NCBI GenBank assembly: GCA_944325685.1
Contig: CALVBC010000017.1
Coordinates: 1-64,000 of the forward strand
Direction of reading: 5' to 3'
From: an uncultured Erysipelotrichaceae bacterium
GTDB lineage: Bacteria; Bacillota_I; Bacilli_A; Erysipelotrichales; Erysipelotrichaceae
Length of the DNA stretch: 64,000 nucleotides
Below the pieces are notes generated by a model. The model was not told the DNA's origin. It saw nothing but the letters and a program-made list of their open reading frames with translations, and ran no database searches. Positions 1 through 64,000 of this stretch are shown here, one piece after another (positions within the stretch are counted from its first letter, which is position 1; each line of letters opens with the position of its first letter). A program made the translations under genes and the position numbers.

Positions 1-736
1 CAGTAGCTTCATCACCATTGATGTTCCATACTAAGCGGTAAGTCTTGCGATCTTTACCTGAACCAACTCTGTGGTATTCATCGTAAGCTTTTGAATCTTC
101 GATTAGATCAACTAATGTAGCTTCTTTGCCATCAGTTACATAGTATGATGTAGTGAATTTACCTGAACCACTTTCTTTAGCGTCTGACCAAGTTTCGTTT
201 TCGACTGTAACGATTGTTTGTTCACGATCATCAACGCCATCAGCTTTTGCACCAGCTAGAACCTTTGCTGAACTATATTCATCACCAACGCTGTAGCTAT
301 CGATCATTGGTACTAATTCAACAAGGATTTCATCACCATCTGAATAAGCGACTTGTAGTGCATTTTTAATACCAGTTGCATCGTCGAATGAATCAGCGCT
401 ATAGACTAGTTTTGAACTACCGTTGCTGTGAACTAAATAAATGTAAGTTGCAACCTTGCTATAATCAGCATATTTGCCAACATATTTTAGATCACCAGTA
501 TACTTTAATCCTTGTGATAAAATATGGTTGATCGCTTCACCAGCTGCTTTATTAACTTCTGCTTGCATATTAGCAGCGGTTGTTTTAGGATCATCATCAT
601 TGCCATAATATGTTTTTGTGAATGTTTCATCATCGACTGTTAATTCAAAATCATAATCATTCATCTCGAATGAAACTGAAACTTCAACATCGGCATTGTA
701 ACCTTCCGCACTCATCCTTACTGGGGATAGGATCAT
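1..736 (-). CDS. Surface-protein cassette 1 (3' end outside window)
   Basis: About 245 codons are visible; the C-terminus lies beyond the left edge. The product is a close paralogue of the protein at 2851-3765: it opens with the same MILSPVRMSAE, followed by the near-identical SVSFEMNDYDFELT and later GSGKFTTSYYVTDGKEATL. I see no signal peptide, and no Shine-Dalgarno sequence precedes the ATG at 736. A C7 run (coding strand) lies about 27 nt upstream. The paralogue ends in a calcium-loop/Cys-pair tail, so this one probably does too, but that part is not visible. The likely role is an extracellular or surface module. Missing secretion and translation signals leave open that this is a silent donor cassette rather than an expressed gene. 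I do not recognise the family. Confidence 0.7.
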   Translation of the reverse strand, partial: MILSPVRMSAEGYNADVEVSVSFEMNDYDFELTVDDETFTKTYYGNDDDPKTTAANMQAEVNKAAGEAINHILSQGLKYTGDLKYVGKYADYSKVATYIYLVHSNGSSKLVYSADSFDDATGIKNALQVAYSDGDEILVELVPMIDSYSVGDEYSSAKVLAGAKADGVDDREQTIVTVENETWSDAKESGSGKFTTSYYVTDGKEATLVDLIEDSKAYDEYHRVGSGKDRKTYRLVWNINGDEAT

Positions 737-740
737 TGTT
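704..740. repeat. 37-bp exact repeat, copy 1 (pairs with 3733-3769)
   Basis: The 37 bases are identical to 3733-3769 and span the cassette start codon plus four upstream bases. Identity is continuous here, while the flanking coding sequence is only similar and the sequence further upstream differs. Confidence 0.85.
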
Positions 741-758
741 AGCTTAGATAGTGCGTTA

Positions 759-769
759 TTATGGGGGGG
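759..769. repeat. TTAT + G7 tract upstream of cassette 1
   Basis: The 11-mer TTATGGGGGGG occurs here and at 3790-3800, in both cases 23-25 bp upstream of a cassette start codon (C7 on the coding strand). It is the only sequence shared by the two upstream regions apart from the 37-bp repeat. Confidence 0.6.
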
Positions 770-788
770 AAAATAGGGGCTGGCTAAT

Positions 789-818
789 TACACTATTTTT
801 ACACTATTATTACACTAT
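789..818. promoter_or_regulatory. Three TACACTAT repeats with 11-bp period
   Basis: TACACTAT starts at 789, 800 and 811, an exact 11-bp period. The array fills the gap between the macrodomain gene (ends 826) and cassette 1 (starts 736), so it would be the upstream region of cassette 1 on the minus strand. Same-face phasing suggests cooperative protein binding; the binder is unknown. Confidence 0.5.
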
Positions 819-825
819 CGTTAAT

Positions 826-1261
826 TCAATAAGGTGCGTATATCTCGATATCGATCGGCAGTTTACTGAACTTTTGATACATAATCGGTCCTACTATTTT
901 CCAATCAAGACCGCCATTTCCACAACCTAAAGCTGGAAAAGCAATACTCTTGATATCATATTTGACATAGTTATCAATAAACCAATCAAGACCGCTGATT
1001 ATATAAGATAGTTTTGAAGGATAACACCAATGATCTTTAGTAGGGAAATTCATGATCTTGATATCACCATTATCGAATATATATGGTTCACCTACTTTGA
1101 CCATATGTGCTTTGCACCTTTTTACATAGTCATCGTACATCTTTGGATATCTGATCTTTAAATTCCTTAGCGATCCCTTTACCCATGACACCGACACAAT
1201 TTACGGCGTTGACCAATACTTGACACTTACTTTTGAATATATCACCTTGTATAACTCTCAT
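826..1261 (-). pseudogene. Orphan macrodomain protein (DarG-like), frameshifted
   Basis: From the ATG at 1261 the product reads MRVIQGDIFKSKCQVLVNAV, then NCVGVMGKGIAKEFK, the ADP-ribose-binding start of a macrodomain. The frame then runs into a stop. The +1-shifted frame continues with IRYPKMYDDYVKRCKA and reaches SIAFPALGCGNGGLDW and the C-terminus IEIYAPY. The break falls in or beside TTTAAAG near 1162-1170 and is explained by one extra A. The restored protein is about 145 aa, the length of a single macrodomain, similar to the antitoxin domain of DarG, which removes ADP-ribose from DNA. No DarT toxin is adjacent. The shorter GTG-initiated frame at 1197 lacks the first ligand-binding loops and would not fold normally. 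A sequencing error is the main alternative. Confidence 0.75.
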
Positions 1262-1311
1262 ACTTTTACCCCATTATATCGACCATCTAGATCTTAAAAG
1301 TTATTGAAGGA

Positions 1312-1387
1312 TGCTTAGATAAACGATATTTTGCTTAGATAATTACCCAAAATGCTTAGATAAGCATTGGTTTTGCTTATATAAGCA
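1312..1387. promoter_or_regulatory. Four phased TGCTTA(G/T)ATAA operator-like sites
   Basis: Copies start at 1312, 1332, 1353 and 1374 (spacings 20, 21, 21). The third is TGCTTAGATAAGCA and the fourth TGCTTATATAAGCA, a perfect 14-bp palindrome; the first two keep only the left half. They lie between the macrodomain gene start and the stop of the AlbA_2 regulator, so they probably control the macrodomain gene. Confidence 0.6.
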
Positions 1388-1392
1388 TATGA

Positions 1393-2721
1393 TCACAATA
1401 ATATCTTCCAACTACCTGACCGATCACTGCCTTCTCTTTGTATATAACCCAGCAGTTTTAAGGTCGATAAAGCACGTGTGATCGTCCTTGTGGTAACATC
1501 AAGTTTTTTAGCTAATTCTTGACCTGTCATATCATTTTTACGCTTTAATTCCTCTAAGACATCTTTTTCGATATCACTTAGTTTCCTTGGATCTAAATGA
1601 CCACGATAGAAGTCAAACCTAAAGCCAGTCACTATTTCTTCATAAGTGTAACTTACATTATTCTCATCGCAGATCCCAAACGTTCTCTCAAAACCCGTTG
1701 AGATCTTTTCAATTGTTCCAGAAAGATATAATACATGTGATATCAATTCATTCATCGGGACTGGTTGAAGATTACCTGCTGCATATTCTTCTGGTGTATA
1801 AGGTTTAGGAAAGCGTCCTGGTGAATATATACTGACCCTATCTTTAAAGATACTTACATCAAAGTCAGTATTTGCTTCATACTCACCATGACTAAAAGCA
1901 TTTACAACGATCTCTCTTATCGCCTCTAATGGTATTTCTGGTTTTTCTATACGTTTTACACTACCATCAAAATCGATATTCCAATCGATATGTTCTTTGA
2001 TGTAATCTAATGATCTACGGATACAACTAAAAGTATTACCCTCAAACAACTCTGTATCAATGATCGTTATCCTTGTTTCTGATGCAAAAGTAGTAAGTCT
2101 GACCTTTACTGGACCATTCTTACTGAATAAAGCTTCACCAGCTTTATTAAGATATATATCATCATACATAAGACCAAGTCTCTTTAGTAAACTCTTGTAT
2201 TCTTTATTTTCGACCTTGATCCTTCCTATTTCAGTAGCATCAGTATAAAACCTATCTAGTTCATCATAGTCTATATCATCGATAGTTGATAGAGATCTAG
2301 CCTTTTCCCAATATGAATAATCATTTGTATTGCTCAGTAATAGCTCTCTAAGCATATCACTATCCATGACCCTATCTTCATCATGAAAACGTAAGTAATA
2401 GCGTCCATATGCTGAATACGGTGTCTTGCTACCGCTAAAGCTCACTTCGATATATTCTTTACCTTCAGCTGTTTGTAGTTTCTCCACATCGTATAAGAAT
2501 GATCTGTCAATATGATCGCTAATATCGTGAGAAAGTTTATTTAAAGTATCACTACCTATATCTTGACCTACTACTTCACCATCATTCCTGACACCAAAAT
2601 ACAATACACCTCTTTTGTGCTTATTTAACATGGCGCAAATTGAAATAATACCTTCTTTAGTTTCTGATGTACTTCTTTTGAATTCTACATATTCTGTTTC
2701 TTTCCCAATATTCATAGACAT
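1393..2721 (-). CDS. AlbA_2 (Schlafen-type) ATP-binding winged-helix regulator
   Basis: 442 aa. The N-terminus (about residues 5-130) has the AlbA_2 pattern: ETEYVEFKRS, a hydrophobic stretch to GVLYFGVRNDGEVVG, then DRVMDSDMLREL. The middle part (about 225-345) matches the HATPase_c_4 region typical of this family (IPLEAIREIVVNAFSHGEYE). The C-terminus (about 385-440) is a winged helix: MTGQELAKKLDVTTRTITRA, then LKLLGYIQR. Such proteins are DNA-binding regulators, often in defence or mobile neighbourhoods. Start: ATG at 2721 with GGAGGTGA just upstream. The start codon lies inside one of the CATAGACAT repeats in its own promoter region, which suggests autoregulation. Its partner genes are not obvious, but the frameshifted macrodomain gene lies directly downstream. 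Confidence 0.85.
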   Translation of the reverse strand: MSMNIGKETEYVEFKRSTSETKEGIISICAMLNKHKRGVLYFGVRNDGEVVGQDIGSDTLNKLSHDISDHIDRSFLYDVEKLQTAEGKEYIEVSFSGSKTPYSAYGRYYLRFHDEDRVMDSDMLRELLLSNTNDYSYWEKARSLSTIDDIDYDELDRFYTDATEIGRIKVENKEYKSLLKRLGLMYDDIYLNKAGEALFSKNGPVKVRLTTFASETRITIIDTELFEGNTFSCIRRSLDYIKEHIDWNIDFDGSVKRIEKPEIPLEAIREIVVNAFSHGEYEANTDFDVSIFKDRVSIYSPGRFPKPYTPEEYAAGNLQPVPMNELISHVLYLSGTIEKISTGFERTFGICDENNVSYTYEEIVTGFRFDFYRGHLDPRKLSDIEKDVLEELKRKNDMTGQELAKKLDVTTRTITRALSTLKLLGYIQREGSDRSGSWKILL

Positions 2722-2789
2722 TCACCTCCATTTTCATAGACATTTTAACAAATTATCATGGACATTACAATGAAATTGTGATGTCTATG
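2713..2789. promoter_or_regulatory. Phased CATAGACAT sites at the AlbA_2 gene start
   Basis: CATAGACAT at 2713 and 2735 and CATGGACAT at 2757 are spaced exactly 22 bp apart. An inverted copy, ATGTCTATG, lies at 2781-2789. The first copy contains the start codon of the AlbA_2 regulator, so binding there would block translation initiation sites and promoter DNA together. Confidence 0.6.
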
Positions 2790-2794
2790 ATCGT

Positions 2795-2820
2795 AAAAAG
2801 ACTCGACCATTAAGATCGAG
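2795..2820 (-). terminator. Intrinsic terminator of cassette 2
   Basis: On the minus strand, CTCGA and TCGAG form a short stem around a 9-nt loop and are followed by GTC and TTTTT. It lies about 30 nt downstream of the cassette 2 stop. Confidence 0.6.
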
Positions 2821-2850
2821 CCTTGATAATTGATTCTTGTTTACTAAAGC

Positions 2851-3765
2851 TTATCTAGCTGAAGTATCAGGAACTGTAACTACTGCATTACCTGAAGTAG
2901 TAACACAAGCGTTTTTCTTATCGTCCCATTTTAGACCAGTAACACCATAGTATTCATCACATGTAACGACACCATCACCGTCTTTGTCTAATGGGTTTTC
3001 TGGTGTTGATGTAACTTTGCCGAAACGATCTTCATCTTTATCAGGGCGAACATCCCATTCAGCTGTGACTTCATCGCCGTTGATATCATAGACTAATCTG
3101 TATGTCTTACGGTCTTTGCCTGATCCGACTCTGTGGTATTCATCATAAGCCTTTAATCCTTCGATCAAATCGACTAATGTAGCTTCTTTACCATCTGTTA
3201 CATAGTAGCTTGTAGTGAATTTACCTGAACCGCTCTCCTTGACATCTGACCAAGTTTCGACATCGATTGTAACAACTGTTTGTTTACGATCATCGACTTT
3301 ATCACCCTTTGTGCCTGCTGGTACATTCTTTGCGTTGTATGCATCACCAACACTGTAGGAGTCTACCATTGGCTCTAATACTACATAGATTTCATCACCA
3401 TTAGAGTATACGAGCTCCAGCAAATCAGCTTTGATAGTCTTATCGTCAAAACCTTTATAAGAAGCAACTAATTCAGAACTGCCATCCGCATGAATTACAT
3501 AGACGGTAGTCGCTACCTTAGTATAGTCAACACCTGCATTCTCAGCATATTTCAAATCGCCTTCATATGTCAATTGTTGACTAACAGCGTAAACAATAGC
3601 ATTACCCGCCGCTTCATTTACTGCATTTTGCTCTTTATTGATCCATTCTGCTGTAAATGTCTTATCATCTTGAGTTAATTCAAAATCGTAATCATTCATC
3701 TCGAAGCTTACAGAAATCTCTGCCTCTTTTGTTTCCGCACTCATCCTTACTGGGGATAGGATCAT
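2851..3765 (-). CDS. Surface-protein cassette 2 with EF-hand/Cys tail
   Basis: 304 aa, acidic, paralogous to cassette 1. The C-terminal tail has a perfect 12-residue EF-hand loop at about D260-E271 (DKDGDGVVTCDE), two cysteines about 18 residues apart (C269, C287, the second in NACV) and the terminal hexapeptide PDTSAR. The same layout ends the leucine-rich-repeat protein at 13477-15711, and a shorter version ends the adhesin at 8770-12468, so the protein is probably extracellular and calcium-binding. No signal peptide is present, a stop lies in frame upstream, and there is no Shine-Dalgarno sequence. These gaps suggest a silent cassette or a module separated from its secretion signal. The start at 3765 is the first ATG; an ATG at 3744 is also possible. 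Family not recognised. Confidence 0.7.
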   Translation of the reverse strand: MILSPVRMSAETKEAEISVSFEMNDYDFELTQDDKTFTAEWINKEQNAVNEAAGNAIVYAVSQQLTYEGDLKYAENAGVDYTKVATTVYVIHADGSSELVASYKGFDDKTIKADLLELVYSNGDEIYVVLEPMVDSYSVGDAYNAKNVPAGTKGDKVDDRKQTVVTIDVETWSDVKESGSGKFTTSYYVTDGKEATLVDLIEGLKAYDEYHRVGSGKDRKTYRLVYDINGDEVTAEWDVRPDKDEDRFGKVTSTPENPLDKDGDGVVTCDEYYGVTGLKWDDKKNACVTTSGNAVVTVPDTSAR

Positions 3766-3769
3766 TGTT
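3733..3769. repeat. 37-bp exact repeat, copy 2 (pairs with 704-740)
   Basis: Identical to 704-740. Identity stops four bases upstream of the start codon, apart from the TTATGGGGGGG run at 3790-3800. Confidence 0.85.
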
Positions 3770-3801
3770 GAATTGATGTGGTGCCAAGGTTATGGGGGGG
3801 T

Positions 3802-3821
3802 TATATATCATGGTATATATC
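3802..3821. promoter_or_regulatory. Probable VapB operator (TATATATC repeats)
   Basis: TATATATC occurs at 3802-3809 and 3814-3821, 12 bp apart, and the same stretch reads as an inverted repeat (ATATAT, six bases, ATATAT). It lies just upstream of the antitoxin ribosome-binding site, where VapB-VapC complexes usually repress their own operon. Confidence 0.45.
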
Positions 3822-3840
3822 GGATGGAGGTAGATGTAGT

Positions 3841-4074
3841 ATGTTGACAACTAAGGTATTTAATAACGGTAGAAGCCAAGCAATAAGACTTCCTAAAGAA
3901 GCTAGGTTCAATGAAGATGAAGAACTGATCATCAAAAAGATCGGTGATACTTTATTAGTTTATCCAAAGACTAAAGCCTTTGATATCTTCCTTAAAGGTG
4001 TCAATGGTTTTAGTGATGACTTTATGAAAGATGGTAGAAATGATCTTATACCAGACAAAAGAGATAGCCTATGA
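3841..4074 (+). CDS. vapB: VapB-type antitoxin (AbrB/SpoVT fold)
   Basis: 77 aa. The N-terminus LTTKVFNNGRSQAIRLPKEAR is the swapped-hairpin AbrB/MazE DNA-binding motif of VapB/MvaT-type antitoxins. The C-terminal part (KAFDIFLKGVNGF) is the expected toxin-binding tail. The ATG at 3841 is chosen because GGAGG lies 11 nt upstream and the family motif starts immediately; a longer frame from 3778 would add residues unlike any antitoxin. The stop overlaps the vapC start by 4 nt (ATGA), so the two are translationally coupled. Confidence 0.88.
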   Translation: MLTTKVFNNGRSQAIRLPKEARFNEDEELIIKKIGDTLLVYPKTKAFDIFLKGVNGFSDDFMKDGRNDLIPDKRDSL

Positions 4075-4469
4075 AATATATGCTCGATACTAATATCTGT
4101 ATATATACGATCAAAAATAAGCCGGATAATGTACTAAGGAACTTTAAAAGACACTATACAGAAGGATTATGTATATCATCTATCACACTAGCTGAACTTA
4201 CTTATGGCGTATATAAGAGTAAGAACCAGGACCAAAATATGATGAGCTTATATAACTTCTTAAGTATCATCGATGTCTTAAGCTTTGATCATAACGCCGC
4301 TTATGAATATGGCCTTATAAGAGCAGATCTTGAAACTAATGGCACACCGATCGGAGCTAATGACTACTTGATCGCGGCGCATGCCAAAGCTTTAGACCTT
4401 ACTTTAGTGACCAATAACACTAAGGAGTTTTCTGATATCAATGATCTTAAATTAGACCATTGGGTCTGA
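4071..4469 (+). CDS. vapC: VapC-type PIN-domain ribonuclease toxin
   Basis: 132 aa, full length for a VapC/FitB toxin. The acidic metal-binding residues of the PIN domain are in place: D6 in YMLDTNI, E in SITLAELTYG, D in GANDYLIAAHA and the late TNNTKEF motif. These toxins cleave tRNA or rRNA and are neutralised by the cognate VapB. It follows vapB with a 4-nt overlap. All key residues are present, so it is likely active when released. Confidence 0.9.
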   Translation: MKYMLDTNICIYTIKNKPDNVLRNFKRHYTEGLCISSITLAELTYGVYKSKNQDQNMMSLYNFLSIIDVLSFDHNAAYEYGLIRADLETNGTPIGANDYLIAAHAKALDLTLVTNNTKEFSDINDLKLDHWV

Positions 4470-4538
4470 TTTATATTTTAGTATCTATAGGATATGCTAT
4501 TACCAACGCGTACTCACTTAAATCAATCCAGACAAAAA

Positions 4539-4590
4539 CAGTCTCATCTTCATTGTTATCAGTCTCATTATTCTCTTTTTTCAGTCTCAT
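4539..4590. promoter_or_regulatory. Three phased CAGTCTCAT repeats
   Basis: CAGTCTCAT starts at 4539, 4560 and 4582 (spacings 21 and 22). No intact gene starts nearby; this may be the surviving control region of a lost gene. Confidence 0.45.
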
Positions 4591-4709
4591 TTTTACTGAT
4601 ACTGAAAGACCCGATCGCAAAATAATACCATCTTTGGATGTGTGTTTTAAGACTAGGATCCACTGTCATTACAAAAATTACACCTTTTCAAGAATTTCAT
4701 CTCTATTTT

Positions 4710-4742
4710 CGACATTTTTGGAGTTGTACTCCAAATTTGTCG
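4710..4742. repeat. 33-bp near-perfect palindrome
   Basis: The left arm CGACATTTTTGGAGT and right arm ACTCCAAATTTGTCG flank TGT. The arms pair over about 13 of 15 positions. No T-run follows on either side, so it is not a simple terminator. It is the most structured element between vapC and the glycosyltransferase genes. Confidence 0.5.
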
Positions 4743-4937
4743 GGAATTATGAACTTGTTTTAAACATTTGCCTATATTTAGTTATAGCTTCAAATCAAAA
4801 GTCGATCTCATATTCCAAGAATCTACGAGATTCGTTTTGAACTTCATTTTCTAGCGTTAAATTACCAGAGTATCTCTAAATACCTCAATATCCTTATCTT
4901 GCTGACATTGGGGTGCTAATGTTTGATGGAGGACGTT

Positions 4938-4979
4938 TTTCGTACTGCTATTTTTAGCTTTCGTACTGGTTTCGTACGG
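4938..4979. promoter_or_regulatory. Three phased TTTCGTAC(T/G)G repeats
   Basis: TTTCGTACTG at 4938 and 4959 and TTTCGTACGG at 4970 are spaced 21 and 11 bp, again whole helical turns. They lie directly upstream of the degraded plus-strand reading frame at 4995-5192. Confidence 0.45.
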
Positions 4980-4994
4980 TTTAATCAAAAAGAC

Positions 4995-5192
4995 GTGACC
5001 ATTAAGGTCGTGAGAGAACTGCTTGAACGAAAAAATGTCATCATGACCTCTCTTGCACGTAGCGCCTTTATCTGAGCAGTTGTATCAGTATTAGGCGAGC
5101 AGTTTAGCAAAAATAACCGAGCAGTAAAAAAAGAGGCATCAGTTTTAAAAGGTGGACTAATCCTCTTTTTGCGAAGGTTATTTGATAAATGA
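4995..5192 (+). pseudogene. Degraded small plus-strand gene with in-frame TGA
   Basis: The frame from GTG 4995 reads TIKVVRELLERKNVIMTSLA, hits TGA at 5073-5075, and continues as AVVSVLGEQFSKNNRAV to LRRLFDK and a stop at 5190-5192. A hairpin terminator follows at once. Composition and terminator placement suggest a former gene. The same frame is open back to an ATG at 4926. I do not recognise the family. The remainder of 4470-5212 shows only repeats, the palindrome and AT-rich sequence; the long frame at 4460-4840 does not look like protein. Confidence 0.3.
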
Positions 5193-5213
5193 GCACTCAC
5201 AAAGTGCTCGTTT
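5191..5213 (+). terminator. Intrinsic terminator
   Basis: GAGCACT and AGTGCTC form a 7-bp stem followed by GTTTTATTT on the plus strand. It overlaps the end of the degraded gene and abuts the stop of the convergent glycosyltransferase gene. Confidence 0.65.
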
Positions 5214-6337
5214 TATTTCAATATCTCCTCGATCTTTTCTAATATCACATCATTTTCATAGTGATAATCTTGCAGTTTTTGTTTATAAGATATTAGTAAT
5301 TCTTTTTTATCTTTAAGCTCTAATAATTTATCTAATAGTGCTTTTTCTTCATTTTCGACGATAAAGCCATAGTAGTCTTTAGTAAGCTGCTCATCGATAC
5401 CAGCTACCCTAGTACTTAAGACCGGTGTTTGACATAATAGACTTTCAATGACCACTGTTGGATAACCTTCATATCTTGATGATAAGACAAATAGATCTGC
5501 TTTATTGATATAGTTATATGGCTCATTTACCATACCTAAAAACCTTACATTTAACTTGTACTTATCGTTTATTTCTTCTAATTCTTGTCTTTTTTCACCA
5601 TCGCCGATGATCGTTAATGTATAGTAATCTTTAACTTCCTTATATACCTCTAATAAACGATCATAGCCTTTTTGATAGTGTAATCTACCTACAGTTATGA
5701 TATTGATCTTATCCTTATCGTATATCGTTATATCTTCATCCTTTATCCTTGACCTTATATGATCTTCATCGATAAGGTTATGGATAGTTATGACATTATT
5801 TATATCAAATACTTCCTTAAATGAATCTCTAACGATATCTGATACAGCGATATTAAGATCGATATTATCTAAAGCCTTCTTAAAGGTAGCCATATAGTTA
5901 TGGGCATAGTTATATACCTTGTAGTCAGAATGGATGAAGTTTAATTTCTTATTATTACCTACTGATACAAAGACACTACAAAAACCCTCTTTGTAAGCTA
6001 TCTCAACATCATAGTCTTCCTTTAGTATCTTTTCTCTTTCTTTTTTTATCCTACTGAATATAAGACCAGTCTTCATATAGAGGATGATCCTGAGCTTATT
6101 GAAGATGTCCTTTAGTGTACATTGCCTTATCGGTATATCGATCGTATCAAAGAAACTAGTGGTCGCTAATATATTGATATCATTAGGTACATCCTTTAAT
6201 ACTTCACCTACTTTATGCAGTACTAAAAGATCGATCTGATATTTGTCTTTATCTAGCCTTTTTAATAGTTCGATGAGGACCTTAGATACACCACCCATCC
6301 TCATCTCATCGATAACGAATAATACCTTCTTCATCAT
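5213..6337 (-). CDS. GT4-family glycosyltransferase
   Basis: About 374 aa, GT-B fold. The N-terminal domain starts MKKVLFVIDEMRMGGVSKVL, the glycine-rich acceptor loop. The C-terminal domain has IITVGRLHYQKGYDRLLEVY, the nucleotide-sugar-binding start, and SSRYEGYPTVVIESLLCQTP with the E-x7-E motif. It probably transfers a sugar during polysaccharide, teichoic-acid or glycolipid synthesis at the cytoplasmic face. The start at 6337 (MMKK) gives an ATGA overlap with the upstream GT2 gene; the in-frame extension to 6361 lies inside that gene and is unlikely. It is the last gene of a three-gene operon with rmlB and the GT2 gene. Acceptor and donor cannot be told from sequence. Confidence 0.9.
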   Translation of the reverse strand: MMKKVLFVIDEMRMGGVSKVLIELLKRLDKDKYQIDLLVLHKVGEVLKDVPNDINILATTSFFDTIDIPIRQCTLKDIFNKLRIILYMKTGLIFSRIKKEREKILKEDYDVEIAYKEGFCSVFVSVGNNKKLNFIHSDYKVYNYAHNYMATFKKALDNIDLNIAVSDIVRDSFKEVFDINNVITIHNLIDEDHIRSRIKDEDITIYDKDKINIITVGRLHYQKGYDRLLEVYKEVKDYYTLTIIGDGEKRQELEEINDKYKLNVRFLGMVNEPYNYINKADLFVLSSRYEGYPTVVIESLLCQTPVLSTRVAGIDEQLTKDYYGFIVENEEKALLDKLLELKDKKELLISYKQKLQDYHYENDVILEKIEEILK

Positions 6338-7284
6338 TTGCGCCTTAGATACATATGCCATATAGGATAGGTGATCTTAAAGTTAAGATGTAAGAATATC
6401 TTCTCTTTAGTACTTAATCCTTTGATATATCTATTCTTCTTATACTTAGGATAATAACGCTTTATTAGCTTTAAAGCCTTATCCATCATCTCTTTATGAT
6501 ATGGCTTATCATAAGCCAAGAAACGATAAGCCCCATATAGAACTAACTGTTCGATAAAGAGATATTCTAATTCATCATGATACTTGTCTTTATCTTGATC
6601 ATCGATATTATCTAAAGTCATCTTCATGATTTCAAAGATGTCATTGGCTTTATCGGTATAGGCTGTATTCATGATACTGGTATTCCTTTGTCTATAGATA
6701 TAATAAGGCTTGTCGATATAGCCGACTTTGAGCTTTTTAAGATATACGCTTATGACCGTCGGTATATCTTCAAACAACTTACCTTCAGGAAAACATATAC
6801 CATCAAATAATTCTCTTCTATACACCTTATTACAAGAGCTAAGCGGTGATAATAATAAGTCCTTTATGATGTCTTCATTATTCCTTATAAGCCCTTTTTG
6901 GATATAGTCTCTATCATCATCAAACCAATAGAGCATATCAAAGATACAGATATCAAGACCTTCCTTATCCATCTTATCTAAGATATCCTTATAGGCATCT
7001 TTTTTTATCTTATCATCACTGTCCACAAAGGTGATATATTTGCCACTTGCGTGTTTGATCCCTAGATTTCTGGCACTAGCTAGACCACCATTGGGCTTGA
7101 TAAGGCTATGGACATTAGGATATTTAGCTACATAGCTATCGATGATCGGTTGTGATAGATCAGTACTACCATCATTCACCACGATGATCTCATAGTCTTT
7201 GATATCTTGATCTAAAAGACTATCTAAACACTCCTTTAGATACTTCTCGACATTATATACAGGTACGATAATACTCAGTTCCAT
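6334..7284 (-). CDS. GT2-family glycosyltransferase
   Basis: 316 aa. The GT-A domain is classic: MELSIIVPVYNVEKYLKECL at the N-terminus, IIVVNDGSTD, then the metal-binding FVDSDDK (DxD-type) near residue 90. The C-terminal third lacks transmembrane segments and ends with a basic IWHMYLRRK. It probably adds a sugar to a cell-surface glycan. The ATG follows the rmlB stop directly (TAAATG), and its stop overlaps the GT4 start, so all three genes are transcribed and probably translated together. Confidence 0.9.
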   Translation of the reverse strand: MELSIIVPVYNVEKYLKECLDSLLDQDIKDYEIIVVNDGSTDLSQPIIDSYVAKYPNVHSLIKPNGGLASARNLGIKHASGKYITFVDSDDKIKKDAYKDILDKMDKEGLDICIFDMLYWFDDDRDYIQKGLIRNNEDIIKDLLLSPLSSCNKVYRRELFDGICFPEGKLFEDIPTVISVYLKKLKVGYIDKPYYIYRQRNTSIMNTAYTDKANDIFEIMKMTLDNIDDQDKDKYHDELEYLFIEQLVLYGAYRFLAYDKPYHKEMMDKALKLIKRYYPKYKKNRYIKGLSTKEKIFLHLNFKITYPIWHMYLRRK

Positions 7285-8283
7285 TTATTCACCATAGTTC
7301 TTTCTAAGATAATCATTATAGGAAATGGTCTTATTAGATTCAAGATATGCTTGATTATCCATATACCAAGCTACTGTCCTTTTAAGACCTTCATCGATAT
7401 CGATACTAGGATATAGCCCTAAAGCTTTGATCTTAGATATGTCTAGGGCATATCTTAAGTCATGACCTTTACGATCTTGGATATATCTGACTTTAGATAT
7501 ATCTTTATCTAATATAGCTAATATCTTACTAGCGATATCATTATTGGTATATTCTATACCGGTAGCGATATTATAGGTACCTGTCTCTTCTTTGCGCATG
7601 ATCTTATCGATCAGGATACAGTTATCTAATACATATAGCCAATCCCTTTTATTATTACCATCACCATATATTAGGATATCTTTATCATTTACTAAGCGAT
7701 CGATGATCTGGGGTATATACTTCTCATTGTGTTGGTTAGGACCGTAGTTATTGCTGGAACGAGTGATGATGGTATCAAGACCATAGGTCTTATGATAGCT
7801 CATGACCAAAAGATCACCACTGGCTTTAGTAGCACTATAGGGATTATTAGGATGTAAAGGATCATCCTCTTTAAAGCGGTGGTCACTATCTAATACAGTG
7901 TCACCATATACTTCATCAGTGCTTATCTGATGAAATCTCTTAACTTTATACTTGATACAGTTTTTAAGTAATACACTGACCCCTTCAACATTGGTCTTAA
8001 CAAAGACACTAGGATCGATGATACTGCGATCGACATGTGTTTCAGCCGCAAAGTTGATGACGATATCAAAGTGATACTTAGCAAATATATCTTCGACTAA
8101 TACATCATCACATATATCGCCCCGTATAAAGGTGATCCTATCTTTGATATCAGATATATTCTTTATATCACCGGCATATGTAAGCTTATCTAAGACGACA
8201 AAATGATCATCATATTTCTCTACTTCGTATTTGATAAAGTTTGAACCGATAAAACCACATGCGCCTGTAACTAAGATATTCAT
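7285..8283 (-). CDS. rfbB: dTDP-glucose 4,6-dehydratase
   Basis: 332 aa, extended short-chain dehydrogenase. It has the NAD-binding GACGFIGSNF at the N-terminus, STDEVYGD, and the catalytic YSATKAS (YxxxK). NYGPNQHNEKYIPQ and GDGNNKRDWLYV are typical of RmlB. The enzyme converts dTDP-glucose to dTDP-4-keto-6-deoxyglucose, the branch point to dTDP-rhamnose and related deoxysugars. rmlA, rmlC and rmlD are not in the window, so the final sugar is unknown. An extended -10 (TGCTATACT) ends only 6 nt before the ATG, which predicts a leaderless mRNA. First gene of the glycosyltransferase operon. Confidence 0.93.
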   Translation of the reverse strand: MNILVTGACGFIGSNFIKYEVEKYDDHFVVLDKLTYAGDIKNISDIKDRITFIRGDICDDVLVEDIFAKYHFDIVINFAAETHVDRSIIDPSVFVKTNVEGVSVLLKNCIKYKVKRFHQISTDEVYGDTVLDSDHRFKEDDPLHPNNPYSATKASGDLLVMSYHKTYGLDTIITRSSNNYGPNQHNEKYIPQIIDRLVNDKDILIYGDGNNKRDWLYVLDNCILIDKIMRKEETGTYNIATGIEYTNNDIASKILAILDKDISKVRYIQDRKGHDLRYALDISKIKALGLYPSIDIDEGLKRTVAWYMDNQAYLESNKTISYNDYLRKNYGE

Positions 8284-8301
8284 ATAAAAAGTATAGCATA
8301 T

Positions 8302-8330
8302 TTGACAAATGTCAGGACTTATTAGAGAAT
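8302..8330 (+). promoter_or_regulatory. tmRNA promoter
   Basis: TTGACA (8302-8307), a 17-bp spacer and GAGAAT (8325-8330). The mature tmRNA starts about 10 nt downstream. Confidence 0.75.
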
Positions 8331-8340
8331 ATATGTACCT

Positions 8341-8688
8341 GGGGATGTCTTGGAATCGACAAGTTTCAGCTGGGTATCGTAAGCAGTGGAGTGACTACCT
8401 AATAGTCAAACCTAAAATTAAACGCTAACAATAACAGATTAGCTTTCGCTGCTTAGTCGAATTATAGACTTGCGAAAACTTCTATAGGTGCTGTCCTGGC
8501 CACTTATAGTCGTAGTACACAGGATAGGAAAAGTGAGTTAGCCTTATCTCATCATCCGAAGACCGAAAAGGCAGATTCAGTATTAGGTCGCCTAAGCCAG
8601 GTGCTGTCTTACTAAGTTAGGATAAACTGTAGAAACCGATACGTGGGGCTACTCTTGGACACGGGTTCAAGTCCCGTCATCTCCACCA
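8341..8688 (+). ncRNA. ssrA: tmRNA
   Basis: 348 nt. The 5' end GGGGATGTCTTGGAATCGAC and the 3' end GTTCAAGTCCCGTCATCTCC-ACCA form the tRNA-like half (GGGGATG pairs with CATCTCC), with an encoded CCA. The tag reading frame near 8421-8453 gives ANNNRLAFAA followed by TAG, a normal proteolysis tag ending in AA. The intervening sequence has the expected pseudoknot-rich length. It rescues ribosomes stalled on mRNAs without stop codons. Confidence 0.96.
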
Positions 8689-8727
8689 ATATCAAAACTA
8701 TCGAGAATTTCGATAAGAATAGGCATA

Positions 8728-8755
8728 GCATCCTCAGATTGAGGGTGCTTTTATT
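8728..8755 (+). terminator. tmRNA terminator
   Basis: GCATCCTCA and TGAGGGTGC form a 9-bp stem with one wobble and a 3-nt loop, followed by TTTTATTA on the plus strand. Confidence 0.8.
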
Positions 8756-8769
8756 ACATTCATAATTCT

Positions 8770-11700
8770 TTATCGTGCAGCCGTATCGACGATAACAGGA
8801 ATAAATGGATCGGGTTCATCCGGTCTTTGTGGCCGGTCGGGGTTAGGATCAGGATCGGGATTCGGATCAGGATCTGGGACATCGGATAAATTCGTTTTAT
8901 ATATCAGGACAAATGGTGAAAAGCCACCGGAACCGATATCCATCGTGATATATCCATCAGCTATATTTATCTTTACATCTTCTATTTCCGAATTCTCTAT
9001 GTCATCAATAACGCTCTCAGCATCGGCGCTTTCTCTGTGCAAACCGGTGAAATGCAATACTTGTATACTATCAGGATCGATATCGTCAGGTATCTCCCAG
9101 TATATAGTTATATCATCGCTGGCTTTGACCCAGGTATTACCATTGCTGACATCAACAAGATCGAAATACTTGATGTCATATATATAATTATCGCCATTTA
9201 TGTCCAGCTCTCCATTCACCTTCTCGATGATAGAATCATATCTTGAGATACCGGACACTTCATATTCAATGAGGTCATCGACCAACAGTTTGACATCATC
9301 GCTTTCGACTTTTACATCACTATCATTGATCGTGAACTCAAGATCAGAATGTGCTTGCGCAACGATCCCCTCAACGCTCTTTATTTCTTCATTATATAGC
9401 TCGATCGTCTCTACGTTGTCTGTAGTACCACGGACCGATAATGTACCGGTCATATCAACAACTTTATAAGTCTTACCATCGTGTTCGACGCTAACATTAC
9501 CTACGCCGTTTTTAAATAACCCCATCTCGAGTTCTTTATTGATATTTTCACCTACAGTGAATTGATCACTTGTGACGATGTTATCACCATCTTTAAAGTA
9601 TACACGGACCGGATCTTGTCCGTCACCGGGGATAAGCTTATATATCCTATCGGTCTTACCATCATAAGATTTTAAACGCCACGTCTTATCGGTAGACTCC
9701 TCTTTAAAGACGACATTTTCTACACTATCAATACCACTTGCAATACCACTTGGCAAAACGATCAGAAATCCGGGTTCAGGCAATGAGTCACTTCCTGTGA
9801 TCTTACCGTTCTCATCCACGACACCGTTATGTCCGTCTTCGCCACCCATGTAGATACTTATATCAGCCGGTATAACATAGATGACTCCAGAATCTTTATC
9901 CTTTTCTCGAATCAAGATAACGGCTTTGCCGTTTTCATCGGTTCCCGGAAGATCAACAGCAACATTCCCATCGCTCGTTATTGAAGCTTCATATATCTGA
10001 ACTCCTGTTTCATCTGAAGGTATACCATCTTCATCAACATCAACGACTACCGCATATAATCGCTTCGTAAGATCATAATCAAGTTCACTAAAGGTAAACT
10101 CATTATCTTCATCGCACTGATACCAATATGATGCTATTACATCATAATCCTTAAAAATATCCGTAATCGCATCTTCAGATCGTTTTGTCGCGTTACCAAA
10201 CTTAGTATCTCTGTTAACACCTGTTATATTGAATTTATACTTATCAAAATATATATTCGCTTTGTCCAGGCTAAAATCACTTCCGATCAGCAAATACTTA
10301 TCAATCGAACCACTATCGGTAGCGTTAATAGCCAGATCTGATTTAGTGCTATTAGTGATAGAATAATTTTCAAACTTCGTGAGATCATTATTCAGTATCG
10401 TGTATTTACAAAAGCTGTAATTTTCTCTTATCTCTCCTGAATTAAGTATTACACGGACCGGTAAAGAGCCGGAATAATCGCTTTGAAAAATAACGCCGCC
10501 GCCAAATCCGGAACCATAGTTGTTATATATTTCGCCACCATCCATGATAAATGTACCTGAGCGTCTGACAAATACTCCGCCTCCATGCAACTCTGAACCT
10601 GCATTCTTATTGGTTGCTATATTGTTGAATATTTTACCGCCTTTCATGATAAATGTACCGGTATTTACTAGCACAGCACTACCATAGTCAACATCAGTCC
10701 CGCCATAACCGACAACGGTATTTGATATTTCCGCGCCATCATACATATACATCACGTGTCCCGAAGAGTTATTCGCTAAAGCGACACCTGCCGTTTTATC
10801 GGCACCATAGGTATTAGTTATTTTCCCATAAAAATGTAAGACGATATCTTTTCCTTGAATATAGATCGAACCATAACCAACGGTATTATCGTAAAAATGA
10901 CCTGTTTTCCCTATTGTTGTAGTTGCATTTTCACTTTGTGATACAAGAATATGATCAACTGAATTGCCATGTATTTCTCCATTGATATGTGATATAGAAT
11001 TTCCTCCGACGTCTATAATGTTTCCGCCTTTGATAATAGAGTGTATTTCGGCACCTGTTTCCATTACAAATTCTGATGGTGAATCAGAAGTTCCATAATA
11101 TGAAATCGCTGTTCCTGATGAATCGATATTATTACTGCTGTATAACTCGATATCCGGTCCTAATCTGATGTCTGACACAGGTCTTCCATGGATATAAAAA
11201 CCGTTTGTGCCCTGCCACATCGCACTATTAGACTCGATATTGCTGATAGTACCATTTATATCTACAATACCACCATCAAGGTATATAGCCCGCCCGTCGA
11301 TATAATCGATCAGAGAACCGCTTTCCATGACAAGTGTCCCGCCCTGGATCCATACAGCTCCTGCCGGACCATAGTCACTATTTGAAGCACCATCGATAGC
11401 TTCTCCTTTAGTTCTGTCTTCTCCACTATCATCTATTATCTTACTGCCATCTTTCATGACCATCTTCGCTCCGGAAAGACGAATAGCTGACATACCACCA
11501 TAATTCTTGATCGTAACATCATCGCCTAGTACTATCTCACTGCCTGCATCATAGGAAGCGATGATCGCATCCTGCGCGATTTCGGTATTTTCAATAGTCA
11601 AGTTACCAAACTTAGTCACTCCATCGCCTTCAGAATCTGCCTGGATATAATATTTACCTTGAGCTTTATTTGCATCATCTATAGTTATATTTTCCAAGGT

Positions 11701-12468
11701 GAGCTTACCGCTTCCCTGTCCTGAACCACCAACCTCGATCAGCGCACCGTTATAGTTCTGACGCGCCGGATCACTTACACTTCCAATGTCATCACCCCTT
11801 GTAAGAGTATGGATTTCAACATCGGGTGTTTCTGGATCATCATAACTTTGGATCGTTAAGGACTTATTCCAGAATCTCACCGGAGAGGTGATCTCGATGT
11901 CACCTAAAATATAGATCGTGCTTCCATTCGCTGCGGTATCGACCGCTTTATTCAATGTCTTGAATGGATTATCAAAACTGCCATCATTATCGTCACTACC
12001 GCTACTTTCCACATAATATCCATTAGTATTGTTTAATTGACTTATCTGCATTTCAGGTACTTCATCTTCAATAGATGCAGTTTCATCGATCGGTTCATCC
12101 TTTTTATTCATATCATCTTCCGAAGACAGGTCTTTCTCTGTTATCTGATCTACGGTTACTTCTACTGTCTCTGTTGTTTCTGTCTGGTTCTGGTCATTGA
12201 CCTTACTATAGACAACGACAAATTCATAAGTACCATTATCACTTACTTCGATCTCAGGACACAAGCTATCCAGATCAACACCGTCATGCGTTACCGAGAT
12301 GATATCCACATCATCTTTTACCTTTGTACCGGTGATCGTTGCTTTTGTATATGTCTTATCATAATGCACTTCAAAAGAATAGATCTCACCATCTTCTTGA
12401 GCTCCTATAAGCATACAGTTAGTAAACATGATAAAAAATGAAAGAATGATACTGATAATCCTACGCAT
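8770..12468 (-). CDS. Large secreted parallel beta-helix adhesin-like protein
   Basis: 1232 aa. A signal peptide is visible (MRRIISIILSFFIMFTNCML, then IGAQ). An Ig-like segment with Cys follows, then an acidic linker, then the start of a DUF1565-type right-handed beta-helix (YYVESSGSDDNDGS, NPFKTLNKAVDTA) with many FIMKGGKI / LVMESGSL rungs to about residue 640. Several beta-rich domains follow, then a DPNPDPDPNPD-type proline/aspartate spacer and the C-terminus IPVIVDTAAR. It lacks an LPxTG-helix-charge signal; the last residues resemble the PDTSAR tail of other surface proteins here. It probably mediates adhesion or glycan contact. A tetranucleotide repeat and a terminator-like hairpin lie upstream, so expression may be variable. 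Confidence 0.85.
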   Translation of the reverse strand: MRRIISIILSFFIMFTNCMLIGAQEDGEIYSFEVHYDKTYTKATITGTKVKDDVDIISVTHDGVDLDSLCPEIEVSDNGTYEFVVVYSKVNDQNQTETTETVEVTVDQITEKDLSSEDDMNKKDEPIDETASIEDEVPEMQISQLNNTNGYYVESSGSDDNDGSFDNPFKTLNKAVDTAANGSTIYILGDIEITSPVRFWNKSLTIQSYDDPETPDVEIHTLTRGDDIGSVSDPARQNYNGALIEVGGSGQGSGKLTLENITIDDANKAQGKYYIQADSEGDGVTKFGNLTIENTEIAQDAIIASYDAGSEIVLGDDVTIKNYGGMSAIRLSGAKMVMKDGSKIIDDSGEDRTKGEAIDGASNSDYGPAGAVWIQGGTLVMESGSLIDYIDGRAIYLDGGIVDINGTISNIESNSAMWQGTNGFYIHGRPVSDIRLGPDIELYSSNNIDSSGTAISYYGTSDSPSEFVMETGAEIHSIIKGGNIIDVGGNSISHINGEIHGNSVDHILVSQSENATTTIGKTGHFYDNTVGYGSIYIQGKDIVLHFYGKITNTYGADKTAGVALANNSSGHVMYMYDGAEISNTVVGYGGTDVDYGSAVLVNTGTFIMKGGKIFNNIATNKNAGSELHGGGVFVRRSGTFIMDGGEIYNNYGSGFGGGVIFQSDYSGSLPVRVILNSGEIRENYSFCKYTILNNDLTKFENYSITNSTKSDLAINATDSGSIDKYLLIGSDFSLDKANIYFDKYKFNITGVNRDTKFGNATKRSEDAITDIFKDYDVIASYWYQCDEDNEFTFSELDYDLTKRLYAVVVDVDEDGIPSDETGVQIYEASITSDGNVAVDLPGTDENGKAVILIREKDKDSGVIYVIPADISIYMGGEDGHNGVVDENGKITGSDSLPEPGFLIVLPSGIASGIDSVENVVFKEESTDKTWRLKSYDGKTDRIYKLIPGDGQDPVRVYFKDGDNIVTSDQFTVGENINKELEMGLFKNGVGNVSVEHDGKTYKVVDMTGTLSVRGTTDNVETIELYNEEIKSVEGIVAQAHSDLEFTINDSDVKVESDDVKLLVDDLIEYEVSGISRYDSIIEKVNGELDINGDNYIYDIKYFDLVDVSNGNTWVKASDDITIYWEIPDDIDPDSIQVLHFTGLHRESADAESVIDDIENSEIEDVKINIADGYITMDIGSGGFSPFVLIYKTNLSDVPDPDPNPDPDPNPDRPQRPDEPDPFIPVIVDTAAR

Positions 12469-12485
12469 GAACTCTCCCTCCCATG

Positions 12486-12514
12486 AAAAAAAGACGCTCT
12501 TTAAAAAACGTCTT
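12486..12514 (-). terminator. Terminator-like hairpin in the adhesin leader
   Basis: On the minus strand AAGACG and CGTCTT form a 6-bp stem around a 12-nt loop, followed by TTTTTTT. It lies between the tetranucleotide tract and the adhesin ribosome-binding site (GGGAGGGAG, about 12476). The upstream thioredoxin-like gene has its own terminator at 12803-12833, so this one would act on the adhesin leader transcript. Confidence 0.6.
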
Positions 12515-12541
12515 CACAATTGCATCAATAAAACACAAACT

Positions 12542-12623
<82 letters not shown>

Positions 12624-12802
12624 AGGATGACATCCAGGTAGTTGTATTGTCAAGAATTCTCTTCACGTCTTTTTATTTAACATACTTGGTGGTCATTAGT
12701 CAATCGGTACGAAATGCTATATTACACAAAGATCGCCAAAAGTATCACCATGCACGCTTATGTAAGCTTTGCTAAGATCATTCATAGATACCGGGCATCA
12801 TC

Positions 12803-12833
12803 AAAAAAGCATCTTCGTTTTTTGAAGATGCTT
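12803..12833 (-). terminator. Terminator of the LRR/thioredoxin-like operon
   Basis: AAGCATCTTC and GAAGATGCTT form a 10-bp perfect stem with a T-run on the minus strand, just downstream of the thioredoxin-like stop codon. Confidence 0.85.
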
Positions 12834-12855
12834 GATCACAGCGCTGATGAGCGGA

Positions 12856-13467
12856 TCACTCACACTTGCCATCCAGCGAGCAAGTCCCAGCTTTTGTCTT
12901 TCCTCTTTCTTCAAAGATCGCCATTAGTTTTTCCTTTTGCGTATCATCGAGTACATCATATGGTGATTGACCTTCTTTCAGGTCGACTGCGCCATAGTGA
13001 TAACCTGTGATAGTGCCAAAACTGCCGAAGACAACTAAAGGAAGATCGATATTATATGTTCCCTTGATCTTAACTGCTTTACCGTCATCATATGCCGTAC
13101 ACTCCTCCATGATGTCTTTGAAGGCATCGATCAAAAGTTGGTAATCATTATCACCCTGATCCACAAGTACAGCCTTACCATCAACCAGCTTATATACCGG
13201 TCTTTTACCGCTCAGATCACAATAGCTTATCCTTTTATTTTCAGCCTTGGCATATTCGATCAGCACCGGTAATGCCAATCTGCACCACGGACACCAGGGC
13301 GCACCAAAATAGATGATGCTGTCGGGACTGTTCTCATATGATCCGATGACTGTTCTTATGTCCATTTCATCAATGACACTGTCATCGATCTGTACTGCCT
13401 GATAGATAGCGTTTTTGCCTTCTCTTGTCCGGTTGTTCAATGCTTCGTATTCTTCTTTTACACTCAT
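12856..13467 (-). CDS. Thioredoxin-like protein with CPWC active site
   Basis: 203 aa. YFGAPWCPWCRLALPVLIEYA near residues 52-72 is a thioredoxin-fold active site (CPWC), and DLPLVVFGSFG near 145 supplies the expected cis-Pro region. The C-terminus has two more cysteines (GTCSLDGKC). There is no signal peptide or membrane segment, so it looks cytosolic. Start: ATG 13467, with GGAG provided by sequence overlapping the stop of the upstream reading frame (TAAGGAGTAG). It is therefore co-transcribed and probably coupled to the tail of the LRR protein, which itself carries a Cys pair. A redox role is likely; the substrate is unknown. Confidence 0.8.
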   Translation of the reverse strand: MSVKEEYEALNNRTREGKNAIYQAVQIDDSVIDEMDIRTVIGSYENSPDSIIYFGAPWCPWCRLALPVLIEYAKAENKRISYCDLSGKRPVYKLVDGKAVLVDQGDNDYQLLIDAFKDIMEECTAYDDGKAVKIKGTYNIDLPLVVFGSFGTITGYHYGAVDLKEGQSPYDVLDDTQKEKLMAIFEERGKTKAGTCSLDGKCE

Positions 13468-13476
13468 ATCTACTCC

Positions 13477-15711
13477 TTATCTGCTTGCTTTTGTGTCGGG
13501 GATCAGATATCTGATGATGCATGCACCATAATGCTCTGAATAGATGTAGTCTTCACCATAGCGCATTGCGCACTCTTCATCGCTTTGCGGAAGATCTTTG
13601 TCTTTATCCGGTCTTGCGGTAGGTGGTGTGACATCTTCGGATATCGCTGTATTCTCATCTACTTTGATCACCATCGTCAGTCCGGTATAGTTTTCTGTCG
13701 GATCGACGATCGCTTTTATATAAAAGATACTTGATGAAGGTACTTCCTCAGTATATGGCCCTTCTTCTTTAAGACTGTACTCATATCAGACTTCACCAAA
13801 TGCTGCTTCGGCATCTGGTTTGCCGTTATCATAAGTCAGTACCTTTGCCCAATAGTTTTCCGCTTTGGTGATCTTAAAGGTATCGTATTCGATATCGCCA
13901 TAATGGTTTTTGTCACTGAGCACAAAAAGTACCACCGCATATTCACCGGTATCTCTGGCCTCATCTACTTCCAACCACTTGTTGTCTTGCTTTATATACC
14001 ACCCGATGAAGGTCAGACCTTCACTTTCACCATGATCGATCTTCGGATCGTCGACCGATCTACCATCATAGGTCTTGTCAGAAATGAGCGAAGCCATATG
14101 GGTATTCGGGTCACCTTTCGTTATCATATAGATACGCGAAGTCGATGAAGACCGGTAGTTGTCTGTTCCACTTACGCTTGCGATCACTTTATAGATGCCG
14201 GCATCTGACGGCCTTTCACCGATCGTGTTCCATTTGAGATCTGAGTCTAATTTACAGTATTCATAGGTGATACCACCACCCGATATAGCTGTAGCTTCGA
14301 TCGGATGATCCGTACCATCGTATGCATAAGTCAGTCTTCCCGGTATATGGATCGCCGGATCAGCTTTTTCGATCGCAAAATCGAATGTCTGATAAGAATT
14401 CAGATAGAAATCATTTTCTAATGTCGATACGATCAGCTTGTATTCGCCGGCATCTACCGGTGCCTCCGCCAGATTATTTCCGTTTATATCTTCATAACCG
14501 ATCGAAGAAACCAGATCCTTATCGATCGCTATTTCCGGTACAAATGACGATCCGTCATAGACCTTAGTGGAGTTATTTAATGTGATCACCGGTTTTTCTT
14601 TTTGTATCTGAAGATCAAGTGTCACATTGATATAGTTCCTGTTATCAACAGCGTAGCGATAAGTAATATCAGTACCTGGCTTATAATCTCTGAACTCATT
14701 GCCGACGATGATCGCTCCTTTGAGATCATTGACCTTAGACAGGTCGATATCCTTCAAATAATCGGTGATACGAAAGCTTGCGCCGCTGACATCCAACGTC
14801 AATGTCGTATCCTTTGTATATCTTGGCTTTATATTTGAATAGATGTTCAGATATGCCAGTGGACTTCCGCTTGTATCAACAAGACGCAGTGAAGGATTGT
14901 TCTTAAGATCTAAGCCATTGATCTGGGTATTATGCAATACGAGATACTCCAGCTTATGCATTGATGAGATATCGATCTCTTTGATGCCGGCATTTGTAAT
15001 ATTGATGCTTGTCAGCTCACTGAGATTTCCGGTATTCAATTTATCTATCGGTATATTTTCCAGATAGAGTGTAGCTAAAGATGTTGCCTTACTGATTTCG
15101 ATATCTTTTACACCGGTATCGATCATCATCAAAGATATCAACGATGTGCACTTACCGAGATCAAGCTGTTCAAGCTTCTTTGCATTCTCAAGGGTCAGAT
15201 AAGCCAGCTCGGCATACGGAAGCATCAACTTTTCAAGATCGGAAAGACCTCTGAGGTGGACCTGTACAATAGACCGATTACCGGTCAGGCCGATCGAAGT
15301 CAAAGAGGTATTCTCAGACCAGAACTGTTCAATTTCTTCAAGACCGTCCGTTTTGACATCGGTGATCGACTTACCGACCAGATATAAGATCTTTAAAGAT
15401 CTGTTTGCACTGACATCGACGGTTTCGACTTTGGTGTCAGAAACACTCAAAGACTCGAGGTTTATAAAATTACCAATACCTTCAATAGAAGCCACATCAT
15501 TTGGCAGATCTTCGATCTTTGTGGCTTTATCTATTTCACTTTCTGACAGATAATCATCCTTATCGTCATCAAAATGATCGCTGATATAGCTTCTGAAAGC
15601 CGGATCAGGGAAATGCGCTTCATCTATAGCTATAGTTTCGGCGCTGATAGTAAATGCAGATATAACGATAGCGATGATCATTATTATCAATATGTATATT
15701 TTCTTTCTCAT
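13477..15711 (-). CDS. LRR/MBG surface protein interrupted by in-frame TGA (13786-13788)
   Basis: The frame from ATG 15711 gives a signal peptide (MRKKIYILIIMIIAIVISAF, then TISAE), an EF-hand-like DDDKDDYLSESE, leucine-rich repeats to about residue 320 (LEQLDLGKCTSLISL, LEYLVLHNTQI), then MBG-type beta domains (KVYDGSSFVPEI, TYAYDGTDHPIEA, KTYDGRSVDD). After FGEV a TGA stops the frame. The same frame then continues as YEYSLKEEGPYTEEVPSS, completing the fourth MBG domain, and ends with an EF-hand-like loop, two cysteines and IPDTKASR. The TGA replaces exactly one residue. An earlier GTG at 15726 is also possible. Translation stops after about 641 aa unless the TGA is read through; there is no ribosome-binding site before the internal ATG at 13674. 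This could be a recent nonsense mutation, recoding or a base error. Confidence 0.8.
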
Positions 15712-15829
15712 ACCTTCATCATACACCTTTTTATTATAATTACCATCAATATGCCGTACTTATACAAGTCGTTGTACTACATGACCTCTTGACAAGAAGA
15801 CTATAATTTAAAATATAGGAGGTCTTAAG

Positions 15830-16447
15830 ATGAAAGTTTTGATCATAAACGGCAGTCCGCGGATCAGCGGCAATACCGCCATTGCGCTGGCTGAGATGCA
15901 AAAGGTCTTTGCGGAAGAAGGCATTGAAACAGAAGAAGTCCAGATCGGTCAGAAAGCGATCAGAGGCTGCATTTCCTGTGGATTCTGTCATGAAAACGGA
16001 AAATGTGTTTTCAATGATGAAGTCAATGAGATCAACGCCAGATTTGCCGAAGCTGACGGTTTAGTAATCGCCAGTCCGGTCTATTATGCATCAGCCAACG
16101 GTACACTGATCTCTTTTTTGGACCGCTTGTTCTACAGTTCTAATTTCGACAAGAGGATGAAAGTCGGTGCCAGCGTAGTCGTCGCAAGACGCGGCGGCAT
16201 CAGTGCGACCTTTGATGAGCTCAACAAGTACTTCACGATCTGCGGCATGCCAGTCGCATCGAGCCAATACTGGAACGGTGTCCATGGCTGCGATAAAGGC
16301 GAAGCCTATGAAGATGCTGAAGGCTTGCAGACGATGCGGACCCTGGCCCGCAACATGTCTTTCCTCATCAAGAGTATTGCCCTGGGAAAAGAAAAACACG
16401 GTCTTCCCGAGAAGGAGAAACCACAACGGACAAACTTCATCAGATAA
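15830..16447 (+). CDS. Flavodoxin-fold NADPH-dependent FMN reductase
   Basis: 205 aa. MKVLIINGSPRISGNTA is the FMN-phosphate loop of the NADPH-dependent FMN reductase family. CISCGFCHENGKCVFNDE near residues 47-64 is the compact cysteine motif seen in iron-sulfur flavoproteins of this family, and ASPVYYASANGTLISFLDR is the second flavin-contact segment. It probably transfers electrons to quinones, metals or other small acceptors. Start: ATG 15830 after AGGAGGTCTTAAG. It is divergent from the LRR gene. Codon choice is richer in CTG, GCC and CGG than the neighbouring core genes, which use TTA/CTT for Leu, so it may have been acquired recently. Confidence 0.88.
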   Translation: MKVLIINGSPRISGNTAIALAEMQKVFAEEGIETEEVQIGQKAIRGCISCGFCHENGKCVFNDEVNEINARFAEADGLVIASPVYYASANGTLISFLDRLFYSSNFDKRMKVGASVVVARRGGISATFDELNKYFTICGMPVASSQYWNGVHGCDKGEAYEDAEGLQTMRTLARNMSFLIKSIALGKEKHGLPEKEKPQRTNFIR

Positions 16448-16470
16448 AAAGAGCAGCTGCTCTTTTTATT
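16446..16470 (+). terminator. Terminator of the flavodoxin gene
   Basis: AAAAAGAGCAG and CTGCTCTTTTT are perfectly complementary, and the 3' arm ends in a T-run. Confidence 0.8.
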
Positions 16471-16561
16471 ATTGACATAACACAATCATCGGTCATGACG
16501 ATTTAATGATGATTTAATATAACTTCAAAAATGCAGATATTAAAATAATTCCGGTGAGATC

Positions 16562-17692
16562 ATGCGTTTAAACGGAAAAGAGGTCAAAAACACTGATGAC
16601 CATAAGATCAAAGTGAGGTTTCTGCTCTTTGTCGGGGTGATGATATTCGTCCCGATCATCGGCATAATGATCCTTGACTGGTTTATCAATAACGATCAGT
16701 TAACGATCGGAATATCAGGCTATATCCAAAACGCCGTCATCTATGGTATGCTTGCTGGCTTCAGCATCTTTATCGCCATCGGTATTCTGTTTAGACTGAT
16801 CAGAGAAAGAAAAAACTTTAAAAAAACATGTTTGAGTATTCTGGGGATCATTATATTATCGGCGTTGTCATTCTTTTTGATCAAGCCGGTGATCTCAGAT
16901 GCCTTTTGTCTTCATGATCCGTTGTCTATCAGCTTATACCGTCTTTCGTTTGCTGATGAGTGGGGTGTTGGCGATTCACCGGCAAGCTATTATCTTGAAG
17001 GCTATGATATGGAAAACGACTACCGTAGTTTCAGGATCAGCAAAGATCTTTACGATAAAGGAAAAACGATGTTGCAGGATGGTGATCTCTATGCCGAAGT
17101 TGCTTATCTGCCCAATACCAGAAGCGTGATCGAACTGACATTGCTCACTGATTTCGCTGATATAGATATCAATGAAGATTCTCCGATCATAGATGAAGAC
17201 TGGCGATCTTATGCTCTGTCGATAAACGGCATCATATATGAACTGCCAGTCTCGCTTGATAGATTTATCGAAAACGGCTGGCATATCGAAGAAGATGAGT
17301 CGGTGATTCTGAAAGGAAATGATAAACCGTATGGAAGTTATGACTATAAGCGTATCCATCTTATAAGCGACAGCGATCAGATGCTCAGCGCTGTTGTCTA
17401 TAATACCGGTGAAGATGATATCGCTCTGAAAGATGGTATCATCGGTGGTCTTTCTATGATCTACGGCAATTATGATTACGCTCCAAAAGGCAATATTCTG
17501 CCCGGTGGGCTGTATCTTGGAATATCGACATATGATGATGTACTGGCAAGCTATGGAACGCCAAGTGAAAGCTATGAGCGATCACTGACTTACCGCAATG
17601 AAAACGGAAGTTATTGGGTCTTGTGGTTTGATAACGATGACCATCTGGATGAGATCATCGTCCATCATCAGCCTTATTACCGAAGCTATTAG
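16562..17692 (+). CDS. Membrane protein of unknown function
   Basis: 376 aa. Three hydrophobic segments are visible near residues 20-42, 55-80 and 92-112 (FLLFVGVMIFVPIIGIMIL; GMLAGFSIFIAIGILF; LGIIILSALSFFLI). A soluble, acidic region of about 260 residues follows, probably extracellular. Its end (GISTYDDVLASYGTPSESYE, then YWVLWFDNDDHLDEIIV) resembles the lipoprotein-like BLIP/SmpA-type fold where GxxxxDVxxxxGxP precedes a Tyr/Trp-rich strand; this is a weak resemblance. No enzyme motif is seen. It sits alone between two terminators and follows the flavodoxin gene on the same strand. Confidence 0.75.
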   Translation: MRLNGKEVKNTDDHKIKVRFLLFVGVMIFVPIIGIMILDWFINNDQLTIGISGYIQNAVIYGMLAGFSIFIAIGILFRLIRERKNFKKTCLSILGIIILSALSFFLIKPVISDAFCLHDPLSISLYRLSFADEWGVGDSPASYYLEGYDMENDYRSFRISKDLYDKGKTMLQDGDLYAEVAYLPNTRSVIELTLLTDFADIDINEDSPIIDEDWRSYALSINGIIYELPVSLDRFIENGWHIEEDESVILKGNDKPYGSYDYKRIHLISDSDQMLSAVVYNTGEDDIALKDGIIGGLSMIYGNYDYAPKGNILPGGLYLGISTYDDVLASYGTPSESYERSLTYRNENGSYWVLWFDNDDHLDEIIVHHQPYYRSY

Positions 17693-17710
17693 ATACTATA
17701 TCTATATATA

Positions 17711-17740
17711 AAACTGCCGCCTGAATGGCGGCAGTCTGTA
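17711..17740. terminator. Bidirectional terminator
   Basis: ACTGCCGCC and GGCGGCAGT form a 9-bp stem with a 5-nt loop between convergent genes; T-rich sequence follows on the plus strand (CTGTATTTTATT) and TTTTATATATA on the minus strand. Confidence 0.8.
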
Positions 17741-17742
17741 TT

Positions 17743-19815
17743 TTATTCTTCGTCCAGATCGACTTTTGCTTCTTTGATGACTTTATCAGCCACTAATTGC
17801 GGCGCCGGTTCATAGCGATCGAATTCGATCACATAGGTACCACGACCTTGGGTCATCGACCTTAGTTCAGTCGCATACTTGGTCATCTCTGCCATCGGGA
17901 CTTCCGCATCGATCTTTTGATCACCATCATCGGTGAGTTCCATACCGACGATCATACCACGACGCTTATTGAAATCGCCGACGATCGTACCGGTATATTC
18001 CTCTGGTACTAAGACCGTGACCTTACCGATCGGTTCAAGGATGATCGGTTTAGCCTTTGGCATACCATCTTTATAGGCAAGTCTTGCGGCAGCCTTGAAG
18101 GCGATCTCCTTTGAATCGACTTCGTGATATGAGCCATCATACAAAGTGGCTTTGACACCGACGACCTTATAACCAGCTAAGACACCTTTTTCCATGCATT
18201 CCCTTAAGCCCTGTTCAACAGCTGGGAAGTATTGTTTAGGGACAGCACCACCAAAGACTTCTTCTTCAAAGACCATCTCTTCACTGTCGCATGGTTCAAA
18301 TCTGACCTTGACATGACCATATTGGCCAGCACCGCCGGATTGTTTCTTGTGTTTACCTTCCGCTTCGACTTTACCTCTGATGGTCTCACGGTATTGGACC
18401 TTCGGTTCTTTAGTCGTGATCTCGACCTTGTACTTGTTTTTGAGCTTGTTGACGACGACATCCACCGCTTGGTCACCCATCGCATAGAGGACTTGTTCGT
18501 GGGTCTCATTATTCCTTACAAAGCGCAATGACTTATCTTCTTCTAAGATCCGCTGTAGGGCAAATGACATCTTATCTTCATCAGCCTTGGTCTTAGGGGC
18601 GATCGCATATCCTAACATTGGACTAGGGAATTCGATCGCTTTATAGTGGACACCACTATCCTTTGTGGTCAATGTATCGTTAGTTTGTGTATATTGTAGT
18701 TTAACTACTGCACCGATATCACCGGTGAATAACTTACCGACAGCGATCTGGTTTTTGCCTTTGATGATATAGATCTGGTTGATCTTTTCCGCTTGATCTT
18801 TATTGGCATTGAAAATCTGCGAATCAGCGGTCAATACACCACTCATGACCTTGATATATGAGATCTTACCGACAAATGGGTCGACGATGGTCTTAAATAC
18901 CTGGGCACTGAAGACTTCGTTTTCATTGGTCTCTAAGATGACTTCCTTATCGTCTTTATCATAAGCGACTACTGTACCCTTTTCCGCATAGCTTGGGAAG
19001 TATTCGGTGATAAGATCTAATAACCTTTCGATACCGATACAGTTGATGGCACTACCACAATATACCGGCCTGATATCACCACTTCTAACACCGATCCTTA
19101 AACCTTTAGCTAATTCACCTTCATCGAATTCTTCACCCGAGAAGAACTTCTCCATCAGTTCATCATCGGTCATAGCGATCGCTTCAGCGATCTGGTTATA
19201 GTATTCTTCAACTTCGGCTTTATATGCATCTGGTACTTCTTTGGCGTTATCGTGGTCAGAATATAACCAAGCTTTCTTACGTAAGATGTTGATCGAACCA
19301 ACGACCTTGCCATTTTCGACCATCGGTAGTTCAAATGGGATAACGGACTTGCCGAATTTGTCTCTTAGTTCTGTATAGGTCTTATCAAACGATGCATTCT
19401 CATCATCGATCTTGTTGATGAAAAAGATCGTTGGCATCTTCGCTTTAGTGACCATCTTGTAGGCTTTTTCGGTACCTGATTGGATACCATCTTTAGCTGA
19501 TACGACGATGACCGCACTATCACCTACGGAAAAACCACTAGCTAATTCGCCTTCAAAGTCGAGATAGCCTGGGACATCGATGAAGTTGATCTTCTTGTTG
19601 CGCCATTCACATGGTGCGATCGCGCAAAAGACCGACATCCCTCTTTTGATCTCTTCCGGATCAAAGTCGACAGTGCTGTTGCCATCTTTAGCTGAGCCCA
19701 TCCGCTCGATGGCTTTAGTAAAGTACTCACTAGCTTCTACAAGCGTTGATTTACCCGCTTGTGAGTGCCCAAGCAAAATGACGTTACGAATATCGTTTGC
19801 TAAATAATCTCTCAT
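17743..19815 (-). CDS. Elongation factor G paralogue (EF-G2-like GTPase)
   Basis: 690 aa, full EF-G domain order. The G1 loop is GHSQAGKST instead of the GHIDAGKTT of canonical EF-G; G3 is DVPGY and G4 NKID. Domain IV (GGAGQYGHVKVRFEP) and domain V (GRGTYVIEFDRYEPAP) are intact. The divergent P-loop and the absence of rpsL/rpsG neighbours mark it as a paralogue, not the housekeeping factor. Related paralogues, including ribosomal-protection proteins, act on the ribosome as GTPases. It is downstream of the ankyrin gene (16-bp gap) in an operon with a translated leader and attenuator (20528-20695), which suggests it is induced when translation is perturbed. That link is an inference. Confidence 0.9.
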   Translation of the reverse strand: MRDYLANDIRNVILLGHSQAGKSTLVEASEYFTKAIERMGSAKDGNSTVDFDPEEIKRGMSVFCAIAPCEWRNKKINFIDVPGYLDFEGELASGFSVGDSAVIVVSAKDGIQSGTEKAYKMVTKAKMPTIFFINKIDDENASFDKTYTELRDKFGKSVIPFELPMVENGKVVGSINILRKKAWLYSDHDNAKEVPDAYKAEVEEYYNQIAEAIAMTDDELMEKFFSGEEFDEGELAKGLRIGVRSGDIRPVYCGSAINCIGIERLLDLITEYFPSYAEKGTVVAYDKDDKEVILETNENEVFSAQVFKTIVDPFVGKISYIKVMSGVLTADSQIFNANKDQAEKINQIYIIKGKNQIAVGKLFTGDIGAVVKLQYTQTNDTLTTKDSGVHYKAIEFPSPMLGYAIAPKTKADEDKMSFALQRILEEDKSLRFVRNNETHEQVLYAMGDQAVDVVVNKLKNKYKVEITTKEPKVQYRETIRGKVEAEGKHKKQSGGAGQYGHVKVRFEPCDSEEMVFEEEVFGGAVPKQYFPAVEQGLRECMEKGVLAGYKVVGVKATLYDGSYHEVDSKEIAFKAAARLAYKDGMPKAKPIILEPIGKVTVLVPEEYTGTIVGDFNKRRGMIVGMELTDDGDQKIDAEVPMAEMTKYATELRSMTQGRGTYVIEFDRYEPAPQLVADKVIKEAKVDLDEE

Positions 19816-19831
19816 TTCAAACTACCCCTTC

Positions 19832-20503
19832 CTACTTCAAATAACCCTTTAGTTCATCAAAACATTCTGTCCTGACATAGTGGATAGCTTTATTACCTTC
19901 ATTATCCATGACATCTTTATCCGCGCCACGGTTTAATAAGTAGATGACAAGATCTGAATAACCACCATAACTAGCTCTCATTAGGCATGTACAACCGTTG
20001 TTGTCCTGTTTATTGACATCAGCGCCTTGAGCCATCAAATAGTGGATGACATCGACCTTAAACGCAAGGACAGCCTCCATCAAAGCTGTACGGCCTTTAT
20101 TGTCTTGGGCATCAACTCTTGCACCCTTTTCAACTAGATATTCACATACTTCTAAGTTGCCTAAGAAAGCAGCACGCATCAAAGCTGTACGACCATTGTT
20201 GTCATGCGAATTGACATCAGCCCCTGCCTCTACTAACATCTTACAGATATCTAAGCGGTCCTTTTTAGCCGCTCCCATCAAAGCTGTCTTATTATCTTTA
20301 TCACGCGCTCTGACATTTGCGCCGTTATCGATCAGTGTCGCAACGATATCCGTATAACCGCGCTTAGCGCTGCGCATAAGACCGGTACGGCCATCACCAT
20401 TAGCCATGTTGACATCAGCGCCCTTAGCGATCGTAGCACATACCTTAGCGAAGTCACCGCTAGCGCAGGCATCAAAGAATTCTTTATTTACCGTTTGATC
20501 CAT
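19832..20503 (-). CDS. Ankyrin-repeat protein
   Basis: 223 aa made almost entirely of ankyrin repeats: six or so 33-residue units with the pattern DNNGRTALMRAAFLGNLEVC and EYLVEKGARVDAQD. There is no signal peptide or membrane segment, so it is cytosolic and probably a protein-protein interaction module. Start: ATG 20503 preceded by AAAGGAGGAAT. It is the first structural gene of the operon with the EF-G paralogue and lies just after the leader terminator. The partner may be the EF-G paralogue or the ribosome, which is a guess from gene order. Confidence 0.9.
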   Translation of the reverse strand: MDQTVNKEFFDACASGDFAKVCATIAKGADVNMANGDGRTGLMRSAKRGYTDIVATLIDNGANVRARDKDNKTALMGAAKKDRLDICKMLVEAGADVNSHDNNGRTALMRAAFLGNLEVCEYLVEKGARVDAQDNKGRTALMEAVLAFKVDVIHYLMAQGADVNKQDNNGCTCLMRASYGGYSDLVIYLLNRGADKDVMDNEGNKAIHYVRTECFDELKGYLK

Positions 20504-20527
20504 GATTTATTCCTCCTTTAAGTAAAT

Positions 20528-20552
20528 AAAAAGGCGAACACATAAATTCACC
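20528..20552 (-). terminator. Leader terminator (attenuator) of the ankyrin/EF-G2 operon
   Basis: GGTGAA and TTCGCC (one G-T pair) form a 6-bp stem with an 8-nt loop and are followed by TTTTT. The stem begins immediately after the leader-peptide stop codon and ends about 10 nt before the ankyrin ribosome-binding site, so readthrough is required for expression. Confidence 0.7.
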
Positions 20553-20642
20553 CTAAAAAACGATTTTGCACATGGAAACATCAGCTACAAGTGTAGCGAC
20601 TGGTACCCTTAAGACAATGTTTTGTTGATGATCCCTTTTCAT
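20553..20642 (-). CDS. Leader peptide, 29 aa
   Basis: ATG at 20642 is preceded by AGAGG at 8 nt, a good ribosome-binding site about 18 nt after the predicted transcription start. The frame encodes 29 residues, beginning MKRDHQQNIVLRVPVA and ending in SMCKIVF, and stops with TAG at 20553-20555, directly at the base of the terminator stem. A hairpin over codons 16-20 (CTACA/TGTAG) could pair alternatively. The layout matches translated leaders of ribosome-protection and ABC-F genes, in which ribosome position decides termination. The sequence is not one I recognise. Confidence 0.6.
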   Translation of the reverse strand: MKRDHQQNIVLRVPVATLVADVSMCKIVF

Positions 20643-20666
20643 ATTGATACCTCTGTTTCTGTCTCT

Positions 20667-20695
20667 AGTGTAAACGCTTAGAACTGAAAAATCAA
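20667..20695 (-). promoter_or_regulatory. Promoter of the ankyrin/EF-G2 operon
   Basis: On the minus strand TTGATT (20695-20690), 17 bp, TACACT (20672-20667). The predicted start is near 20660, giving a leader of about 155 nt before the ankyrin start codon. Confidence 0.65.
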
Positions 20696-20726
20696 TATGA
20701 AGTTTTTGAAAGTTTTTTCAAAAGTT

Positions 20727-21386
20727 TTATTTAAGCTCTTTGTGGATGGCTTTATACTCTGGCATATGATATTCCAAAAGCTCATGGAAGCGTTTGGAGT
20801 GATTAGGCAATAAGAAGTGGACACACTCATGCCAGAATACGGCTTCTAAACACTTAGGATCATAGTGGATCAAAAGCTCATTTAATTCAATGATATTGCG
20901 ATCACTAAAACATACGCCCCAGCGTGATTTGACCAGTCGATATTTGATGATCGGCTCTAAACGATAGCCATGATCTTTTAAGATATCAAGATACTTATCT
21001 TTAAATCTTTCTACTTCTTTCTCTAATACTTTGACGCTTTGGGCGTAGAAGATACGCCTGGCCTTTTCAAAGTCAGCTTTAGGGGCATAGACGATGACTT
21101 CATCATCTTTGACCATGACCTTCGCATGACCTTCTTTGATACTAAGCTTATATTCTTTGCCCAGGTAATATATTGGATCATGAAAACCCTTTTTTGATGA
21201 AGATAAAGTCTTGATCGTCTTTAATAGCCAATCTTCTTTTTCCTTTAGAAGCTTTTCGATATAGGCTTCACTTGTATTACTAGGACAAGTCACTAATAAA
21301 ACTTGCGCATTGATAAGGCGCAAGTAGATGTTTTTGATCGGTTTGTATTTGATTATGACCTTTAAGTCATGACCTCTTATATTCAT
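20727..21386 (-). CDS. YgjP-like zinc metallopeptidase
   Basis: 219 aa. The N-terminal beta-rich part (VIIKYKPIKNIYLRLI) and the C-terminal SRWGVCFSDRNIIELNELLI followed by VFWHECVHFLLPNHSKRFHELL match the YgjP/WLM family: HExxH with a third His eleven residues later. The family's substrate is not well defined. The ATG overlaps the degV stop by 4 nt, so the two are coupled. It is cytosolic, with no signal peptide. Confidence 0.88.
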   Translation of the reverse strand: MNIRGHDLKVIIKYKPIKNIYLRLINAQVLLVTCPSNTSEAYIEKLLKEKEDWLLKTIKTLSSSKKGFHDPIYYLGKEYKLSIKEGHAKVMVKDDEVIVYAPKADFEKARRIFYAQSVKVLEKEVERFKDKYLDILKDHGYRLEPIIKYRLVKSRWGVCFSDRNIIELNELLIHYDPKCLEAVFWHECVHFLLPNHSKRFHELLEYHMPEYKAIHKELK

Positions 21387-22225
21387 TTAGCTAGTTTCCT
21401 AAAATGGCCAAAGGCGATCGTATTAGGGCCAGTATGCGATAGGATGACCGGTCCAAACTTCTCGATGAGTACTTCTTCATTAGTCATCGCTTTTAGCTCT
21501 TCAGCGATCTTTTTGGCATCTTCTAAGCGATGATCGTGGATGACCATCCAGTATTCATCTTCTTTATGCTCGATATCAGTGACATACTCAAGGCTTTTTT
21601 GGATTGCCCTTTTTTCCGTCCTGACCTTATCGAAGACATCGATCTTACCATCACCCTTGATCTCTAAGATCGGGACGATCTTCAAAAGGTTAGCTAAGGA
21701 TGCTGCCGCTTTTGATATCCTTCCCCCCATCCGCAGATAATTGATGTCATAAGGGATGATAAGAGCCTCAAGTTTATCATTTGCCTCGATGATATCTCTT
21801 ACCTCTTCCATCGTCTTACCACTGTCTAATAGCCTTTTAGCATCTCTTGCTAAGATCGCCAAAGGAAAACAAGCGCTCTTAGCATCGACAACGACGACTT
21901 TGCCCTTATAGAGCTTGGACAATTGATAGGCGCTTTGGTATTGACCACTTAAGCCACTGCTCAAAGGGATATGCAATACACCATCATAGTCACGCAATAA
22001 TCCATCGTATTTGTTTTTTAAGATGCCTTGTGATACCTGGGCAGTCTTAGCTAATTTACCCTTGTTCATAAGCTCATAGAGCTTATCACTATCGATATCG
22101 ACACCTTCCAAATACTCTTTATCATCAACGACAATGGGCATTCGTATGATACTAATGCCCAGTTCTTTTTCTTCTTGTATACTGGCATCACAGCCAGAAT
22201 CCGTCAATACAGCTATGTTCTTCAT
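21383..22225 (-). CDS. DegV family fatty-acid-binding protein
   Basis: 280 aa. The N-terminus IAVLTDSGCDASIQEEKELG, the loop AKTAQVSQG, HIPLSSGLSGQYQSA and YLRMGGRISKAAA are hallmark DegV motifs. DegV/FakB proteins bind a fatty acid and present it to the FakA kinase. It has its own extended -10 (TGCTATAAT, 22235-22243), ending 9 nt before the ATG, although it follows glgB on the same strand. A second DegV is at 41107. Confidence 0.93.
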   Translation of the reverse strand: MKNIAVLTDSGCDASIQEEKELGISIIRMPIVVDDKEYLEGVDIDSDKLYELMNKGKLAKTAQVSQGILKNKYDGLLRDYDGVLHIPLSSGLSGQYQSAYQLSKLYKGKVVVVDAKSACFPLAILARDAKRLLDSGKTMEEVRDIIEANDKLEALIIPYDINYLRMGGRISKAAASLANLLKIVPILEIKGDGKIDVFDKVRTEKRAIQKSLEYVTDIEHKEDEYWMVIHDHRLEDAKKIAEELKAMTNEEVLIEKFGPVILSHTGPNTIAFGHFRKLAK

Positions 22226-22234
22226 AATACTCCG

Positions 22235-22243
22235 ATTATAGCA
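22235..22243 (-). promoter_or_regulatory. Extended -10 promoter of degV
   Basis: TGCTATAAT on the minus strand ends 9 nt before the degV ATG; CGGAG lies in the short gap. Confidence 0.6.
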
Positions 22244-22255
22244 TATCTCCTTTGA

Positions 22256-24106
22256 CTATTTTTTATCCACCTTCTTTTTCTTGTGAGGTTTTTGTACCTT
22301 GGCACTGAAGATGATACCCGCAAATGGCGCAAGATCGATCGTGATACTGTGCTTAAAGCCATGGCGCTTACGTCTTTTCGCCTTTACAGGTTCAAAATTG
22401 CACATATTGCAACCACTGTAGATGTCCTTTTCACTGTTCATGATCTCGGTATACGTGCCACCATATGGCACCCCGATATCGTAGCCATGATATGAGATCG
22501 GCATCATATTGAGGACGACGACCAAGACCTCTTTTTCATCTTGGCGGTAATAGCTGAAGATGCTTTGGGCGTTATTGTTGACATCGATCCACTTGAAATA
22601 GTGCCAATCATAATCATCGCGATAAAGACATGGATGATTCTTGTATATGAGTGACATATCCTTGAAGAAACGATGGAAAGAATCGTGTTGTGGATAACCT
22701 AATAGGTCCCAATCCATCTGTTTCTTCTCATCGAATTCCCTAAATTGAGCGATCTCATTGCCCATGAAGTTGAGCTTTTTACCAGGATGGGTGAACATGT
22801 AGACAAAAAGGTTACGACATAAGTGGAACTTCTCTTCATAGGTGCCAAACATCTTATCGACGATCGTACCTTTAGAGTGCACGACTTCATCATGCGATAA
22901 AGGCAATAAGAACTTCTCATTGTAGAAATAAGCCATCGAGAAGGTCATCAAGTCGTGATGATACTTACGATACTCGTGGTCCATCTTATAGTAGCGTAGT
23001 GTGTCATTCATCCAACCGAGGTCCCACTTATAGTCAAAGCCAAGACCATCCCATTTGGTCTCAACGGTGACTTTAGGATAATCGGTTGAATCCTCCGCAA
23101 TAAGCATGACATCCTTATGCCTTTTCTTGATCGTATCATTTAAGTCTCTTATGAATTTGAGACCTTCGATATTCTCACCTAAGTCACGATTGCCTTTGTG
23201 ATAGATAAAATGGGATACCGCATCAAAGCGAAGACCATCGATATGATATCGCGATAAGTAGAAATCAGCACTTGATTTTAAGAAAGATCTAACAGGGGCA
23301 CTATTCAAGTTGAAATAGTAAGTCCCCCATTCTGAGCTTTGTAAATGCGCTTCAGGATATTCAAACATCGGTCTAAAATCGTAGTTCCTTAGACCCCAAT
23401 CATCAGGCACAAAGTGGACATAGACGACATCTAGGATGACGCCGATATCATTCTTGTGACACTCATCGATGAACTCCATGAGATCATATGGCGTCCCGTA
23501 TCGCGATGTCGCACTAAAGAACCCTGATGATTGATAACCCCATGATCCATCAAATGGATGCTCAAAGACCGGCATGAGCTCGATATGAGTAAAACCATTC
23601 TCCTTCACATAAGGGATCAAAGTATCCTTTAAGTGTCGATAGGTATTTAACTCTTCACTATTCTCATTCATGAAGCCATTGATATGGACTTCATAGATAT
23701 TGACTGGATCAGCGTAACTAAAATGACGACTTTTTAGGTAGTCTTTATCTTGCCATTTGTAGTAGTCAAGATCATACATGACCGAGGCATTGCCTGGTCT
23801 TTTCTCCCCATAGTAGGCAAAAGGATCGATCTTGTCATGGTATGTGTTTTTATCCCTATAGATCCTAAAGCGATACAGGTAGTAAGGATCCATATCCTCG
23901 ATGACCACTTCATAAACACCTCGATCATCGATCTTTTCCATCGGATAAGGCTTGTAGTCGTTATAGTTAGTTATCAGTTCGACCTTATAGGCACTTTCGA
24001 CCCATACAGTGAACTTCGTCCCTTTCTTCGCTCTGTGACAGCCAAATAGCTTGTATGCTTCACTATCAAGTCCAGCGAAGAAGAGATCAAAACGTTGATC
24101 TTTCAT
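22256..24106 (-). CDS. glgB: 1,4-alpha-glucan branching enzyme
   Basis: 616 aa, GH13. The N-terminal CBM48 domain (FGCHRAKKGTKFTVWVESA) precedes the catalytic barrel with DGLRFDAVSHFIYH (nucleophile Asp), LIAEDSTDYPKVT (acid Glu) and LPLSHDEVVHSKG (third Asp). It makes alpha-1,6 branches in glycogen. It lacks the extra N-terminal N1 domain of some long forms and ends with a basic tail (KVQKPHKKKKVDKK). Last gene of the glycogen operon, 4 bp after glgA. Confidence 0.95.
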   Translation of the reverse strand: MKDQRFDLFFAGLDSEAYKLFGCHRAKKGTKFTVWVESAYKVELITNYNDYKPYPMEKIDDRGVYEVVIEDMDPYYLYRFRIYRDKNTYHDKIDPFAYYGEKRPGNASVMYDLDYYKWQDKDYLKSRHFSYADPVNIYEVHINGFMNENSEELNTYRHLKDTLIPYVKENGFTHIELMPVFEHPFDGSWGYQSSGFFSATSRYGTPYDLMEFIDECHKNDIGVILDVVYVHFVPDDWGLRNYDFRPMFEYPEAHLQSSEWGTYYFNLNSAPVRSFLKSSADFYLSRYHIDGLRFDAVSHFIYHKGNRDLGENIEGLKFIRDLNDTIKKRHKDVMLIAEDSTDYPKVTVETKWDGLGFDYKWDLGWMNDTLRYYKMDHEYRKYHHDLMTFSMAYFYNEKFLLPLSHDEVVHSKGTIVDKMFGTYEEKFHLCRNLFVYMFTHPGKKLNFMGNEIAQFREFDEKKQMDWDLLGYPQHDSFHRFFKDMSLIYKNHPCLYRDDYDWHYFKWIDVNNNAQSIFSYYRQDEKEVLVVVLNMMPISYHGYDIGVPYGGTYTEIMNSEKDIYSGCNMCNFEPVKAKRRKRHGFKHSITIDLAPFAGIIFSAKVQKPHKKKKVDKK

Positions 24107-24110
24107 AATA

Positions 24111-25553
24111 TCACTTATTTAAAGCCCTTTCATATACCTCTTCGTATTCCTTAGCGCTCTTAGCGAATGAAACATCGTATTTCATCGCATTCTTGATCAT
24201 CATCGACCAATCCTGCGGTCGATCATAATAGGTGTCATAGGCATAGTCAAAGACATGTTGCATGGCAAAGAGATCATATGGCCCAAAACTAAAACCACGA
24301 CCTTCTTTGGTATATTCGTTATATGGCTCAACGGTATCTCTTAATCCACCGGTCTCTCTGACAAGTGGCAAGGTACCATAGTGCATAGCGATGAGTTGTG
24401 AGATACCACATGGCTCAAACTTACTTGGCATAAGTAACATATCTAACCCTGCATATAGCTGATGAGCTAGCGCTTCATTATAGCCACAGTAATAGACGCA
24501 TCTTGTCTTGTATCTTTCTTCCATCATCTTTAGTTGATACTCGTATTTTGAATCACCAGTACCTAAGATCGCGATCTCACAATCCCTTTGCATCCAGTGA
24601 TCGATACTCGAGATGAGTAGATCGACGCCCTTTTGTGATGTGAGCCTTGAGATCATACCGACTAAGAAGGTATTAGGTCTTACCTGTAGTCCTAACATCT
24701 CTTGGACAGCTTCTTTATTAGCGCGCTTGCCTGCCTTCCAATTGCGCAGGTTATAGTTCATCCTGATATCAGGATCTTTATTAGGATCAAAAGTCGTCGT
24801 ATCGATACCATTGACGATACCATAGAGATCTCCACTGCGATATTGTAAGACGGCTTCTAGATTTTCGCCAAACTCCGGTGATTGGATCTCATAGGAATAG
24901 GTCCTTGATACCGTGGTCACGATGTCAGCGTAGACGATACCAGCCTTCATGAGATTGGCATCATCATTGAAGCGTAATGATCCATCTTCAAAATAGCGGT
25001 ATTCAAAACCGAAGAAGTCGAATAGGACCTTCTTATTGTAGACACCTTGGAAGGCAAGATTGTGGATCGTCAAGATGTGCTTGATATTGCGTATCCTTTC
25101 GATCGCATTATATCTGACCTTGCATAGAGCTGGTAAGATCGCCGTATGGTAGTCATGTTCGTGGCAGATATCAGGATAATAATCGCATTTGATCATCATC
25201 TCTAAGACGGCATTGTTGAATACCGCAAATCTGATCACATCGTCATTGTATCCATAGACCCCATCACGATAGAAATAAGTGTCATTCTCAATAAAGATAT
25301 ACTCTAAATTGTTGAGATAGAGGTTATAGATATTAGCCTCTTCGTGGATGATACCACTGTTGATGTAGATATGATCGACATAGCTCAGACGATCCATCCA
25401 CTTATCTTTGATCTGCTTTAATAGTGGCAATACGACCTTGACTTCATATTTAGTCGGATCTAAAGACTGTGGTAATGTCCCAACGACATCCGCTAGACCA
25501 CCGGTCTTCACAAAAGGCAATGACTCAAAAGCGACGAATAAGACACTTCTCAT
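24111..25553 (-). CDS. glgA: Glycogen synthase (ADP-glucose)
   Basis: 480 aa, GT5. The N-terminal KTGGLADVVGTLPQSL loop binds ADP-glucose; TIHNLAFQGVY, SRLTSQKGVDLL and PSKFEPCGISQLIAMHYGT are conserved GT5 motifs. It extends glycogen chains in the cytoplasm. Its start overlaps the glgD stop by 4 nt. Confidence 0.95.
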   Translation of the reverse strand: MRSVLFVAFESLPFVKTGGLADVVGTLPQSLDPTKYEVKVVLPLLKQIKDKWMDRLSYVDHIYINSGIIHEEANIYNLYLNNLEYIFIENDTYFYRDGVYGYNDDVIRFAVFNNAVLEMMIKCDYYPDICHEHDYHTAILPALCKVRYNAIERIRNIKHILTIHNLAFQGVYNKKVLFDFFGFEYRYFEDGSLRFNDDANLMKAGIVYADIVTTVSRTYSYEIQSPEFGENLEAVLQYRSGDLYGIVNGIDTTTFDPNKDPDIRMNYNLRNWKAGKRANKEAVQEMLGLQVRPNTFLVGMISRLTSQKGVDLLISSIDHWMQRDCEIAILGTGDSKYEYQLKMMEERYKTRCVYYCGYNEALAHQLYAGLDMLLMPSKFEPCGISQLIAMHYGTLPLVRETGGLRDTVEPYNEYTKEGRGFSFGPYDLFAMQHVFDYAYDTYYDRPQDWSMMIKNAMKYDVSFAKSAKEYEEVYERALNK

Positions 25554-26656
25554 ATCCTGTCCCTCCGTTTGACATAGATCGGTTCATCTTCCGTACCCTT
25601 TAATTCCTTGATATGGGTGATGATCGCATAGCGATCGATGACCGCATTTTTGATCTTGACGTTTTTATTGATCAAGGTACTTGGCATGATGACGGCATTT
25701 TCAATGACCGCGCCAGCCTTGATCACGACATTACGTCCGATGACGCTGTTGATGACGGTACCTTCGATCTCACAACCATTACCGATAAGAGATCCAGTGA
25801 CATTAGCACCTTGTTTATATAAGGTAGGTTGTGTATCGTTGGTCTTTGTATAGATCGGCCAATTATCGCTCACAAGATCATCTAAACGATCCATGAGTTC
25901 AAGATTGGCTTTATAGTAAGCTCTTAATGAATTGATACAGCTGACATAGCCCTTGTGTTGATATCCATATACCTTAAGGTCATTTAGACTGTCTGCCACT
26001 ACATCGCTGAGCCAGAATAAGCTTGATGTCATCTGTGCCTTTTGGATCAGTTCGATAAAGAGATTACGTGACATGATATAGCATTCAAGCGAGATATCAC
26101 GGTTTTTATACTTACCGATATTCTTACTCATACCGGTAACGCGTTTATCTTCACCGAATTCTAAGATATCACACATCGCAAAGGCATCCTTGGCATTATT
26201 GACCGATTGATACATGATCGTGATATCACCACCCATCTTCTCATGGTATTCAAGCATCTCATTGAAATCTTGGATATAGACAAAATGGCTCGGTGCGATG
26301 ACGACATAGTTCGCACTTGACTGCTCGATATATTCGATATTGGCTTTGAAGTTAGCGATATCGGTATTGTACAGTTCATTACTGACTGGATTCTCACCAT
26401 ATAAGATCGAGAACTTGCCCTTTTTACTATTGACGTTATAGTTAGTGCCTAAGATGTGCTCGATCGTTGAACGTGGACGATTCTTGATATAGATCTCGAT
26501 ATCATCGATATGACTGTTGGTCATATTGGAGATCATGAAGTCCAAGATCCTGTAACGACCTAAGAAGCTCGTTGCTGATGCTGGTCGATAGTCATCGACA
26601 CCTTCGACATGGACATTGGCTGGTTCTAGATTGACGATACCTAACATTTTATTCAT
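25550..26656 (-). CDS. glgD: Glucose-1-phosphate adenylyltransferase subunit GlgD
   Basis: 368 aa. It resembles GlgC (nucleotidyltransferase domain plus left-handed beta-helix, [16 protein letters not shown]) but lacks the GGxGxRL pyrophosphorylase loop: the N-terminus reads [20 protein letters not shown]. GlgD is the non-catalytic partner of GlgC in Bacillota and tunes its regulation. It overlaps glgC by 8 nt and glgA by 4 nt. Confidence 0.94.
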
Positions 26657-27809
26657 GATCTTTGCCCTCCGCTTTCTTGCTGACTAAAGCCTTCGTTACT
26701 AGAAGGATATTCTTACTGGTCTTACTGCCAAGTTTCATACGTGCTGGTACTCTGACATCATCCATGACGACACAACGGTTCAATACAGCCCCTTCACCGA
26801 TCCTAGCGCCATTCATGACGACGGTATCGGTGACCTTAGCTCCTTCTTCGACCTTTGAGCCGGTGAATAAGACCGACTTTGTGATCTCACCATCGACGAC
26901 ACAGCCTTGGGTGATATAAGCGGTATTGATCTTCGCATTTGGCCCGATGATCTGTGGGATGGCGTTATTGTCACCTGTATAGATCTTCCATGATGGATCA
27001 GATAGATCAAGGGTGTTATTATCTGATATCAGGTCCATATTAGCTTCCCATAAGCTATCGATAGTACCAACATCCTTCCAATAGCCCTTAAAGCGATATG
27101 CCTGTAGATTAAGGCCATCCTTTAAGTATGTCGGGATGATATCCTTACCAAAGTCATGATTGCTGTTAGGATCTTTTTCATCATCTTTAAGGTATTTTCT
27201 TAAAGTCTTGTAGGTGAAGATATAGATACCCATCGAAGCTAAGTCTGATTTTGGCTCTTTTGGTTTCTCTTCAAATTCGATGATCTTGTCATTTTCATCG
27301 GTATTCATGATGCCAAAGCGACTAGCCTCTTTCATCGGCACTTGTAAAACAGCGATCGTCGCATCAGCATTGGTCTCGATATGATGTTGGAGCATCTTTT
27401 CATAGTTCATCTTGTAGATGTGGTCACCAGATAAGACAAGGACATACTCAGCGTCTTCCTGGTCTAAGAAGTCGAGGTTTTGGGTGATCGCATCAGCTGT
27501 GCCCTGATATAGGCCTAAGCCAGTGACATCCTTTTCCCGTGGTGGCAAACAATAAACACCGCCACCTTCGACATCAAGGCCCCAAATGTGGTCTCTTGCG
27601 ATATATGAGTTCAATAAGACGGACTCATATTGGACTAAGACACCGACTGTGCTGATATTAGAGTTAGCACAGTTGGAAAGTGGGAAGTCGATGATCCGAT
27701 ACTTACCACCAAAATGCACTGCTGGTTTGGCCACTTTTTTGGTCAGATCGTAAAGTCTAGTACCTCTGCCCCCAGCAAGTATCATTGCTACCATTTTCTT
27801 TTGTTTCAT
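26649..27809 (-). CDS. glgC: Glucose-1-phosphate adenylyltransferase, catalytic subunit
   Basis: 386 aa. [20 protein letters not shown] is the catalytic nucleotide loop; [27 protein letters not shown] and [17 protein letters not shown] complete the active site, and a beta-helix follows. It makes ADP-glucose for GlgA and is usually the controlled step. A -10 (TATAAT, 27843-27848) and a cre-like sequence lie in the 93-bp gap upstream, so it may be transcribed separately from glgP-pulA. Confidence 0.95.
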
Positions 27810-27842
27810 GAACTTGCACTCCTATTTATATTCCTATGGCTC

Positions 27843-27881
27843 TATTATAACCCTCTCATCAGAATTAAGAAAGCCTTTACA
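27843..27881 (-). promoter_or_regulatory. glgC promoter region with a cre-like site
   Basis: On the minus strand TATAAT (27848-27843) lies about 34 nt before the glgC ATG. TGTAAAGGCTTTCT (27881-27868) matches the CcpA consensus TGWAANCGNTNWCA except at two positions. Confidence 0.4.
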
Positions 27882-27902
27882 TTAAAAAGTTTGTAAATAA
27901 TT

Positions 27903-29915
27903 TCACACCTTCTCAAGGATGGCTAAAGACAAGCGTTCGATCGGCACTTCGGTGTCATTGAGCATGAAGTTGACAAAGTGGTCACGATCATAGCGAGCCA
28001 AATAAAAGCCTCTTAGATAATAGTGACGATCTTCTAGAGTCGGATTTATCAATATCTTGAGATTAGCGATATCATAGATCAAGATCTCATCATAAAAGGA
28101 TACATTGCCCATCGTCTTAACATCCTCAAGATCATCGAGCCTGAGACATGGATACCACTTGCGGATCTTGATCATATCGCGCAAGAAGTATGTGAGTTCG
28201 ATATATCGACTCCTTCTTGCATAGTCGATCATATTGACCTCATCGCTCGATGTATAGCTATTCTCATCACCTTTTTTAGTCCTGGCGAATTCTTGCCCAG
28301 CATGGATAAAAGGGATGCCCTGCGCTAAGATGACAAGCGCTAAAGATAGCTTGATCCTTAAGCGATCATCGACATCTTCTTCATTAGGATGGAATAATTT
28401 CATCGAATCATAAAAGGTCCGATTATCATGGCATTCTAAAAAGTTGATATGACTTAAAGGATCGACTCCCTTGTTGCATAAAGCCTTGACCATCGCTTCC
28501 TTGCGCCCTAGATCACCATTGATATAGCCAGGATATTCTTTACCAAAGGCATTGCCTCTTACTTCATCACGGAAAAAGCCATCAAAGTAAGCGACACCTT
28601 TGAACTTGTACCAATTGGATGCAGTCGCTCTTTTCTCTTTAGCTAAACCTTCACCCATCTCCCAGGCTTCCCCATAAAGCATGAAATACTCTTTTTTCGC
28701 TTTGGTGACTTCTTTGATGCGAGCTAAAGTATCGATATCGATAAAGTTCATTAAGTCAAACCTTAGACCATCGATATCAAAGATATCGATATATCTCTCA
28801 CACATCAAAGTTAGATATTCCCTTAAGAAATAACTTTCAGTCCTTAATTCATTACCACAAGATGTGCCATTTGCTAGATCGGTCTCATTACGATAGCGGA
28901 AGAAGTAATATGGTAAGATCTTATCTAAGCTAAAGGAATGAGCTTCAAAGACGTGATTAAAGACGACATCGAGGTTTACATATAACTCACATTTATGGAT
29001 ATAGTCAACGAGCTCTTGTAGTTCGGATATGCGCTTATAAGGGTCATAGACATCGGTCGTATAGGTCCCTTCAACGACATTATATTGGACAGGATCATAG
29101 CCCCAGTTATAGCCATGTGGCGCTTTTTCATCGATGCGGCCAAAGTCTAAGACGGGCATTAACTGGACATGGCTTATACCGAGGTCTTGGATATATTCGA
29201 TCCCGATCGGTTGACCATCGTATTTGACATGTTCTAGAAGGCCTTTAAAGGTCTTCTTATTTTTGACCTTTAAGCCCTTCATCGATGTGAGGTCACGGAT
29301 ACTGGCCTCATAGATGATCGCATCGGTATAGCGACTAATGATATTTTTCGGCTTGATCTTTTTTGATGTATAGCGCTTTTCATCGATGACGACAGAATAC
29401 TGGGCATTAGGTGAACTGCTATAGGCGAAAGGATCGATCGCATAGTTCACTTCACCACTTCTTTCGATCATATAGCGATAAGCCTTTTGATCAAGGTCTT
29501 TATCGACCTTTAATTCAAAAATGCCATGATCTACCTCATTCATCTTCAAACTGAGGTTCTCTATCTGTAACCTAACTTCATCAGCCATCGGTGCCCAGAT
29601 CCTAAAGGTCGTGGCCTTTTTGGTATAATGTGGTCCTAGTATATGTAGATCACATTTAAAGTAGTCATCAAATTCCTCCATCCTAGTGACATGACGATAG
29701 ATGACCGGGTATCTTTCCCCTTTATATAAAAAAGAATATCGCGCACTAAAGTCGATATCCTCTTTTAGATATACAAATGTTCGATTGAATCCTGCCTCTT
29801 CCTTGACGACTTCCAAAAGCTCACGATCTTTAAACAAATTAGCTTTGGTCAGATCGACATATTCGTGATAGATGCAGATCCTGCGGATGTCATCAAAGTA
29901 GGCTTCAAATCTCAT
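27903..29915 (-). CDS. pulA: Type I pullulanase (glycogen debranching)
   Basis: 670 aa, GH13_14. An N-terminal beta domain and CBM48 (TFRIWAPMADEVRLQI) precede the YNWGYDPVQYNVVEGTY signature of pullulanases, LDVVFNHV, DIDGLRFDLMNF (nucleophile), MLYGEAWEMGEG (acid) and FLECHDNRTFYD. No signal peptide, so it debranches internal glycogen. Its start overlaps the glgP stop by 4 nt. Confidence 0.93.
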   Translation of the reverse strand: MRFEAYFDDIRRICIYHEYVDLTKANLFKDRELLEVVKEEAGFNRTFVYLKEDIDFSARYSFLYKGERYPVIYRHVTRMEEFDDYFKCDLHILGPHYTKKATTFRIWAPMADEVRLQIENLSLKMNEVDHGIFELKVDKDLDQKAYRYMIERSGEVNYAIDPFAYSSSPNAQYSVVIDEKRYTSKKIKPKNIISRYTDAIIYEASIRDLTSMKGLKVKNKKTFKGLLEHVKYDGQPIGIEYIQDLGISHVQLMPVLDFGRIDEKAPHGYNWGYDPVQYNVVEGTYTTDVYDPYKRISELQELVDYIHKCELYVNLDVVFNHVFEAHSFSLDKILPYYFFRYRNETDLANGTSCGNELRTESYFLREYLTLMCERYIDIFDIDGLRFDLMNFIDIDTLARIKEVTKAKKEYFMLYGEAWEMGEGLAKEKRATASNWYKFKGVAYFDGFFRDEVRGNAFGKEYPGYINGDLGRKEAMVKALCNKGVDPLSHINFLECHDNRTFYDSMKLFHPNEEDVDDRLRIKLSLALVILAQGIPFIHAGQEFARTKKGDENSYTSSDEVNMIDYARRSRYIELTYFLRDMIKIRKWYPCLRLDDLEDVKTMGNVSFYDEILIYDIANLKILINPTLEDRHYYLRGFYLARYDRDHFVNFMLNDTEVPIERLSLAILEKV

Positions 29916-32305
29916 TTTTCGATCGGTTCGATATGCCAGATCTCTTCTGCATACTCCTTGATCGTTCTGTCACTTGAGAAGTATGCTGATCTTGCGATAT
30001 TCACTAAACACATTCTAGCAAATTTTCCCTTGTCTTCATAGATGTGATCGACATATTCATGTGCTTTGACATAACTGTCAAAGTCGGCAAGGACACAATA
30101 TTCATCACCCTTGGCGAGAAGATCATCATAGATGATCCTGAAATCATTGCGATCACTTGAGAAGGTCCCATCGATCAAACTATCGATGACGCGTTTTAGA
30201 CGACCATCATTTAGGTAGTATTGATATGGGTCATAGTGACGTTTTAATTCAACGACTTCATCGCTCCTTAATCCGAAGATCACAATATTGTCATCGCCGA
30301 CAAGCTCATGGATCTCGACATTAGCGCCATCCATCGTACCTAAAGTCACCGCACCATTCATCATGAACTTCATATTACCAGTACCACTAGCTTCTTTACC
30401 AGCAGTGGAGATCTGCTCAGAAATATCAGTGGCATTCATCAATTTCTCGGCGATCGTGACCCTGTAATTCGGGATAAAGACGACCTTGATATATTGACTT
30501 GCCCTTTCATCATTATCGATGACCCCAGCTACGGTATTGATGAGCTTGATGATCTTTTTCGCTAGGGCGTATTGACTAGCAGCCTTAGCGGCAAAGATAA
30601 AGGTGGTCTTAGGGATCGTGAAGTTTGGATCTTCTTTGATCCTGAAGTATAGGTAGATGACATGTAAGATGTCTAATAATTGACGCTTATAGGCATGAAG
30701 ACGCTTAGCGATCGTATCAAATTTAGAATCAGGATCGATATCGATATCGTAAGTCTTCTTTAGGTAGTCACTTAAGACGACCTTCCTTTGGTGTTTGACC
30801 TTTAAGAATTCCTCCTGGAGCTTTTGATCATCCACATGATCTAATAGCTTCCCTAATTCATTGATATCATCCTTAAAGTCAGGGCCGATATACTTCTCGA
30901 TCAAGTCGACAAGTTCAGGATTGGTATGTAGTAACCATCTACGATGGGTGATACCATTGGTCTTATTGTTGAATTTCTCTGGATATAAGGCATAGAAATC
31001 CTTGAATAGATCATTCTTTAAGATATCACTGTGTAATTTGGCGACACCATTGACTGAGAATGAACCGACGATCGATAGGTGAGCCATCCTGACGTTATTG
31101 TCACTAGAGATGATGCTTACCCTATTGAAGAAGTCACGGGAATGACCTGTACCGTAGACAAATTGAGCAAATTGCCTATCGAGCTCTTCGATGATGAGCC
31201 AGATACGTGGTAAGAGGTCTTTGATATATTCAACTGGCCACTTCTCTAAAGCCTCAGCCATGACTGTATGGTTGGTATAGGCAAAGGTATGAGTGACGAT
31301 ATATAAGGCATGATCCCAATCGTAGTGATAATCATCCATTAAAATACGCATGAGTTCAGGGATCGCTAAAGCAGGGTGCGTGTCATTTAGTTGGATGACG
31401 ACCTTTTCATGGAGATTAGATAGTGATCCATAGATGCGCATGTGTTCTCTTACGATCGCATGTAAGCCCGCTGATACAAAGAAGTACTCCTGCTTGATAC
31501 GAAGATATCTTCCTTCAACGGTCGAATCATCAGGATAGACATTGAGGCAGATATCATTGACCCTACCTAAGTACTTTCTAAAGTCACCTTCAAAGCGATC
31601 GCTTGGTTCTGCTGACCACATCCTTAAAGTATTGGTCTGCTTTTTATTTTCCCCGATGATCGGCATATCATATGGCACTGCGATGACATCTTGGGTATCG
31701 ACATGGGTGAAGACGAGTTTACCATGTTCGTCACGGTCGATATCCACATGGCCATAGTATCTGATCGTAACGGCTTTATCTGGCTTCCTTACTTCCCAAG
31801 GATTGCCGATCTTGAGCCATTGGTCAGGTACTTCGACCTGTTCATTGTTGATGATGAGTTGTTTGAATAAACCGTATTGATAGCGGATGGTATTACCATT
31901 GCCCGCATAGCCCATCGAAGCTAAAGAGTCTAAGAAACATGCAGCTAGTCTTCCTAAGCCACCATTACCAAGCCCAGCATCGCTTTCGACATCTTCAAGT
32001 TCGTTGATATCGATGCCAAGATCGGCTAAGCCCTCTTTGACCACACCATAAACACCTAAGTTCATGAGGTTGTTGCTTAGCATCCTACCCATCAAGAATT
32101 CAAGGGAGAAATAGTACATCTGCTTCGCATTTGTACCCCTTGTCTTCTCCTTGCTTTGACGCCATGATTCATTGATGGCACTTTCGGTCATCGAGGCTAA
32201 GACGATGTATTTTTCGGTCGTCGTCGATTCGGCAAGGCTTTTGCCGAATTGCGCTTCCATACTTGACTCTAGGTCTATCTTGAACTGTTCTTTATTTTCA
32301 AACAT
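29912..32305 (-). CDS. glgP: Glycogen/maltodextrin phosphorylase
   Basis: 797 aa, GT35. EASGTGNMKFMMNGAVTLGT contains the PLP-binding Lys, and DGANVEIHELVGDDNIVIFG is conserved; SLEFLMGRMLSNNLMN and GLGNGGLGRLAACFLDS mark the N-terminal half. It releases glucose-1-phosphate from glycogen. First gene of the glycogen operon, with an extended -10 (TGCTATAAT, 32334-32342) and a CAGGAG ribosome-binding site before the ATG. Confidence 0.96.
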   Translation of the reverse strand: MFENKEQFKIDLESSMEAQFGKSLAESTTTEKYIVLASMTESAINESWRQSKEKTRGTNAKQMYYFSLEFLMGRMLSNNLMNLGVYGVVKEGLADLGIDINELEDVESDAGLGNGGLGRLAACFLDSLASMGYAGNGNTIRYQYGLFKQLIINNEQVEVPDQWLKIGNPWEVRKPDKAVTIRYYGHVDIDRDEHGKLVFTHVDTQDVIAVPYDMPIIGENKKQTNTLRMWSAEPSDRFEGDFRKYLGRVNDICLNVYPDDSTVEGRYLRIKQEYFFVSAGLHAIVREHMRIYGSLSNLHEKVVIQLNDTHPALAIPELMRILMDDYHYDWDHALYIVTHTFAYTNHTVMAEALEKWPVEYIKDLLPRIWLIIEELDRQFAQFVYGTGHSRDFFNRVSIISSDNNVRMAHLSIVGSFSVNGVAKLHSDILKNDLFKDFYALYPEKFNNKTNGITHRRWLLHTNPELVDLIEKYIGPDFKDDINELGKLLDHVDDQKLQEEFLKVKHQRKVVLSDYLKKTYDIDIDPDSKFDTIAKRLHAYKRQLLDILHVIYLYFRIKEDPNFTIPKTTFIFAAKAASQYALAKKIIKLINTVAGVIDNDERASQYIKVVFIPNYRVTIAEKLMNATDISEQISTAGKEASGTGNMKFMMNGAVTLGTMDGANVEIHELVGDDNIVIFGLRSDEVVELKRHYDPYQYYLNDGRLKRVIDSLIDGTFSSDRNDFRIIYDDLLAKGDEYCVLADFDSYVKAHEYVDHIYEDKGKFARMCLVNIARSAYFSSDRTIKEYAEEIWHIEPIEK

Positions 32306-32333
32306 ATGTTATCTCCTGATCCAAAACATTCGT

Positions 32334-32342
32334 ATTATAGCA
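32334..32342 (-). promoter_or_regulatory. Extended -10 promoter of glgP
   Basis: TGCTATAAT on the minus strand lies about 28 nt before the ATG. No clear -35 is seen. The gap 32306-32434 is the divergent control region for glgP and ispG. Confidence 0.65.
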
Positions 32343-32399
32343 CCAATATGCTGTATTTTCGAAGCTTTTTACCGATTAAAGCCTAAATATCACCTTATT

Positions 32400-32428
32400 T
32401 TATCAAGTTTCAGAAAATGTGCTAATAT
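32400..32428 (+). promoter_or_regulatory. ispG promoter (predicts a leaderless mRNA)
   Basis: TTATCA (32400-32405), 17 bp, TAATAT (32423-32428). The -10 ends only 6 nt before the ispG ATG. Confidence 0.55.
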
Positions 32429-32434
32429 CAAGGC

Positions 32435-33469
32435 ATGAAAAGAACTGAGACACGAGCCATCGATGTAAATGGTGTTAAGATCGGTGGCCAAGATAAAGTC
32501 GTCATCCAATCGATGACCAACACCAAGACCAAAGATGTCGAAAAGACTGTCGCCCAGATACAAGCCTTAGAAGAAAGGGGTTGTGAAGTTATCAGGGTCG
32601 CGGTATTAGATGGCGAAGATGCCAAAGCGATAAAGGATATCAAAGAAAGGATACATATACCTATCGTTGCTGATATCCACTTTAATCCCGACCTAGCGAT
32701 AAAGGCGATCGAAAGTGGCGTCGATAAGATCAGACTAAATCCTGGCAATATCGAAGATGAAGCCAAGATCAAGGAAGTCGTGACCTTAGCTAAAGCCCAC
32801 CACATCCCGATCAGGATCGGCATCAACAGTGGCTCTTTGAACAAGAAGTATGAAAAAAGTGAAGTATCGATGATCGAAAGCGCTAAAGACCACATCAGGA
32901 TCTTAGAAGCTTTGGATTTTCATGATATCTGTCTTTCTTTTAAATCCAGTGACCCATTAGAAACGATCAGGGCCTATCGATTAGCTAGTGAGACCTTCCC
33001 TTATCCTTTACATCTTGGCGTTACTGAAGCTGGTGGCCTTTTAGATAGCACCATCAAGTCATCCTTGGCTTTAGGAAGCTTACTACTAGACGGGATCGGT
33101 GATACCATCCGCATCTCGATCAGTGATGACCCTATAAAAGAGATCGCCGTAGCTAAAAAGCTGCTTAAAGCCTGTGGCTTATATAAAAATGTCCCAACTC
33201 TCATATCTTGTCCTACCTGTGGCCGGATCCAATATGATATGCTTCCGATCGTAAAAGAGATGGAAGAATATCTTGATACCCTTGATAAGGATATCAAAGT
33301 AGCCATCATGGGCTGTGCTGTCAATGGACCCGGTGAAGCTAAAGGCGCTGATATCGGGATCGCTGGGATGAAGGATAGTGCTCTACTATTTAAAAAAGGG
33401 ACGATCATAAAGACCATCCCGCAAGCTGATATCATCAAAGTATTAAAAGAAGAGATCGAAAAGTTTTAG
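32435..33469 (+). CDS. ispG: 4-hydroxy-3-methylbut-2-en-1-yl diphosphate synthase
   Basis: 344 aa. The N-terminus VVIQSMTNTKTKDVEKTV and the body VDKIRLNPGNI, IRIGINSGSL are GcpE/IspG barrel motifs. The 4Fe-4S ligands are present (ISCPTCGR and IMGCAVNGPGEAKGADIGIAG). It reduces MEcPP in the MEP isoprenoid pathway. It is the only MEP gene here. Convergent with the ZIP gene, whose stop overlaps its end by 4 bp. Confidence 0.96.
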   Translation: MKRTETRAIDVNGVKIGGQDKVVIQSMTNTKTKDVEKTVAQIQALEERGCEVIRVAVLDGEDAKAIKDIKERIHIPIVADIHFNPDLAIKAIESGVDKIRLNPGNIEDEAKIKEVVTLAKAHHIPIRIGINSGSLNKKYEKSEVSMIESAKDHIRILEALDFHDICLSFKSSDPLETIRAYRLASETFPYPLHLGVTEAGGLLDSTIKSSLALGSLLLDGIGDTIRISISDDPIKEIAVAKKLLKACGLYKNVPTLISCPTCGRIQYDMLPIVKEMEEYLDTLDKDIKVAIMGCAVNGPGEAKGADIGIAGMKDSALLFKKGTIIKTIPQADIIKVLKEEIEKF

Positions 33470-34224
33470 CCCAAGACAACATCTAAGACCATCATTAAGG
33501 CAAAACCCAAGGCAAAAGCGATGGTCGCGATATTAGAGTGCGTGCCGCTTGATGCCTCAGGGATGAGCTCTTCGATCACCACATAAAGCATTGCCCCTGA
33601 AGCGAAAGCCAAAGCGAAAGGCATGATCGGCATGATGATCCCACTAAACAAAAACATCATCATCGCCGCTAAGGGCTCAACTGCACCTGTAAGCACACCA
33701 TAACCAAAAGCCGCTAGTCGGCTTTTTCCTTCGGCCTTGATCGGCAAAGAGACGATCGCTCCCTCTGGGAAATTCTGGATCGCGATCCCGATGACCAAAG
33801 CCAAAGACGTGGCATCAGATATCAGATCACCACTAGCTGATGATACGATGGCTACACCCGCTGCTGCCCCTTCAGGTATATTGTGTAGCATCACCGCTAT
33901 AAACATCATCAAAGTCTTTGAAAGTCGCTTTTTTGTCTTTAGACCTTCTGGCTTATCAGCGTGCACATGAAGATGGGGGAGGATACTATCAAATATCAAA
34001 AGTAAAAACATCCCACTTAAAAAGCCTGCAACTGTTGATACGATATCGCCAGTATCTAAAGCTGGCATCAGTAAAGAGAAGAAGCTAGCTGCCACCATGA
34101 CACCTGAGGCAAAGCCTAAAAGGGCTTTTTCAAGCCTTCTGTTTAATTCATTCCCTTTAAAGAAGAAGACGGTCGCTGCCCCTAATGTCGTCCCTAAAAA
34201 CGGGATCAAGATCTCAATGATCAT
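33466..34224 (-). CDS. ZIP-family metal transporter
   Basis: 252 aa, about eight hydrophobic segments. MLHNIPEGAAAGVAIV and AIQNFPEGAIVSLPI are the paired metal-site helices of ZIP proteins (HNxPEG and QNxPEG), and a His-rich loop (LPHLHVHADK) lies between helices 3 and 4. It probably imports zinc or another divalent cation. Its start overlaps the stop of the upstream P-loop gene by 4 nt. Confidence 0.92.
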   Translation of the reverse strand: MIIEILIPFLGTTLGAATVFFFKGNELNRRLEKALLGFASGVMVAASFFSLLMPALDTGDIVSTVAGFLSGMFLLLIFDSILPHLHVHADKPEGLKTKKRLSKTLMMFIAVMLHNIPEGAAAGVAIVSSASGDLISDATSLALVIGIAIQNFPEGAIVSLPIKAEGKSRLAAFGYGVLTGAVEPLAAMMMFLFSGIIMPIMPFALAFASGAMLYVVIEELIPEASSGTHSNIATIAFALGFALMMVLDVVLG

Positions 34225-35906
34225 TTGGAGATCAATTTGATCAGTTCTTTAGCGGCGATCTCGATACCACCATGGCCCTTATTCTTAAGGCCGAGGTTAG
34301 TATAGATCTCCCCTAATAAGACTCCACTTTCCTTTGCCTTTTCTAAGACATGATCGATAAGCGGATCACACATCTCCTTTTCCTGCATCGGACCAAAAGG
34401 ATTGGCGAAGTAAGTCTCAGAAAGTCCTACTTCATTAGTCGTCCCTAAGGCATATCTTCTACCTCTGACATAGATCTCTTTAGCTTCTTTGACATCAGAT
34501 ATCAAAGATATACCACGCTTATCATCGTAGTTATTGGCATATAGGAAAATATCGACTTTATGAGGACTGATGACCACATTATATGGACTAGCTGGGGTGA
34601 TGACCCTGGCGTTATTATTACCTGGATTAAAGAAGATCGAACGGTCCATGTCCCTATAGGTAGCACTATTATCAAGGTCATCAAGACGGACAAAAGCCCC
34701 GATCTCCGTACCTTGGGCATAGATCGTACCATCCTTTTCATACATGATCCCCATATCATCGAAGATGACCGTCTGGGCATCGATGAGATCAGCGATCTTA
34801 TTCATGGCTTCAATGGTCTCTGACTTACCAGCACCACTATCACCCATAAGACATACGCCTTTAGTACGACCATCCTTAAGCCTTATCTTAAGCATGGCCC
34901 CATGGATCGGAAGATACCCCTTTTTGATCATCACGAGGTTATGTAAAGTAAGGGCCATCTTTTTAAAGTAGCCAAAGTATTCGATGACTGGTTGATAAGA
35001 TATCTTACCGACATAGATGTCGTTTTCTTCATCGTAGTAATAATCGGTATCTTTGCGATTGTCCTTGATACCAAAGAGGATGATGCATTGTGGCTTTTTA
35101 TCCCATAAGCTAGGTGGGGCAAACTCAAAGAGGTTGGCAAGCCCGATAGCGCTAGCCATGAAGTCCTTATGGAAGTAGACAAATGTCAAACAGGTACCGA
35201 CTAAGATCGGATAACAGAAAAAGTCATGGTAGTTATGCCTTTTAGCCATCGGATCGTTTTTGGTCTCGGTGAAGGTCCCTAAGCGCTTATTGTGATCTAA
35301 GTAGATCATCATCGGTGATCGCATCATGACCTTACTTATAAAAGGGATCTTCTTTAAGGCGTCGTATTTAGCTGGTAAAGCGGTATTAGCGCGCACCATG
35401 AAAAGTGATGCATTAGTACCGGCTTGTAGTTGCCTGTAGACAAAATTTCGATGACCCTGTAGTTTCTCTTGACATAGACGATAAAAACCCAAGATCAGTT
35501 CATTGTAGTGCATATCTGAAGAGATGAATCGTGACCCTAAGATACCACTGCCATTTTTCGAATAGATATAAGAAAAACGATGGAGATTACGCCAATAGTT
35601 ATAGGCTTTTTCTACTAAGCTCAATAATATCGGTACATCTTTTTGGTCTAAAGCCGCTGTCTCATCATAAGAGATGACGGTCAAATACTTCAAGATGATG
35701 ATCAAGTGGTCGATGATATCCTCTCTATCTTCACCTTTTTTCATCACCCACGTATATAAGACTTGATCACTATCTTTAAGATCATCTAAAAAAGCATTTA
35801 AAAATGCGCGAAAATCACTCGAAGATAATAGCTCTTCATAGCTATCATAATAAGCTTTGGTAAAATCGATCAAAGCTAATCGGTTTTTGATATATAATGA
35901 ATCCAT
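34221..35906 (-). CDS. PEPCK/HPr-kinase-like P-loop protein
   Basis: 561 aa, cytosolic. VCLMGDSGAGKSETIEAMNK (about residues 351-370) is a P-loop whose GDSGAGKSE closely resembles the GxSGxGKSE of HPr kinase, followed by QTVIFDDMGIMY, a metal-site Asp pair, as in the PEPCK/HPrK fold. The N-terminal 330 residues have no motif I recognise. PEPCK enzymes usually carry a Thr-rich P-loop and Arg/Lys sites I cannot place here, so a kinase-like role is possible. TTACAA-17-TATAAT places the -10 7 nt from the ATG (leaderless). Followed by the ZIP gene with a 4-nt overlap. Substrate unknown. Confidence 0.75.
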   Translation of the reverse strand: MDSLYIKNRLALIDFTKAYYDSYEELLSSSDFRAFLNAFLDDLKDSDQVLYTWVMKKGEDREDIIDHLIIILKYLTVISYDETAALDQKDVPILLSLVEKAYNYWRNLHRFSYIYSKNGSGILGSRFISSDMHYNELILGFYRLCQEKLQGHRNFVYRQLQAGTNASLFMVRANTALPAKYDALKKIPFISKVMMRSPMMIYLDHNKRLGTFTETKNDPMAKRHNYHDFFCYPILVGTCLTFVYFHKDFMASAIGLANLFEFAPPSLWDKKPQCIILFGIKDNRKDTDYYYDEENDIYVGKISYQPVIEYFGYFKKMALTLHNLVMIKKGYLPIHGAMLKIRLKDGRTKGVCLMGDSGAGKSETIEAMNKIADLIDAQTVIFDDMGIMYEKDGTIYAQGTEIGAFVRLDDLDNSATYRDMDRSIFFNPGNNNARVITPASPYNVVISPHKVDIFLYANNYDDKRGISLISDVKEAKEIYVRGRRYALGTTNEVGLSETYFANPFGPMQEKEMCDPLIDHVLEKAKESGVLLGEIYTNLGLKNKGHGGIEIAAKELIKLISK

Positions 35907-35913
35907 AACATAG

Positions 35914-35942
35914 ATTATAGTAAATTTTAGGATGGATTGTAA
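35914..35942 (-). promoter_or_regulatory. Promoter of the PEPCK/HPrK-like gene
   Basis: TTACAA (35942-35937), 17 bp, TATAAT (35919-35914), then 7 nt to the ATG at 35906. Confidence 0.75.
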
Positions 35943-35954
35943 GAGGTGATGATC

Positions 35955-37148
35955 ATGCAGTTTGTAAAAGAAACATTAGACACATCAAAGATCGATGATC
36001 CGGTCTTTGCGATCTCAAAGAAAGCTCAAGAAGATAAAGACCCCACGACGGTCAATGCGACGATCGGCTCTTTGTATGATGAAGATGGTAAGATCGTAGC
36101 TTTATCTTCCTATTATGATATCTTCGATAAAGTCGATGATCGTTTAAAGGCCAAGTACGCCGAAGGAGCTGATGGCAATAGCGCCTATAAACAAGCGATC
36201 AAAGACCATGTCTTAAAAGATCATATCGAGTTGCCTACCGATGTCTTAGCGACAGCTGGTGGTAGTGGTGCAGTATCTTTGGTCTTTAAAGATTTTTTAA
36301 AGGAAGGCGATACGATCTTACTGCCTGAGATCGCTTGGGCGTCATATAAGACGATGGCCTATGAATATGGCTTAAAGACCACCTTTTATAAGATCGATGA
36401 TATGGATGATATCTTAAATAAGGCCCATGATCTATCAAAGATACAAGATAAGATCGTCATCGTCATCAATTCGCCATGCCATAACCCAACAGGCTTAAGC
36501 CTTACCGATGATGATTGGAAAAAGCTCATCGACTACTTCAATAAGCTTGATAAGCCAGTCATCATCTTAAATGACATCGCTTATATCGACTATGCCTATG
36601 ATAGTATCAAGGCCCATAGCTATCTCGATATCTTCAATGGCATAGCCAATAATGTCCTTATCGCCATCGCTTTCAGCATCTCGAAAACGATGACCGCTTA
36701 TGGATCGCGCCTTGGTGCTCTTATCCTTATCCATAAAGATAAAGATATATTAGCTGGTATCCACAATGCTATCGCGAGATCTTGCCGTAATATCTGGTCT
36801 AATGCCAATAACGGTGCCATGATCGCCTTTAGCGAGGTGATGAAAGATGATAGAGCTTTTGTCAAAGAAAAAGCGACCTATATCGCTTTATTAAAAGAAA
36901 GAGCGGATATCTTATTAAAGGAAGCAGATGAAGTAGGTCTTAGATACTATCATTATGATGAAGGTTTCTTTGTCACTTTAAGATGTGAAGATAACGAAAG
37001 TCGTGATATCTTACATGCCGAACTCATGGAAGGTCATATCTATACCGTTAAAGTCAATAAAGGCATCAGGATCGCGATCTGCAGTGTCCCTAAAAATAAA
37101 CTGATCGGCTTAGCTAAGCGCATCAAGCAGATCAGCGATAAAAGATGA
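35955..37148 (+). CDS. PLP-dependent aminotransferase, class I/II
   Basis: About 397 aa. TAGGSGAVSLVF, VINSPCHNPTGLSLTDDDWK and AFSISKTMTAYGSRLGALI (PLP Lys in the SxSK stretch, then the phosphate-binding Arg) are fold-type I aminotransferase motifs. It probably transaminates an aromatic or branched-chain amino acid. ATG 35955 is preferred, with AGAGG 8 nt upstream; GTG 35946 and ATG 35949 overlap the ribosome-binding site. Confidence 0.9.
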   Translation: MQFVKETLDTSKIDDPVFAISKKAQEDKDPTTVNATIGSLYDEDGKIVALSSYYDIFDKVDDRLKAKYAEGADGNSAYKQAIKDHVLKDHIELPTDVLATAGGSGAVSLVFKDFLKEGDTILLPEIAWASYKTMAYEYGLKTTFYKIDDMDDILNKAHDLSKIQDKIVIVINSPCHNPTGLSLTDDDWKKLIDYFNKLDKPVIILNDIAYIDYAYDSIKAHSYLDIFNGIANNVLIAIAFSISKTMTAYGSRLGALILIHKDKDILAGIHNAIARSCRNIWSNANNGAMIAFSEVMKDDRAFVKEKATYIALLKERADILLKEADEVGLRYYHYDEGFFVTLRCEDNESRDILHAELMEGHIYTVKVNKGIRIAICSVPKNKLIGLAKRIKQISDKR

Positions 37149-37515
37149 AATTATAATCGTCGGTGATGATATCGTTACTATCACCAAGATAGTCGATCTT
37201 AAGTGATCCATCGACCATCTGCTCGCCTGGCATATTAAGCAAGACCACAAAAGAGCCAAAGACGATAATGATCACACATATGAGCTCGACCATCACCCAG
37301 ATGGCGAGCTTGTATTTTTTATTGACGTGTTTCAATTTATCAGCGATAAGAGATATGACCATGATGATAAGACCGACGACCCCCATGAGAAAATAGACAA
37401 GCTCAAAGCGCGGTCTTAAACTCATCCCGATAAAATAAGCGATAAGGTTTGATATAAACCAAGCCAATATCGCTAATAGTAATGTGAAGATACCGATCTT
37501 TAGTGAAGGTCTCAT
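37132..37515 (-). CDS. Small membrane protein, unknown
   Basis: 127 aa, four hydrophobic segments (about 8-30, 39-60, 70-92 region) and a short acidic C-terminus (IDYLGDSNDIITDDY). No recognisable family. Its start overlaps the upstream membrane-protein gene by 4 nt, and its end overlaps the aminotransferase end by 17 bp, tail to tail. Confidence 0.75.
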   Translation of the reverse strand: MRPSLKIGIFTLLLAILAWFISNLIAYFIGMSLRPRFELVYFLMGVVGLIIMVISLIADKLKHVNKKYKLAIWVMVELICVIIIVFGSFVVLLNMPGEQMVDGSLKIDYLGDSNDIITDDYNFIFYR

Positions 37516-38024
37516 ACCTTTCTATTATACTCTAAGCGGATAAACGATAAAGTCAAACAGAGAAGATATGGCATAAAGATGATATCGATAAGGCTTAGTA
37601 AAGAGAAGATGCCCAATGGATAAGCATTTATGATCGACTCATTATCACGGCTGATAAATGCCAAGACAGTAAAGATGATAAGAGCGATCAGGGTGAAGAA
37701 GTAAGGTCTTATCATCACTTTAAGATACTTTTGATCATCGACCAGTTCATAGAATGCCGCGATCGCAAAACCAAGCGCTAATAAGAAGAATTCTAGATGA
37801 TCATAAGCTAAAGTAAGACCACCACCCCTAGCCAATAGATAAGTGATGAGATAGGTGAAGACAGCGATCCAGATAAAACGCATGATCTGGATCTTTTTGA
37901 TAAATAGCCCGATCAATACCGTCTCTAACAATAACCCCACGATCCCAAATAGTGTATGTCCATTTAATACCAAAGTGAAACTAGCGATCATCATGATGAT
38001 CTCTGACCAATATAATCTTTTCAT
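37512..38024 (-). CDS. Multi-pass membrane protein, unknown
   Basis: 170 aa with five or six hydrophobic segments, starting MKRLYWSEIIMMIASFTLVL. ATG 38024 is preferred because AGGAGGT lies 6 nt upstream; the in-frame extension to 38078 has no ribosome-binding site. It forms a two-gene operon with the 127-aa membrane protein and is divergent from the WYL regulator. No motif points to a function. Confidence 0.75.
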   Translation of the reverse strand: MKRLYWSEIIMMIASFTLVLNGHTLFGIVGLLLETVLIGLFIKKIQIMRFIWIAVFTYLITYLLARGGGLTLAYDHLEFFLLALGFAIAAFYELVDDQKYLKVMIRPYFFTLIALIIFTVLAFISRDNESIINAYPLGIFSLLSLIDIIFMPYLLCLTLSFIRLEYNRKV

Positions 38025-38104
38025 ATCTGACCTCCTATGGGTAAATTGTAGATGATATCTTAAATATACTTGTACCAAAAAACGGACTATATTATCATTG
38101 AACT

Positions 38105-39028
38105 ATGAAGACAGCCATATACAAAGACCGTTTATTCAAAGTCCTAGCGATCCTTATCGAATATACCGACAGTGAACACTTCATCAGCGCTAAAAAGATC
38201 GCTGAGTTATTAAGTGACAAAGGCATCAAGGATATCGACCGTAAGACCATCGTCTATGACATCAAAGCCTTAAGAGAAGTTGGCTTTTCGATCACCTCTA
38301 ATACCGGTAGTGGCTATAGTATCGATGCCGCTCCTTTTATCAAAGCCGAGCTCAAAGTCATAAGTGACCTTCTTTCAACGCTTAAAAATATCAGTGATAA
38401 AGATATAAAGACCTTAAATAGTAAACTGTCCCCTTTTATATCGATCTATGATCAAAAGCTTTTAAAGGATACCCATATCCAAAAGGAAAAACACCGTGGT
38501 ATCTCCCTTTTTTATATCGAGATGGTCTTACAAGCGATCAAAAACGAAGAATATCTTTTGATCAAAGCCAAAGGCAAAAGCTCAAAGATCATCCCCTATC
38601 TTTTAGACCTTGAAAATGGCTATTACTATCTTTACTACGCCTATGAAGAAAGCGACAAGATCTATCACTTGCGTTTAGACAATATCAAAGAACTAAACTA
38701 TAGCTCTTTAAAACACCATAAACCAATGCGCTATGATGAATGTCGTAAGCTCATCAGTGAATCCTATAATGCCTATAGTACTGAAGACCTCATGGAGGTC
38801 AAACTCAAAGTCTATGACCTCGATAGCTATATCATCGACGATCTAAAGGACTCCTTTGATAATGTCATCATCAATAAGGATATCGTGGCTTTAAAGGTGC
38901 GCATCTCTGATGTCTTTTTCAGTAAGATCTTCAGCTACGCTGATAAGGTCAAGATCATCGCGCCTGTATCAGCCATCGAGCGCTTTAAGCTCTATCTTTC
39001 AAAGGTCCTTGATATATACACTCGATAA
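38105..39028 (+). CDS. WYL-domain transcriptional regulator
   Basis: 307 aa. An N-terminal winged helix (YKDRLFKVLAILIEYT, then IDRKTIVYDIKALREVGFSI) precedes a WYL ligand-binding domain (about 140-220: KIIPYLLDLENGYYYLYYAY, YHLRLDNIKEL) and a WYL C-terminal extension. WYL regulators sense nucleic acids or small ligands and often control neighbouring genes; here the divergent membrane-protein pair is a candidate. TATTAT ends 9 nt before the ATG, another nearly leaderless start. The last 44 bp overlap the antisense gene at 38985. Confidence 0.88.
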   Translation: MKTAIYKDRLFKVLAILIEYTDSEHFISAKKIAELLSDKGIKDIDRKTIVYDIKALREVGFSITSNTGSGYSIDAAPFIKAELKVISDLLSTLKNISDKDIKTLNSKLSPFISIYDQKLLKDTHIQKEKHRGISLFYIEMVLQAIKNEEYLLIKAKGKSSKIIPYLLDLENGYYYLYYAYEESDKIYHLRLDNIKELNYSSLKHHKPMRYDECRKLISESYNAYSTEDLMEVKLKVYDLDSYIIDDLKDSFDNVIINKDIVALKVRISDVFFSKIFSYADKVKIIAPVSAIERFKLYLSKVLDIYTR

Positions 39029-39260
39029 ACCACTTGTCTTTTTCAAGATACAACTTACGCTTATGACCATAGATCATGCATTCATACAGGATGCCACAAC
39101 CACCGACTCTTGAAAAGGAACGACGCTTATTCAAGACCTTATCGACCTTGTATACCTTTTTATCATCCCTTTCATCTTGCCAAACGATAAACATCGGGAT
39201 CATATCGCCCTTTTCCGATACGAGGGCGATCACCGGGATATAACGCTTATATAATCGCAT
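38985..39260 (-). CDS. Small conserved protein downstream of DNA polymerase IV
   Basis: 91 aa starting MRLYKRYIPVIALVSEKGDM; a TTG at 39272 would add four residues. GGCGILYECMIYGHKRKLYL and KWFIECI match a small family I recall next to Y-family polymerase genes in Bacillota, with no known function. It follows dinB with no gap, so it is co-transcribed. Its 3' end overlaps the WYL gene tail to tail by 44 bp. Confidence 0.65.
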   Translation of the reverse strand: MRLYKRYIPVIALVSEKGDMIPMFIVWQDERDDKKVYKVDKVLNKRRSFSRVGGCGILYECMIYGHKRKLYLEKDKWFIECIYQGPLKDRA

Positions 39261-39262
39261 AA

Positions 39263-40525
39263 CTAAAACCAACTTTCCGGGTGGATCACATGATCACCCT
39301 TAGGATCAAAATCTGTTAGCTCATCATCGAGCTTGGTCACTAATCGACATGCTTTATCATGACCGTATTTATCACGGATCTTATCGATCGCGACCTCTAG
39401 GTCATATTCTTTGAGCCTTTCTTTGGTCATATCGAAAAGGTCATATTCGATATAGCTCGTCTTCTTGCTTAAATGGCTGATACCGATCGTGATGCTGCGA
39501 AAAGGGACCTGTAGATGACCATTATTAATAGGGATATTTTTGATGAATAAGGACATCGCTACATCAAAGATCATCTTAGCGAGATCAGTAGCTACATCGA
39601 TCTTCTTTTGTCTTGAAAAGTAGTGTAGCTTATTATCTCTAAGCCCCATATAGATCACATCACCTACTAGACCTTTATCCCTACATCTTGAAGCCACCGA
39701 TTCACTTAAGACCCAAAAGATCATCCGGATATCATCTAAAGAGCTGAGGTCTCTTATCGCTGTGACCCCATTTGATATCGACTTCACTTCACGACTCTGA
39801 CCACTAAATTTGACATCCGTGATATCAAGCCCTCTTGCAAACATGGCGATCATCGCCCCGTTTTTACCTAAGATTTGCCTTAGGATCGATAGTGGATACA
39901 TAGCTAGATCTCCGATCGTCTTGATCCCTAAACGATCAAGTTTGGCCTTTGTCGCTTGACCGACATATAAAAGATCATCGGCCGCCAGATCATAGACCAT
40001 CTTTTGGTAGTTATCTGGTGATATCACCGTAAAGCCCATGTGCTTGTCCATATCAGAACCTAATTTAGCGAAGATCTTGTTGTAGGAAATGCCCATCGAT
40101 ACGGTAAGGCCTAATTCTTCATAGACCCTTATTTGGATCTTCTTTGCTAGCTTGATCGGATCATCAAATAAGAGTTCACTGTCGCTGATATCGATCCATG
40201 CTTCATCAAGCCCAAATGACTCCACCTTATCAGAATACTCGCGATAGATATCCTTGACCTTCTCAGTGTAGTAGATGTAGTCATCGTAGTGGGGGTGAAC
40301 GATATATAGGTCCGGACACTTCTTGTAGGCATCACGCAAGGTCTCAGCTGTCTTGATCCCATATTTTTTGGCAAGATCGTTCTTCGCTAAGATGATCCCA
40401 TGACGCTTATCCTCATCCCCACCAACAGCCATCGGGATCTTCCTGAGCCATGGTTCTTTCATTTCTTCGATCTGGGCATAACAGTGATTCAGATCAGCAT
40501 GGATAATATATCTTGACCACTTCAT
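39263..40525 (-). CDS. dinB: DNA polymerase IV (Y family)
   Basis: 420 aa. IIHADLNHCYAQIEEMKEPW (first metal Asp, steric-gate region) and DKVESFGLDEAWIDISDSE (catalytic Asp-Glu) are Y-family hallmarks; the thumb helix-hairpin-helix (KLDRLGIKTIGDLAMYPLSI) and little-finger domain follow. The steric gate is Cys (NHCYAQIE), unusual but seen in UmuC/UV-repair-type relatives. It performs translesion synthesis. TATTAT ends 6 to 7 nt from the ATG. Confidence 0.93.
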   Translation of the reverse strand: MKWSRYIIHADLNHCYAQIEEMKEPWLRKIPMAVGGDEDKRHGIILAKNDLAKKYGIKTAETLRDAYKKCPDLYIVHPHYDDYIYYTEKVKDIYREYSDKVESFGLDEAWIDISDSELLFDDPIKLAKKIQIRVYEELGLTVSMGISYNKIFAKLGSDMDKHMGFTVISPDNYQKMVYDLAADDLLYVGQATKAKLDRLGIKTIGDLAMYPLSILRQILGKNGAMIAMFARGLDITDVKFSGQSREVKSISNGVTAIRDLSSLDDIRMIFWVLSESVASRCRDKGLVGDVIYMGLRDNKLHYFSRQKKIDVATDLAKMIFDVAMSLFIKNIPINNGHLQVPFRSITIGISHLSKKTSYIEYDLFDMTKERLKEYDLEVAIDKIRDKYGHDKACRLVTKLDDELTDFDPKGDHVIHPESWF

Positions 40526-40625
40526 GGCTATATAATAAGCTAAAATGTTTCATAATTCAATATATTATGCAACTTTTAATGTATTTATCATAAATTATGT
40601 TTACTTTATATATCACATATATCTA

Positions 40626-40674
40626 TTGACATATTATCGATATCCAGTATACTTTATTTGTTCATAAAGTGAAC
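40626..40674 (+). promoter_or_regulatory. MarR-degV promoter with overlapping palindrome
   Basis: TTGACA (40626-40631), 16 bp, TATACT (40648-40653). GTTCATAAAGTGAAC (40660-40674) is a palindrome with 5-bp arms overlapping the start of transcription, a good candidate autoregulatory MarR site. Confidence 0.7.
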
Positions 40675-40687
40675 TAGTAGGTGATAT

Positions 40688-41110
40688 ATGCGTGAATTAG
40701 ATGAAAAAGTATTAGAAGCATGGCTCGATATATCGACGTCCATAAACAATGATCGTCTTGTACCGACCTTGACTTATAACGAGGCTTTGGTCTGTCACTT
40801 TGTCTATTTAGTCAAAGATGAAGACATCACAGCCAGTGTACTATGTCAAAAGACCGGGATCTTAAAATCCCAGATGAACAGGATCTTGAATGAACTTGAA
40901 AACAAGGGCCTCATTCAAAAGATCAGGTCAGAAGTCGATAAAAGAGATATCTTTATCGTTCCTGGCATCAAGGCTAAACAATTTGATGAACACCATGAAA
41001 AGATCCTCACCATCGTCAATAAGGTCACATCACGCCTTGGCCCCACTAAAAGCCAAGAGGTCATCGATCTATTTCAAGAAGTGGCAAAGATCGCCAAGGA
41101 GGAATTATGA
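40688..41110 (+). CDS. MarR-family transcriptional regulator
   Basis: 140 aa, winged helix: ASVLCQKTGILKSQMNRILN is the recognition region and EVDKRDIFIVPG the wing with the conserved DxRD-type residues. Co-transcribed with a DegV gene through an ATGA overlap. A MarR next to a fatty-acid-binding DegV recalls FabT, the fatty-acid synthesis repressor, but no fab genes are near, so that is an inference. Confidence 0.88.
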   Translation: MRELDEKVLEAWLDISTSINNDRLVPTLTYNEALVCHFVYLVKDEDITASVLCQKTGILKSQMNRILNELENKGLIQKIRSEVDKRDIFIVPGIKAKQFDEHHEKILTIVNKVTSRLGPTKSQEVIDLFQEVAKIAKEEL

Positions 41111-41934
41111 TACGATTAGTAGTCGACTCAGCCAGTGACTATACCAAGGAAGAGTTAGAGAAAAGGCCACTTATAATGGTGCCTTTACAGATCACGATCA
41201 ACGACAAGCACTATCGTGATGGTATCGATATCACCAAGGATGGATTCTATGATATCTTGCTTAGTACCAAGGAATTCCCTAAGACCTCACAACCATCACC
41301 AGATGCCTTTGTAAAGGTCTTTGAAAAGGCTAAGGAAGAAGATGATGAAGTGATCTGTATATTACTATCATCAAGCCTAAGTGGCACCGTCCAAAGCGCA
41401 AGGCTCGCTAAAGATATGGTCGACTATGATAAGATCCATATCATCGATAGCCTCAGCGCAACGATCGGTATCAGGGTCTTAGTCGAAGAGGCATTAAAGA
41501 TGGCAAATGATGGTAAGGATGCTAAGACGATCGTCGATACGATCGAAGATATCAAGGGGCGTTTGATGATCTTAGCTGGTATCGATACCCTTGAATACCT
41601 ATGCATGGGTGGCCGTGTATCAAAAGCAGTGGCTACGATCGGTGAATTCGCTAATATCAAGCCGATCATAACCGTATCAAAGGAAGGTAAAGTCGAAGTA
41701 TTAACCAAAAGACGTGGTACTAATAAGACCTTAGCCCACTTAAAAGACATGATCAAAGCTTACCAGATCGATGACAGATACAATATCTTCAGCATCTATT
41801 CACATGGCGAAGATAATACCAAGCGCTTAGAAGAGCTACTAGATATGCGGATCGATGAAAGGGTCCAACTTGGTCCAACGATCGGCGCTCATGTCGGCCC
41901 TGGTGCCTTCGGTGTCGTCTTTGTGACAAAATAA
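41107..41934 (+). CDS. DegV family fatty-acid-binding protein
   Basis: 275 aa. IRLVVDSASDYTKEELEKRP, PKTSQPSPDAF, CILLSSSLSGTVQSARLAKD and YLCMGGRVSKAVATIG are the DegV/FakB signatures. Different enough from the DegV at 21383 to bind a different fatty acid. Second gene of the MarR operon, ended by a strong terminator. Confidence 0.93.
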   Translation: MIRLVVDSASDYTKEELEKRPLIMVPLQITINDKHYRDGIDITKDGFYDILLSTKEFPKTSQPSPDAFVKVFEKAKEEDDEVICILLSSSLSGTVQSARLAKDMVDYDKIHIIDSLSATIGIRVLVEEALKMANDGKDAKTIVDTIEDIKGRLMILAGIDTLEYLCMGGRVSKAVATIGEFANIKPIITVSKEGKVEVLTKRRGTNKTLAHLKDMIKAYQIDDRYNIFSIYSHGEDNTKRLEELLDMRIDERVQLGPTIGAHVGPGAFGVVFVTK

Positions 41935-41941
41935 GTATCGG

Positions 41942-41970
41942 GATGTGTAAATATTACACATCTCTTTTTT
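41942..41970 (+). terminator. Terminator of the MarR-DegV operon
   Basis: GATGTGTAA and TTACACATC form a perfect 9-bp stem with a 3-nt loop, followed by TCTTTTTT. Confidence 0.9.
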
Positions 41971-41984
41971 ATAAATGGGTAATA

Positions 41985-42007
41985 TAAAAGCTCTCAAATG
42001 AGAGCTT
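41985..42007 (-). terminator. Terminator of tRNA-Arg
   Basis: AAGCTCTCA and TGAGAGCTT form a 9-bp stem; TTTTATATT follows on the minus strand. Confidence 0.75.
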
Positions 42008-42018
42008 GATACATGAAG

Positions 42019-42095
42019 TGGTGCGCCCAACAGGACTCGAACCTGCAACCGCCAGAATCGGAATCTGATACTCTATCCAATTGAGCTATGGGCGC
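42019..42095 (-). tRNA. tRNA-Arg (CCG)
   Basis: 77 nt with encoded CCA. Acceptor GCGCCCA pairs with TGGGCGC; the anticodon loop TTCCGAT gives CCG; GGTTCGAGTCC is the T arm. Its first ten bases contain the last codons and stop of dut. Confidence 0.97.
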
Positions 42096-42580
42096 ATATC
42101 TGAACTACCAAAACCGCCAGTACGCTTTGTATCAACGGCTTCTTCTTCGGCTAGATAATAAGCTAAAAAGACACCCTGAGCAAATCTTTCGCCTTTGGTG
42201 ATATGTAAGTCATGGTCAGAGTTATTCTTGATGGCGATGATGATATGACCTTCATTATCAGCGCCATAGTAATCGGCATCGATGATACCTACAGTATTTA
42301 GTAATGTCATCTGATGTTTAAAGCCAAAGGATGAGCGCGGATAGATCTCTAATACATAGCCATCTAGCATCTTGCATCTGATACCCGTCGGTATCTTGAC
42401 CATTTCTTGTGGCATAAGCAAGATATCAACAGGACATACAAAGTCATAGCCGGCACTAGATACCGTTGCTCTTTTAGGCAAGATGATATCTTCATAGCCA
42501 TCTTCTGTATAAGAAACGAGCTTATTTAGATCATCTAAATACTGTCTTTTCGATACTTTTTCAAACTTTCCGACATACAT
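42086..42580 (-). CDS. dut: dUTP diphosphatase
   Basis: 164 aa, trimeric dUTPase. SSAGYDFVCPVDI, IYPRSSFGFKHQ, NTVGIIDADYYG, GERFAQGVF and RTGGFGSSD correspond to motifs 1 to 5. It removes dUTP and supplies dUMP. TATAAT (42590-42595) ends 9 nt before the ATG. The stop TAG (42086-42088) falls inside the tRNA-Arg acceptor stem, so dut and the tRNA share a transcript and ten bases. Confidence 0.95.
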   Translation of the reverse strand: MYVGKFEKVSKRQYLDDLNKLVSYTEDGYEDIILPKRATVSSAGYDFVCPVDILLMPQEMVKIPTGIRCKMLDGYVLEIYPRSSFGFKHQMTLLNTVGIIDADYYGADNEGHIIIAIKNNSDHDLHITKGERFAQGVFLAYYLAEEEAVDTKRTGGFGSSDMRP

Positions 42581-42604
42581 AACAAAAAAATTATACTAAA
42601 ATTC

Positions 42605-42633
42605 TTGTCAAAATAAAATACCTATGTTATGAT
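42605..42633 (+). promoter_or_regulatory. Promoter of the Ser-Asp-Gly tRNA cluster
   Basis: TTGTCA (42605-42610), 17 bp, TATGAT (42628-42633). The tRNA-Ser starts 30 nt downstream. Confidence 0.7.
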
Positions 42634-42662
42634 ACTAAGGCGCGACAGCTAAAGCGCAACTT

Positions 42663-42755
42663 GAAGAAGTACTCAAGAGGCTGAAGAGGTGCCCCTGCTA
42701 AGGGCATAGGTCGAGTTAAATCGGCGCGAGGGTTCAAATCCCTCCTTCTTCGCCA
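42663..42755 (+). tRNA. tRNA-Ser (GCT)
   Basis: 93 nt with a long variable arm. Acceptor GAAGAAG/CTTCTTC, anticodon loop CTGCTAA (GCT), encoded CCA. Confidence 0.96.
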
Positions 42756-42766
42756 GTAAGACCGAT

Positions 42767-42843
42767 GGTCCGGTGGTGTAGCGGTTTAACATGCCTCCCT
42801 GTCACGGAGGAGATCGCGGGTTCGATTCCCGTCCGGACCGCCA
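42767..42843 (+). tRNA. tRNA-Asp (GTC)
   Basis: 77 nt. Acceptor GGTCCGG/CCGGACC, anticodon loop CTGTCAC (GTC), encoded CCA. Confidence 0.97.
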
Positions 42844-42851
42844 TATAAAGT

Positions 42852-42925
42852 GCAGATGTAGTTCAATGGTAGAACGCGACCTTGCCAAGGTCGACACGAG
42901 GGTTCGATTCCCTTCATCTGCTCCA
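42852..42925 (+). tRNA. tRNA-Gly (GCC)
   Basis: 74 nt. Acceptor GCAGATG/CATCTGC, anticodon loop TTGCCAA (GCC), encoded CCA. Confidence 0.97.
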
Positions 42926-42935
42926 TTAGATTATC

Positions 42936-42965
42936 AAGCCCTGAAAGATCGGGGCTTTATTTTAT
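42936..42965 (+). terminator. Terminator of the tRNA cluster
   Basis: AAGCCC and GGGCTT form a stem followed by TATTTTATT. Confidence 0.7.
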
Positions 42966-43095
42966 TGTTGGGAAGAGATTGGGAAGATCCTTTCTGATTG
43001 TTGATGATGGGACATCCCATTGACAGTCATTCAGCCTTTATTTAAACTATCGATGTCAGAGCTGTGGAAACTCAAGAAGCCCATTTGCGATAGAG

Positions 43096-43122
43096 GTCGC
43101 TCTTTTGAGCGGCTTTTATTTT
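43096..43122 (+). terminator. Second plus-strand terminator after the tRNA cluster
   Basis: GTCGCTC and GAGCGGC (one G-T pair) form a 7-bp stem with loop TTTT, followed by TTTTATTTTA. The 130 bp between the two terminators hold no reading frame; a small RNA is possible but not supported by any recognisable motif. Confidence 0.65.
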
Positions 43123-43141
43123 ATATCGCAACTTCATTAAA

Positions 43142-43159
43142 AGCTCCATCTCTGGAGCT
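43142..43159 (-). terminator. Terminator of the beta-lactamase-like gene
   Basis: AGCTCCA and TGGAGCT form a 7-bp stem with a 4-nt loop, then TTTTAATG on the minus strand; it touches the stop codon. Confidence 0.65.
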
Positions 43160-43914
43160 CATATCTTAAGTTTATCATACACCTCTTTACCGATCTTACC
43201 GATGATCCTAAGATCAGTATCGACGTGGTCTTTATCATATACCGATACACCGATATAGTAATTATGACCATTTATCCCTAATACCCCTACATCATGCCTT
43301 AGATAGTCGAGTTCACCTGTCTTATGGGCAAAGTCTACATCATCACTGATATAACGCAGTAGAAGGTCTTTAGAGCGCTGTCTTTTAAGGATACTGATCG
43401 AAAGGTCTATTAACTCATCATTTAAGATATCATGATGATAGAGGGCTTTAAACAGGCGATACATGTCATCTTGTGATGTATAGTTATCTTTACCTGCTAT
43501 GACTGCCTTTTGATCAAGCATATGACGACCTAAGCTAGTATCTTTAAGCCCGATCTTTTTAAAGTAGGCATTGATCTTATCAAAGCCTAAGATATCGATA
43601 AGGACATTGGTCGCGGTATTATCTGAACTTATGATCATCCATATCACAAGCTCACTTAATGGATAATACCTTTCACCATCTTCAAAAAATTGAGTATCAT
43701 CTAAGATCTGATCTTTATTGACTAAGACCATTTGGTCTAAAGTCATATGACCTTTTAAGACTTCATCAAAGACACAACACATGATACCGACTTTGATGAG
43801 TGAAGCTGACCTGTATACCTTATCCATGTCTTTTTGATAGATGATCTCATCTTTATCGATATCCGCTATAAGGACGCTGATATCAGCCTTATAAGGTGTT
43901 AGATCTAATTCCAT
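43159..43914 (-). CDS. Class A beta-lactamase-like serine hydrolase, no signal peptide
   Basis: 251 aa. YRSASLIKVGIM holds SxxK, IISSDNTATNVL is the SDN motif, and FAHKTGELDYL the KTG. The set of three motifs matches class A beta-lactamases and related penicillin-binding serine hydrolases. No signal peptide or membrane helix precedes it, so its location is puzzling for an exported lactamase. The omega-loop Glu (ExxLN) is not evident. The ATG at 43914 overlaps the M28 peptidase stop (TGATG). A cytosolic peptidase or esterase-like role, or non-classical export, are both possible. Confidence 0.82.
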   Translation of the reverse strand: MELDLTPYKADISVLIADIDKDEIIYQKDMDKVYRSASLIKVGIMCCVFDEVLKGHMTLDQMVLVNKDQILDDTQFFEDGERYYPLSELVIWMIISSDNTATNVLIDILGFDKINAYFKKIGLKDTSLGRHMLDQKAVIAGKDNYTSQDDMYRLFKALYHHDILNDELIDLSISILKRQRSKDLLLRYISDDVDFAHKTGELDYLRHDVGVLGINGHNYYIGVSVYDKDHVDTDLRIIGKIGKEVYDKLKI

Positions 43915-45152
43915 CACTTGATCTTCTTATCAGGGCGTTTACGAGCGTTATAGCGATCAAGTTCATCTTTGATCGATTCTGGTATCTCTTTTACGACTGG
44001 CAAGCATTTGGCATTCATAAGATCATCCACAAAGTCACGGATGAAGTCGATATCCTCTTGCATATGAGGGATGCTCATGAGGGCATAGGTATCTTGACGG
44101 TTATGGATAAGATACATATCACCCTTGATGATCCTGGCAAAAGACATCGAAGGGATACCTTTATCGGCAAATGGTGTTGAATCACTGGAGTAGACACCTT
44201 GGGATACTGACAATGGATATCCTTTCATCAGGGCTCTATATTCTAAGTAGTTACATAACTTCTCTTCACTTGAGCAGACCGCGATCGGATGACCTAAGGT
44301 CGTACCGACCATATCGAGGTTGACACAGAATTTGACCTTATCAAGTTCATCCTTATGACTTTCTACATAAGCCTTAGAACCTAATAGACCTCTTTCTTCA
44401 CTACCACAGAAGACAAAGCGTAAACTATAGCGGTGTTCCTTTTTCGCTAGGTCTTCTAAGATCGCTAAGATCGCGATCGAGCCAGATAGGTTATCATAGA
44501 TGCCCTTTGATAAAGGGACAGAATCGTAATGCGCAGTGATGACGATCTCATCATCGATCTCACCTTTTAAATAAGCCACGACATTGTGCGATGTGCTCTT
44601 GGCTTTTTTGTTGGTCAAAGATATCGTGACCTCTTTTGGATCAAGGTCGACAAGCTTAGCAGCTTCTTTGATATTGATGTTGACACCAGGCAAGATATCT
44701 AAGCCTTCTGATACAAAGCTCCTTAACTCTTTATCATCGATATCTTTATCACCTTCTGATAAGCCACCATTGGTGCTGATAAAGCCAACTGCACCGTGTT
44801 TTAATAGGTCTTCATAGCGGAAGCGGCCAAGACCTCCTTCAAATAAGACGATCTTACCTTGACACTGGCTCAATGAATAAGCGTCGGTATTGCTTAAGTA
44901 GTAAAAAGGTGCAGTAAGCTCTTTGACGCTTTTTGCGCCGCGATATGCTAAGCACGGTATCTCCTTACCATCGACGATCAACTTACCACTAGCCTTATCA
45001 CCATCGACTTCAAAACCTTCTAATTTGACATCTACACCGAGCTCTTTGATGTAGTCCTTGATGATATTAGCGGCCTTTAGCTCTTCTTTAGAACCACCAG
45101 TGCGGATAAAACCTAATTCATCAAATAGTTTTTTCATTGTCTTCTTTTTCAT
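43914..45152 (-). CDS. M28-family zinc aminopeptidase
   Basis: 412 aa. A protease-associated insert lies near residues 55-170, followed by the M28 core: EIVITAHYDSVPLSKGIYDN (His, Asp), VFCGSEERGLLGS (Glu-Glu), NLDMVG (Asp) and YLIHNRQDTYAL (His). No signal peptide. ATG 45152 is preferred, with GGAGG 6 nt upstream; the TTG at 45164 overlaps that site. It probably trims peptides in the cytosol. First gene of a pair with the beta-lactamase-like gene. Confidence 0.9.
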   Translation of the reverse strand: MKKKTMKKLFDELGFIRTGGSKEELKAANIIKDYIKELGVDVKLEGFEVDGDKASGKLIVDGKEIPCLAYRGAKSVKELTAPFYYLSNTDAYSLSQCQGKIVLFEGGLGRFRYEDLLKHGAVGFISTNGGLSEGDKDIDDKELRSFVSEGLDILPGVNINIKEAAKLVDLDPKEVTISLTNKKAKSTSHNVVAYLKGEIDDEIVITAHYDSVPLSKGIYDNLSGSIAILAILEDLAKKEHRYSLRFVFCGSEERGLLGSKAYVESHKDELDKVKFCVNLDMVGTTLGHPIAVCSSEEKLCNYLEYRALMKGYPLSVSQGVYSSDSTPFADKGIPSMSFARIIKGDMYLIHNRQDTYALMSIPHMQEDIDFIRDFVDDLMNAKCLPVVKEIPESIKDELDRYNARKRPDKKIK

Positions 45153-45181
45153 CTTAACCTCCAAAAAAGGTAAGCTGATGC

Positions 45182-46207
45182 TTACCTTATACTTTGTACT
45201 TCAACTTCTTTCGCGACGACGATCTCGCGTCTCATATCGTCATTTTCGACACAGGTCTGTAAAGTGACGAACTTATCACCTGGTTCGATATCGACGCCAG
45301 TGTCATAGAATTGGACCTTTTCAACTTCGCTAAGATAGTATTCAAGTTCTTCATCTGTCCACTCAGTAAACATGTAGTTCATACCATCCGCAAGCGGTTT
45401 GATTGGATCACCTGTTAGTTCAGCATAATAGACATAGGCGATCTCATACTTTCTGACTTCGTTTTCTAAGACGAGATAGAAGTATTTGTTGTCTTCGTAG
45501 TTCTCTTCATCGATGAGTAATTCAAGCGGTGTGAAAAAACGTGTACGCGTTGGATCTAGTGATTCATATACGTAGTGACCATAGATCGTGATATTGGTGC
45601 TAGTTGCTAGATCGACATATGGATCGACGAAGATACTTCCTTCTTCAGAGTATTCCATCGTCTTCCAGTCAGTACGTAAGTACTTATCATAACCAGCGTT
45701 ATAAGCTGTACCTTGACCACTGTATTGGACCATCGGTAAGTTGATGATGCCACTTTCGAAGATGATCTCACCGACGTAGTCGCTGTTGATCGCGTAGTTT
45801 GCATCCCAGATCTCTGGATATGTAGACCAGTCGATCGTCTCACCACTTGGTGTTGTCGTCGTTGTGCCACTTGGTGATGTGGTTGGATCATTGTCCTTAT
45901 TGCCACCACCTTGTAAGATCACAAAGATGAGCACGGCCAAGACGACGATGGCGGCGATGATGATCGGGATGAGGATCTTCTTCATGTCCTTTTTTGGACC
46001 GCCACCATTTGGCTCTTCTTCGTATTCCTCTTCCTCTTCTTCATATTCCGCTTCATCTTCGACTTCTGTTCCATCGAAGATGCGTGTATTGTCCTCTACT
46101 TCTTCGTAATCTTCTGTTTCTTCGTATTCTTCAGTAACTTCTTCGTTAGTATCTACTTCTTCTGATGTTTCTTCATCGTTAAGTAGATCTTTGTTGTCTT
46201 CGATCAT
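45182..46207 (-). CDS. Class B sortase-like protein with acidic N-terminal domain
   Basis: 341 aa. The first 75 residues are strongly acidic and cytoplasmic, followed by PKKDMKKI, a membrane helix (ILIPIIIAAIVVLAVLIFVI), a Thr/Ser/Pro-rich linker, and a class B sortase domain: TNITIYGHYVYES (catalytic His), FVTLQTCVENDDMRREIVVA (Cys about 319, Arg). Sortases cleave a Thr-containing sorting signal and join the protein to the wall or a pilin. No substrate with a classical LPxTG/NPxTN tail is in the window. An acidic cytoplasmic head of this length is unusual for a sortase. Confidence 0.88.
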   Translation of the reverse strand: MIEDNKDLLNDEETSEEVDTNEEVTEEYEETEDYEEVEDNTRIFDGTEVEDEAEYEEEEEEYEEEPNGGGPKKDMKKILIPIIIAAIVVLAVLIFVILQGGGNKDNDPTTSPSGTTTTTPSGETIDWSTYPEIWDANYAINSDYVGEIIFESGIINLPMVQYSGQGTAYNAGYDKYLRTDWKTMEYSEEGSIFVDPYVDLATSTNITIYGHYVYESLDPTRTRFFTPLELLIDEENYEDNKYFYLVLENEVRKYEIAYVYYAELTGDPIKPLADGMNYMFTEWTDEELEYYLSEVEKVQFYDTGVDIEPGDKFVTLQTCVENDDMRREIVVAKEVEVQSIR

Positions 46208-46267
46208 AATTTACCTCTCTTTGTATTGACTTGCTTATTATAAACTATATGTCAGATCAATGCTAGT

Positions 46268-47272
46268 TTATGACCCGATAAAATACGCATAGTACTCATC
46301 GAAGGTGATCCCTGTATCATGGATATACTTAGCCACCTCTTTACCGACATAGCGATAATGCCATGATTCATACATATAGCCAGTGATATCTTCCTTATCT
46401 TCAGGATAGCGCAAGATAAAACCATACTCATAGGCGTGCTCATCGAGCCATGCCTTCGCATCGGTATATTCAAAGCTACCAAGATCACCACCCGGCTCGA
46501 TCAGATCGACGACACGACCAGTCTGATGATCAGAAAAGCCCGGTCTTGCGCTATAGGTATCGACCACTTCTTGTGGATCAGTCGCTAGGTAACGGTTGTA
46601 GATATTGACTTGTGAATCATAGGAGCGATATGCCGAGGTGATCCATACATCGATCCCTTCACTCATCATTTGATCTGCCATCGCTGTATAAGCCTCATAA
46701 GTATCACGGTCTAGATAGGCATCAAGACCATAGTAGCTATCGATATGGACGAGGTCTTCTGGCACATAGTCTTCGATCGTATAGTACTTATTGGCGATCA
46801 TAAGATCACCCTTTGATGTATCAGAGACCATCGTATCGGTATATACCTCATGGTCACGATCACAATTAACATGCTCAACGACACTTCTGAGATCTGTTTC
46901 ACCAACACTATCGATATAAGCTAGATAGCGATCTAATCGATCATGGATATAATACGATGTCTTCATAAGGGCTAAGGTCGTCGCATCATATGTGTCACTA
47001 TAATAACCCTTATTGACGATCATCAAACGATCATCTGCATCAAGTCCATCTAAGGCTAGATATTCATCTAGCTTAGCTTCATCAAAAGTCGGATCATTTA
47101 TAAGATCCATGAGTTCACTATCATAAGGCTCTTTTTCGATGATATTGATACTATCATCACTCAAGCTTTCGATGACCTTGATCTCATCATCGCTATAGCC
47201 GATATCCTTTAGTGTATTATTTGCACAAGCACTTAAGGTCAGGGCTAATAAAAATACTAATAATAACTTCAT
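46268..47272 (-). CDS. M15 (VanY-like) D-Ala-D-Ala carboxypeptidase lipoprotein
   Basis: 334 aa. The lipobox LALTLSACANN (Cys 16) marks a lipoprotein. The C-terminal domain has WITSAYRSYDSQVNIYNRYL, SARPGFSDHQTGRVVDLIEP (zinc His, Asp) and ESWHYRYVG (zinc His), the VanY/DdlX M15 family. It trims the terminal D-Ala from peptidoglycan stem peptides outside the membrane. Its ATG overlaps the stop of a 28-codon gene (47269-47355). Confidence 0.93.
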   Translation of the reverse strand: MKLLLVFLLALTLSACANNTLKDIGYSDDEIKVIESLSDDSINIIEKEPYDSELMDLINDPTFDEAKLDEYLALDGLDADDRLMIVNKGYYSDTYDATTLALMKTSYYIHDRLDRYLAYIDSVGETDLRSVVEHVNCDRDHEVYTDTMVSDTSKGDLMIANKYYTIEDYVPEDLVHIDSYYGLDAYLDRDTYEAYTAMADQMMSEGIDVWITSAYRSYDSQVNIYNRYLATDPQEVVDTYSARPGFSDHQTGRVVDLIEPGGDLGSFEYTDAKAWLDEHAYEYGFILRYPEDKEDITGYMYESWHYRYVGKEVAKYIHDTGITFDEYYAYFIGS

Positions 47273-47355
47273 GCTAGGGAGATGATGCTAGCTAAGATCA
47301 TAAAGACGATGACAGTCAAGATGATGATACGATATAAGATCAGATGTTTTCGCAC
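47269..47355 (-). CDS. 28-aa single-pass membrane peptide
   Basis: GTG at 47355 follows AAGGGG at 6 nt. The product is MRKHLILYRIIIL followed by an all-hydrophobic stretch to IISLA, one membrane helix. It starts inside the end of deoD and its TGA overlaps the VanY-like ATG (ATGA). Small, so chance cannot be excluded, but start, overlap and composition all agree. Confidence 0.5.
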   Translation of the reverse strand: MRKHLILYRIIILTVIVFMILASIISLA

Positions 47356-48062
47356 TTGATCGCCCCTTCTAGCGCTATCTTCATCATCCTGGTAAAGCTA
47401 TTTTGTCTTTCTTCCGCAGTCGTTACTTCATCAGTCACAAAGGAATCAGAGATCGTCAATAGGCATGCTGCCCTTTTATTTAAGACTTGGGCATTGCTGA
47501 AAAGGGCAAAGCTTTCCATCTCAACACAAACACAACCCTTTTTTACGATCGGCTCGATATAGCTTTTATCACCTTGACGATAGAAGACATCTGATGAGTG
47601 GGTGCCGGCTTTGATGACTGGGATATCTAATTCCTTAGCTGCTTCTTCTAATACTTCATTGAGCTCTTTTGATGGATAGTTGATATCACTATCATAGCCA
47701 CATTGGACCTTGGCATATGATGATTCACTGTAGGCCTTATCGACTAAGACGACATCATAGACATTGACATCTTTGACATAGCCACCAGCACTACCGATGC
47801 GGATGATATTCTCAACACCGTATTGGGTATAGAGTTCATATGAGTAGATACCGATACTTGGCATACCCATACCAGAACCCATTACTGATACCCTGTGACC
47901 TTTGTAGGTACCTGTATAGCCATACATATTGCGGACACTATTAAACATGACCGCATCTTCTAAAAAGGTCTCAGCGATGAATTTAGCTCTGAGGGGATCG
48001 CCTGGCATCAGGACAGTCTTTGCGATATCGCCCATTTGGGCATTGTTGTGGGGTGTAGCCAT
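47340..48062 (-). CDS. deoD: Purine-nucleoside phosphorylase (DeoD type)
   Basis: About 240 aa. ATPHNNAQMGDIAKTVLMPG, the phosphate loop GSGMGMPSIGIYSYELY and VCVEMESFALF are DeoD motifs. Hexameric, it splits purine nucleosides with phosphate. The start at 48062 is set by AAAGGAGG 8 nt upstream; the frame is open further up but that region is ddl. Follows ddl within 2 bp. Confidence 0.95.
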   Translation of the reverse strand: MATPHNNAQMGDIAKTVLMPGDPLRAKFIAETFLEDAVMFNSVRNMYGYTGTYKGHRVSVMGSGMGMPSIGIYSYELYTQYGVENIIRIGSAGGYVKDVNVYDVVLVDKAYSESSYAKVQCGYDSDINYPSKELNEVLEEAAKELDIPVIKAGTHSSDVFYRQGDKSYIEPIVKKGCVCVEMESFALFSNAQVLNKRAACLLTISDSFVTDEVTTAEERQNSFTRMMKIALEGAIKCENI

Positions 48063-48063
48063 T

Positions 48064-49245
48064 TTAATTTCCTCCTTTAAATGTGCTAAGTATATTCGTA
48101 TCGAATGAGAAGGACATCTTCTCTTTATGACGGTAGCGTTTGATCGCATTCTCGATCAGGATATCACACTCCTTACTGAAGTCGATACCCTTTTCTTTCC
48201 ATAAGTAGAAGGCTAAAGAGCCAGGGATCGAATTGAGCTCGGTCAGATAGATATGATCTTCACTATCGACCATAAAATCGATCCGACATACGCCATAGGC
48301 ATCAAGGGCTTTATAAGCCTTTAGGGCATAGTCCTTGATCGTTTTGGTCAACTCTTGACTTATATCCGCTGGGATACGCCTTGATGTATTAGCCATCCCA
48401 CCTTTTGTGCCTTTTAAAGGTCCTTTTTTAGCGCCTTTTGTACCACCTTCATACTTATCGGCAAACGATAAGATCTCATCGTTTTTTAAGACCTCTTCTA
48501 AAGTCGATACCCTATATCCATCGACATCACCGATGATCGAACAGTTGATCTCTTTAAAGTCCTCTAAGTATTTTTCTACTAAGATCTTGTCATCATAACG
48601 CAAGGTCTCTTTGATCTTCTTCTCTAGTTCTTCTTCACTATGGACCACTTCGATCCCGATCGAACTGCCGAGGTTAGCTGGTTTGAAGATGACTGGATAG
48701 CCGATCTTAGCGATCTTTTCTTTTACTGTATCATAGCTTTCTTTATACTCAAACCTTGTAAAATAGGTCCAAGATACAAGCGGTAGATCGTGATAAGCTA
48801 AGACCTCTTTTTGGATGACCTTGTCTTGGCCAATAGCACTAGCCATGACACCACTTGATGTATACGGTAATCCCATCATTTCTAAAAGGCCTTGTAATGC
48901 ACCATCTTCGCCATTTGTACCATGCATCACTAAAAAAGCGACATCAAGATACTCTATATAGCTCTTTTTAAAGACGCTGTCTTTGACTTCTCTTAAATAG
49001 ACCTTGTCGTTATCTTTGACAAGGGATACCTTCATAAGACGTGCACATAGGCCATTTAGGTCATAGTAATTTTTGATATCCCATAGATCATCACCGATAT
49101 ACATATCACCGTTTTTAGCGATATATACCGGGATCACTTCGTATTTATCTTGATCGATGGCATGTAATGCTTGGTTACCACTGATACAAGAGATCTCATG
49201 TTCGCAAGCCTTGCCACCAAAGAATATACCTACTTTTAACTTCAT
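48064..49245 (-). CDS. ddl: D-alanine--D-alanine ligase
   Basis: 393 aa, ATP-grasp. KVGIFFGGKACEHEISCISG, AFLVMHGTNGEDGALQGLLE, PVIFKPANLGSSIGIEVV and LTELNSIPGS are Ddl motifs. It is slightly long for the family because of an insert in the grasp domain. It makes D-Ala-D-Ala, used by the MurF-like ligase encoded next to it. Confidence 0.95.
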   Translation of the reverse strand: MKLKVGIFFGGKACEHEISCISGNQALHAIDQDKYEVIPVYIAKNGDMYIGDDLWDIKNYYDLNGLCARLMKVSLVKDNDKVYLREVKDSVFKKSYIEYLDVAFLVMHGTNGEDGALQGLLEMMGLPYTSSGVMASAIGQDKVIQKEVLAYHDLPLVSWTYFTRFEYKESYDTVKEKIAKIGYPVIFKPANLGSSIGIEVVHSEEELEKKIKETLRYDDKILVEKYLEDFKEINCSIIGDVDGYRVSTLEEVLKNDEILSFADKYEGGTKGAKKGPLKGTKGGMANTSRRIPADISQELTKTIKDYALKAYKALDAYGVCRIDFMVDSEDHIYLTELNSIPGSLAFYLWKEKGIDFSKECDILIENAIKRYRHKEKMSFSFDTNILSTFKGGN

Positions 49246-49256
49246 CTATTTCCTCC

Positions 49257-50828
49257 TCACCTTAAAAATACGTCAGGTAGATCATTTTCTAAGAGAATAG
49301 TATCATCTTTTGTAAAGTTTTGGTATATATGCCCAAAAGCTTCCTTGACATCATCGACGATCTTGACTTCTGCCATATCAAAGCCACCTTCTTTAAGTCC
49401 TTCAACGATGGCTTTAGCACGTACTTGACCAACCAATACCACATGATCGACTTTACCAGGCATATACAACCCAAATTCCTTGTTGTAACGATATTCATCT
49501 TTACCAAGGTCGATAAGACCTGGGGTGATGATGATGCGCTTATTAGGCATCTTACTTAAGACATCTAAGGATAATTTACTAGAGACGGGATTAGAGTTGA
49601 AGGCATTATCGACAAAGTGATAACCGTTGATGATCTTGGTCTCTAAACGATGTTCGATCGGTCTTAGGTCTTTTATCGCATCTTGCATATCGCTTATCGA
49701 TACCTCGAGCTTTTGACCTAAGGCGATGCCTAATAGTATATTGATGATATTGTGCTTACCTAAAAGCGCTGTTTCAAATAAGACCTCTTCATCATCGATC
49801 ATGACCTTAAAGGATGCCCCATTTTGATCGTAACTGATATCATATGCTTTAAAATCGACATCTTCACTATCGATACCGATCCTGATAAGCTCAGCTTTAG
49901 TGTGGAAGTTATGTGACCTTATATAGTCGTTGTCCATATTGATGATGCCGACCCCATCATTCGGTAACATCTCGATCACCTTGCATTTTTCCTTGATGAT
50001 ATTATCGATCGAGCCAAAGGTATTCAAATGTTGCGGGCCGATCGATGTAAGGACACCGATGCTTGGTTTTACCATATCCACGAGATAGCGGATATCATCC
50101 ACATGGTCAGCACCCATCTCACATAAAAAGAGTTCATGATATGGTTTTAGATTCTCTCTTATTACCCGGGTAATGCCCATTGGCGTGTTATATGAAGCTG
50201 GTGTCATCAATGTATAGTATTTCTTATCCAAGATGGCATTTAAGACATTCTTGGTACTGGTCTTACCATAAGAGCCCGTGATCGCCACCTTTTTGAGCTC
50301 TGGTGACTTCTTTAAGATCTCCCTAGCTTCATTCTCAAAACCTTTATTGATATAGCCTTCGATCGGTGATGTGATAAGGCCCATCGGATAGATCAAAAGC
50401 CAAGAGATGATCGGCACAAGGACCGCCATGATCACATGGTCGATACCTAAATTCATAAACATGATGATATATAAAACATCTAATATACCGATACATAAGA
50501 CCTGTCTTTTGACCCTATCGGTATAGACTAAAGGTTTGATATAGCTCTTTTTGGTCTCCTTGTATAAAAATAAGATCGCCGTGATGATAGTCACTAAAGT
50601 GACCATCAATCCTTCTATATTTTTGACATAGGTCGTAAATAGATATTCAGCGATAAAAGATATCGCGACATAGGTAAAGTAGCCATTGACCTTGATATTC
50701 TTAAAATCTAAAAGCCACTTCGTATAGCGATCTAAGCCATAGCGATTTTGTTGGAAAACAAGCAAGGCATGCTCCAAGTAAGTGATACTCAAAAAGATAA
50801 AACTCAATATACTAACGATCTTCAACAT
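49257..50828 (-). CDS. Membrane-anchored MurF-like ligase
   Basis: 523 aa. The first 155 residues hold four to five hydrophobic segments instead of the usual UDP-MurNAc-binding domain. The Mur ligase core follows: VAITGSYGKTSTKNVLNAIL (ATP loop), CEMGADHVDDIRYLVDMVKP, LTSIGPQHLNTFG and IEHRLETKIINGYHFVDNAFNSNP. Adjacent ddl suggests it adds D-Ala-D-Ala to the stem peptide. It runs into the alpha/beta hydrolase gene by a 17-bp overlap. Whether it is the main MurF cannot be told from this window. Confidence 0.8.
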   Translation of the reverse strand: MLKIVSILSFIFLSITYLEHALLVFQQNRYGLDRYTKWLLDFKNIKVNGYFTYVAISFIAEYLFTTYVKNIEGLMVTLVTIITAILFLYKETKKSYIKPLVYTDRVKRQVLCIGILDVLYIIMFMNLGIDHVIMAVLVPIISWLLIYPMGLITSPIEGYINKGFENEAREILKKSPELKKVAITGSYGKTSTKNVLNAILDKKYYTLMTPASYNTPMGITRVIRENLKPYHELFLCEMGADHVDDIRYLVDMVKPSIGVLTSIGPQHLNTFGSIDNIIKEKCKVIEMLPNDGVGIINMDNDYIRSHNFHTKAELIRIGIDSEDVDFKAYDISYDQNGASFKVMIDDEEVLFETALLGKHNIINILLGIALGQKLEVSISDMQDAIKDLRPIEHRLETKIINGYHFVDNAFNSNPVSSKLSLDVLSKMPNKRIIITPGLIDLGKDEYRYNKEFGLYMPGKVDHVVLVGQVRAKAIVEGLKEGGFDMAEVKIVDDVKEAFGHIYQNFTKDDTILLENDLPDVFLR

Positions 50829-51585
50829 TTATATAATCCCTCTTTAAAAATGCATCTAAGACAAGGTCAAAACGCTTGTACTGATGGAAATAGGCATAGT
50901 GATCATCATTCTCAAAGACGACTAGTGCACAATCAGGCATCAGCCTTTCGATCTCCTTGCCCATCCAAAGCGGTGTCGCTTCATCCTTATCGCCAAAGAC
51001 TAAAAGCGTTTCAGTATCGATCTTAGGCAATAGGTCACGGACATCGTAATTGACCGTCTTGACTAAGACCCTGCGCATCGTCTCACTGGCATTCTTGTAG
51101 TCTTCACTTCCCATATTGTCTTGTAGTTTCTTTAAATAGACCTTAAAAGGACCGATCGATAAGATCTTTTTCCCTAGTTTATATGTATAGGTCTTGATAT
51201 ACCAAGCCAAGGTCCGTTTTGGTCTTAAACCAGCAGCGCCAGTCAAACACATCCTTCTAACCGGATATCTATAGGCGTAATCAAAAGCGATCCGCGCCCC
51301 AAAGGAGTGACCGATCAAGATCGGTTCTTCGATATGGAAGTGATCATTGAAGTGCTTTAACCAGGTACTGTATTCAGGGATACCAAAAGCTTCGTTTGGT
51401 TCTTCACTTTCACCAAAGCCAGGTAGATCCATCACATAGACCTTGAAATGATCTTTTAAGAAAGTAGCGATATAAGCCATCATCTCGATATTCTGGCCCC
51501 AGCCATGTAGTAAGATGACATCTCTTCCCTTGTCGCCATAGACCATATATTTGACTTCGATACCATCGATCTTTATCTTTGCCAT
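50812..51585 (-). CDS. Alpha/beta hydrolase
   Basis: 257 aa. VILLHGWGQNIEMMAYIATF (oxyanion hole), PILIGHSFGARIAFDYAY (nucleophile elbow GHSFG), VFGDKDEATPLW (Asp) and ENDDHYAYFHQ (His) complete the catalytic triad. Cytosolic; substrate unknown. Lies between the sensor kinase and the MurF-like gene, and may be in their transcript. Confidence 0.9.
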   Translation of the reverse strand: MAKIKIDGIEVKYMVYGDKGRDVILLHGWGQNIEMMAYIATFLKDHFKVYVMDLPGFGESEEPNEAFGIPEYSTWLKHFNDHFHIEEPILIGHSFGARIAFDYAYRYPVRRMCLTGAAGLRPKRTLAWYIKTYTYKLGKKILSIGPFKVYLKKLQDNMGSEDYKNASETMRRVLVKTVNYDVRDLLPKIDTETLLVFGDKDEATPLWMGKEIERLMPDCALVVFENDDHYAYFHQYKRFDLVLDAFLKRDYINVEDR

Positions 51586-51597
51586 GCGCTTATTATA

Positions 51598-52965
51598 TCA
51601 TCCTTCGCTTGGTTCTGTTCTCTTAGTCTCTTTTTTCTTGCGTTTAACTTTAGGCTTGATGATCCTGAAGATGACCCCATCATTCATATTCTCACCAACG
51701 GCCTTATAACCATAGGTCTCGGTGACCCTTTTAACGATCGATAGTCCTAGACCGAATTTACCCTTGTTACCCATCTCATATGGCTTAAATAAGCTCTCGA
51801 TCCGTTCTTTATCCATCAGTTCACCATCATTGTAGATGGTAAATTCAACTTCACTCAAGGTGATCTTGACGATCGTCTTGGCATAGCGAAGCGCATTATC
51901 TAGTAGATTCTCGATCACGATGAGCCAACTTTCCCGATCACCGTGGAAATAGACATCTTCAAGTTCAGTCTCGATCTTGATATCACCCCTTAAGACACTA
52001 GCGGCCATGATCGCTTCCTTGATGACTTCGACCATATTGACATTATCACCGACGCTGGTGTCATCTTCAAGATAGCCCATCTTGTTGAAGGTGATGAGAC
52101 TATAGACCTTCTTCTCCAAGCGGTCGGCATTATCGATGATGACATCGACACTTTTCTCTAAGGTGTCATATGGATAGATCCCATCCTTGATCGATTCGCT
52201 GTAGGATTTGATGGTGGCGATCGGTGTCTTGAGGTCATGGGAGATATTCTGGATCATCTCTTCACGGATCTTGGATTGTCTGGATAATTCCTCATTCATA
52301 TCCTTGACCGCTTCACCGACTTCCCCGATCTCATCATGGCGATATAGCTTGAGGTCAGCCTTATCACCACGGCGCAATTTCTCGATGTAGTTTTTGATCA
52401 TGTTTAATGGACGGATCAGAGAAAAGACCCAGATCGATAGGAAGGTGTAGATGATAAGGACGATGATCATCGTGATATTGACGGTGCTATTGACTAGCGC
52501 TGAGCGCATCGCACTGCGGTAGTCATCTTTAACGATCGAGACGACGCTGTATTCACTATCATCGATGGCGATCTGTCTGATGGTATAGATGACATCAGTA
52601 TCACCATAATTCAAGGTCCCATCATAGATCTCACTATTTTGATAAGGGTCGATCTGTGAAAGGATCACCGAAGTCCTTGTCCCTTCGATACTAGAGATAT
52701 AGTGACCAGTATCTTTGGAGTAGAGGTAATGTGATACATTACTGTCCTCGTCATCTTGGATCGAGATACTGTGGCGAAGACGGTTGATATAGTCATCTTG
52801 GACGGTATGGATATAGTCATACATCTGATTGTTGATGTAGCTATCGATATTCCTTGGGATAAAAGTAAAAAAGAACAGTAAGAAAAAGACGACGACAAAA
52901 AATGACAGCGTCACAAACTGTTCCATCAAAGTCAGATTTTTGACCCAGATCCTGATCCGTTTCAT
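51598..52965 (-). CDS. Sensor histidine kinase
   Basis: 455 aa. Two membrane helices (about 18-38 and 165-190) flank an extracellular sensor region; HAMP follows, then HisKA (QNISHDLKTPIATIKSYSES, with the phospho-His) and HATPase_c (ENLLDNALRYAK, GKFGLGLSIVKR). It overlaps the response regulator by 4 nt. Signal unknown; position between glmM and cell-wall genes suggests envelope stress. Confidence 0.92.
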   Translation of the reverse strand: MKRIRIWVKNLTLMEQFVTLSFFVVVFFLLFFFTFIPRNIDSYINNQMYDYIHTVQDDYINRLRHSISIQDDEDSNVSHYLYSKDTGHYISSIEGTRTSVILSQIDPYQNSEIYDGTLNYGDTDVIYTIRQIAIDDSEYSVVSIVKDDYRSAMRSALVNSTVNITMIIVLIIYTFLSIWVFSLIRPLNMIKNYIEKLRRGDKADLKLYRHDEIGEVGEAVKDMNEELSRQSKIREEMIQNISHDLKTPIATIKSYSESIKDGIYPYDTLEKSVDVIIDNADRLEKKVYSLITFNKMGYLEDDTSVGDNVNMVEVIKEAIMAASVLRGDIKIETELEDVYFHGDRESWLIVIENLLDNALRYAKTIVKITLSEVEFTIYNDGELMDKERIESLFKPYEMGNKGKFGLGLSIVKRVTETYGYKAVGENMNDGVIFRIIKPKVKRKKKETKRTEPSEG

Positions 52966-53615
52966 CCTAAGCGATAACCAAAACCGTAGATGGTCTGGAT
53001 ATTGATATTAGGCATCTTCTTGCGCAAGCGCCTTAATGTATCATCGACGACACGATCTGAGCCATAGAAATTCTCATCCCAGACCTTGACTAAGATCTGT
53101 TCCCTTAAAAAGGCTGTCCCTTTATTCCTCACAAACAGCATCAATAAATCAAACTCCTTGGTGGTGAGATCGATCGGAACGTTATTCTCATAGACGATCC
53201 TCTGGTTCTCATCGATCTCATAACCATCGACTTCGATCCGCTCGCCTTCTTTATACACGCGCTTCATGATATTGTTGACCCGAAGGACGAGCTCCTTAGG
53301 TGAAAATGGCTTGGTGATATAATCATCACTACCTTTTTCTAAACCGATGACCCTATCAAATTCCTTGTCCCTAGCGCTCATGAAGATGACTGGGACGTCT
53401 TTGTTTCGAGCCTTGATCTCTTCGATCAAGTCAAAGCCACTTTTGTCATCTAGCATGATATCCAAGACCCATAGATCACATGGGTCATCTAAATGGGCAT
53501 AGGCCTCATCAAAAGTCAGATAGGAATTGACATAATATCCTTCCTTCTGTAAGTATCTTTTGACTAATTCATTGAGATCTTTCTCATCTTCGACGACATT
53601 GATTATCTTCTTCAT
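52962..53615 (-). CDS. OmpR-family response regulator
   Basis: 217 aa. The receiver has the acidic VVEDEKD, phospho-Asp in LWVLDIMLDD and the Lys of DDYITKPFSP; the C-terminal winged helix has LTTKEFDLLMLFVRNKG and RVVDDTLRRLRKKM. Partner of the kinase at 51598; overlaps glmM by 4 nt. Confidence 0.93.
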   Translation of the reverse strand: MKKIINVVEDEKDLNELVKRYLQKEGYYVNSYLTFDEAYAHLDDPCDLWVLDIMLDDKSGFDLIEEIKARNKDVPVIFMSARDKEFDRVIGLEKGSDDYITKPFSPKELVLRVNNIMKRVYKEGERIEVDGYEIDENQRIVYENNVPIDLTTKEFDLLMLFVRNKGTAFLREQILVKVWDENFYGSDRVVDDTLRRLRKKMPNINIQTIYGFGYRLG

Positions 53616-54934
53616 CCTATATACCCTTTATCCTTGAGACATCCTAAGATATCATCGACATATCTTTGACATTTTTCATCGCTATCCGCTTCGACCATCA
53701 CCCTGATAAGCGGCTCGGTGCCACTTGGTCTTACTAGAATCCTTCCATCATCACCAAGCTCGTCATCTTTCATTTGGACATAAGCTAAGATATCACCATC
53801 ATTCATGATATCTTCTTTATATTCGGTCTTTTTATTGACTAATAATTGTGGATAGATCTTAACGTCATCAGCTATTTCCTTCAAGCTCTTATTTTCTTCT
53901 TTTAAGATCTTAATGATCCTTAAAGCCGTCTTTAAGCCATCACCAAACATCCCATCTTCCTTTATGATGATATGACCTGATTGTTCACCACCGAGGTCAT
54001 AGTCATTATTGATCATCATATCAGCGACATTCTTATCGCCAACACTGGTCTTGACACTTTGGATGCCGACTCTTTTAAAGGCTTTATATAGACCGAGATT
54101 ACTCATGACGGTGGTAACGACCATATCATCATGTAGTTTGCCCATCTTTTTCAAGTATCTAGCTAAGATATACATGAGCTTATCACCATCGACGACTTCA
54201 CCATTTTCATCGATCGCTAATACCCGATCAGCATCACCATCAAACGCAAAGCCCATATCAAAGCCACCTTTGACATATCCTTTGAATCTATCTAGATGAG
54301 TAGAACCACAATCGACATTGATATTGATCCCATCAGGACGATCATTCAATATAGCAATATCAGCTTCAAAATATTTCTTATATAAGTCAAAGGTATAGGT
54401 AGCTCCACCATTGGCGAGATCAAAAGCGATCTTCATACCGCTTGTATCGGTGTAGAAGTGATCATGTAGCCACTTGACATAGTGGGCACTAGCTTCCTTA
54501 TAATCATATATCTCACCGATCTTATCACCACTAGCCTTATCTAAACTTATCTTACCATCGATATAGTCTTCGATCTCCTTTTCGATCGTACTGTCGATCT
54601 TTAAGCCATCCTTGGCGAAGATCTTGATGCCATTGTCGTAGTATGGATTATGGCTCGCTGAGATCATGATCCCAACATCGAAATCCTCAGTCTTAGTCGT
54701 ATAGGCTAAAGCCGGGGTCGATGTATAACCCATCGTATAAGCCTTAGCGCCATAGGCGCTGATCCCACTAGCCAAAGCACTCTCTAACATCGATGAAGAG
54801 ATCCGCGTATCCTTGCCGATGACCACCATATCATACTTATGACCTAGATAAGCACCGACTTTATAAGCTAATTCTGGGGTCAATAGATCATTGGCGACCC
54901 CTCTTATCCCATCAGTCCCAAAGTAGCGCATCAT
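53612..54934 (-). CDS. glmM: Phosphoglucosamine mutase
   Basis: 440 aa. FGTDGIRGVAND, the phosphoserine loop MISASHNPYYDNGIK, AFDGDADRVLA and RPSGTEPLIRVMVE are GlmM motifs. It makes glucosamine-1-phosphate for UDP-GlcNAc. Placed after ybbR and cdaA, as in most Bacillota, where it can restrain CdaA. Confidence 0.96.
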   Translation of the reverse strand: MMRYFGTDGIRGVANDLLTPELAYKVGAYLGHKYDMVVIGKDTRISSSMLESALASGISAYGAKAYTMGYTSTPALAYTTKTEDFDVGIMISASHNPYYDNGIKIFAKDGLKIDSTIEKEIEDYIDGKISLDKASGDKIGEIYDYKEASAHYVKWLHDHFYTDTSGMKIAFDLANGGATYTFDLYKKYFEADIAILNDRPDGININVDCGSTHLDRFKGYVKGGFDMGFAFDGDADRVLAIDENGEVVDGDKLMYILARYLKKMGKLHDDMVVTTVMSNLGLYKAFKRVGIQSVKTSVGDKNVADMMINNDYDLGGEQSGHIIIKEDGMFGDGLKTALRIIKILKEENKSLKEIADDVKIYPQLLVNKKTEYKEDIMNDGDILAYVQMKDDELGDDGRILVRPSGTEPLIRVMVEADSDEKCQRYVDDILGCLKDKGYIG

Positions 54935-56334
54935 TGTACCGCCTCTTGTGATGGATCAGTGGTCGTATTAGTATCCGTCGCTGTCAGGGTGATATTTAAA
55001 GTCAACTGATTGAGCGAGAAGGATACTAAGGAATTAGTGGTGCTCAATTCATATTCTAGTGGTAGATCATATGTACCAGGCATCAAACTCTCTAGGTCGA
55101 TAAAGACAAAGATATCGTTGGCGCTGATCGCATCGATATTCCTTTGCGTACCAGTGACCGTCACATCGACATGGGTCTGGTTATCTAAGACCGTAGCCGC
55201 GTAGTTATTATTGTTGTTGCGATAGTTGATCGCGACATTCTCTAGTGTCTTACTAGCCCTATCAGCTAAGGTGATATTCAAGGTGACCAGTGATACATCA
55301 CTACCACTGACCCCTTCTGGTAAGGTCACTGGTGCTGTGACGGTCGTAGAACCCGTTAATGTAGAGGCGTCGTAATTGATCGTGACTTGACTGATGCTGT
55401 TTAGGACGCTCTCTGAGCCATAGATCGTAGCTGTCTGTCTATCCATCGTGAGACTATCGATCGCCATATCATTTGGCACTTCACCACTAAACTCTAAGAC
55501 GATCGGGACGGTCTTATGTGGTGATGATACCGATACCGAGACATGGACCGTGCTTGGCACGATCTCGGCCGTAACTGGATTACCACTATTGTCATAAGCG
55601 ACAAGTTGGGCATCGGTCTCAAAATCCGCGGTCTGCCCAGAGACATCGATCAAGGCCTTGACCATCGCGATCGAATCAAGGGTCGATCTTGAAGCCCTAA
55701 TATTGACACTGGTGCCATCGGTAAAGACCGGTGTACCTAAGACATAGCGTGAGTCCATTGCATCGGTATTGATAAAGTCATAACCGATCTCAAAGCTCTG
55801 GGTGGTCTTTCTAGCTAAAGTGACCATGACATCAGTCGGATTAGTTGTCGCTGTGACATTATCACCATAACCAGTCGCTGTCAGTTTTACTAAATGGGTG
55901 CCTTCAGTATACCCATCGAGATTGATCGAACAGTATCCGGTCCTTGTAGCGGCGTTATTGACATTAGCCGCATCACCAGTGATCGTCACTTCACAAGTCT
56001 CCGGTAAGCCACTGACTTCAAAGGATTCGGTATTATATACCGCTCTGACGCCGACGTTATTCAATGTTCTAGCGCTTGATAGGGAAGTCGCAAAGATGCT
56101 ATTTTCCGAGTCATAGTTGACGGTGACATATAAGAAGATCGCCAAAAGTAATGAGACGATCGGCAGATAGCGCTTGGTGAAGATGACCTTATCGACAAGG
56201 CCAGAGAACCAACGGAAGATCCTAAAGAAGCCATCCTCCATATTGCCATAGGCATTGGTCACGCGCTTGCTTTGATCGGCGATCTTTTTAGCGATCTCGA
56301 CCTTATCTTGGTTACGATCATTCTTTTTGGCCAT
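54931..56334 (-). CDS. ybbR: YbbR-domain protein (CdaA regulator CdaR)
   Basis: 467 aa. After a soluble N-terminus comes a membrane helix (YLPIVSLLLAIFLYVTV), then three to four YbbR-type beta domains outside the cell (SARTLNNVGVRAVYNTESFE, GLPETCEVTITGDAANVNN). The start ATG 56334 follows AGGAGGTGACGAC; the longer frame to 56358 overlaps cdaA more. Regulates CdaA in related bacteria. Confidence 0.92.
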   Translation of the reverse strand: MAKKNDRNQDKVEIAKKIADQSKRVTNAYGNMEDGFFRIFRWFSGLVDKVIFTKRYLPIVSLLLAIFLYVTVNYDSENSIFATSLSSARTLNNVGVRAVYNTESFEVSGLPETCEVTITGDAANVNNAATRTGYCSINLDGYTEGTHLVKLTATGYGDNVTATTNPTDVMVTLARKTTQSFEIGYDFINTDAMDSRYVLGTPVFTDGTSVNIRASRSTLDSIAMVKALIDVSGQTADFETDAQLVAYDNSGNPVTAEIVPSTVHVSVSVSSPHKTVPIVLEFSGEVPNDMAIDSLTMDRQTATIYGSESVLNSISQVTINYDASTLTGSTTVTAPVTLPEGVSGSDVSLVTLNITLADRASKTLENVAINYRNNNNNYAATVLDNQTHVDVTVTGTQRNIDAISANDIFVFIDLESLMPGTYDLPLEYELSTTNSLVSFSLNQLTLNITLTATDTNTTTDPSQEAVQ

Positions 56335-57427
56335 TGTCGTCACCTCCTGTATTGTCAACGATCTGGATCACTTCATCATCATCCAAGACCGCCTTGTCTT
56401 TGTTTTGATAGTACTCGTATTTGCGGCGATTGTTCCGTGGCATCTTCATCTCTTCTTCGACTTGCGCTGCCACTTCACTCGCTACTTCCTTCTTTGCTTC
56501 TTTAGCTTTTTTCTTCTTACGGCGTTCCTTATCAAAGAGACTGAAACCACGCTTTTCTTCTTCATCGGATTTGGTGATGACGACTTCAGTAGTGTCATCG
56601 ATGAATAGGCTTGTACGTTGTTTACTATCATCACGGATCTCGATCTCATCGTTTAAGATGACCTTGCGCAAGTGATCCTTTAATTGCGTTTCATCAACAG
56701 AGAAGATCTTACCTTTTTCGGCGATCGATATACCTGATGTCTCTTCCGATACGACGATCGTCAAAGAGTCAGTGACTTCAGCGATACCCAAAGCCGCCCG
56801 GTGTCTTGCTCCATAACGTGATGGCAAGTCTTCATTGGTCGGTGGAAAATACGCACTGGCACAAGCGATCTTATCACCTTGGATGATGACAGCCCCATCA
56901 TGTAGTGGTGTCGTTGTGATAAAGATACTGGTAAGTAATTCTTTGGAGACCGTCGCATTGATGGCGATACCGGTCTTGATATAGTCTTGCATCGATTGGG
57001 ACTGCTCAATGGATATAAGAGCACCGACTGACTCTTCACTTAACACCATGACAGCCTTATACACCTCATCGACCAATCTTTCTTTTTCGTTGGACAATAA
57101 ACTCGTGATCTTGGAAAAGACCCCGGTCTTACCGATCCGCTCTAAAACACCACGGATCTCTGGTTGGAAGATGATGATGATCGCCAAAAAGCCCCAGTTG
57201 ATAAACATGTCAAAGAAATATGACACGGTGGTAAGTCCTAATAGTCTAGCTAGACCATTGACGATGAGGATCAAGATGATCCCCTTAAAGATCTGGATCA
57301 TCCGGGAATTGTTGCGGACAAATTTGATCGCATAATATATCACAAGCCACATGATCGCGACATCAAAGAAGATCCTTGATATCGTCCATATGCTTCTAAG
57401 CGTCACACTAATCGAGTAATCAGGCAT
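56318..57427 (-). CDS. cdaA: Diadenylate cyclase
   Basis: 369 aa. Three N-terminal membrane helices precede the DAC domain with LHDGAVIIQGDKI (DGA) and YGARHRAALGIAEVTDS (RHR). It makes c-di-AMP, which controls osmolytes and wall homeostasis. An extra charged C-terminal region of about 100 residues (ERRKKKKAKEAKKEVA) is unusually long. Extended -10 TGTTATAAT upstream. First gene of the operon. Confidence 0.95.
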   Translation of the reverse strand: MPDYSISVTLRSIWTISRIFFDVAIMWLVIYYAIKFVRNNSRMIQIFKGIILILIVNGLARLLGLTTVSYFFDMFINWGFLAIIIIFQPEIRGVLERIGKTGVFSKITSLLSNEKERLVDEVYKAVMVLSEESVGALISIEQSQSMQDYIKTGIAINATVSKELLTSIFITTTPLHDGAVIIQGDKIACASAYFPPTNEDLPSRYGARHRAALGIAEVTDSLTIVVSEETSGISIAEKGKIFSVDETQLKDHLRKVILNDEIEIRDDSKQRTSLFIDDTTEVVITKSDEEEKRGFSLFDKERRKKKKAKEAKKEVASEVAAQVEEEMKMPRNNRRKYEYYQNKDKAVLDDDEVIQIVDNTGGDDNGQKE

Positions 57428-57449
57428 GTACTACCTCCTTGGTTTTTAT

Positions 57450-57458
57450 ATTATAACA
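57450..57458 (-). promoter_or_regulatory. Extended -10 promoter of the cdaA operon
   Basis: TGTTATAAT on the minus strand, about 23 nt before the cdaA ATG, with AAGGAGG between. Confidence 0.65.
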
Positions 57459-57499
57459 CATGCGAAAGCGCGTAAAGTAAAACCTATATAGCTAGTATA

Positions 57500-57508
57500 T
57501 GGTATAAT
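57500..57508 (+). promoter_or_regulatory. Extended -10 promoter of the TraB-family gene
   Basis: TGGTATAAT (57500-57508) ends 7 nt before the ATG at 57516, predicting a leaderless mRNA. Confidence 0.65.
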
Positions 57509-57515
57509 ACCACTC

Positions 57516-58682
57516 ATGAGTGAAAACGTAGTATCTTTAAAGTGCGCTGATAAAGCGATATATCTGGTAAAGACCGCCCATGTCTCCAAAAACAGTGTCG
57601 AAGATGTCAAAAAGACGATCGAAGAGATCAATCCTGATGCGATCTGCATCGAACTTGATGAAGATCGCTATCGTAAATTAGACCACAACGACACTTGGAA
57701 GCAGATGGATATCAAAGAGGTCATCAAAAGTGGCAAGGTCGGCTTTTTACTTGTCAATATGATCTTAGGCTCCTTCCAAAGAAGGATGGCTGGCAAGATG
57801 GAATCAAATTCCGGTGGTGAGATGATCATGGCCATGGATATGGCTAAGGAGAAAGATATACCACTGGTACTAGCTGATCGTGATATCAATACGACCTTCA
57901 AGCGCATCTGGTATAACCTCGGCCTATGGGAGAAATGTAAACTTCTAGCAACCATCATCTTTTCCATCTTCGATGATGAAGATATCAGTGAAGAAGATCT
58001 CGACAATCTCAAAAGATCTGATGTCTTAGATGCCGCGATGAATGAGATCGGTAAGGAATTCCCTAATGTCAAAAGGATCTTAGTCGATGAAAGGGACATG
58101 TATCTAGCCCAAAAGATCAAGACCGCCCCTGGTGAAAAGATCGTCGCCGTCATCGGGGCTGCACACGCTAACGGTATCATCAAACACATCGATGAAGATA
58201 TCGATCTTGATAAACTATGTGATCTGACTAAAAAGAAAAGCCTTATCGGCACCTTACTAAAATGGGGCATCCCTATCGCTCTTATCGTCATGATCATTTA
58301 CAGTTTCATCCAATCTTTTGAAACAGGTATCGATCAGATATTATCGTGGTTTCTATTTTGTGGCGTTGGTGCCGCTTTAGGTTCGATCTTAGCTTTAGCT
58401 AATCCCCTGACCATCATCGTCTCCTTTATCGTCGCCCCTTTTACCGCGATCAATCCCTTACTTGCAGCTGGTTGGTTTGCCGGACTAATGGAATTATCGA
58501 TAAGGAAGCCAAGGGTACAGGACTTTGAAGATCTATCTAAGGATACACTGACTTTAAAGGGCTTCTATAAGAATAGAGTCACCAGAGTCTTACTTGTCGT
58601 GTTACTCTGTAATATCTTCTGTTCGATCGGATCGGTCATCGGTGGTATCGATGTCGTTAGATCCTTTATCGGTCTATTATAA
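57516..58682 (+). CDS. TraB/PrgY-family membrane protein
   Basis: 388 aa. The N-terminal 240 residues form the TraB/GumN fold: IYLVKTAHVSKNSVEDV, INPDAICIELDEDRYRKL, ILVDERDMYLAQKI and VAVIGAAHANGI. The C-terminal third has about four hydrophobic segments. Related PrgY proteins inactivate a peptide pheromone; for most members the substrate is unknown. No peptide partner is seen here. Confidence 0.88.
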   Translation: MSENVVSLKCADKAIYLVKTAHVSKNSVEDVKKTIEEINPDAICIELDEDRYRKLDHNDTWKQMDIKEVIKSGKVGFLLVNMILGSFQRRMAGKMESNSGGEMIMAMDMAKEKDIPLVLADRDINTTFKRIWYNLGLWEKCKLLATIIFSIFDDEDISEEDLDNLKRSDVLDAAMNEIGKEFPNVKRILVDERDMYLAQKIKTAPGEKIVAVIGAAHANGIIKHIDEDIDLDKLCDLTKKKSLIGTLLKWGIPIALIVMIIYSFIQSFETGIDQILSWFLFCGVGAALGSILALANPLTIIVSFIVAPFTAINPLLAAGWFAGLMELSIRKPRVQDFEDLSKDTLTLKGFYKNRVTRVLLVVLLCNIFCSIGSVIGGIDVVRSFIGLL

Positions 58683-58706
58683 AAACGTGCATGTGCACGC
58701 TTTTTA
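58681..58706. terminator. Bidirectional terminator
   Basis: CGTGCA and TGCACG form a palindrome flanked by AAAAA on one side and TTTTTATTT on the other, so it works for both convergent genes. Confidence 0.85.
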
Positions 58707-60017
58707 TTTGGTCTTACGGATGATGATCTCTTCAAGCTTATGTCGTTTGATCTTGATGACCTTGAGTTTGACCCCATCTTCTTCGACTTCGACCGTTGTA
58801 TCATCTTCTGGCACTTCATCAAGCCGTGCTAAGACATAACCACCGATCGTATCGTATTCTTCTGACTCTTCTTTAAAGGCCTTGATCTTCGTTAGTTCAT
58901 AGACATCTTCTAAAGCCATCGAGCCATTGACCTTGTAGGTATTATCATCGATCTTGATATATTCTTTTTCTTCGCTGATATCATATTCATCATAGATATC
59001 ACCGACGATAGCTTCTACTAGATCTTCCATCGTGACGATCCCATCGATGCCGCCATACTCATCGACGACGATCGCAAAGTGGTTCTTCTTTTTGCGCATC
59101 TCATCAAAGAGATAGTCGGCCTTTAAAGTCTCAGGCACAAAGTACGGCTTGCGCATGATCTTTTTAAGATCGAAATGCTCAGTGTCAGCTAGAAAGATAT
59201 CCCTAGCATATACTACCCCGACCACATCATCTTCGGCCTTATTGTAGACCGGAAGACGTGAAAGACCATATCTTCTTATGACCTCTTTGATCTTAGGGTA
59301 ATCATCAGTCTCTTTGATGGCGATCATATCGGTCCGATGGGTCATGATCTCCTTGATCGTAATATCATCGAACTTGAAGACATTTTGGATCCATTCATTC
59401 TCATCTTCATCGATGATCCCTTTTTGACTACCTAAAGCCGCCATTGATCGGATCTCTTCTTCCGAGACATCGTCATCTTCCTTATCTGGATCGATCCGAA
59501 ATAGGCGCAAGACACCATTGGTCGTCTTGGATAATAACCACACGATCGGTCGCATGACCTTTTCTAAGAAGGTTATCGGACCTGAAGTGATATTAGCTAC
59601 TTCATATGGATGATGCATCGCGATCTGCTTAGGGACTAATTCGCCGAAGATCAGGGTGAAAAAAGATAAGATGATCGTGATGACGATAACGGCTAAGGTA
59701 TCTAATAATGAAAGTGACAAAGCGGTAAAACCTAGGTCATAATAGACCCAATCGACAAGGTAGCCACTAAAGCTATCAGCCGCAAAGGCACTACCTAAAA
59801 ACCCTGCTAAGGTGATACCGACTTGGATCGTCGATAAGAAACCAGTTGGTTCTTTATTCATGTCGTAAAGGCGTTTAGCCTTCTTATCACCATCTTCGAT
59901 CCGCTTTGAAAGTAAAGCTGGATTAAGGGAAACAACTGCCATTTCACTAGCAGCGAAAAACGCATTGAGTAAGATCAGGACAACTTGAACGATAAGTTGT
60001 ATGGGTATACTATCCAA
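58704..60017 (-). CDS. CNNM/CorC (HlyC) family transporter-like protein
   Basis: 437 aa. A DUF21 domain with four membrane helices (NAFFAASEMAVVSLNPALLS, GELVPKQIAMHHP) is followed by paired CBS domains (ITIKEIMTHRTDMIAIKETD; FAIVVDEYGGIDGIVTMEDLV) and a CorC_HlyC C-terminal domain. These proteins affect magnesium or other cation handling. Confidence 0.92.
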   Translation of the reverse strand: MDSIPIQLIVQVVLILLNAFFAASEMAVVSLNPALLSKRIEDGDKKAKRLYDMNKEPTGFLSTIQVGITLAGFLGSAFAADSFSGYLVDWVYYDLGFTALSLSLLDTLAVIVITIILSFFTLIFGELVPKQIAMHHPYEVANITSGPITFLEKVMRPIVWLLSKTTNGVLRLFRIDPDKEDDDVSEEEIRSMAALGSQKGIIDEDENEWIQNVFKFDDITIKEIMTHRTDMIAIKETDDYPKIKEVIRRYGLSRLPVYNKAEDDVVGVVYARDIFLADTEHFDLKKIMRKPYFVPETLKADYLFDEMRKKKNHFAIVVDEYGGIDGIVTMEDLVEAIVGDIYDEYDISEEKEYIKIDDNTYKVNGSMALEDVYELTKIKAFKEESEEYDTIGGYVLARLDEVPEDDTTVEVEEDGVKLKVIKIKRHKLEEIIIRKTK

Positions 60018-60090
60018 AAATACATCACACTCCTTTATATTTGGACATGAATGTATTCTAGCCTTTTAATACATAATAGTCAAATATGAC

Positions 60091-60108
60091 AAAAGCCCCC
60101 TTGGGGCT
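60091..60108 (-). terminator. Terminator of the ABC permease operon
   Basis: AGCCCC and GGGGCT stem followed by TTTTG on the minus strand; overlaps the permease stop. Confidence 0.65.
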
Positions 60109-62056
60109 AGTGTCTAGTGACGATATGATAGTAAGTCTTTTGCGTCAAAAGATAGACGATGATATAGAAGACCACAAAGGCGATAGTGACGATGATCGAA
60201 GTATACAGATACATCGATGAAGGACTTTGAGCTAAGGTCGATACGATACCACCGACCATCTTATAGGAGCCAAATAGATGGATGATGGCGATGATAAGGG
60301 GCATAAAGAAGACAAAGATGACTTGACTGTTGATCGTCTTTTTGATCTCTTTGTCACTAAGACCGACTTTAGTCATGATCTTATAGCGATCCTTATCTTC
60401 ATCACCTTCCGATATCTGCTTATAGTACATGATAAGGATGATACTTAACATAAATGCCACCCCTAAAAAGATCCCCAAGAATAAGAATGCTGCATAGATG
60501 CCTCTTAAGGCGGTCTCAAAGTCAGCCTTATAAAGGGTCGTAAGGGCTTTTTCTGGATATGTATCATACACATCACTCAAGAAATCAAAGTCATAATATC
60601 CACCATCATTTTCTAAAGGCTTTTTTAGATCAAATAGATATATCCGCCATAAACTGGTGATATCATCGATATCCGCATCATTAAAGACAAGTGTACATTC
60701 AGAGCTGTTATTGATGATATCACTATCGGGTAAGATATCGATATTATCATCGATCTGTTCTTTGATCTTATAGTCTTCATCACCTATCGTCATATAGGTA
60801 TATGGATAATGATCTCCATCATAGACTACTAAGATCTCCTTAGGACCTAGCTTGATATCACTATCAGTAAGCTCATTATAGGTACTATTATCTAAAGCCG
60901 TAAAGCCACGATCATTATTGGTATATGAGTCATTTAAGATGAGTTCATGGTCTTCAAAACGACCATATAGTGAGCCATAGTTATAATAGGTAAGATCTAA
61001 AGCTTCATTGTCGATACTAGCTAAAGAGCTATTTATCGCTTCCACCATCTTTCCATCATCGACATTTGGATCATCGATCTCGATGATCATGTCTTTAGGA
61101 TACATGAGATCACTAGTGCGCTCTAAGGAAAACCACATACTGGTCGTACTAGCGGTCATGACCAATATCATCGTCGCCATGATGGTGATACTAGCTAGAC
61201 CCACCGCATTTTTCTTCATCCTGAACATGAGGTTACTGACCGAGATAAAATGACTGGTCTTATAATAGTAGCGCTTGTTTTTCTTTAAGACTTTTAATAA
61301 AGCGATACTACCAGCGGTGAATAATAGATAAGTACCCAAGATGACAAGGATGACAGCCGGAAAGAAGATGGCGATCGATGTCATCGCGGTCTGTTCCATA
61401 TTCGCAAGATAATACCCAGCGACCATACATACTAGACCTAAGATCGCGATGAGCCACTTCGCTTTTGGTTCCTTTTCGCCTTTATCCTTTTCTCTTAAAA
61501 GTTTGATCGGATCGGTCTTATAGACGCTGACTGCACTATAGATATATAAAGCGATAAAGAGGATGCTGTAACAGATGAAGATCACTAAGATCGCTGATAG
61601 CTCGATCGTAAAGCCAAATATCACAGCAAGACCTAATAGCTTTAAGATGATAAGGAAGGCTAACTTCTCTAAGATGATACCGATTATGATACCTAAGACC
61701 ATCGATATGGCATATACCATGATCGTCTCAGCGAATAATACCTTAGCGATATCCCTTTTCGATAGACCTAAGACATTGTATAAGCCCAGCTGGCTCTTGC
61801 GCTTTTTGATGATAAAGCCATTGGTATAAAAAAGGAAGATCGTCGAAAAGACAAGGATGATACTAAAGCCCATCGACAAGAAGGTCTGGACATATGCCCC
61901 AGCATAGGTCATCGTGATCGCTTCATTTTGCGACAAGGAATAGATGATATAAGAAAGGGCGATGATACCCGTGGTCGATAAGATAAAAGGCAGATATAAG
62001 CGCCGATCGTGGGTGATATTGTCTTTGGCTAATCTAAAGATCAACTTCATGATCAC
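60107..62056 (-). CDS. BceB-type ABC transporter permease (FtsX-like)
   Basis: 649 aa, about ten membrane helices in the 1-4-3-2 style of BceB proteins with a large extracellular domain (about 310-520) between helices 7 and 8. LGLSKRDIAKVLFAETIMVY is the FtsX coupling stretch; SVSNLMFRMKKNAVGLASI marks the second half. Such pumps detect and remove peptide antibiotics such as bacitracin. Overlaps the ATPase gene by 4 nt. Confidence 0.92.
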   Translation of the reverse strand: MIMKLIFRLAKDNITHDRRLYLPFILSTTGIIALSYIIYSLSQNEAITMTYAGAYVQTFLSMGFSIILVFSTIFLFYTNGFIIKKRKSQLGLYNVLGLSKRDIAKVLFAETIMVYAISMVLGIIIGIILEKLAFLIILKLLGLAVIFGFTIELSAILVIFICYSILFIALYIYSAVSVYKTDPIKLLREKDKGEKEPKAKWLIAILGLVCMVAGYYLANMEQTAMTSIAIFFPAVILVILGTYLLFTAGSIALLKVLKKNKRYYYKTSHFISVSNLMFRMKKNAVGLASITIMATMILVMTASTTSMWFSLERTSDLMYPKDMIIEIDDPNVDDGKMVEAINSSLASIDNEALDLTYYNYGSLYGRFEDHELILNDSYTNNDRGFTALDNSTYNELTDSDIKLGPKEILVVYDGDHYPYTYMTIGDEDYKIKEQIDDNIDILPDSDIINNSSECTLVFNDADIDDITSLWRIYLFDLKKPLENDGGYYDFDFLSDVYDTYPEKALTTLYKADFETALRGIYAAFLFLGIFLGVAFMLSIILIMYYKQISEGDEDKDRYKIMTKVGLSDKEIKKTINSQVIFVFFMPLIIAIIHLFGSYKMVGGIVSTLAQSPSSMYLYTSIIVTIAFVVFYIIVYLLTQKTYYHIVTRH

Positions 62057-62805
62057 TCACTCCCCTTTAATAATAAGGTCAAAGTATCCGAGATCTTGGA
62101 AAAGAAGTCCTCATAGCGCATGTCACCTTTATATAGCTCATGGAAGATGATGCCATCTTTGATGAATAAGACCCTAGAAGCGTAACTTGCCGCTTTGACA
62201 CTGTGGGTGACCATAAGGATCGTCTGGCCACTTTGGTTGATCTTTTCAAAGATCCCTAACAATTCATCACTACTCCTTGAATCAAGGGCACCTGTTGGCT
62301 CATCAGCTAAGATGAGCTTTGGTCTATTTATTAAGGCCCTGGCAACAGCGACTCTTTGTTTTTGGCCACCGGATATCTCATAAGGGTATTTCTTTAATAA
62401 ACCCTCTATCCCTAAAGCCTTAGCGATCGGTATGAGCCTTTCCATCATGTCCTGGTATTTGAAGTTAGCTAGGACAAGTGGAAGTAAGATATTATCCTGA
62501 TTATTGAAATTCGCTAATAGGTCAAATTCTTGGAAGACAAAGCCGAGGTTTTCTCTTCTAAAGACCGTGATATCCTTCTCTTTGATCTCCCTTAGTGACT
62601 TACCTTTGAGGTAAACATCACCATCTGTTGGTCGATCTAAAGCCGCTAAGATATTCAAAAGCGTCGTCTTACCACTGCCGGATTCACCCATGATGGCGAC
62701 AAATTCCCCTTCGCTCACCTTAAAATCGACACCGTTTAATGCTGTAGTTTTATTACCACGTGTTGCGTATACCTTTTTGATATTCCTGACATCTAAAAGT
62801 TCCAT
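62053..62805 (-). CDS. BceA-type ABC transporter ATPase
   Basis: 250 aa. GESGSGKTTLLNILAALD (Walker A), QEFDLL (Q loop), EISGGQKQRVAVARALINRP (signature), LILADEPTGALDS (Walker B) and VTHS (H loop) are complete. MacB/LolD class, matches the permease next to it. Confidence 0.96.
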   Translation of the reverse strand: MELLDVRNIKKVYATRGNKTTALNGVDFKVSEGEFVAIMGESGSGKTTLLNILAALDRPTDGDVYLKGKSLREIKEKDITVFRRENLGFVFQEFDLLANFNNQDNILLPLVLANFKYQDMMERLIPIAKALGIEGLLKKYPYEISGGQKQRVAVARALINRPKLILADEPTGALDSRSSDELLGIFEKINQSGQTILMVTHSVKAASYASRVLFIKDGIIFHELYKGDMRYEDFFSKISDTLTLLLKGSE

Positions 62806-62892
62806 ATACTTTCCTCCTACAGCTATATTCTACTTTTTTGCCTTTTTTGCTTCCTTGATCTTAGCTTACAGATAAAGCTTTAAAGCTTACGC

Positions 62893-63873
62893 TTATGTAA
62901 GATGATCAAAAGTGAGCTTATTAGGCTTAAAGTATAGGGCTACTTTAGTCCCTTCATTGACGATAGAAGTGACACTTATATCGATATCGAGGATATCGCA
63001 ATACTTCTTGGTCAAATATAAACCGATACCACTAGCTCTCTTATACTTATGACCGACCTTACCACTATAGCCCTTATCAAAGATCAAAGGCAGGTCTTCT
63101 TTAGCGATCCCGATACCGGTATCTTCGATATATAAGGTGTCATCTTTAAAGGTTATCGTGATCGTGCCACTACTTTTGGTGTACTTTAAGGCATTGCCTA
63201 ATATTTGACCGATGATAAAAGCCAACCATTTCTCATCGGATAAAACCATATGTTCGACTTTACCGTAGACCAACTTGATCTTCTTTTGGATGAAGAAGGT
63301 CCGATAATAGCGGATCTCTTCGGTTATGACCTTATCAAGATCAACTTGCGTAAAATGATAATCATGATCATTTTCGATGACTTTGAGATAGGAAAGGACC
63401 ATCTCGACATAACCTTCGATCTTTAAAAGCTCCATCATCAGGGCTGGTTCATCTTTATCCTCTAATAATAGGCGCATCGCTGCGATCGGCGTTTTGATCT
63501 GATGAGCCCAGATCGTATAGTAATCGATGATATCACGATACTTGTCGACTTCTTTGGCATTACTGGTCCTGATCATCTCTTTGAGATCTTCGATGATCTT
63601 AAGATACTCATCTTCGATGATATCTCCACCTCTAATATCGATATCACTCTCTAGATCTTTTAAAGACATAACACGCTTTGTATGTCTTAGAAACTTGATA
63701 AAAGAAAGGATGAAATAAGGGATGATGATGCATAATGATAAGACATCGATATAGATAAAGACTTCCTTTTCGACATCATAGAGAAAAAGGCCGCTATTAA
63801 AGGCGGCTAAGATCAAGATACATAAAGCGATGACCCCTCTTTTGGTCTTTAAAAAACTAGTCAGTATCTTCAT
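62893..63873 (-). CDS. BceS-type intramembrane-sensing histidine kinase
   Basis: 326 aa. Two close membrane helices with a very short external loop (GVIALCILILAAFNSGLFLY; IYIDVLSLCIIIPYFILSF), then HisKA (YYTIWAHQIKTPIAAMRLLL) and HATPase (GNALKYTKSSGT, RASGIGLYLTKKY). Such kinases sense through the ABC transporter. ATG 63873 is preferred; it overlaps the response-regulator end by 17 bp. Confidence 0.92.
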   Translation of the reverse strand: MKILTSFLKTKRGVIALCILILAAFNSGLFLYDVEKEVFIYIDVLSLCIIIPYFILSFIKFLRHTKRVMSLKDLESDIDIRGGDIIEDEYLKIIEDLKEMIRTSNAKEVDKYRDIIDYYTIWAHQIKTPIAAMRLLLEDKDEPALMMELLKIEGYVEMVLSYLKVIENDHDYHFTQVDLDKVITEEIRYYRTFFIQKKIKLVYGKVEHMVLSDEKWLAFIIGQILGNALKYTKSSGTITITFKDDTLYIEDTGIGIAKEDLPLIFDKGYSGKVGHKYKRASGIGLYLTKKYCDILDIDISVTSIVNEGTKVALYFKPNKLTFDHLT

Positions 63874-64000
63874 CTTTGACGATATAACCTTGACCTTTCT
63901 TCGTCTTGATAAAGTCATGTAGACCGATATCTTCAAGCTTTTTACGTAAGCGCGCGATATTGACTGTCAGTGTATTGTCGTCGATGAATTCACTGGTCTC
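63857..64000 (-). CDS. BceR-type response regulator, C-terminal end only
   Basis: About 47 codons are visible before the stop at 63857-63859: a winged-helix end with DDNTLTVNIARLRKKLEDIG and IKTKKGQGYIV. The N-terminal receiver lies beyond the right edge. With the kinase and ABC genes it forms a BceRSAB-type operon. Confidence 0.85.
   Translation of the reverse strand, partial: ETSEFIDDNTLTVNIARLRKKLEDIGLHDFIKTKKGQGYIVKDEDTD

Follow-up and report, generated by a model that had tools for sequence, protein, structure and literature searches.

In the pyrBI and pyrE attenuators of E. coli, the leader frame reaches or enters an intrinsic terminator, antiterminators play no part, a trailing ribosome blocks folding of the hairpin, and a U-rich leader matters to the outcome. 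Distance effects and RNA polymerase pausing have been described for pyrBI, and in E. coli reporters a coupled ribosome repressed a terminator lying a few nucleotides after a stop codon almost completely, an effect that uncoupling abolished (PMC4824070). In Firmicutes, the vmlR, bmrCD and hflXr attenuators also consist of a leader ORF and an intrinsic terminator, and bmrCD has a layer of growth-phase promoter control by AbrB above its attenuator (PMC4191407). The tet(M) leader, too, is listed as a transcriptional attenuator, with an EF-G homologue as the controlled gene (PMC5418344). On the protein side the closest described case is EF-G2 of Bacteroides (fusA2), a dispensable EF-G paralogue that carbon limitation induces and glucose silences, and to which GTP-independent translation has been ascribed (PMC6989115, PMC10294740).

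We analyzed an operon on the minus strand of a 64,000-nucleotide stretch of DNA from an Erysipelotrichaceae bacterium, the whole of which is referred to here as the window. The initial annotation of this locus had described a translated leader and an intrinsic terminator ahead of an ankyrin gene and an EF-G paralogue, and had proposed a ribosome-rescue or antibiotic-response system induced when ribosomes slow down in the leader. All of the parts named for the leader region were found on the minus strand when the sequence was read directly, in the order promoter, leader, terminator, ankyrin ribosome-binding site, ankyrin gene and EF-G paralogue. The leader and attenuator layout is confirmed, and the antibiotic reading of it is disfavoured by the results below. 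Three features absent from the initial annotation also emerged: a cre-type operator at the promoter, family-wide pairing of the leader ribosome-binding site with the leader 3' end, and the EF-G2-like placement of the EF-G. For comparison, upstream regions of the ankyrin/EF-G operon were collected from 128 relatives, the named ones being Erysipelotrichaceae metagenome-assembled genomes and isolates, and leader statistics were calculated on 70 representatives with leaders less than 70% identical. The -35 hexamer TTGATT (20690 to 20695) and the -10 hexamer TACACT (20667 to 20672) are separated by 17 nt in the window and lie where a promoter had been proposed. Sigma-70-like matches of this quality were not significant alone, with 17 found and 17.2 expected. 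Both hexamers and their spacing (16 to 17 nt) were kept in 8 genus members and across the family, most relatives having TACAAT or TATAAT as the -10, and it is on this conservation rather than on match quality alone that we call a promoter at the leader.

The leader has the Shine-Dalgarno sequence AGAGG (20650 to 20654), present as previously described and located 7 nt, not 8 nt, before the ATG; a leader Shine-Dalgarno with an ATG recurs in relatives. The leader ORF (20553 to 20642, MKRDHQQNIVLRVPVATLVADVSMCKIVF) has the 29 codons first assigned to it, its TAG overlaps the first bases of the terminator stem, and the ankyrin ribosome-binding site follows. The start codon in each relative was picked by its ribosome-binding site alone and success was defined as a frame ending -16 to +20 nt from the terminator stem. 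By this measure a ribosome-binding site and an ATG-started frame of about 29 codons stopped on the 5' arm of the terminator in 62 of the 70 divergent representatives, as compared to 17.3 +/- 3.4 of 70 for shuffles of the leader body and 6/70 and 9/70 for the two other frames. Several of the 8 misses were judged by eye to be wrong start choices. The median leader stop ended 2 nt into the stem, and the position of the stop was conserved more strongly than any other feature of this region.

The amino-acid sequence of the leader peptide was not conserved along with its frame. Across 14 independent pairs, which were selected at a leader identity of at least 70% so that absolute rates are biased low, the peptide gave pS 0.134 and pN 0.114 (binomial p 0.52), indicating no amino-acid constraint. 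The first codons of the ankyrin gene in the same 14 pairs gave pS 0.37 and pN 0.04, indicating strong purifying selection. Because pN was close to pS in the peptide while the geometry was conserved, we infer that selection keeps the frame and the stop and ignores the amino acids. A nucleotide motif, TTTTNNNCGGGGTT, was seen in the leaders of one clade (for example L097, L102 and L107), in 10 of the 70 representatives with 0.5 expected; it is possibly an RNA polymerase pause or an RNA element.

The terminator stem-loop (AGGGTGAATTTATGTGTTCGCCTT, 20531 to 20554, followed by TTTATTT) was identified by folding and by conservation. In the window the hairpin had a predicted energy of -10.1 kcal/mol (z -4.2), with 1 of 200 shuffles as good, and terminators scoring at least 22 were present in 107 of the 128 relatives, compared to 1.0 in shuffles. 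Both the leader frame and the hairpin are therefore conserved in relatives; the absence of such conservation had been named beforehand as grounds for dropping the attenuator. In the relatives, leader complementarity to the terminator 5' arm, as an antiterminator would require, was at chance (z 0.09), and Rfam had no family at the leader, the two snoRNA matches falling far under their gathering scores. A U-tract lies just 5' of the stem (20555 to 20560). T-runs of at least 4 were enriched in the leaders (138 versus 87 +/- 5.5) with a peak at -8 to -1 from the stem, an enrichment that is no more than suggestive with regard to NTP-sensitive RNA polymerase pausing. Three relatives (L036, L037 and L038) carry some 200 nt of extra DNA downstream of the conserved terminator, which is itself intact, and ahead of the ankyrin start.

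Consensus folding within small clades recovered little besides the terminator, except in one clade of near-identical leaders, and pairing at the ribosome-binding sites was therefore assessed by shuffles. The leader ribosome-binding site was complementary to the 3' end of the leader across the family (z -1.51 +/- 0.20, t -7.7, n=65). Small or no pairing signals (z -0.30 to +0.22) were obtained for the ankyrin ribosome-binding site, the rest of the leader, upstream DNA and the reversed ribosome-binding site, and pairing between the terminator 3' region and the ankyrin ribosome-binding site gave z -0.35. No sequestration of the ankyrin ribosome-binding site by the leader was found. By complementarity, a candidate anti-RBS segment in the window (20575 to 20607) consists of GGTACC (20607-20602) and TGTTTC (20580-20575), with GGTATC (20651-20646) and GAAACA (20659-20654) as partners at the leader ribosome-binding site. 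The pairing was weak in the window alone (z -0.6) and stronger in the two closest relatives (z -2.2 and -2.9), and in many relatives the anti-RBS lay within about 30 nt of the stem. The predicted openness of the leader ribosome-binding site was 0.51 for the partly made leader, 0.31 for the full leader and 0.43 for a leader with its 3' part shuffled, and predicted accessibility was below the shuffled-3'-part value by 0.115 +/- 0.015.

A cre-like operator, TCTAAGCGTTTACA (20669 to 20682 on the minus strand; the plus strand reads TGTAAACGCTTAGA), overlaps the -10 hexamer and has one mismatch to TGWNANCGNTNWCA. The site was exact in several genus members, such as TGAGAGCGTTTACA and TGTGAGCGTTTACA. 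Across the 70 representatives it was exact in 16 and had one mismatch in 23 (39 in total), and 31 representatives had no site at up to one mismatch. Shuffles predicted 0.05 exact sites and about 0.5 with one mismatch (0.55 at up to one mismatch), and real DNA from the same loci predicted 0.64 exact and 1.5 at up to one mismatch. Twenty-six of the 39 sites overlapped the -10 and 9 overlapped the -35. A scan of the window itself returned 31 sites with 9.5 expected, mostly GATATC-like, an excess that we took for coding bias and so did not use as support; a stricter cre pattern occurs once in the whole genome. The genome also encodes an HPr kinase scoring above its cut-off and a LacI-family protein with a DNA-binding start nearly identical in sequence to that of solved CcpA. 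The best solved-structure matches of this protein were CcpA entries, and it scored 271 bits, under the NCBI ccpA cut-off of 442. The operon would be under CcpA-type catabolite control through the predicted cre site, and the place of the operator over the promoter points to carbon supply.

Downstream of the terminator, the ankyrin ribosome-binding site (AAAGGAGGA, 20511 to 20519, read directly) is unpaired with the leader. It precedes a gene for a 223-aa ankyrin-repeat protein (19832 to 20503, ATG at 20503; Pfam Ank_2 and related models), and 16 nt further on lies the gene for the EF-G paralogue, a 690-aa EF-G2-like protein (17743 to 19815). The two genes are co-oriented behind the leader and attenuator as had been noted, and the layout is conserved across the family; the EF-G gene was directly 3' of the ankyrin gene in the genomes compared, usually about 5-35 nt away. 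The simplest guess is that the ankyrin protein is a partner of the EF-G. The EF-G paralogue matched NCBIfam NF009381 with 887 bits (cut-off 583), fell far under the TetM-family cut-off (340 bits versus 775) and scored 569 bits with the Bacteroides EF-G2 family model, below the cut-off of 1000 bits. In a small tree of G domains it grouped with paralogues of other families in the class, the Bacteroides EF-G2 chain (7uvp/8dmf) and Thermus EF-G-2. This EF-G2 side was split from canonical EF-G and TetM/TetO with a support of 0.995, and the grouping with Bacteroides EF-G2 within it was weakly supported. PDB entries 7uvp and 8dmf are named TetQ, and their G domain fits the NCBIfam Bacteroides EF-G2 model best by a wide margin (297 bits versus 73 for TetQ).

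The initial annotation had pointed to an altered G1 loop in this EF-G, but this loop has the ordinary P-loop sequence GHSQAGKS. What stands out is a change in switch II, which reads DVPGY, the His after DxPG being replaced by Tyr84. The His was replaced in all 46 proteins read, 18/18 from the family and 28/28 from other families, and the canonical EF-G of the genome, in the str operon, retains DTPGH. In E. coli EF-G this His moderates GTP hydrolysis and Pi release (PMC4532990); its replacement alone would not prove loss of GTPase activity. The genome has a fusA end fragment followed by tuf on contig C6 (1-1960) and a second, complete fusA-tuf on contig C11 (2000-6500; L247 and L248), which may reflect either duplication in the assembly or a further copy of the str type.

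Within the Erysipelotrichaceae, 171 of 196 genomes, representing 56 of 60 genera, encode the ankyrin protein. The EF-G paralogue of other families in the class is 42-49% identical, and in the 8 other-family loci examined in full the ankyrin gene and the leader-terminator were absent upstream of it. We also took 400 nt upstream of the paralogue at 20 further other-family loci, in which the cre sites, where present, lay 24-99 nt before the EF-G start. Over all 28 loci a cre at up to one mismatch was found in 15, compared to 0.3 expected. As other families often have the cre yet have no ankyrin gene or leader, this distribution suggests that carbon control is the older feature and that the ankyrin gene and the attenuator appear to be an addition by the Erysipelotrichaceae.

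Together these data point to a catabolite-controlled alternative EF-G that is supplied at carbon or energy shortage and whose attenuator is read by ribosomes independently of the leader peptide, a reading to which we assign a probability of roughly 60%. In this model CcpA bound at the cre would shut the operon while preferred sugars are present. The transcript would start with the short translated leader whose stop lies on the 5' arm of the terminator, and the place of the ribosome at the time RNA polymerase makes the terminator would decide the outcome, with the sequence of the peptide irrelevant. A ribosome close behind RNA polymerase or on the stop codon would cover the 5' arm and leave the terminator unfolded (ON), and an untranslated leader or a lagging ribosome would allow it to fold (OFF). 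In the many relatives with pairing between the leader 3' end and the leader ribosome-binding site, untranslated leaders would be closed and the switch sharpened, and the U-tract before the stem may pause RNA polymerase. Expression would be favoured when RNA polymerase is slow relative to the ribosome, as at low NTP, or when the ribosome dwells at the stop. The EF-G without the switch-II His would, judging from its relationship and its regulation, act like the GTP-sparing Bacteroides EF-G2 and, by that analogy, sustain translation at GTP shortage.

We favour a nearby ribosome as the ON state because a terminator near a stop codon is repressed by a coupled ribosome (PMC4824070). RNA polymerase of B. 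subtilis is stated to outrun the ribosome (PMC9226507), and for this reason the default may be OFF and simple coupling weakened. Induction by ribosome slowing in the leader, as initially proposed, is possible, and the opposite sign is at least as likely (PMC4824070). Since the peptide is unconstrained and no antiterminator was detectable, a pyrBI/pyrE type of attenuator fits better than an antibiotic arrest peptide, and the leader likely works like pyrBI/pyrE, for which we claim no membership of a named attenuator family. The likeness observed is one of architecture, with the NTP signal a candidate here. Unlike pyrBI/pyrE, which serve pyrimidine genes, the attenuator here precedes an alternative EF-G operon that adds the pairing closing the leader ribosome-binding site and a cre operator. 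Like Bacteroides EF-G2, which belongs to the same broad clade, the EF-G here is a paralogue that lacks the switch-II His (DCPGS there), and it differs from that factor in having a CcpA-type repressor site in place of the activator BT4338; in the portions of the EF-G2 reports available to us, no ankyrin partner, leader or attenuator is described.

The alternative that survives best has a different signal, namely a ribosome lingering at the leader stop codon through slow termination, recycling or translocation when EF-G or GTP is limiting. The dwelling ribosome would mask both the anti-RBS and the terminator, and a shortage of EF-G would induce a spare EF-G in a feedback loop. EF-G acts in ribosome recycling, the step at the stop codon, and its role there would fall at this very point of the leader. 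The strong conservation of the stop position and the frequent closeness of the anti-RBS to the stem speak for this alternative, as a terminating ribosome would be expected over both. Sequence cannot separate such dwelling from the main reading, and slowing elongation with fusidic acid raised termination near a stop codon, as far as this work is cited in PMC4824070, which argues in the other direction. We consider dwell as the primary signal rather unlikely.

Far less probable is the proposal of the initial annotation, an antibiotic-responsive attenuator of the ermK/vmlR/hflXr kind in which a ribosome stalled by a drug within the leader would switch on a protective factor. A leader and an intrinsic terminator before a translation factor is indeed a shared layout (PMC6310831, PMC9226507), and TetM, another EF-G homologue, is likewise listed as attenuator-controlled (PMC5418344). 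However, vmlR and hflXr work through antiterminator and anti-antiterminator structures and drug-induced stalling, and we saw neither an antiterminator nor a sign of such stalling here, where the peptide has no amino-acid constraint. In the G-domain tree the EF-G paralogue sits with the EF-G2-like proteins, outside the TetM clade, and a catabolite operator on the promoter indicates carbon control. The suggested link to antibiotic ribosome-protection genes therefore found no support. Intergenic terminators are common, and the terminator could merely limit read-in from upstream with an accidental or vestigial leader frame; this is hard to credit with a conserved promoter upstream of the terminator and a frame, stop position and ribosome-binding site that recur in 62/70 relatives. 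The least credible explanation, amino-acid-specific attenuation of the trp or his leader type, in which shortage of one amino acid stalls the ribosome at certain codons, has a translated leader and a terminator in its favour and was rejected on leader codon composition, as the leader peptides shared no run of any single amino acid, Val as the most enriched residue (1.85-fold) was part of a general G-first-codon pattern with Asp, Asn and Ala, and no antiterminator was found.

EF-G spends GTP at every translocation step, and the sole worked-out case that we found of GTP saving by starving bacteria is Bacteroides EF-G2. A wider and rather speculative interpretation, which we hold more doubtful than the mechanism itself, is that the class-wide, catabolite-repressed EF-G without the switch-II His is an energy-saving starvation factor whose regulation is convergent with that of Bacteroides EF-G2. 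An ankyrin partner would have been acquired later in the Erysipelotrichaceae, along with a self-closing attenuator sensitive to the distance between ribosome and RNA polymerase, and the factor would be made only under carbon shortage combined with slowed gene expression. If this were true, low-energy translation factors would become a general theme among gut bacteria, since a second phylum would have a carbon-controlled paralogue throughout one of its classes. The leader would also be a clean natural sensor of ribosome position, with dozens of independent peptides and one geometry, and the set of leaders makes the rules for stop-to-stem distance, U-tract and closing of the ribosome-binding site directly testable. 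We found no earlier report of the class-wide carbon-controlled paralogue or of the leader in the open-access literature searched.

Two further features of the window were noted near the operon. A tmRNA gene (8341-8688, plus strand; Rfam RF00023, 102 bits) lies some 9 kb from the EF-G paralogue. Judging from the ORF translations, genes of glycogen metabolism cluster at 22256-32305 on the minus strand, immediately upstream of the DegV and YgjP genes lying ahead of the operon; the cluster contains a branching enzyme, a glycogen synthase, two ADP-glucose pyrophosphorylase-like genes, a pullulanase-like gene and a phosphorylase.
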